Virus record (IMG/VR): IMGVR_UViG_3300020160_001962
Location: 1 to 23,640 of that record
Strand: one strand, 5' to 3'
Source: a virus
Length of the DNA stretch: 23,640 nt
In this document: positions 1 to 23,640 of the stretch, one piece after another
Layout of the letters: the number at the start of each line of letters is the position of its first letter
Position numbering within the stretch: the stretch's first letter is position 1
Made by a program: the position numbers and the translations under genes
Notes under the pieces: generated by a model
What the model saw: the letters and a program-made list of their open reading frames with translations, nothing else
Told to the model about the DNA's origin: nothing
Databases searched by the model: none

Positions 1-341
1 AAATCTTCCCAAGCAGGACCAAAACTTCCTAATTGTAATGCTTTAGAAACATCTTTCTTAAATATTTCTGGATCTACTGTATCTCTAAAGTTTCTAAATG
101 CAGTTGAATAATCTAATCCAACAATAGTATCACCTTTGTAGTCAAAGTCTTCTTTACCTAATTTAGAACGATATATGGCAAAATCAGCAGTACTCATACC
201 AACTTCACCACCATCTTTAGTTTGTACCATTATTTCAGTTGGCATGTTAAGTATATTATCATCCCAGTCAAATGCATAGTAAAGTAAGTATTTACCATCT
301 TCTGCACTTTCTGTAATGAAATTATTAAATTTTAATAGCAT
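1..341 (-). CDS. HAD-superfamily-like phage protein with capsid-targeting-like N-terminus (partial, C-terminus off window)
   Basis: Reading the minus strand from the ATG at 341-339 gives an open frame of 113 codons that runs off the window start. Around residues 21-34 it has a hydrophobic strand followed by AFDWDDNILNMPT, which fits HAD motif I (DxDx[TV]) with Asp25 and Asp27 as candidate nucleophile and acid, and Asn29 where Thr is usual. The remaining HAD motifs would lie beyond the edge. HAD enzymes are mostly phosphatases; no substrate can be named. The N-terminus MLLKFNNFITES resembles T4 capsid-targeting peptides and contains an [IL]-x-E site (Ile9-Glu11). It lies downstream of the acidic-protein gene, but a terminator and its own TAATATATA box at 363-371 separate them. 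The open frame is sure; the HAD call is moderate because only one motif is visible. Confidence 0.7.
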   Translation of the reverse strand, partial: MLLKFNNFITESAEDGKYLLYYAFDWDDNILNMPTEIMVQTKDGGEVGMSTADFAIYRSKLGKEDFDYKGDTIVGLDYSTAFRNFRDTVDPEIFKKDVSKALQLGSFGPAWED

Positions 342-362
342 AGCTTTTAATGTATTTTTTAT

Positions 363-371
363 TATATATTA
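363..371 (-). promoter_or_regulatory. TAATATATA box upstream of the HAD-like gene
   Basis: The minus strand reads TAATATATA, ending 21 nt before the ATG at 341. It belongs to the long-spacing class of this motif (see findings). Promoter function is inferred from its repeated placement upstream of genes. Confidence 0.5.
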
Positions 372-383
372 AATTTTAAAATA

Positions 384-408
384 AAAAAAGAGGTCTAAAC
401 CTCTTTTT
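384..408 (-). terminator. Intrinsic terminator hairpin after the acidic-protein gene
   Basis: Stem AGAGGT (389-394) pairs with ACCTCT (399-404) across a 4-nt loop. It is extended by A-T pairs on both sides, so a T run follows the stem on either strand. It begins 2 nt past the stop of the minus-strand gene at 411-719 and should insulate that gene from the HAD-like gene downstream. Confidence 0.75.
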
Positions 409-410
409 AA

Positions 411-719
411 TTACTTTTTATTAATAAAAGATTGGAATGATTCTAATGTTTCTCTTTCTTCATCCTCATCTTCATCCTCTTCACCTTCTTCTTGATTCTC
501 ATCTTCATCATCTCCTTGTGGGAAATCTTCTTCTTGTGCTTGACCATCAAAATCTTTAAATCCTTTGACATCATCATCTCCTTGACCTTCTTCACCTTCT
601 GGTGTTTCAAGTGTGAATTCTTCTACTGTTTCTCCATCTAAATCAGCTTTAACAGTTACTACACCATCAACTTCTTCGATTTCTATTTCATATCCAAGTA
701 CTTCAACTTTAGTTTTCAT
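411..719 (-). CDS. Small, extremely acidic protein (102 aa)
   Basis: Not a family I recognise. Residues 1-40 look ordered, with alternating hydrophobic strands (MKTKVEVLGYEIEIEEV). Residues 42-92 are almost entirely Asp, Glu, Gly and Gln, and the last ten residues are ESFQSFINKK. Small proteins with long acidic tails occur in T4-like prohead cores (gp67/PIP type), so a scaffold or core role is a reasonable guess, but composition alone cannot prove it. The C-terminal SFQSFIN stretch resembles the N-terminal peptides of the putative cargo proteins in this window. A TAATATATA box at 740-748 ends 20 nt before the ATG, and a hairpin terminator follows directly, so it looks like a single-gene transcription unit. 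Confidence 0.75.
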   Translation of the reverse strand: MKTKVEVLGYEIEIEEVDGVVTVKADLDGETVEEFTLETPEGEEGQGDDDVKGFKDFDGQAQEEDFPQGDDEDENQEEGEEDEDEDEERETLESFQSFINKK

Positions 720-739
720 ATGTTATATTTTTTTATTTT

Positions 740-748
740 TATATATTA
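740..748 (-). promoter_or_regulatory. TAATATATA box upstream of the acidic-protein gene
   Basis: The minus strand reads TAATATATA and ends 20 nt before the ATG at 719, in the long-spacing class. It lies in the 113-nt divergent gap shared with the ClpP-like gene. Confidence 0.5.
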
Positions 749-832
749 AATAATAAAAGTCCTTTTTTTCATTTTTTAGCAATATAAACTTTTAGTGATT
801 TTATTAATAAAAACAAAAAATAATACTTAAAA

Positions 833-1492
833 ATGTCAAAAGACTTTAACAAATACTTACTTAGTCAATCAATCACAAGTACTTCACAAGATGCTTATTT
901 TAAAAAACTTCAAAAATTAAATAGTACACCATTATTACTTGAAAGTAATGGAATGTCAGTAGATATATTTTCAAAACTATTAGAAGATAGAATTATATTC
1001 TTATCAACAGAAATAGATGATTATGTGTGTAATATCATAAAAGCACAATTAATGTATCTTGAAATGGAAAGTGATGATGATATAGAAATCTATATTGATT
1101 CACCAGGAGGTTCAGTTTATTCAGGACTAGGATTACTTGATGTAATGGACTATGTTAAACCTGATATTGTTACTATTAATACAGGATTGGCTGCATCAAT
1201 GGCAGCAGTTGTTCTTTGCTCAGGTACAAAAGGCAAAAGAAAATCACTTAAAAGAAGTAGAACTATGATTCATCAACCTTTAGGTTATGGTGGTTATGCT
1301 CAAGCATCTGATATGGAGATTGAGGCAAAAGAAATAAACTCTTTAAAGAAAGAACTTTATGAAATAATATCAGATAGAACAGGACAAACTTATGATAAAG
1401 TTTATACTGATAGTGATAGAGATTATTGGATGACTTCACAAGATGCTAAAAAATATGGAATGATTGATGAAATCATATTAAAAAGAAAATAA
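833..1492 (+). CDS. clpP: ClpP-like serine protease (family S14)
   Basis: A 219-residue ClpP-fold protease, about the length of cellular ClpP. The whole catalytic set is visible: DSPGGSV (89-95, oxyanion region), Ser122 in GLAASMAA, His147 in MIHQP, and Asp197 in the DRDYWM segment. The Ser-His spacing of 25 residues equals that of cellular ClpP. The first 50 residues (Ser/Thr/Leu-rich) are longer than a mature ClpP N-terminus and may be a propeptide or docking segment. Phage S14 enzymes may act in prohead maturation or modify host proteolysis; the sequence does not say which. No Clp ATPase is encoded in the window. It is the first gene of a three-gene unit (ClpP, unknown, methyltransferase). 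The box upstream is degenerate (TAATACTTA at 821-829), unlike the other unit-leading genes. Confidence 0.92.
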   Translation: MSKDFNKYLLSQSITSTSQDAYFKKLQKLNSTPLLLESNGMSVDIFSKLLEDRIIFLSTEIDDYVCNIIKAQLMYLEMESDDDIEIYIDSPGGSVYSGLGLLDVMDYVKPDIVTINTGLAASMAAVVLCSGTKGKRKSLKRSRTMIHQPLGYGGYAQASDMEIEAKEINSLKKELYEIISDRTGQTYDKVYTDSDRDYWMTSQDAKKYGMIDEIILKRK

Positions 1493-1497
1493 TTCTA

Positions 1498-1926
1498 ATG
1501 AATATTAGTAATTTATCTAAAGAACAAAAAATTGAAAAAATATTAGAAGACCATTCTAAGAAAAAAGCAGCAACAATTTCAAGTACTCTTTTCCCAAAAG
1601 AAAAGTTAGAAGATAAAGAAATATTAGATATACTTGATAAAATAATTGATGAGATTGGATATATTGCAGATGCACCAAATGTTATAATTGGTAGCTCAAG
1701 TCACCAATCAAAAACAATTGTAGGTACAACAATCAATGAATTAACTAACTTTGTATTAAATAGTCTAAGTCAAGATGAATCAATTGGTATTTATCAAATT
1801 GGATTTGATAAACAAATTAACAAATATAGTATAAGATTATTTTTCTATGCTGATATTGGTAGAAAAGTTAGAAGAATAAGAGAAAATAAAATAGATTTGA
1901 TATTAAATGATAAACCAAATATTTAA
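1498..1926 (+). CDS. Conserved-looking hypothetical protein (142 aa)
   Basis: I do not recognise this protein. It starts 6 nt after the ClpP-like stop and its end overlaps the methyltransferase start by 20 nt, so the three genes are probably co-transcribed and possibly translationally coupled. Residues 1-30 are charged and helical. Residues 38-62 form a Leu/Ile/Asp/Lys helix. Residues 63-125 alternate hydrophobic and polar residues in a way that suggests a small alpha/beta domain (VIIGSSSHQSK, IGIYQIGF, YSIRLFFY). The last 20 residues are basic. There are no cysteines, signal peptide or membrane segment. An adaptor or inhibitor role for the neighbouring protease is possible from position only. 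Confidence 0.8.
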   Translation: MNISNLSKEQKIEKILEDHSKKKAATISSTLFPKEKLEDKEILDILDKIIDEIGYIADAPNVIIGSSSHQSKTIVGTTINELTNFVLNSLSQDESIGIYQIGFDKQINKYSIRLFFYADIGRKVRRIRENKIDLILNDKPNI

Positions 1927-2647
1927 TGAGGATAATTTAAGCACAATGATGAGGATACCAGATAACACAATTTCTGGTATTATCACATCACCACCTTACA
2001 ATATAACAACAAAGAGAAAAGATATTTATTATAACAATGGATATTCTGATAATGATAATTTAACAGAAGAAGAATATCTTGAAGTAAGAACTAATGAGTT
2101 TAAAGAGTTTTCAAGAATTATTAGTGATAGAGGTGTTATTTGTTATAATATTTCTTATCATAATGAGAATCCTATTTTACCAACACTTTTGATAAATAAG
2201 ATACATAATGAAACAGATTTAACTGTAGCTGATATTATTACTTGGAAAAAGTCAAATGCTATTCCATTTCAAACAAGTCCTACTAAATTATCAAGATTGT
2301 GTGAATTGGTTTATGTTATTGTTAAGAAAGAACATTTACATGACTTCATAACAAATAAAGAGATAAGTACTATTAATGAGAAGACCAAACAAAAGTTTTA
2401 TAAGAATTATGTTAACATAATTGAAGCCAAGAACAATGATGGAGTAAAATGCAAATTAAAAGCTTCTTATTCTGAGGAATTTGTGGAGAAATTGATGAAT
2501 ATTTACTTCCCAAAAGAAAGTTTAATTTATGATCCATTTATAGGTATTGGAACAACTGCAAGAGCTTGTAAGAAAAATGGAAGAAACTATTTAGGTTCTG
2601 AATTAGACAAAGAACATTATGATATTTGTATTGATTTATTAAAATAA
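1907..2647 (+). CDS. DNA methyltransferase, N4/N6 beta-class
   Basis: A 246-residue SAM-dependent DNA amino-methyltransferase. The catalytic motif TSPPYN is at residues 27-32 and the SAM-binding FxGxG motif (DPFIGIGTTARA) is at 209-220, followed by an acidic strand end (SELD, 231-234). The order, catalytic motif before SAM motif, is that of the beta class. The SPPY form is common in N4-cytosine enzymes but also occurs in N6-adenine ones, so the modified base is not decided. The region between the motifs (about 35-190) would carry target recognition. No restriction partner is adjacent, so this is probably an orphan enzyme protecting phage DNA or marking it for packaging or regulation. Its start lies 20 nt inside the preceding gene, and a strong palindromic terminator follows within 2 nt of the stop. 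Confidence 0.93.
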   Translation: MINQIFNEDNLSTMMRIPDNTISGIITSPPYNITTKRKDIYYNNGYSDNDNLTEEEYLEVRTNEFKEFSRIISDRGVICYNISYHNENPILPTLLINKIHNETDLTVADIITWKKSNAIPFQTSPTKLSRLCELVYVIVKKEHLHDFITNKEISTINEKTKQKFYKNYVNIIEAKNNDGVKCKLKASYSEEFVEKLMNIYFPKESLIYDPFIGIGTTARACKKNGRNYLGSELDKEHYDICIDLLK

Positions 2648-2648
2648 A

Positions 2649-2672
2649 AAACCCACTTAATTAAGTGGGTTT
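2649..2672. terminator. Bidirectional terminator between convergent genes
   Basis: A perfect palindrome with core ACCCACTTAATTAAGTGGGT at 2651-2670, preceded by an A run and followed by T-rich sequence. It sits between the methyltransferase stop (2647) and the stop of the minus-strand gene (2677), so it can terminate both transcripts. Confidence 0.85.
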
Positions 2673-2676
2673 GTTT

Positions 2677-3120
2677 TTATGCTTGACCTTCATCTGTTTT
2701 AGGTTTTGGCTTTCTTCTACGTCTTGGTTTAGACTTTTTCTCTGGTGCAACTTCTGCAACTGGTGCTTCAATTGGGAACTCAGACTTTTTCTTAGCTTTA
2801 CCTTTGATGTCTTTAGCAGTTACTTTTTTCTCAGTAGCTACTTCTGCAAGTTTTTCACTAATAACCTTAACTTCTTTTTTTTCAGTTTTAGCCTTAGATC
2901 TTCTTCTAACTTGTTTTTTAGGTTCCTCAGTTTTTACAACTGGCACTTCTTTAGTTTCCACAACCTCAACAGTTGGTACTTCTACTTTAGTTTCCACAAC
3001 TTCAATAGTTGGTACTTCTACTTCACAAACTTCTGGAGTTGGACAAGATCCAGGTGTACAACCACAATCTTCTGCCTTTTTACCACCAAAAAGTTCTTTA
3101 AAGAATTTAATTAATCCCAT
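2677..3120 (-). CDS. Lys/Pro/Val-rich low-complexity protein with Cys cluster (147 aa)
   Basis: Not recognised by family. Residues 1-15 (MGLIKFFKELFGGKK) form an amphipathic basic helix. Residues 18-32 hold four cysteines (CGC, SCP, VCE), a possible metal site or disulfide cluster. Residues about 34-60 are two near-identical 12-residue repeats around VEVPTVEVVETK. The rest is Lys/Arg/Pro/Ala-rich, ending in a very basic KSKPRRRRKPKPK stretch and an acidic tip. This resembles disordered DNA-condensing or internal capsid proteins in composition only. Two long open frames on the opposite strand were discounted because this strand has a GAATATATA box 22 nt before the ATG and a terminator right after the stop. 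Strand choice is fairly secure; function is unknown. Confidence 0.72.
   Translation of the reverse strand: MGLIKFFKELFGGKKAEDCGCTPGSCPTPEVCEVEVPTIEVVETKVEVPTVEVVETKEVPVVKTEEPKKQVRRRSKAKTEKKEVKVISEKLAEVATEKKVTAKDIKGKAKKKSEFPIEAPVAEVAPEKKSKPRRRRKPKPKTDEGQA
2950..3021 (-). repeat. 36-bp tandem repeat, two copies, in the Lys/Pro-rich gene
   Basis: Units 2950-2985 and 2986-3021 differ at only two positions by eye, and encode the 12-residue repeats VEVPTIEVVETK and VEVPTVEVVETK. A truncated further copy (GGCACTTCT) adjoins at about 2942. The pattern suggests recent in-frame duplication. Confidence 0.85.
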
Positions 3121-3142
3121 AATTTTAATTTGTTTTTTTTAT

Positions 3143-3151
3143 TATATATTC
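3143..3151 (-). promoter_or_regulatory. GAATATATA box upstream of the Lys/Pro-rich gene
   Basis: The minus strand reads GAATATATA, one base from TAATATATA, ending 22 nt before the ATG at 3120. It supports the minus-strand reading of that gene. Confidence 0.45.
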
Positions 3152-3213
3152 AACTTGTTATCTTCCCTTTGTAAAAAACCTTAAAAATTTAAACATTTCA
3201 AGTAAAATCAATG

Positions 3214-3228
3214 GTTTGTAAAACAAAC
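3214..3228. repeat. Short inverted repeat upstream of the helicase gene
   Basis: GTTTGT (3214-3219) and ACAAAC (3223-3228) flank an AAA spacer, about 10 nt upstream of the TATATATA box of the helicase. It may be an operator or a chance hairpin; only six base pairs support it. Confidence 0.3.
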
Positions 3229-3238
3229 TGATATATTT

Positions 3239-3246
3239 TATATATA
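3239..3246 (+). promoter_or_regulatory. TATATATA box upstream of the UvsW-like gene
   Basis: The local sequence reads TTATATATAATAATGAG. The box ends 8 nt before the ATG at 3255, the widest of the short-spacing class. Confidence 0.45.
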
Positions 3247-3254
3247 ATAATGAG

Positions 3255-4865
3255 ATGAAGTTTAGATATGATAAAGAAACAGAAGAATTAGTAGTCAGTG
3301 AAGCAACAAGAATAGAATATCATCAAATGAGTTTATGGCTAACTCGTCATGTTAAAGGTTGGAAATATCAACCTGCTGTAAAGTTAGGTGTATGGGATGG
3401 TAAAAAATCTTATTTTAAAGATGGTAGAATAAATGTTGGATTATGGAAAGAAGCATTCAAAGGATGTAAAGAAATTGATGTACCTTTCATAGTTGAAAAC
3501 AAAGAAGACTTTCCAATAAATAGAGATGTTACTTTAGAAAAAGTTCAAGAATTCTGTAAAGAGTTCTTCAAAACTCACAAAATGAAAAAAGATGGTCAAA
3601 TAGTTCCTTTTATGCCCTATGACCACCAAATTGAAGCAGCATACAAAATTTTAAAGAATAGATATTGTATGGCAGAGGTAGCAACTTCTGGTGGTAAATC
3701 TTTAATCATATCAATAGTTATGTTTTACACTTTGAAACATATTAAACCAGATGCTAAATTTCTTATTATAGTACCTTCTATTACACTTGTAACACAATTT
3801 TATGATAATATAATAGAATATAATTATGGAGTTAATAATCTAATTGAGATGAGAGATAAAAAATTAACTTGGCTTTTAGAAGGTATAGATCATCTACCTT
3901 GTGATGTTAGAGTGGAAGAGGTAATGTCTGATAGACCAAGAAAGTTCTCTGGTACTGAAAATCCTAATGTTTATATTGGTACTTATCAATCTTTAGAGAA
4001 ATGGCCTAAAACATTCTTTGAACAATTCCACACAATTGCAACAGATGAAGCACATGGTGCTAAGGCAAAAACCATTACATCTATATTGGAATCTACTTTT
4101 AATAAAGCTTATTCAAGATTTGGAGTATCTGGTACTTTCCCTACTGATGAAACTTGTGAGATACTAACTATTCAATCTGTCTTAGGACCTAAAATAACAG
4201 AGGTTTCTGCTGATGAATTAAAGAAGAAGGGTATTATTACTCCAATGGATATAAAGGCAGTTATAATGAATCATAATGACTTAGAATTTGCAGAGCGTTT
4301 GAAAATGATTAGAAAAGCAGGTGATGGTAAATCTGCATTTGATTTTGAGAAATCTTATGCACATCAATCAGAGAAAAGATTAGAGTTTATTAAAAAAATA
4401 GTTGATAAGTGTAGTAATAATACTTTATTATTATTTCATACTATTGATAATGGTCAAAAGATATATCAAAAATTAAAAGATGAATTACCTGATAAAGAGT
4501 TCTTTTATATTGATGGTGAGATTAGTGGTAGAAAAAGAGAGGTTATAAAAAAGGAGATGGAAGTTACTGATGGTAAAGTTAGAGTACTTGTTGCTTCTTT
4601 TGGTACACTTTCTACTGGTGTAAGTATCAATGCAATTTTCAATGTTATATTTACTGATTCATTTAAGTCAGAGCAAATCATTATACAAAGTATTGGTCGT
4701 GGATTACGTTTACATACTGATAAGGAAAAGGTTAATATATTTGATTTAGTTGATATTTTTGATCCAAATGATTTGAATAATATACTTTACAAACATTACT
4801 TAGAACGTAAAGGTTTCTATATTAAGAGAAAATATCCTTATAAAGAAATAAAAATTAATTTGTAG
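3255..4865 (+). CDS. uvsW: UvsW-like superfamily 2 DNA helicase
   Basis: A 536-residue SF2 helicase close in length to T4 UvsW (587 aa). Residues 1-115 form an N-terminal domain unlike the motor, as in UvsW. The motor motifs follow in order: Walker A ATSGGKS (143-149), DEAH box TDEAH (263-267), motif III VSGT (291-294), and motif VI QSIGRGLR (478-485). UvsW unwinds branched DNA such as recombination intermediates and R-loops, and drives the switch from origin- to recombination-dependent replication in T4. The same role is likely here but inferred from family. The gene stands alone between a divergent gap and its own downstream promoter box, next to the baseplate block. The start is well supported by the box 8 nt upstream and by an N-terminus typical of the family. 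Confidence 0.92.
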   Translation: MKFRYDKETEELVVSEATRIEYHQMSLWLTRHVKGWKYQPAVKLGVWDGKKSYFKDGRINVGLWKEAFKGCKEIDVPFIVENKEDFPINRDVTLEKVQEFCKEFFKTHKMKKDGQIVPFMPYDHQIEAAYKILKNRYCMAEVATSGGKSLIISIVMFYTLKHIKPDAKFLIIVPSITLVTQFYDNIIEYNYGVNNLIEMRDKKLTWLLEGIDHLPCDVRVEEVMSDRPRKFSGTENPNVYIGTYQSLEKWPKTFFEQFHTIATDEAHGAKAKTITSILESTFNKAYSRFGVSGTFPTDETCEILTIQSVLGPKITEVSADELKKKGIITPMDIKAVIMNHNDLEFAERLKMIRKAGDGKSAFDFEKSYAHQSEKRLEFIKKIVDKCSNNTLLLFHTIDNGQKIYQKLKDELPDKEFFYIDGEISGRKREVIKKEMEVTDGKVRVLVASFGTLSTGVSINAIFNVIFTDSFKSEQIIIQSIGRGLRLHTDKEKVNIFDLVDIFDPNDLNNILYKHYLERKGFYIKRKYPYKEIKINL

Positions 4866-4876
4866 TGACCCTATAA

Positions 4877-4885
4877 TAATATATA
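4877..4885 (+). promoter_or_regulatory. TAATATATA box heading the baseplate operon
   Basis: TAATATATA ends 23 nt before the ATG at 4909, in the long-spacing class. The 43-nt gap after the helicase stop holds nothing else obvious. Confidence 0.5.
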
Positions 4886-4908
4886 ATAGATAAAATTAAT
4901 ATTATGTA

Positions 4909-7776
4909 ATGTCAAAAATACAAGATTTTGTAGATGGTTATTCATCAAAGATACAAGAGAATATAAATACTCAAATTGATAAACAAACCATATATAAAAC
5001 TGCCAGAGTTCAGGCAATTGCAATAACCGAACTAAACACTTCTGGATGGCCAAATGCTGCAACTACTACAATTGGTAAATTATTGGCTTATATATTCCCA
5101 AATGAAGATGGTGGTACAAAAGTATTGCCTGAATTAGTAATAGGTGGTACAACAGTTAATCCTGTTTATCTTAGTGTAGTTTCTATATTAAATAGTAGTC
5201 AAGCATCTACTACAACTAAAGAACTTTATAATAAATTAGATAAGAACTATAAAGCAATCACATTTATTAATTATTATAACAAAGCTAAAGATTTTGGTGG
5301 TCAGAAATGGTTTGATAATTTTATGAGTTCAGCATTATCACAAATGAATGTTGGAAAAATAAAAATTTCAGATTTTAAGACACCTTCAACTTTGGATGAA
5401 AGTTTTGATGACCTTGTTGAAAACTTTAAAAGAAATTTTGGTTCAATTGCAAATGATCATTATACTACTATACAAGTTTTATATGATGCATTTATTGAAG
5501 CAGGTGAAAATTATAATATGCCTGTACAATCAGCAACTCAGAGTGCTACTCAATCTCAATCTATTTCTAATCCATCAAGTAATCAAGTAGGTGATTATAA
5601 AATTACAATAAAGGATCCAAAAAGTGATAATGATAATAAAATTGAGGGTTCTATTTCATTTGTTTCAAATGGACCAGATATTACTACAAAGGCAGTATTG
5701 AATAATTTACCTAATCCTTTTACTAATCCTGTTACTAATACTTTAGTTCAAAATAACACAGGTTCTTTGGATTATATTGGAAATCCAGTTCCTGCCACAT
5801 CTGATAAAAATAAATTGGCAGATACTGTATTATTAACATTTAAAGATATGTTTTCTGTAAAGTATGGTATAACAACTGATTTCAAGTATGAGTCAGTAAA
5901 TGCAACACCTACACAATCAAGTCCAACTCAATCAGTTCCTACTTCAGCAACTTCAAGCAAGACTGGTGCCACAAGTTCAAACTTTGATGCAACTGGTGTA
6001 AAAGTAACACTTATTAAAAAAAGTGGACCTGGTGAGATTATTGGAGTTACTGATAAACAAATTGTAAATGGATTTATAAATTTTGATGGAATACAATTTG
6101 ATACTCCTGGTGATTATGTTATTACTATAAGTACCAATTCTGAATTAGTAGAAACTAAAGATATAAGTGTAAGTGTTACTTCTGATGAGGTTATTGCACA
6201 AGAAAAGTCAAGAGGTGAAGAACAAAAACCAATAGAAGGTACAAGACCTATAATTGCACAGATTGATAAACCAACTATTGTTCTAAGACCTATTGAATTT
6301 GATGGTAATGATAATAAACATGATAAAGAAGTAGGCACTGGTTTGGGATTTACACCATTTGTTTGGTATAATTCCTATCAAATAGGTGTTTCTGAAATTA
6401 AATCACTTAAATTGTATTATGATGGAGTAACTCCAAAGGCTATATTAAATTTTGTTGATTCTGTTGGTTTCATGAAAACAGAAGGAATGCCATTAGATGA
6501 TACAAAATTTGAAATATTTTTAAATTCAGGTTCAAAAAACTTAAAATCTATTCATATGAAGTTTAAAGTTATAAACTTTCAAGAGAATAAAGGATTATCA
6601 TATACAATAACTGGTAGTATTGACCTTAGAGATTTTTATAAAATAAATTATAAAAGTTACAAAGGAACTTCATTTGAATCATTGAGAACTATATCAAATG
6701 AGTTACAACTAGGATTTAATTCAAATATTACAAATACTGTTGATAGTATGAATTGGGTAAATCATGGTGTTGTATTTAAAGAATTTTTAGCAGGTATAAT
6801 AAACCACTCATATATATCTGATACATCATATGTCTTGGGATATATAGATTTTTATTATTGTTTCAACTATGTTGATATTGAAAAAGAATGGTTAAGAGAT
6901 ATAAGTAATGATGTTGGTTTGGCATCAACAGGTATAAATCATTTAAGTGATGATAGTCAAAAAGACAAAATTGAGAGAATGATATTGACAACTGACAAGG
7001 GTGCAAATATGAGTCCATTTTATATTAGAAAATATACAGTGATAAATAATTCAACTAAAATATCTACTAGAAAAGGTTATTTTACTACTACAAAATCATA
7101 TGATAGTATATCAAAACAATTTTTGGTTTTTGATGTTGATTCACAAAGTGCAGATCAAGATAAAAATATCTCATTAAAGGGAGCACCTGGTGATGGTAAA
7201 GCAATGGAAGAGAATTTTAGAACAAAGTATTCAGGTAAAATGGATACTGAAAATGTTCATAAGAATTATTACTATTCTGAAACACAGAATCAAGTTAACT
7301 TGGATAATATGGTTAGAATATCTGTTGATTTAGAAATGGGTAATCCAAATTTTAACCTATATAAATTTCAAAAAATTCAGATTGCATTTATTAGTGAAAA
7401 AAATACACCATCAAATCCTGATCCAAATCAAGCAAGACTTAGTGGTGAATGGATGATAATTGATATTTCATATAATTGGGCAGGTGGTAAGTTACAACAA
7501 CAAGTTAAGTGTGTAAGAAAAGAACTTAGTAAAACACCTGATGAGATTAAACAAAACAATTCATCTGCTAAACCAGAAGTTAATACACAAAATAATGAAA
7601 ATCCAACACCTGGGACACAATCAACACCTGAGAATGTTTCATTACCTCCAAATAGTGTTTACAAAGTTGGTGAAATATATAATGTAGAAAGTAAAGATGG
7701 TAAAAAATACACTTTAAAGATTACAAGCATTTCTGTAAATGGAAATGAAGTTAATGCAATTATAAAAAATGTATAA
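4909..7776 (+). CDS. Large baseplate hub-like protein (gp27-like, multidomain)
   Basis: A 955-residue structural protein. Residues 1-200 are a helical N-terminal domain. Ser/Thr/Gln-rich linkers occur near 206-225 and 345-365. Residues about 228-345 form a module beginning DYKITIKDPKSDN, shared with the N-terminus of the next gene. Residues about 365-425 look like an Ig-like beta domain (DYVITISTN). From about 460 to 880 the pattern resembles gp27/VgrG-type hub proteins: the GTSFESLRTIS and LGFNSNITNT segments, then FLAGIINHSYISD, then YIDFYYCFNYVDIE. A Pro/Asn/Thr linker and a small beta domain end it. In T4, gp27 trimers join the tube to the gp5 spike; a gp5-like gene lies downstream. The hub call rests on pattern resemblance and context, not a catalytic signature. 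Confidence 0.7.
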   Translation: MSKIQDFVDGYSSKIQENINTQIDKQTIYKTARVQAIAITELNTSGWPNAATTTIGKLLAYIFPNEDGGTKVLPELVIGGTTVNPVYLSVVSILNSSQASTTTKELYNKLDKNYKAITFINYYNKAKDFGGQKWFDNFMSSALSQMNVGKIKISDFKTPSTLDESFDDLVENFKRNFGSIANDHYTTIQVLYDAFIEAGENYNMPVQSATQSATQSQSISNPSSNQVGDYKITIKDPKSDNDNKIEGSISFVSNGPDITTKAVLNNLPNPFTNPVTNTLVQNNTGSLDYIGNPVPATSDKNKLADTVLLTFKDMFSVKYGITTDFKYESVNATPTQSSPTQSVPTSATSSKTGATSSNFDATGVKVTLIKKSGPGEIIGVTDKQIVNGFINFDGIQFDTPGDYVITISTNSELVETKDISVSVTSDEVIAQEKSRGEEQKPIEGTRPIIAQIDKPTIVLRPIEFDGNDNKHDKEVGTGLGFTPFVWYNSYQIGVSEIKSLKLYYDGVTPKAILNFVDSVGFMKTEGMPLDDTKFEIFLNSGSKNLKSIHMKFKVINFQENKGLSYTITGSIDLRDFYKINYKSYKGTSFESLRTISNELQLGFNSNITNTVDSMNWVNHGVVFKEFLAGIINHSYISDTSYVLGYIDFYYCFNYVDIEKEWLRDISNDVGLASTGINHLSDDSQKDKIERMILTTDKGANMSPFYIRKYTVINNSTKISTRKGYFTTTKSYDSISKQFLVFDVDSQSADQDKNISLKGAPGDGKAMEENFRTKYSGKMDTENVHKNYYYSETQNQVNLDNMVRISVDLEMGNPNFNLYKFQKIQIAFISEKNTPSNPDPNQARLSGEWMIIDISYNWAGGKLQQQVKCVRKELSKTPDEIKQNNSSAKPEVNTQNNENPTPGTQSTPENVSLPPNSVYKVGEIYNVESKDGKKYTLKITSISVNGNEVNAIIKNV

Positions 7777-7792
7777 AAAATAAGAATATGAA

Positions 7793-9055
7793 ATGTCAGA
7801 TTATAAAATTAGTGTAAAAAATCCAAAAAGTGATAATGAGAATAAGATTCAAGGTACATTATATCTTACAACAGAAACTCGTAAATCACAAGATACAAAA
7901 GTTGATAGGTTTTACTGGGTAACGGAAGCAAGATTGAATAATCTACCAAATCCATTTATAAATCCAATAACAAACTTACCAGTCTTAAATAGTGAAATAT
8001 ATGTAAAGTCAGAAGTAGAAAATATTTCAACTAGTTCTATTGATGAATCAGATGTATTGAACACAAGTTTAACAGATTTACAAGCAATCTTTTCTTATAG
8101 ATATGGTTTCTCTATTGATTTAAAATACGATGAGGTAATTGTTCAACCAACTGGTCCTAGTGCGTCATCATTATCAACAGGTCCTGAGATTACCACAACA
8201 AGTTCAGTGACAGCACCAACTAGTTCTTTAACTACTACAACTTCATCAGAACCAAGAGAATATACATTTGATGTTCAAATTAAAGATACTTTTTATAATT
8301 CTGAAATTGGGTATTTAACAATTACTGGAAAAGTAGATAATACATTTGTATATGGAGATGAACAAGATACTATTGATACGGAATATACAGAAGATATATT
8401 TGCTGGTTCAGAAGAAGACCAATTATTACTTGCAAGTATAGAACAAATATATCCTGCAGAAGTACTTGCAGAACTACCACCAGAAGAGGTTAAGATAATT
8501 AAGGAAAATGCCAAAGCTGCTCAAAAGTTAGGTAAACCATTAAAATCACCACCAAATGAACTTATAGTAGCAATGAGAAAGTATGGCATAACAAGTAAAC
8601 TTGAAAGAGCCCACTTTTTGGCACAATGTGCACATGAAAGTGGTAATTATGTTTACAAATCTGAACTTGCAAGTGGTAAAGCATATGAAGGAAGAAGAGA
8701 TTTAGGTAACACAAATCCTGGTGATGGACCTAAATACAAAGGAAGAGGTTTTATTCAAGTAACTGGAAGAGCAAACTATGAGGCATATAGCAAATATTTA
8801 GTTTCAAAAGGATTAGACAATGTTTTAAATAATCCTGATTTAGTTGCAACTAAGTATTCTGCAGATGCTGCTTGTTATTGGTGGAAGTTTTTATCTAGAA
8901 ATATAACAAATCTTGCACTAAAAGGTTCATCTTCATCAGTTGTTGAATTGGTGACTAGAAGAGTTAATGGTGGTACTAATGGATTGAATGATAGACAACA
9001 AAAATTTGATAAAATTTGGGGTGAAATTTCACAAGATGGGTCAAGATATGCATAA
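7793..9055 (+). CDS. Tail-associated GH19 lysozyme with hub-type N-terminal module
   Basis: A 420-residue two-part protein. Residues 1-125 repeat the PKSDN-type module of the upstream hub-like protein. Residues 125-165 are a Ser/Thr linker, and about 165-240 hold an acidic stretch with EYTEDIFAGSEE near residue 200. Residues about 245-415 are a glycoside hydrolase family 19 domain: AHFLAQCAHESG with Glu282 as probable catalytic acid, YEGRRDLGN with Glu299 as probable base, and GRGFIQVTGRANY at 317-329. GH19 domains in phages cut the peptidoglycan glycan strand. Fusion to a baseplate module within the tail operon points to local wall digestion during injection, like the lysozyme domain of T4 gp5, rather than to host lysis. 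It starts 16 nt after the hub gene with no box of its own. Confidence 0.9.
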   Translation: MSDYKISVKNPKSDNENKIQGTLYLTTETRKSQDTKVDRFYWVTEARLNNLPNPFINPITNLPVLNSEIYVKSEVENISTSSIDESDVLNTSLTDLQAIFSYRYGFSIDLKYDEVIVQPTGPSASSLSTGPEITTTSSVTAPTSSLTTTTSSEPREYTFDVQIKDTFYNSEIGYLTITGKVDNTFVYGDEQDTIDTEYTEDIFAGSEEDQLLLASIEQIYPAEVLAELPPEEVKIIKENAKAAQKLGKPLKSPPNELIVAMRKYGITSKLERAHFLAQCAHESGNYVYKSELASGKAYEGRRDLGNTNPGDGPKYKGRGFIQVTGRANYEAYSKYLVSKGLDNVLNNPDLVATKYSADAACYWWKFLSRNITNLALKGSSSSVVELVTRRVNGGTNGLNDRQQKFDKIWGEISQDGSRYA

Positions 9056-9060
9056 AAAAT

Positions 9061-9069
9061 TAATATATA
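9061..9069 (+). promoter_or_regulatory. TAATATATA box immediately before a tail gene
   Basis: TAATATATA is followed by CTAT and then the ATG at 9074, a gap of 4 nt. If used as a T4-late-like box, the transcript would begin at or next to the start codon. Confidence 0.5.
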
Positions 9070-9073
9070 CTAT

Positions 9074-11173
9074 ATGGCAGATATACCTTCAACAACAGAT
9101 GCAGTAAATTCTGCAAATTCATTAACACCTGTACCTTCTGAAACTGCATTAGCAGTTCAAAAAGCAGGTGACTTGAAATCTAATTTAGAGAATATAATAA
9201 AAAATGGACAACCTTGGCCACAAACAACCGTTAATCCAGGTCTTGGTAACTCTATTGGATTCTTACCACCATTATTAATCCCACCTAATAAAGATTTCAA
9301 AGAACCTAATAATACAACAATTATTGGTAGAAAACTCATAAATTATGAGTATGTAGATTGGATGGGTCAAAAGATAACTGAGAATGGATTAATACCTATA
9401 GATACAAGAGCAAGATTTGAAGAAAGTAAAAATTTACCAAAGACAAGAGATGAGTTAAAAATATCACCTTATAGTACAAGAGATAACTATTTGATATTTA
9501 ATGATGCTGGTACTGACTACTTTAAACATGGTTTACAAATTCTTAATAATTTAACACCTATTGAAAATCCAATAAATGGTGCATCTGATTTAAGATTAAG
9601 TCAATTTAAAAATACTCCATTTGAAAATAATGATCCTATTGTTTTTGGATTTGAGATTGTTATTGATGGTATTAGCTCACCATTATTAAATGGTTCAGTT
9701 GCAGACTTTCTTAATAATTATAAGATGATAAGTGAAATAAAAAGTAAGATACCTGTATATGAAGATTTTAAACAACAATTTATAAAATTTTTCAAAACAG
9801 TTGGAACAATTACTATAAATAATGAACAAGTAAATTTAAGTAAAACTAAAACTGGATATTCAAATAGTGAAAGTCCAAAAACACTATTTCAAAGTGGTAG
9901 ACAAGCTTATATGAGTCATTACTTAAAGAAAGTTGAAGGACTTAATCTTTTAAGTGAGAGTAATACACCAGATACAAAGAAATATTTAGTTGATTATAGA
10001 AAAGATGTTATAAAATTAGACTTTTCTGAGGATGTATCAATGAGTTTAGGTACATTAGCACATCTATATAAATTAATGTATTGGTCAAAACCTAATGGTA
10101 AAAGTTTAGTTCCTGAGAACTTATTGAGATTTAATTGTGATATTATTGTATCAGAGGTTAGAAATTTTAATAGAGTTAGGAAAGCCATAGATTCTAATGA
10201 TTTAGAAGTTATAAAAGACAACTTATCTAGATATGTTTACTCATTAAAAGAGTGTCAATTTTATTTTAACTCAATGCCACATCCTACAGGAATAGATTTA
10301 AGTGATACCCCAAAAACACATGATGTAACTACTTTAGAATTTGATTTTAAATACTCTACTGTTAAATTTGAGAAGTTTATGGAAGGTAGTAATGGATTTG
10401 GACAATATGTTGGTTATGATGGTGGTGCAATATGGAAAGTTGGTAATCCAGGTGAGAGAGGAAGTAGAGGAAATACATCATCATCTATAGATACATCAAT
10501 TCCAAAATTTTATACTGTTGGTGGTAATAAATTCAGACAAAATGGTGTTGCATCTCCATTTCTTATAAATAGTTATGGAACTGGATTACCAGTAGATACA
10601 ACAGCAAGTGAGAGAGTAGGTGGTTTAGAGGCTATAAAACTTGATAGTGCACCTTTGGTAAAAACTGAAAGTGGATTAGCTAAATTAAAAGAAGAACAAA
10701 AGGCAAAATTAGATACAATAGGTAAAAATCTAAGTGCTCAGGCAGGTGGATTAGAAAGTCTTAAAAATAACTTAAAGGATCCAAGTTTTATAGATAGATT
10801 AAAAGATGCTGGTAAGAAAGGTGTTCAATCATTAAGTCAGAATCTTAAAGGTTCTAATTCCCCAATGAACTTTATTGATAGAATAAAAGAATCAACTAAA
10901 AGTAATGTTAAGGTACAAATTGCAAATCTTGTAAATAATAGAATTAATCTTTTATCCAGAACTATTAATAAATTAGGTATTGAATTTGTTGGTGGAAAAG
11001 GAGTTAGACCACCTAAAAATGTTTATACTCCAGACCAAGGTGCTCTTGGAAATGCAATGAGTAATGTTTCTGATAGATTCTTTTATGATGTTAGAAATGA
11101 ATTGGTTGATTTTGCAGGTGGTGCTCTTAGTAGTTTCTTAAATGGAGGTATTAGTAGTTTTACCAGAAGATAA
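9074..11173 (+). CDS. Tail-tube/baseplate protein (699 aa), possible tube-initiator type
   Basis: A large structural protein. Residues 1-130 are Pro/Asn-rich and extended. About 290-420 resembles tail-tube-fold proteins (gp19/gp48/gp54 group): DVSMSLGTLAHLYKLMYW, a conserved-looking FNCDIIVSEVRNF strand, then YVYSLKECQFYFNSMPHP. About 515-620 is helical with Leu/Lys heptad-like spacing. The C-terminus (about 625-699) is Gly/Asn-rich with a final GGALSSFLNGG segment. In T4, gp48 and gp54 cap the baseplate and start tube assembly; the position between lysozyme and spike genes fits such a role. The exact homologue cannot be fixed from reading alone. Its own TAATATATA box precedes it. Confidence 0.6.
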   Translation: MADIPSTTDAVNSANSLTPVPSETALAVQKAGDLKSNLENIIKNGQPWPQTTVNPGLGNSIGFLPPLLIPPNKDFKEPNNTTIIGRKLINYEYVDWMGQKITENGLIPIDTRARFEESKNLPKTRDELKISPYSTRDNYLIFNDAGTDYFKHGLQILNNLTPIENPINGASDLRLSQFKNTPFENNDPIVFGFEIVIDGISSPLLNGSVADFLNNYKMISEIKSKIPVYEDFKQQFIKFFKTVGTITINNEQVNLSKTKTGYSNSESPKTLFQSGRQAYMSHYLKKVEGLNLLSESNTPDTKKYLVDYRKDVIKLDFSEDVSMSLGTLAHLYKLMYWSKPNGKSLVPENLLRFNCDIIVSEVRNFNRVRKAIDSNDLEVIKDNLSRYVYSLKECQFYFNSMPHPTGIDLSDTPKTHDVTTLEFDFKYSTVKFEKFMEGSNGFGQYVGYDGGAIWKVGNPGERGSRGNTSSSIDTSIPKFYTVGGNKFRQNGVASPFLINSYGTGLPVDTTASERVGGLEAIKLDSAPLVKTESGLAKLKEEQKAKLDTIGKNLSAQAGGLESLKNNLKDPSFIDRLKDAGKKGVQSLSQNLKGSNSPMNFIDRIKESTKSNVKVQIANLVNNRINLLSRTINKLGIEFVGGKGVRPPKNVYTPDQGALGNAMSNVSDRFFYDVRNELVDFAGGALSSFLNGGISSFTRR

Positions 11174-11179
11174 GTATTT

Positions 11180-11188
11180 TAATATATA
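11180..11188 (+). promoter_or_regulatory. TAATATATA box before the inserted homing endonuclease
   Basis: TAATATATA ends 5 nt before the ATG at 11194. The spike gene downstream has no box, so this may be the spike gene's original promoter, now serving the endonuclease as well. Confidence 0.45.
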
Positions 11189-11193
11189 ATTCT

Positions 11194-11925
11194 ATGGTAG
11201 GATATTTTAATGATACTCAGAAATTTGTAGATAAGTGTAAAGTAATACATAATGACTTTTATGATTACTCCTTAGTCAATTATAAATCATATAATAAACC
11301 TGTTGATATAATTTGTCCAATACATGGAGTATTTAGTCAAAAACCTACTGATCATAAGGATAAAAAAAGAGGTTGTCAAAAGTGTGGATTGGAAAAATCA
11401 ACACTTAATAAAAACTCCACAAAATCTTTTATTGATAAATCGAATCTTAAACACCTAAATAAGTATGATTATTCTATAACTGACTATAAAAATGCAAGAG
11501 ATTTTGTAGATATAATATGTCCAAAACATGGTAAGTTTAGACAACTTGCATCCTCACATATTAGAGGAAAAGGATGTAAATCTTGTAATGAATCAAAAGG
11601 TGAGTTAAAAATTTCACAAATTTTAAATGAAAATAATATAAAATATATCAGAGAATATAAATTTGATGGGTGTTTTAATAAATATAAACTACCATTTGAC
11701 TTCTACTTAACTGATTTTAATGTTTGTATTGAATATGATGGTGAAATGCACTTTAAGGAAATTGAAAGATTTGGAGGTAAGGTTAAATTAGATTATCATA
11801 TTAAGAATGATAATATTAAGAATAAGTTTTGTATTGATAATAATATTAGACTATTTAGAATAAAATATAATCAAAATATTGATATAGAAATGACAAAAAT
11901 AATAAATTATTTATGGCAAAAGTAG
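11194..11925 (+). CDS. Free-standing homing endonuclease, EDxHD/Vsr-like with two zinc-type repeats
   Basis: A 243-residue nuclease. Two related modules of about 50 residues (about 18-66 and 83-129) each hold YDYS, VDIICP.HG.F and a C-terminal GC..C, giving Cys/His sets expected to bind zinc and DNA. The C-terminal half (about 135-243) is a Vsr/restriction-like fold: conserved Glu in GELKIS, Asp in LPFDFYL, and EYDGEMHF, a pattern matching the EDxHD family typified by phage endonuclease I-Bth0305I. Such enzymes cut phage genomes lacking the gene and spread it by repair. Flanking genes are intact, so it is intergenic rather than intron-borne. Its last 13 nt overlap the start of the spike gene, an unusually tight fit. 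Confidence 0.85.
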   Translation: MVGYFNDTQKFVDKCKVIHNDFYDYSLVNYKSYNKPVDIICPIHGVFSQKPTDHKDKKRGCQKCGLEKSTLNKNSTKSFIDKSNLKHLNKYDYSITDYKNARDFVDIICPKHGKFRQLASSHIRGKGCKSCNESKGELKISQILNENNIKYIREYKFDGCFNKYKLPFDFYLTDFNVCIEYDGEMHFKEIERFGGKVKLDYHIKNDNIKNKFCIDNNIRLFRIKYNQNIDIEMTKIINYLWQK

Positions 11926-13829
11926 AAGCAAATAAAACATATGTTGGAGTTGTTGAAGATAACTATGATCCAAAAAGATTGGGACGTGTTAAAGTAAGAG
12001 TTTTAGATGTTTTTGATAACTTAAAAGTAGAAGATATTCCTTTTGCAACTGCTTGGAAAGATCTTAATGGGAATGTTGTTAACATTCCAGAAAAAGGTAA
12101 AGTGCTTCTTGTAGTTTTTGACCAAGGTGATGAGTACAAACCAGAATTTATTTCATCAGACCATTACAATGTAAATTTAGAAAAGAAATTAACTTCATTG
12201 TCTGCTACAGATTATATTTCTATGAAATCTCTTTTATTTGATCATAAAACACAAGTTTATGTTAATGATAAAGAAGGTTTAAAATTAGATCATAAATACA
12301 ATAATGTTAATATAACTGAGAATACTATTGATTTTAACTTAAAAGATAACAATAGACATGTTAATATTGGTGATGCTACAGCAGGTCAACAAGCTATCTT
12401 AGGTAATCACTGGATGGATTGGTTTGATGAGTTTGTAGATAATTTAATGGGTAACAATGGTGGTCCTTATTTAGGAAACTTAGGTGCACCAGTTGTTACT
12501 AATCCAGCAATGATACAAGTTTTAATGAAATATAAAGCTAAAAGAGATCCAGTTTTCTTATCACATCATGTTAATATTGTTGATAATAATAAAGTTAGTA
12601 CAGTAAGAAATACAAAAAGAGAAGATAATCCACAATTAGGAGATGCTTGGAATTCAACAAAAGTTGAAAATAATCTTACTAAAAAGACTAATGAAGATTT
12701 TAAACCAGTTGAAGGTCCTAAGAAAGAGTATGATGACAAACATGTTGAACCTGCAATTAATAAACCAGTAACACCAGTTGGTGGAACTGCTGCAGGTGGT
12801 AGTACTGCATCTGCACAAGTTGCAACACCTACACCTACAACTACATCAGCTTTACCACCTGCTAATACAAATCCAGTAAATGAACCTTTATCATCTCCTA
12901 CATCTAATCCAAAAATAGATAAGATGATAAGTTTCTTAAAATCTAAGAGATATAGTGTTTATGAGGATATAGGAGTTTTAAATATAGTTTCTATGCAATC
13001 ACCTAATAAAGATAGTGGTGAAGTTAGTAATAAGTTTGATGATACATTAAATCTATTCTTTAAAAATGAAAGTGGGAATTGGGAGTTATTAGAATATCAA
13101 GTAACTACATTACCTGGATTTGTTCCTAAAACAACTTCATTACCAGATGGTGTTGGAATGTTAGCATTAGGACAATATGTTGATCAGTTAAAATTAGATA
13201 CTTATATAGTTGATGCCAGTACAACACCATATAAAACAGATAGATGTTTAAAAGTTGGTGAATGTGTAATTCATATTAATGATAGTACTGATAAATATAA
13301 TTATAAGTCAAACAAAATTAAAGCAAAGTCAATAGTTTTAATTCATAGGTCAAGTAATGGTATTGCAGATTATGTGTTTAATTATTCTGGTGGAGCTCAT
13401 GTATTTAAAAACTCAACTCAATATGACCAATTTTTGGATTTTTGTGATAAACAAGTTAAGTTATCAAATAAAGCTGTATTTACATATACACTTTGTAGAG
13501 CAAGTGAGTTTGAATCTTTTGTTCCTGTGGATGAAACAGAAGCAACTATTGCAAATAACACCACAACTGAATTACCAAATAATCCAGCTATAGATTGGGA
13601 AGTTGGTAAAAAAGTGAATAGTGAATTATCAGTTGATAATAATATTAAAGTAGATTGGATTATTACAAAAGATACTAAACCTGGAAATTATACATCAATA
13701 CTAACAAGTACTAATGGTAGAGATATTAAGAGTGAAACATATACTGATACAGACTTATCTAAACTTGAGAAGACTTTAAGAGAACAAGCATTACAAGATT
13801 TCAATCAACTTAAACTTGAAAGAGGTTAA
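11913..13829 (+). CDS. Baseplate central spike protein, gp5-like OB-fold N-terminus
   Basis: A 638-residue spike protein. Residues 1-85 match the gp5/VgrG OB-fold pattern: TYVGVVEDNYDPKRLGRVKV, then a short strand and GKVLLVVFDQGDEYKPEF. Residues about 95-160 look like repetitive beta strands, and 160-230 hold WMDWFDEF and NPAMIQV segments. A Pro/Thr/Ala linker spans about 270-330. Residues about 335-550 resemble a phage domain that in relatives carries an IHR...SxGC signature; here it reads VLIHRSS ... NYSGGAHVF, with Ala in place of Cys. The C-terminal 75 residues are a small alpha/beta tail. It forms the membrane-puncturing tip with the hub protein upstream. The ATG lies inside the preceding endonuclease gene and gives the family-typical N-terminus. 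The stop overlaps that of the convergent gene. Confidence 0.82.
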   Translation: MAKVEANKTYVGVVEDNYDPKRLGRVKVRVLDVFDNLKVEDIPFATAWKDLNGNVVNIPEKGKVLLVVFDQGDEYKPEFISSDHYNVNLEKKLTSLSATDYISMKSLLFDHKTQVYVNDKEGLKLDHKYNNVNITENTIDFNLKDNNRHVNIGDATAGQQAILGNHWMDWFDEFVDNLMGNNGGPYLGNLGAPVVTNPAMIQVLMKYKAKRDPVFLSHHVNIVDNNKVSTVRNTKREDNPQLGDAWNSTKVENNLTKKTNEDFKPVEGPKKEYDDKHVEPAINKPVTPVGGTAAGGSTASAQVATPTPTTTSALPPANTNPVNEPLSSPTSNPKIDKMISFLKSKRYSVYEDIGVLNIVSMQSPNKDSGEVSNKFDDTLNLFFKNESGNWELLEYQVTTLPGFVPKTTSLPDGVGMLALGQYVDQLKLDTYIVDASTTPYKTDRCLKVGECVIHINDSTDKYNYKSNKIKAKSIVLIHRSSNGIADYVFNYSGGAHVFKNSTQYDQFLDFCDKQVKLSNKAVFTYTLCRASEFESFVPVDETEATIANNTTTELPNNPAIDWEVGKKVNSELSVDNNIKVDWIITKDTKPGNYTSILTSTNGRDIKSETYTDTDLSKLEKTLREQALQDFNQLKLERG

Positions 13830-15349
13830 ACAATTGATTGTGATTGTTTTTTAACAACATCAAGACCTTTATCATTCATTCTATGAAGAGCAACAGAACT
13901 CCAATCAACATTAGATATTTGTAATTTATTTTGAGTAAAGTCACTTAACCATTTGAAACCAGTCCATACTTGTATGTGTCCATAAGGTTTACCACCAGTA
14001 TAATCAACTGCAACTACATCACCTATTTGCCATTTATCTGGTGAGTTGAAATAATCTTTTGATATTTTTAATTTATTATTAAAATATCCAGTTCCTATAA
14101 ATGAATTACTACCATTCATTGAGAATGTATTTGCATTTCCTCTTATTGTACCAACTTTCTTAATACCTGTAAGTGCATATAGAACTGACAGTGTACCTTG
14201 TGGACATAAACCATGTACACCTTTTATATAACCACTTCTAAGATTTTCATAATTAACTCTTGGATTCTTACCTAATTCTCTTGCACATTCTCCTGCAAGT
14301 CTTAATAATGAATCAAGATTATTAAATGTTCTTATATTAGCAGGTGTACCTGGTTCAACCAATTGACTATCACTATCTTCTTGTCCAGAACTTATTTGTT
14401 CTTGTAATTTCAATTCCTCTTCTTCAACCCCTGCAAATGGTTCCTCACTATATTCATCTGATAAATCAGTAATTTCATCATCTTGTAATACAGTTTGATT
14501 TTCAATAAGTTCTTTATTTTTGCCTATAAATATCTTAAATGTTGTATCAATTTTGACCTTTACAGATTCAGGAAGTACAACTATTATTGGTTCTTTAGGT
14601 GTTTCATTAGCTACAACTACATTTGTAGGTAATGGTTCAGGTTCTATTGGTTTCATTGGACTTTTATAAGGTATAATAGAACAACTTTCATTATTTGGAG
14701 AACAAAGTGCCAATTCATCATAATTAGGAACTTTTCTTTTCCAAGCAGAAATAATATCTTCTATTATATAAATATCTTGTACTAAACCACCATATTCTTT
14801 TACATCAACTAATTTTCTATAGTCAATTTCATTATTCTTTGTTAAATGTAATAAATTGTTTTGTTCTTTAGATGGGTCACCAACACCAACAATCCAGTGA
14901 CTTTTAGTTATTGTTGGTGTTGTATTTATTTCTTTACCTTTATCATCACTATAAGTAAGTCCACCAACTACCATATTATTCTCATCAGTCCAATTTATAT
15001 ATATTTCAGCACCATTATTTAAGTAATATGGATCAAATCCATACTTTCTCCAAATAGGAACTTTTAATTCCCAAGGATCTTGTATTACTTCATATTCACT
15101 ACCACCACCTTCACTTCTAGCATTCATATCTATGAAGTCTGTTATAAATTGATCGTCTGTAAAATCTTTAAAAATTCCTTTTAATCTATAAGTTGTTTCA
15201 ATCCAAACAGGTCTATCATTATTAAAACCTACAAGTACTCTATCATCTACACCAAATGTACGTTTATCTTCATATAAAGTTACCTTAATATCTAAAGTAC
15301 CTGACTTTACATTAGTTCTTCTTACTCTTACTGATTTAATCTCTTTCAT
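13826..15349 (-). CDS. Baseplate protein with C-terminal CHAP/NlpC-like peptidoglycan peptidase
   Basis: A 507-residue protein. Residues 1-210 are beta-rich and structural, containing WELKVPIWRKYG and INWTDENNMVVGGLTY. Residues 228-335 are a Pro/Glu/Val linker with EYSEEPFAGVEEEEL at 299-313. Residues about 340-490 are a papain-like domain: probable nucleophile Cys382 in GLCPQG, GDVVAVDY (443-450), His458 in YGHIQVWTG, and Asp470 in WLSDF, a typical CHAP/NlpC arrangement of Cys, His and polar third residue. Such domains cut peptide stems or cross-bridges. It is last in a three-gene minus-strand baseplate operon, starting 1 nt after the previous stop. Its role is presumably wall digestion during injection, complementary to the GH19 enzyme, though a lysis role cannot be excluded. 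Confidence 0.8.
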   Translation of the reverse strand: MKEIKSVRVRRTNVKSGTLDIKVTLYEDKRTFGVDDRVLVGFNNDRPVWIETTYRLKGIFKDFTDDQFITDFIDMNARSEGGGSEYEVIQDPWELKVPIWRKYGFDPYYLNNGAEIYINWTDENNMVVGGLTYSDDKGKEINTTPTITKSHWIVGVGDPSKEQNNLLHLTKNNEIDYRKLVDVKEYGGLVQDIYIIEDIISAWKRKVPNYDELALCSPNNESCSIIPYKSPMKPIEPEPLPTNVVVANETPKEPIIVVLPESVKVKIDTTFKIFIGKNKELIENQTVLQDDEITDLSDEYSEEPFAGVEEEELKLQEQISSGQEDSDSQLVEPGTPANIRTFNNLDSLLRLAGECARELGKNPRVNYENLRSGYIKGVHGLCPQGTLSVLYALTGIKKVGTIRGNANTFSMNGSNSFIGTGYFNNKLKISKDYFNSPDKWQIGDVVAVDYTGGKPYGHIQVWTGFKWLSDFTQNKLQISNVDWSSVALHRMNDKGLDVVKKQSQSIV

Positions 15350-15350
15350 A

Positions 15351-15857
15351 TTATAATCCTCCTATTGAAAATCTACCATCTACTATTCTTACTGGTTCTC
15401 TTGGTGTATCTAAAACAACTGGTGATAAAGAATAATCATTCTCAATATAATTTTGTCTTGATGCATCTCTTCTTGTTGTTTTATTTGGTGTATTTGGTGT
15501 ACCTAATTGTCTAGTTATTGAGTTATCAACTATTGTATCTGATGGTAAATATCTAAAGTTTTCAATCTCTCCTATTATTGGATAATCTAATATCATACCT
15601 TCTTTTATATTCAATGGATTATCAATATTATTGATATATAATATAACATCTATATCTTGTAAATAATTACTCATCATAGACATTTCAATTGAATACATTT
15701 TTGAAAAAACTAAATCAATTCTCATCTCATCATCTTTGGTAATTGTATATTGATCCAATGCTATACTTGAATTGTAAATAAATGTTGGGGTAAATAGATT
15801 ATATAATCCAGTTTCATTATTTCTCTTTACTCCTTCTTGTAATGACTTTATATCCAT
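15351..15857 (-). CDS. Small baseplate protein (168 aa), possibly gp53/LysM-like
   Basis: Middle gene of the minus-strand baseplate operon, 16 nt after the upstream gene and 1 nt before the peptidase gene. Residues 40-98 contain DDEMRIDLVFSKMY, DIDVILYINNIDNPLNIKEG and a following MILDYP. The pattern of a folded helix, then 'residue-N-NI-x-NP-x-x-I-x-x-G-M', is reminiscent of gp53-type baseplate wedge proteins and of LysM-like small tail proteins (gpX type), which clamp neighbouring subunits. Residues 110-168 are Thr/Asn/Arg/Pro-rich and likely an extended arm. There is no promoter box before it, so it should depend on the operon promoter upstream of 17919. The family call is tentative; a structural role is likely from context. 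Confidence 0.65.
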   Translation of the reverse strand: MDIKSLQEGVKRNNETGLYNLFTPTFIYNSSIALDQYTITKDDEMRIDLVFSKMYSIEMSMMSNYLQDIDVILYINNIDNPLNIKEGMILDYPIIGEIENFRYLPSDTIVDNSITRQLGTPNTPNKTTRRDASRQNYIENDYSLSPVVLDTPREPVRIVDGRFSIGGL

Positions 15858-15873
15858 TTGTTAATTAATTTTT

Positions 15874-17919
15874 TTATAATCTAAATCTAGAGAAATCAAT
15901 ATTCTGTACACTAACAGGTGTTGGACTTGTTGCATCTTTATTTATTTGTTCACCTGCAGCACCTTCTTTAGTTGTTGCTGCTGCAGTAGCTTGTGTAGAT
16001 GTCACTGTTCCTGTTACTTGTGTTGCAGAATTATTAACTTGTGCTAATGAAGTTGATGCATTACTTGGAATAGGAGTATATGTAGGTAAACCACCATATA
16101 CAACAGGTTTATCTTTTTTAAGTGTTGCTTCCCTTGCTTGTTCTTCTGTTTGTACAGTTGCTACAACAGGAACACTATCTATAGTTGGTTTTTGTTCTGC
16201 AGGTTTTTTCACATTTGAGGTTGATGTTTGAGCTGAGTTACCTGCAACACTTGTAGTACCTGTATTACTAGCAGTACCTAATCCACTTTTATTGTATAGT
16301 TCACCATCTTCTGTTTTACCATTTGCCAAAACTTCACCAGGTTTTAAACTATTTTGGTCTTTTAGTCCATTACTAACTCTTAAACTTCCTGCATTAAATT
16401 TGGCTGCAATTTCTTGTAATCCCCAACTTCTGGCATTAGTTAATGTAAAATCTGCAGTTATACTAGATGGTAAATCATTAAATGCCAATGTAGGACCTAA
16501 TTTCAATGAAACTTCTGAATCCATATACATATCTCCTGCACAAAATACTGGCCTTAAAGGATTTCCAATTGTTATGTGCCAAGGTGTGGATGGCATACCA
16601 CTTAAAGCTCTTGCAATACCTTCTATTTCTAATCTATATTTTTGAATTGTTTTTTTTATTGCAGTTCCAACATTTGCCAATAAGTTATCAAATTGTTGTA
16701 GAGCAGCATCTTTACTTTTTTTAAGTGCTGCATTTTTTTCATCAGCTTGTTCTTTTGCAGTTTTTTGTTTTGCATTACCTTCTGTATCAAATTCACTCTT
16801 ATCTTCATCACCAAAGAAACCATTTATTGCGGTTTTAATTTCCTCTTTTAATTTAGTTAATGCATTTGTTATATATTTAGTAAAATCTTCTGCTAATGTA
16901 CTTGGATTATTTATCCATTTTTCAACATTTGTTGCAAATGTTTTACTTAATCCATATATATCACTTTTAGATGTACCAAATCTTAAAATATTCATAATCA
17001 AATCTTGAAAAACTATTGTTGGATCTATTCCAGAAATAAACTTTTGTTCATAAACACAAGTCATTTTTATAGAAACTTTACATTTTAAACCAGAGCCAGC
17101 ATCAGTATATGGAATATTCTTTCTTCTTTTGGCTTCTTTAATAAGATTTGGATTTCCTGATGGTAAAGGTTTATCTACACCATCTTTATCCAAAATTCCC
17201 ATTTGTGTCAAAATATTTCTTTGTATTGTTTCAGTGAATCCAGGTAAAGAAACTATATTAAATGCTGCATTTCCTGTATCACCTATTTTTAATTTTCCTT
17301 TTGCACCAAAATCCTCACCTAAAGAATTTAAAACATTTGTAAAATCTGCATTTGCATCCTGCCATTCTTCACCAAATGAAACTTCAACAAAGTCTTCATC
17401 TTGAGGTTTCCATGAAATTAAAATTGAGGTAGGTATTGATGAAACTCCTTTGAATTTACCATAAATATTATCACCATGTGGAGATAAAAATCTTCTTGCA
17501 ATCATTAATCTATTATTAGGAAAAACACCAACATCTTTTAAATATGCAAAATCACCAGGTCTTAGAGCAGCTTCGGTGCTTGATAATCTTTCTATTATAT
17601 TTAATAAACTTGTATCATAAACTGCATTATTATGTAAGGTATCTTTATTAATACCACCATACAATGACTTATCCATACCACTTCCTCCTCCATTATCAGT
17701 ACCTATTAGACCAATATTACCATAAGGTGATATGACTGCTTTTCCACTTAGAAGTGATTCAGTACCTTTTTTACTTTCATCTGGATTTCTACCAGAATTA
17801 TATTTATCTACATTAATATTACGACTGGAACCTCCATTAAATGTGGACATACCTGTAGATTGAACTGGTGTACTTCTTACCCCTATTAAACCAAGTGGTG
17901 AACCTCCTAAAATTGCCAT
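15874..17919 (-). CDS. Large baseplate/tail structural protein (681 aa)
   Basis: First gene of the minus-strand baseplate operon. Residues 1-70 are Gly/Ser-rich. Residues 95-330 form a large folded region with SWKPQDEDFVEVSFGEEW. Residues about 370-430 are a Lys/Ala/Glu-rich helical, probably coiled-coil, segment. Residues about 438-525 hold a compact domain: PSTPWHITIGNP, FCAGDMYMDSEVSLKLGP, then LAFNDLPSSI and FTLTNARSWGLQEI. This looks like a tail-tube-type beta fold that packs on a neighbour. The last 150 residues are Thr/Ala/Gln-rich and disordered. It is possibly the counterpart of a T4 tube-cap or wedge protein (gp48/gp54 group), complementing the 699-residue protein at 9074-11173; that pairing is speculative. 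A TAATATATA box lies 19 nt before the start. Confidence 0.6.
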   Translation of the reverse strand: MAILGGSPLGLIGVRSTPVQSTGMSTFNGGSSRNINVDKYNSGRNPDESKKGTESLLSGKAVISPYGNIGLIGTDNGGGSGMDKSLYGGINKDTLHNNAVYDTSLLNIIERLSSTEAALRPGDFAYLKDVGVFPNNRLMIARRFLSPHGDNIYGKFKGVSSIPTSILISWKPQDEDFVEVSFGEEWQDANADFTNVLNSLGEDFGAKGKLKIGDTGNAAFNIVSLPGFTETIQRNILTQMGILDKDGVDKPLPSGNPNLIKEAKRRKNIPYTDAGSGLKCKVSIKMTCVYEQKFISGIDPTIVFQDLIMNILRFGTSKSDIYGLSKTFATNVEKWINNPSTLAEDFTKYITNALTKLKEEIKTAINGFFGDEDKSEFDTEGNAKQKTAKEQADEKNAALKKSKDAALQQFDNLLANVGTAIKKTIQKYRLEIEGIARALSGMPSTPWHITIGNPLRPVFCAGDMYMDSEVSLKLGPTLAFNDLPSSITADFTLTNARSWGLQEIAAKFNAGSLRVSNGLKDQNSLKPGEVLANGKTEDGELYNKSGLGTASNTGTTSVAGNSAQTSTSNVKKPAEQKPTIDSVPVVATVQTEEQAREATLKKDKPVVYGGLPTYTPIPSNASTSLAQVNNSATQVTGTVTSTQATAAATTKEGAAGEQINKDATSPTPVSVQNIDFSRFRL

Positions 17920-17938
17920 AACTAAATATATTTTTTAG

Positions 17939-17947
17939 TATATATTA
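17939..17947 (-). promoter_or_regulatory. TAATATATA box heading the minus-strand baseplate operon
   Basis: The minus strand reads TAATATATA, ending 19 nt before the ATG at 17919. It lies immediately past the stop of the upstream minus-strand gene (17952). Confidence 0.5.
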
Positions 17948-17951
17948 ATAG

Positions 17952-18365
17952 TTAATAGTCACGTATTATCTGAGAATTTGAAAATTTTGATAAATTTGAA
18001 AAAACATCATCAATTACTTCTGGGTTTCTTCGAAATTCATTGTAGAATATTAAAACATTGAAATTATTTTCTCCAAGTATCTTTTTAAGGTTTAAGAGCT
18101 TTTCTATTGAGAATTCATTATCAAAGTCTGGAATGTAGTATATGTCTTTCTTTTTGTCTATTGCTTGTTGTATTTTATTAAATATGATAATCTTTAAGTA
18201 TGTTTTATCATCATTAAAATCAACCTCTTCTTCTGCCATTATCTTATTAATGTCTATAATATATTTATTTTTTATAGCATTAACTTTTACAAATTTGTCA
18301 AATTTCTTACGAGTGCGACAATACACACAAAAAAAATTCATTTTAGATTCTTCTTTAACTATCAT
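17952..18365 (-). CDS. Hypothetical protein (137 aa) with N-terminal CxxC
   Basis: I do not recognise this protein. Residues 9-22 contain MNFFCVYCRTRKKF, a CxxC pair that could bind metal. Residues about 53-80 hold YLKIIIFNKIQQAIDKKK and then IYYIPDFD; about 88-137 hold NLKKILG, FNVLIFYNEFRRNPEVIDDV and a polar tail. The alternation of strands and helices (KIIIF, DIYYI, VLIFYNE) suggests a Rossmann-like alpha/beta fold, possibly a degraded nucleotide-binding domain, but no P-loop is visible. Two starts are possible, Met1 and Met9. The TAATATATA box ending 4 nt before Met1 favours the longer form. It is divergent from the helix-turn-helix gene, sharing a 91-nt control region. Confidence 0.75.
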   Translation of the reverse strand: MIVKEESKMNFFCVYCRTRKKFDKFVKVNAIKNKYIIDINKIMAEEEVDFNDDKTYLKIIIFNKIQQAIDKKKDIYYIPDFDNEFSIEKLLNLKKILGENNFNVLIFYNEFRRNPEVIDDVFSNLSKFSNSQIIRDY

Positions 18366-18369
18366 TGTT

Positions 18370-18378
18370 TATATATTA
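18370..18378 (-). promoter_or_regulatory. TAATATATA box 4 nt before the 17952-18365 gene
   Basis: The minus strand reads TAATATATA-AACA-ATG. The 4-nt spacing is the same as at 9074, 18457, 19318 and 21580, and it decides the start of this gene. Confidence 0.5.
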
Positions 18379-18408
18379 GAGAATACAAGTTCCCTTTATT
18401 ATCAATAA

Positions 18409-18436
18409 ATATACAAAAATATACAAAAGTGTATAT
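18409..18436. promoter_or_regulatory. Candidate operator: ATATACA direct repeats and inverted repeat
   Basis: ATATACA occurs at 18409-18415 and 18419-18425 (10-bp spacing, one helical turn). The second copy forms an inverted repeat with TGTATAT at 18430-18436 across 4 nt. The cluster lies just upstream of the TAATATATA box of the small helix-turn-helix gene, where a repressor or activator of that gene pair could bind. That the 47-residue protein binds here is inference. Confidence 0.4.
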
Positions 18437-18443
18437 AATATTT

Positions 18444-18452
18444 TAATATATA
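18444..18452 (+). promoter_or_regulatory. TAATATATA box 4 nt before the helix-turn-helix gene
   Basis: TAATATATA-CTAT-ATG, the same arrangement including the CTAT spacer as before the gene at 9074. Confidence 0.5.
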
Positions 18453-18456
18453 CTAT

Positions 18457-18600
18457 ATGAAGGCAAAAGAAATATTAGAAAAATACAAAATTACAAGAAA
18501 TACTCTTTGTAATTGGGTTAAAAGAGGATGGATAGAAGTAGAACTAACTCCATCAGGCAGATATATTTATATAGATAAAATTAAGAAGAGTGATGAGTAG
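18457..18600 (+). CDS. 47-residue MerR/excisionase-type helix-turn-helix protein
   Basis: A small gene of 47 codons plus TAG. Residues 3-24 (KEILEKYKITRNTLCNWVKR) match the helix-turn-helix of MerR, excisionase and IS607-resolvase N-termini. The GWIEVELTPSGRYIY segment (25-39) matches the wing that follows. It is thus a nearly minimal DNA-binding domain with no effector part. The last 8 nt overlap the GIY-YIG endonuclease start, so the two are surely co-transcribed and probably translationally coupled. A box 4 nt upstream and an ATATACA operator-like cluster further upstream suggest self-regulation. It could regulate the endonuclease or act as a separate DNA-binding subunit for it. Confidence 0.8.
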   Translation: MKAKEILEKYKITRNTLCNWVKRGWIEVELTPSGRYIYIDKIKKSDE

Positions 18601-19297
18601 AGAAGTGTATATTTATACATTGAGTTCTAATGATGATATTAGATATGTTGGTAGAACATTTAATGTAAATAAAAGATTAAGACAACATATAAATGAATCC
18701 TATAAAAATAATACACATAAATCAAACTGGATTAGAAAGGTTAAAAATATCAATATAGAAATTGTTGATGTTTGTGATGAAAGTAATTATTCTTTTTGGG
18801 AACAACATTATATATCATTATATAGAAGTTGGGGATTTAATCTATTAAATATGACAATAGGTGGTGAAGGTGTATCAGGATATAAATATACAGAGGAAGA
18901 TAAACAGAAAAGATCTATTAGAATGTTAGGTAATAAAAATCATTTTTATGGTAAAAATCATACTTTGGAAACAATAGAAATATTATCAAATATTGATAGA
19001 TTTGGTGAAAAAAACTCTATGTATGGTAAAAAACATAAAGAAATATCCAAAAGTATTATGTCTAATAAAAAGATTGGTGTTTATGATGGTGTTAATAATC
19101 CAAGAGCAAAAAAGTTGTATCAGTATGATACTGATAATAATTTAATTAAATGTTGGGATTTTGCCAAGGAATGTGCAGACTTTTATAATATTTCAAGAGG
19201 TAATATATCTACATTTTCAAAAAATAATACCAATGTTGATTTAAGTGGGAAAGGTAAGTATAGAATATTATTAGGATTTATATTCAAATACCATTAA
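18593..19297 (+). CDS. GIY-YIG homing endonuclease with NUMOD3-type DNA-binding motifs
   Basis: A 234-residue GIY-YIG nuclease. Residues 5-9 (VYIYT) and 17-20 (RYVG) are the GIY and YIG halves, with KRLRQH at 27-32 carrying the catalytic-type Arg and Glu70 in FWEQHYI the metal ligand. Residues about 112-155 hold two NUMOD3-like motifs (FYGKNHTLET and MYGKKHKEIS), and the C-terminus (KLYQYD ... NISRGNIS ... GFIF) resembles a NUMOD1/IENR helix-turn-helix module. This is the standard build of phage-borne free-standing endonucleases that home between related genomes. An ATG at 18593 is preferred over the in-frame GTG at 18590. The flanking genes are intact, so it is intergenic. Confidence 0.92.
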   Translation: MSREVYIYTLSSNDDIRYVGRTFNVNKRLRQHINESYKNNTHKSNWIRKVKNINIEIVDVCDESNYSFWEQHYISLYRSWGFNLLNMTIGGEGVSGYKYTEEDKQKRSIRMLGNKNHFYGKNHTLETIEILSNIDRFGEKNSMYGKKHKEISKSIMSNKKIGVYDGVNNPRAKKLYQYDTDNNLIKCWDFAKECADFYNISRGNISTFSKNNTNVDLSGKGKYRILLGFIFKYH

Positions 19298-19304
19298 TTA
19301 AAAA

Positions 19305-19313
19305 TAATATATA
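19305..19313 (+). promoter_or_regulatory. TAATATATA box 4 nt before the amidoligase-like gene
   Basis: TAATATATA-AGAA-ATG at 19318. It sits in the 20-nt gap after the endonuclease stop, so the amidoligase unit has its own control and does not depend on the mobile gene. Confidence 0.5.
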
Positions 19314-19317
19314 AGAA

Positions 19318-20694
19318 ATGGAGAAATATAGTGATAAGTTTTTAAATCAATCAGGTAAGTTAAAGAACAGCATTCTGGGGATGGAGTTTGAGTTTTATAT
19401 GAAAGACCTTTCTTTCTATAAAACTTTAGAACTTCTAAATCAACAACTTACACCTGTTAAAGTTTGGGGTTTTAGAGAATATCACTCAGACTTTACACCA
19501 GATGAAAGTAACTTCAAGATTGAACCTGACTTATCAGGAGGTTCAAATATGATTGAGTTAGTAACTGGGCCAATGGATTATTATGATGCAAAATTTTATT
19601 TAATTAAAATAATAAAATTCATACAAACTTATGGTTATACTAATGAAAAGTGTTCAATTCACTTTAACTTATCATTTAATGGTGATAAAAACTTGAATGA
19701 TTTGAATATATTAAAACTTATTTTAAATACTGATGAGGATGAAATCTATAGATATTATCCATCAAGAAAAGATAATGTTTATGCAAAAACAATTAAAAAG
19801 ATAATACCATTTAAAGAGTATGACTTTTTTAATATTCCAATTTCAGTTGTTAAGAATAATTTAAGACTTCCAAATGATAAATATTATGGTATAAACTTTT
19901 TAAATATTAATAATGATAAAGAAACACAAAGATTAGAGTTTAGATATATTGGTGGTAAAGACTTTGAAAAGAACTTAGGTCAATTAATCTACTTTATGGA
20001 AAGATTTATTATAAATACTTATGAATCAATTGATGCTTTATTTACATCAGAAGATACTGCAAAATTAGAAGAGTTCTTAGAAGATAACATTGGTAATTAT
20101 AAAAACTTATCTAAATATGATAACTTTATTGTTGACTTTCCAACTATTCAATTACAAATAAATCAAGATAATAACTATGATATTGTTTCTACTTACTATG
20201 AGAAGATATATAGTAGAATTTTCAATTTAATTGAATCTACACAAGACTTAAAAGAGTGTATAATAAACTATGTTATTGAAAAACAGACCATTGAAATTGT
20301 AGATGCTAATTTTAGAACATCTGCAACACTTAGAAATTATGATTTAATAAATTGTCAAGTTGAGGGAATCTTTGAAGATTGTTATTTTATTGGTTCTGAA
20401 ATTAAAAACTCACAGGTCTCTAAAAGTAAATTACAACATTCAGATGCAGATAATTCAAAAATACTTAATTGTAAAGTTGAGCAAAGTGAGTTAAGAAATT
20501 GTTACTTTATGAATGGTTATCTTAATGGTGATATGTATGGTGGTGTATTTCGTTCAGGAGACCTTGGACCTTATGCTACAATGGATTCAGAGGTTAAAGT
20601 GGTTAAAGATAATGATAACTTCTTTGATACTACATTTGACGAAGATGATAAAGGTGGTGATAAAGAAGCAGTAAAAGGTTATGGTAAAAAATAA
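19318..20694 (+). CDS. Amidoligase-like (COOH-NH2 ligase) protein with pentapeptide-like C-terminus
   Basis: A 458-residue protein. Residues 18-26 (SILGMEFEF) give the E-x-E of the first strand (Glu23, Glu25) of glutamine-synthetase-fold amidoligases. Residues 69-85 (EPDLSGGSNMIELVTGP) give the acidic motif and Glu80, CSIHFNLS (112-119) gives His115, and LEFRYIGGKDF (about 226-236) gives the late Arg. This order matches the Amidoligase_2 family, which joins carboxylates to amines using ATP. From about 335 to 400 there are short repeats of the kind DCYFIGSEIKNSQVSKSKL, like a pentapeptide-type beta helix. The tail is acidic, then basic. Phage members are predicted to modify peptides or cell-wall stems; no substrate can be given. 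Its stop shares one base with the next start, so coupling is likely. Confidence 0.75.
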   Translation: MEKYSDKFLNQSGKLKNSILGMEFEFYMKDLSFYKTLELLNQQLTPVKVWGFREYHSDFTPDESNFKIEPDLSGGSNMIELVTGPMDYYDAKFYLIKIIKFIQTYGYTNEKCSIHFNLSFNGDKNLNDLNILKLILNTDEDEIYRYYPSRKDNVYAKTIKKIIPFKEYDFFNIPISVVKNNLRLPNDKYYGINFLNINNDKETQRLEFRYIGGKDFEKNLGQLIYFMERFIINTYESIDALFTSEDTAKLEEFLEDNIGNYKNLSKYDNFIVDFPTIQLQINQDNNYDIVSTYYEKIYSRIFNLIESTQDLKECIINYVIEKQTIEIVDANFRTSATLRNYDLINCQVEGIFEDCYFIGSEIKNSQVSKSKLQHSDADNSKILNCKVEQSELRNCYFMNGYLNGDMYGGVFRSGDLGPYATMDSEVKVVKDNDNFFDTTFDEDDKGGDKEAVKGYGKK

Positions 20695-21548
20695 TGAAAT
20701 ATATTAAATTATTTTTAGAGTCAAAAAATTTAGGTAATCTATATCATATAGTTGATATTGAAAAGTTAAATTATATATTAGATAATAATAAGATAGTATC
20801 TTATAAAGCAGGTGATGGTAAAATATCATTAACTAGAAATAAAATGATGACAGGTTATCTTGGAGACAATTCTTCATCTGTATTTAAACTTGAAATTGAT
20901 GGTGATAAATTATCACACAAATATAGAATAAAACCTTATAGATATAAAACTATGAATGCGGGTTATTTAGATGAATATGAAGAACAAGTTCAGACAAATA
21001 AAATAACTAATATTTTTAACTATACAAATAAGATTATTGTAGATAAGAAAAGAGTATTGAATCTTATGTATATTTTTGATAAATTATCAGATTGGTTCAC
21101 ATCAGAAGGAACAAGACATGGTAATTTTCCAAATGTATTAAAGACAATAAAAGAAAAGACAAATCAAGTAGGACTTGAATTATATGTGCAGGATGGTTCT
21201 ATTATTAAAAAGGATGATAAATGGATTGATAGTATAATTAATTTTCCAATAAAAAATATAGAAAAAAGATATTTTATTGTTCTAAGAAAAAGAATTGAAA
21301 TTGGTAGACATAGGTACCAAGATAGTTTAGTTGATTTTGATAATAATATTATTATCAAAAATTTAGTTGTTGGATATAATATTGAGATAGATCCTGATAA
21401 AATAAAAGGTATAGAATTGAAATCATTTGAAGAATCCAAGAAATTTAAGTTTGATGAAGATGATGAAGATTCAAAGCATTACTTCTTAGATTTAAGAAAG
21501 TTAGATGATGGTAATTGGAAGATTGATAATATAAGACCAATAACATAA
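20694..21548 (+). CDS. ADP-ribosyltransferase-like protein with capsid-targeting-like N-terminus
   Basis: A 284-residue protein starting on the last base of the amidoligase stop (TAATG overlap). Residues 1-10 (MKYIKLFLES) match the N-terminal peptide shared by several genes here. The next 100 residues resemble the DarT/ART-like pattern: LYHIVDIEKLNYILDNNKI (16-34) with His18, SLTRNK (45-50), and a later EYEEQVQTNKI (94-104) where ART folds have a catalytic Glu. The remainder is charged and ends in an acidic stretch. ART enzymes attach ADP-ribose from NAD to protein or DNA. T4 Alt is an injected ART with a capsid-targeting peptide, so the combination is suggestive. The fold call is by eye and should be treated as a hypothesis; the open frame and operon position are firm. 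Confidence 0.55.
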   Translation: MKYIKLFLESKNLGNLYHIVDIEKLNYILDNNKIVSYKAGDGKISLTRNKMMTGYLGDNSSSVFKLEIDGDKLSHKYRIKPYRYKTMNAGYLDEYEEQVQTNKITNIFNYTNKIIVDKKRVLNLMYIFDKLSDWFTSEGTRHGNFPNVLKTIKEKTNQVGLELYVQDGSIIKKDDKWIDSIINFPIKNIEKRYFIVLRKRIEIGRHRYQDSLVDFDNNIIIKNLVVGYNIEIDPDKIKGIELKSFEESKKFKFDEDDEDSKHYFLDLRKLDDGNWKIDNIRPIT

Positions 21549-21566
21549 AAAAGCTATAAAATAATT

Positions 21567-21575
21567 TAATATATA
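21567..21575 (+). promoter_or_regulatory. TAATATATA box 4 nt before the DHH gene
   Basis: TAATATATA-GTAT-ATG at 21580, matching the arrangement at 9074 and 18457. Confidence 0.5.
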
Positions 21576-21579
21576 GTAT

Positions 21580-23211
21580 ATGAAAAAAATAGAAAAATTC
21601 AATAGCTTTAATTTAATTAAAGAAGAAGCATCACCAAGACTTCCAAAATCAGAAGAATACTGGCTAAAAAGAGGTAAAGAAGGTAAGAAAGTTGCACTAT
21701 ATACTCATGATGATATGGATGGTATATTTTCTGCAATTGAAGTTAAAAAATACTTAGTTAATGCTGGTTTTACTATTGTTAAGTATGGTATTTTAAATTA
21801 TTCAGAAGGTTGGAAATATACAACTTTGGATCCTAAATTAATCAATGTTGTATTAGACTTTGCAAATATGCCAGGTGATGAAAGAGATGAAATGGTTGAC
21901 TATTACTTGGATCACCATGGTATTTTTACACCAGAGGAATTGGAAAGATATAAATCTTCACCAGTACAGAAAAAGAAAACAGGTTCTGCATATGAAGCAA
22001 TCTGTCAATCTTTGGGAGTTCCACAAGACTCATTAACATTGGATGTTATTGATATGATTGACTCTGCTAAATATCAAGACTATAAAGTAGATTGGCAAAG
22101 ATTATTAGATTTTAATTTATCTGATATTAAAAAATCAGATAAAAAAAGATTAGAGTTTGGTGCTGCATTTAATCAATTTATAAAAAGATCTGACTCAAAA
22201 ACAATTATATCAGTTATAGAGAATTGTCCAGATGCATCTATTTATTCTATCTTTAATGTAATGAAAAAAGTTTACCCAGAACATAATGTTGTTGCAAGTG
22301 GATGGAAAAGAGGACAAAAGAAAGATTTCATTGAAGATTCTAAATGGAGATTAGGTGAAATGCAAAAAAGAACAAGAGGATTAAATACAAATAAAAAAAC
22401 ATTTACATCTCAAGCAGAATTTATACAGGAATTTAAAAGAGGTAATCTTATAAGAGTTGATGGTTATCAAAAAATTGGTGATTTAGTTTTTGTACCAACA
22501 GGAACTTGGGCAAATGCTTTAAGAGCAAGAACTATTGTTGAAAGAGACTTTATGGATGGTAAATTAGATTCTTTACCTAAATTCATACTATTACAATATG
22601 GTGGGACATTACAAGTATGTTCTTATAAGAAAATGGAAGAAATGGAAGGTGAGCTACCTGTATTGAAAAATGGTCAAGTAGTTAATGATTTAGGAAAGTA
22701 TATGACTGAATTATTAGGAAATTTTCAAAAACACTTAGGTTACTACTCACCAGATACAACTATTGGTCAAGATGAGATTACTGTATCAGGTGGACATGGT
22801 GGAATTGGTTCTATATCAAATGTATTTGGAGAATGTAAGGTTGAGCCTTATGTAGGACAAAGATATGTTGATATGTTTAAAAATAAAATTATAACAGACT
22901 TATCTGGAGTTGCTTTTAACTTAAATTTAAAATGGAGTGAACCTGTAGAATTTAATGCAAAAGAACCTGAAATGGATAATAAAGTTATTGGAATAGAAAA
23001 TGTTACTAAGTTAGATAAACAAGGTAATATTATACAACAAGAAAACTACGAATATAATCTAATAGATAATACTGGAAATACTAAAGTTGTAACAAAAGAA
23101 GATTTTGTTAAAGCAGGTTTAGATAAAGCAATGATACCTAATACAATGACTATTGATAATGAAAATATAAAAGTTATTGTAAAGTTTGAAAAATTCAACT
23201 ACAAAAAATAA
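21580..23211 (+). CDS. DHH-superfamily phosphoesterase with capsid-targeting-like N-terminus
   Basis: A 543-residue DHH-family enzyme (RecJ/NrnA group). Motif I is THDDMDGIFSA (42-52; Asp44, Asp46), motif II has Asp93 in VVLDF, motif III is DHH at 111-113, and a further acidic helix DVIDMIDSAKYQD follows near 155-167. A DHHA1-like SGGHGGIG segment near 403-410 would close the active site. All metal-binding residues look intact, so a manganese-dependent nuclease or oligonucleotidase is expected. The N-terminus MKKIEKFNSFNLIKEE fits the cargo peptide with an [IL]-x-E site (Ile13-Glu15), suggesting packaging into the virion. The C-terminal ~60 residues look like a separate small beta domain. It has its own box 4 nt upstream, and the next gene starts 8 nt after its stop. 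Confidence 0.87.
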   Translation: MKKIEKFNSFNLIKEEASPRLPKSEEYWLKRGKEGKKVALYTHDDMDGIFSAIEVKKYLVNAGFTIVKYGILNYSEGWKYTTLDPKLINVVLDFANMPGDERDEMVDYYLDHHGIFTPEELERYKSSPVQKKKTGSAYEAICQSLGVPQDSLTLDVIDMIDSAKYQDYKVDWQRLLDFNLSDIKKSDKKRLEFGAAFNQFIKRSDSKTIISVIENCPDASIYSIFNVMKKVYPEHNVVASGWKRGQKKDFIEDSKWRLGEMQKRTRGLNTNKKTFTSQAEFIQEFKRGNLIRVDGYQKIGDLVFVPTGTWANALRARTIVERDFMDGKLDSLPKFILLQYGGTLQVCSYKKMEEMEGELPVLKNGQVVNDLGKYMTELLGNFQKHLGYYSPDTTIGQDEITVSGGHGGIGSISNVFGECKVEPYVGQRYVDMFKNKIITDLSGVAFNLNLKWSEPVEFNAKEPEMDNKVIGIENVTKLDKQGNIIQQENYEYNLIDNTGNTKVVTKEDFVKAGLDKAMIPNTMTIDNENIKVIVKFEKFNYKK

Positions 23212-23219
23212 AAAATATT

Positions 23220-23640
23220 ATGAAATACTTAAAAATATACGAAAATTTTATGGATTCAAGGAATTCAGGAATTGCTGCTGACTTAGAAGCAGGTGAAATA
23301 GAAAATGACCAAATCTATTCTGATATGGATGATGATAACTTTGGTACAGAAGAATCTCAATTTGGTGCAGAAGAAATTTTAGCTAAATGGGAAGAAACAT
23401 TTGGTGATAAAACTCCAACTACACAAGAAAAATATGATTTTTATCATGATTTAAGACAAGAAGGATTTGATGGGATATTAATCTTTGATACACTTGGTGA
23501 TAAAATGAATAGAGAAGAAGATGAATATAGTTTTGATGATGATATTCATGAAAGTAATGAAGTATGTGATCCTTGTGGAGATGATGAAGAAGACAAGGAA
23601 AAAGAAGAGAACCAAGATGATGAAGAGCTTGATGAAGAAT
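23220..23640 (+). CDS. Acidic protein with capsid-targeting-like N-terminus (partial, C-terminus off window)
   Basis: The ATG at 23220 lies 8 nt after the DHH stop, and the frame stays open for 140 codons to the window edge. The first residues, MKYLKIYENFMDS, are very close to the MKYIKLFLES start of the ART-like protein and hold an [IL]-x-E site (Ile6-Glu8). The rest is strongly acidic (DMDDDN, EEDEYSFDDD, GDDEEDKEKEE). A CDPC pair (CDPCGDD) lies near residue 120. No family is recognised. It may be an internal capsid or prohead-core component, from composition and N-terminus only. Confidence 0.7.
   Translation, partial: MKYLKIYENFMDSRNSGIAADLEAGEIENDQIYSDMDDDNFGTEESQFGAEEILAKWEETFGDKTPTTQEKYDFYHDLRQEGFDGILIFDTLGDKMNREEDEYSFDDDIHESNEVCDPCGDDEEDKEKEENQDDEELDEE

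Follow-up and report, generated by a model that had tools for sequence, protein, structure and literature searches.

A probable T4-type capsid-targeting peptide heading many unrelated proteins in a clade of huge phages

A short peptide found at the N-termini of four of the 21 open reading frames (ORFs) in a 23,640-base virus record (IMG/VR IMGVR_UViG_3300020160_001962, the whole of which is here called the window) belongs to a tag that recurs throughout a clade of huge phages, and this tag is probably a capsid-targeting sequence (CTS) of the T4 type, applied on a massive scale. The clade, of which the window is itself a member, includes LR745206 (634 kb), the uncultured LR756501 (735 kb), LR756504 and LR756500, with genome sizes of about 460 to 735 kb and GC contents of 27-32%. 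Its largest members correspond to the Mahaphage clade, with predicted Bacteroidetes hosts (Al-Shayeb et al., 2020; PMC7162821). Across the clade the tag reads M-I-K-K-Y-x-x-F-[IL]-N-E↓A/S, the arrow marking the predicted cut here and below. Since a T4-like tag sits on dozens to about 150 unrelated proteins per genome, the heads of these phages probably hold a large cargo of proteins. The literature found describes CTSs for T4, P1 and SPN3US and none for huge phages, in a search that left most subscription journals uncovered; no experimental studies on this clade were found in the searchable literature.

The four window ORFs and their N-termini were present as given in a preliminary description of this DNA, except that the span of 20694-23640 assigned there to all four excludes the HAD-like ORF, which lies at the opposite end of the window (Table 1). 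A clade-specific model trained on LR745206 alone, with the window held out, selected exactly these four ORFs, with scores of 12.1 (HAD-like), 18.2 (ORF 20694), 15.3 (DHH) and 11.9 bits (acidic); shuffled N-termini equalled each score at a frequency of at most 2e-4, and none of the other window ORFs attained 5 bits. A model trained on LR756501 gave 13.2 bits for the HAD-like protein, 4.4 for the DHH protein, 4.5 for the acidic protein and 6.4 for a ClpP-like ORF (833-1492); it gave 1.2 for ORF 20694, so the tag call for that ORF comes solely from the LR745206 model. The shared peptide proposed in the preliminary description is thus real, and its details were partly as described. An [IL]xE site ending the tag, claimed for three of the four, is found in two (ITE↓S in the HAD-like protein and IKE↓E, preceded by two additional residues, in the DHH protein); the tag of the acidic protein has a YxxFM core and the sole [IL]xE (IYE) in its interior, ends in FMDS and lacks E at the usual cut position. 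ORF 20694 does read FLE↓S, as had been noted. That the textbook site at the tag end is missing in two of the four counts against the interpretation.

Table 1. Putative targeting tags and associated domains in the window (positions are those of the 23,640-base record).
Feature	Position	Strand	Basis
Tag MLLKFNNFITE↓S, HAD-like protein (ORF 3-341, off window edge)	306..341	-	Both models; exact FxxFIxE core
Tag MKYIKLFLE↓S, 284-aa protein (ORF 20694-21548)	20694..20723	+	Clade (LR745206) model; compact FLE form
Tag MKKIEKFNSFNLIKE↓E, DHH/DHHA1 protein (ORF 21580-23211)	21580..21627	+	Clade (LR745206) model; homologues
DHH/DHHA1-type domains of the tagged protein	21688..23211	+	Pfam DHH; VIA-align
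Tag MKYLKIYENFMDS, acidic protein (ORF 23220, off window edge)	23220..23258	+	Clade (LR745206) model

Orthologues of the HAD-like protein retain the tag with different letters (MIKKFNQFLENN and MIKKYEDYSKNE), while the N-terminus of the acidic protein is identical in the loci L001 and L012. The search found no homologues of ORF 20694. This ORF occupies a slot flanked by ORF 19318 and the DHH gene; some relatives have nothing there, and others have different tagged proteins, starting MKYLRSLNES, MKYLKLYEDF or MKYLKKINEN compared with MKYIKLFLES in the window.

The preliminary description had also suggested an enrichment test for matching N-termini, which was run on related genomes because the window record is only 23.6 kb long, and the outcome was strongly positive. 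Samples of 400 kb each were taken from LR745206, LR756500 and Lak-A1, and of about 340 kb from LR756504; ORFs and gene starts were called with our own longest-ORF caller, and some starts will be wrong because the caller is simple. The pattern originally proposed, MKx[IL]xx[FY], occurs in 12 of 178 ORFs of the related contig G005 (IMG/VR UViG_3300027969_000042), against 0.5 in shuffled N-termini and 3.9 when columns were permuted among proteins, and at none of 743 internal methionines. A profile whose training set was confined to LR756501 N-termini (consensus MIKKYNQFINEA) tagged, at a score of at least 5, 162 of 973 ORFs in its training genome (11.4 in shuffles; 4 of 697 internal methionines). 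Outside training it tagged 57 of 539 ORFs in LR745206 (6.8 in shuffles), 32 of 513 in LR756500 (7.5), 28 of 491 in LR756504 (6.8), 25 of 178 in G005 (3.2) and 25 of 150 in a further contig, G004, with shuffles of the non-training genomes at 2-8. The same model stayed near background in phiKZ (3/210), crAss001 (1/98) and phage G (4/255). Because counts vary with the score threshold, they are less reliable than the excess over background. A short model was chosen because longer ones, when iterated, strayed into a second motif, DPYGEE.

In genomes of 27-32% GC, a preference at translation initiation or low-complexity AT-rich composition at gene starts might be expected to produce such peptides, and position-specific composition alone does yield a few matches. 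This explanation deserves hardly any credence, given that column-permuted N-termini of LR756501, which keep positional composition, gave 6.8 matches at a score of at least 7 against 133 observed, that phage G, although AT-rich, has hardly any excess or none, and that composition leaves unexplained the fixed spacing, the A/S after E and the internal repeats of the scaffold described below. Motif-free scans matter here because the seed pattern of the first model drew on the T4 peptide, and they are independent of it. In a gapped-triplet scan K.F..F, I..F..F, F.NE and Y..F..E appeared near the top, the last with 25 occurrences against 3.2 and 22 against 0.95 in two genomes, and tag 6-mers ranked with the most broadly shared 6-mers of LR745206, LR756504 and LR756500.

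The proteins behind the tag are diverse. Once stripped of the tag, 156 tagged LR756501 proteins sort by blastp into 110 families and carry different Pfam domains, including CoaE, PPK2, cytidylyltransferase/NMN adenylyltransferase-like, tRNA nucleotidyltransferase, DeoC, FMN reductase, GNAT, methyltransferase and radical SAM domains. This argues against a common N-terminal ancestry through duplication of one gene family, a scarcely tenable reading for which the two large tagged families of LR756501 (24 and 17 members) would speak. Chance, positional composition and common ancestry as sources of the tag are rejected on the basis of these controls. None of the 25 families listed among tagged LR756501 proteins is a head or tail family. 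Tagged proteins have fewer TM-like segments (6/235 vs 192/1924, p=4e-5), and their genes are clustered in LR756501, with 68 adjacent pairs against 26.8 expected by chance.

The tag also behaves as an optional addition. The same domain occurs with it in LR745206 (MISKFSDMVNEN-ISSKFKLGID) and without it in LR756504 (MNKSFKLGID), and in LR756501 a complete dephospho-CoA kinase begins directly after MIITFESFIN. Homologues lacking the peptide had been named in the preliminary description as evidence against it, and some orthologues are indeed untagged while others are tagged; this does not refute the proposal, because an optional add-on tag would give the same picture. Many tagged proteins, such as those with CoaE, PPK2 or tRNA nucleotidyltransferase domains, look metabolic and are not obvious injected effectors. 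Along with methyltransferases, these are enzymes that might be expected in the infected cell, which would fit a peptide that directs proteins to some other phage-made assembly (a replication compartment, membrane or ribosome) and not to the head. The chance of this is slim: the DNA polymerase, helicase, ligase and clamp-loader families are found, with thymidylate synthase, in the length-matched untagged control set, the tag carries the signature of a cut site and is matched by T4 internal proteins (IPs), and its best match outside the cargo is the prohead protease-scaffold.

The likeness to the T4 peptide claimed in the preliminary description holds at the level of single residues, with the Y..F..E spacing equal to Y4-F7-E10 of T4. 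The T4 CTS, found on IPI to IPIII and Alt (MKTYQEFIAE↓A in IPII and IPIII) and cut by gp21, is likewise an N-terminal element of about 10-16 residues on unrelated proteins, with the same Y-x-x-F-[IL]-x-E columns. When the LR756501 model was run on the 249 T4 ORFs, IPIII and IPII ranked first and second, a recovery that is not fully blind because the seed pattern was written knowing the T4 peptide; the fourth-ranked ORF (MKTFKEFTST) we take to be IPI. The whole T4 proteome has only 16 occurrences of the core [FYW]xx[FYW][ILVM]xE, and the sites of IPII, IPIII and gp23 account for three of them, the last being cut at FGSFLTE↓A. In IPIII the first ten residues alone are required, with residues 4 and 7 serving targeting and residues 8 and 10 processing (PMC9026906). 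The fixed columns of the huge-phage tag correspond to Y4 and F7 together with I8 and E10, and both sets are present in the clade consensus and in the HAD-like window protein. A clear site is present in 63 LR756501 tags: 57 of them have I, L or V at P3, N or K predominates at P2, and A and S are the commonest residues at P1'; elsewhere in those proteins E is mostly followed by E, D or K.

Head genes of the matching type are encoded in the same clade genomes, in relatives and outside the 23.6-kb window. A protein of 725-811 aa on larger contigs is hit by PF03420 (the S77 family, that of gp21) at E-values of 1e-4 to 1e-6, below the curated cut-off, and tblastn connects this protein with gp21 proteases annotated in cyanophages and elsewhere, at E-values of roughly 1e-14 to 1e-15. 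Directly downstream lies the gene of a gp23-like capsid protein (PF07068, E 1e-22 to 1e-34). The protease of G005 shares 84% identity with that of LR745206, 80% with LR756502, 53% with LR756501, 51% with LR756504 and 32% with LR756500. All of six homologues compared share H72, H85, S127, S128, D149 and D153, as would suit a serine protease of the S77 type, an assignment resting on sequence because AlphaFold confidence is low for the protease domain.

The protease is the N-terminal part of a longer protein that goes on into a scaffold of 14-residue tandem repeats (NIAYSEYIAENLDK), 9-15 in number, each of which resembles a single tag. Pattern counting, with a pattern written after the scaffold was seen, gave 10-14 repeats, and all 80 further IMG/VR protease loci carry 9-15. 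For residues 279-453, which hold the repeats, AlphaFold gives a long, nearly continuous helix at moderate confidence. An ungapped PSSM built only from LR756501 tags was run over all internal windows; in every one of six genomes the best scaffold window placed between first and fifth among all proteins, and by number of PSSM windows the scaffold led in five of the six. A HMMER multi-domain search for internal tag copies missed the scaffold repeats, probably through composition correction or one-domain reporting. Two genomes depart from the general picture: LR756500 has very clean tags yet degenerate scaffold repeats, and in Lak-A1 the homologous protease lacks repeats and the N-terminal peptides are different ones. 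The end of the capsid propeptide is almost invariant ([SA]E[YM]AE[FY]HSINE↓N), and its site has two extra residues, as does the DHH tag of the window (FNSFNLIKE↓E).

These sites bring in a further reading, in which the peptide would be a recognition site for the prohead protease and nothing else, the likeness of tags to scaffold repeats arising from their being cut by one protease and not from docking, and entry into the core being brought about by some other part of each protein. The motif does coincide with gp21 cut sites in the T4 IPs and gp23, and the capsid propeptide of the clade ends in it and need not dock as cargo would. We nevertheless regard this reading as unlikely. The residues that target and those that are cut are distinct in the T4 CTS (PMC9026906) and both sets are conserved here, the tag of the acidic protein keeps its aromatic part without the usual cut residue, and a separate targeting element in each of 110 families would be less economical.

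Under the preferred CTS interpretation, the tag would form a short amphipathic helix heading many unrelated soluble proteins of the clade. During prohead assembly this helix would dock in the internal core built by the protease-scaffold fusion, each cargo protein presenting a single scaffold-like unit resembling the repeat Y-S-E-Y-[IL]-A-E-N. The activated protease would then cut after [ILV]-x-E in the scaffold repeats, the major-capsid propeptide and the tags, which would destroy the core and free the cargo inside the head. We infer that tagged proteins are packaged, cleaved and injected, delivery into the host being argued by analogy with the T4 IPs and Alt; the cargo would enter with the DNA and act early, and in the window would comprise the DHH phosphodiesterase-like, HAD-like and acidic proteins and the fourth protein. 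The mechanism we favour is docking through likeness to the scaffold repeat, because targeting and processing are genetically separable in T4 and the clade conserves the columns for both, and we give it about an even chance; it is less certain than the CTS assignment because a shared cut site alone could make tags and repeats alike. A general loading code, whereby one N-terminal copy of a scaffold repeat suffices for co-assembly and excision and roughly a tenth or more of the proteome enters the host with the DNA, is offered more tentatively.

If the interpretation is right, the tag would be a sequence-only marker of packaged proteins among the hundreds of unknowns in the largest phages, a set that otherwise requires virions of uncultured phages, and it would yield a list of candidate early-acting host-takeover and counter-defence proteins. 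It would also suggest resemblance to a core repeat as a way for a T4-type CTS to recognise the core, and might provide a protein-delivery tag for Bacteroidetes phages.

The comparison with known systems also reveals differences. T4 has a handful of tagged proteins, far fewer than the cargo envisaged for the clade, and its gp21 and gp22 are encoded by separate genes, gp22 lacking such a repeat array, whereas protease and scaffold are one protein in the clade. The signal of P1 DarB likewise lies at the N-terminus and loads an injected protein into the head, a step that is predicted for the clade; unlike the clade tag, no consensus among the Dar proteins was found by BLAST, and P1 is reported to have no separate scaffold gene (PMC9024508). 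SPN3US and phiKZ, also giant phages, have numerous internal proteins that a distant gp21 relative cleaves after x-E, but several of their propeptides exceed 100 residues and the sites are of the A/S/G-x-E type (PMC5694885); phiKZ, unlike the clade, shows no clear tag enrichment in the counts given above. The cyanophage P-SSM2 has CTS-like N-termini in 6 of 292 ORFs at 7 bits or more, against 0.4 expected from background. It resembles the clade in starts such as MKSFKQFLEEA and MKTYQQFNES among others, one of them on an annotated cytidylyltransferase gene, and differs in its few tagged proteins and in that pattern counting detected no scaffold repeats.

The fold labels given to the window proteins in the preliminary description fared unequally. 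For the ART-like label of ORF 20694 there was neither a Pfam match up to E=5 nor a meaningful PDB sequence match, leaving it unsupported, and the HAD-like label has the sequence motif FDWDDN in its favour and no Pfam match. The DHH label was borne out by a Pfam DHH match (E=0.009, residues 37-141, below cut-off) and by VIA-align, in which the second domain (approximately residues 165-445) matched NrN, a RecJ-like protein and NrnA at Z 7-8. The HDD and DHH motifs are invariant in the alignment of this protein, and Foldseek on its model returned no match at E<=0.001; the evidence for membership of the DHH/DHHA1 superfamily is weak but concordant. In the predicted model the tag (residues 1-23) has pLDDT below 50 and the DHH domain begins at residue 37, which weakly suggests that the tag is not part of the fold. 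Homologues share 54-93% identity in twelve IMG/VR loci and 41% in LR756501, and the tag pattern is retained in them, that of LR756501 included. DHH enzymes can break down signalling nucleotides, and one of the closest structural matches is NrN in complex with SAM-AMP, so by analogy a counter-defence role of this cargo protein is possible.

The tagged genes from position 20694 onward in the window follow a conserved protein that lies directly 5' of tagged genes in most relatives as well. Between this conserved gene and the DHH gene, the window and its relatives (loci L004-L008) carry differing tagged proteins, relative by relative, or nothing at all, a pattern resembling a cargo-exchange site. 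The DHH homologues were also observed to have tag-like C-terminal ends, either KFEKFN or SFENFKS/NFESFTK.

The ClpP-like protease of the window has an N-terminal extension, MSKDFNKYLLSQS, which scores 6.4 bits with the tag model trained on LR756501 N-termini and has the pattern F-x-x-Y-L-x-S, with LLLES located between this extension and the ClpP domain.

Features of the window
Feature	Positions	Strand	Remarks
ClpP-like protease	833-1492	+	PF00574, E=4e-66
Conserved protein	19318-20694	+	C-terminus pentapeptide-repeat-like; Pfam PF13599 below cut-off
Variable slot	20694-21548		Between the conserved ORF and the DHH gene; same slot in L004-L008
DHH gene	21580-23211	+	

A second peptide, [LI]DPYGEE[DN]W, was found dispersed throughout the genome of the relative LR756501.1 (loci L043-L079), with 104 copies in 89 proteins and 48 distinct codings. 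It is often placed close to the C-terminus or directly behind the N-terminal tag, and the two co-occur, the tag being present on 47 of the 89 peptide-bearing proteins compared with 155 of 884 (p=2e-12). The DPYGE core was absent from the sampled sequence of LR745206, LR756504, LR756500 and G005.

Prevotella phage Lak-A1 (MK250015; loci L172 and L214-L233, translated with code 15) encodes a protease homologous to the prohead protease of the clade but without its scaffold repeats. The clade tag was not found in these loci. Eight Lak-A1 proteins begin with NIKKLLESLFDDD, which has no internal copies, and another N-terminal peptide, KALYESIMxxVSKxxxxxNE, is found on eight proteins; these peptides are possibly lineage-specific replacements of the clade tag.

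Around six N-termini resembling the T4 capsid-targeting sequence, such as MKSFKQFLEEA, were recognized in the cultured cyanophage Prochlorococcus phage P-SSM2 (loci L129-L141 and L320), one of them heading an annotated cytidylyltransferase; this phage offers a culturable test case. In T4 itself (AF158101), a 587-aa ORF (112677-114440) contains an internal MLLEFKQFLYEA at residue 512 that matches the tag core and may be where another, small protein begins.
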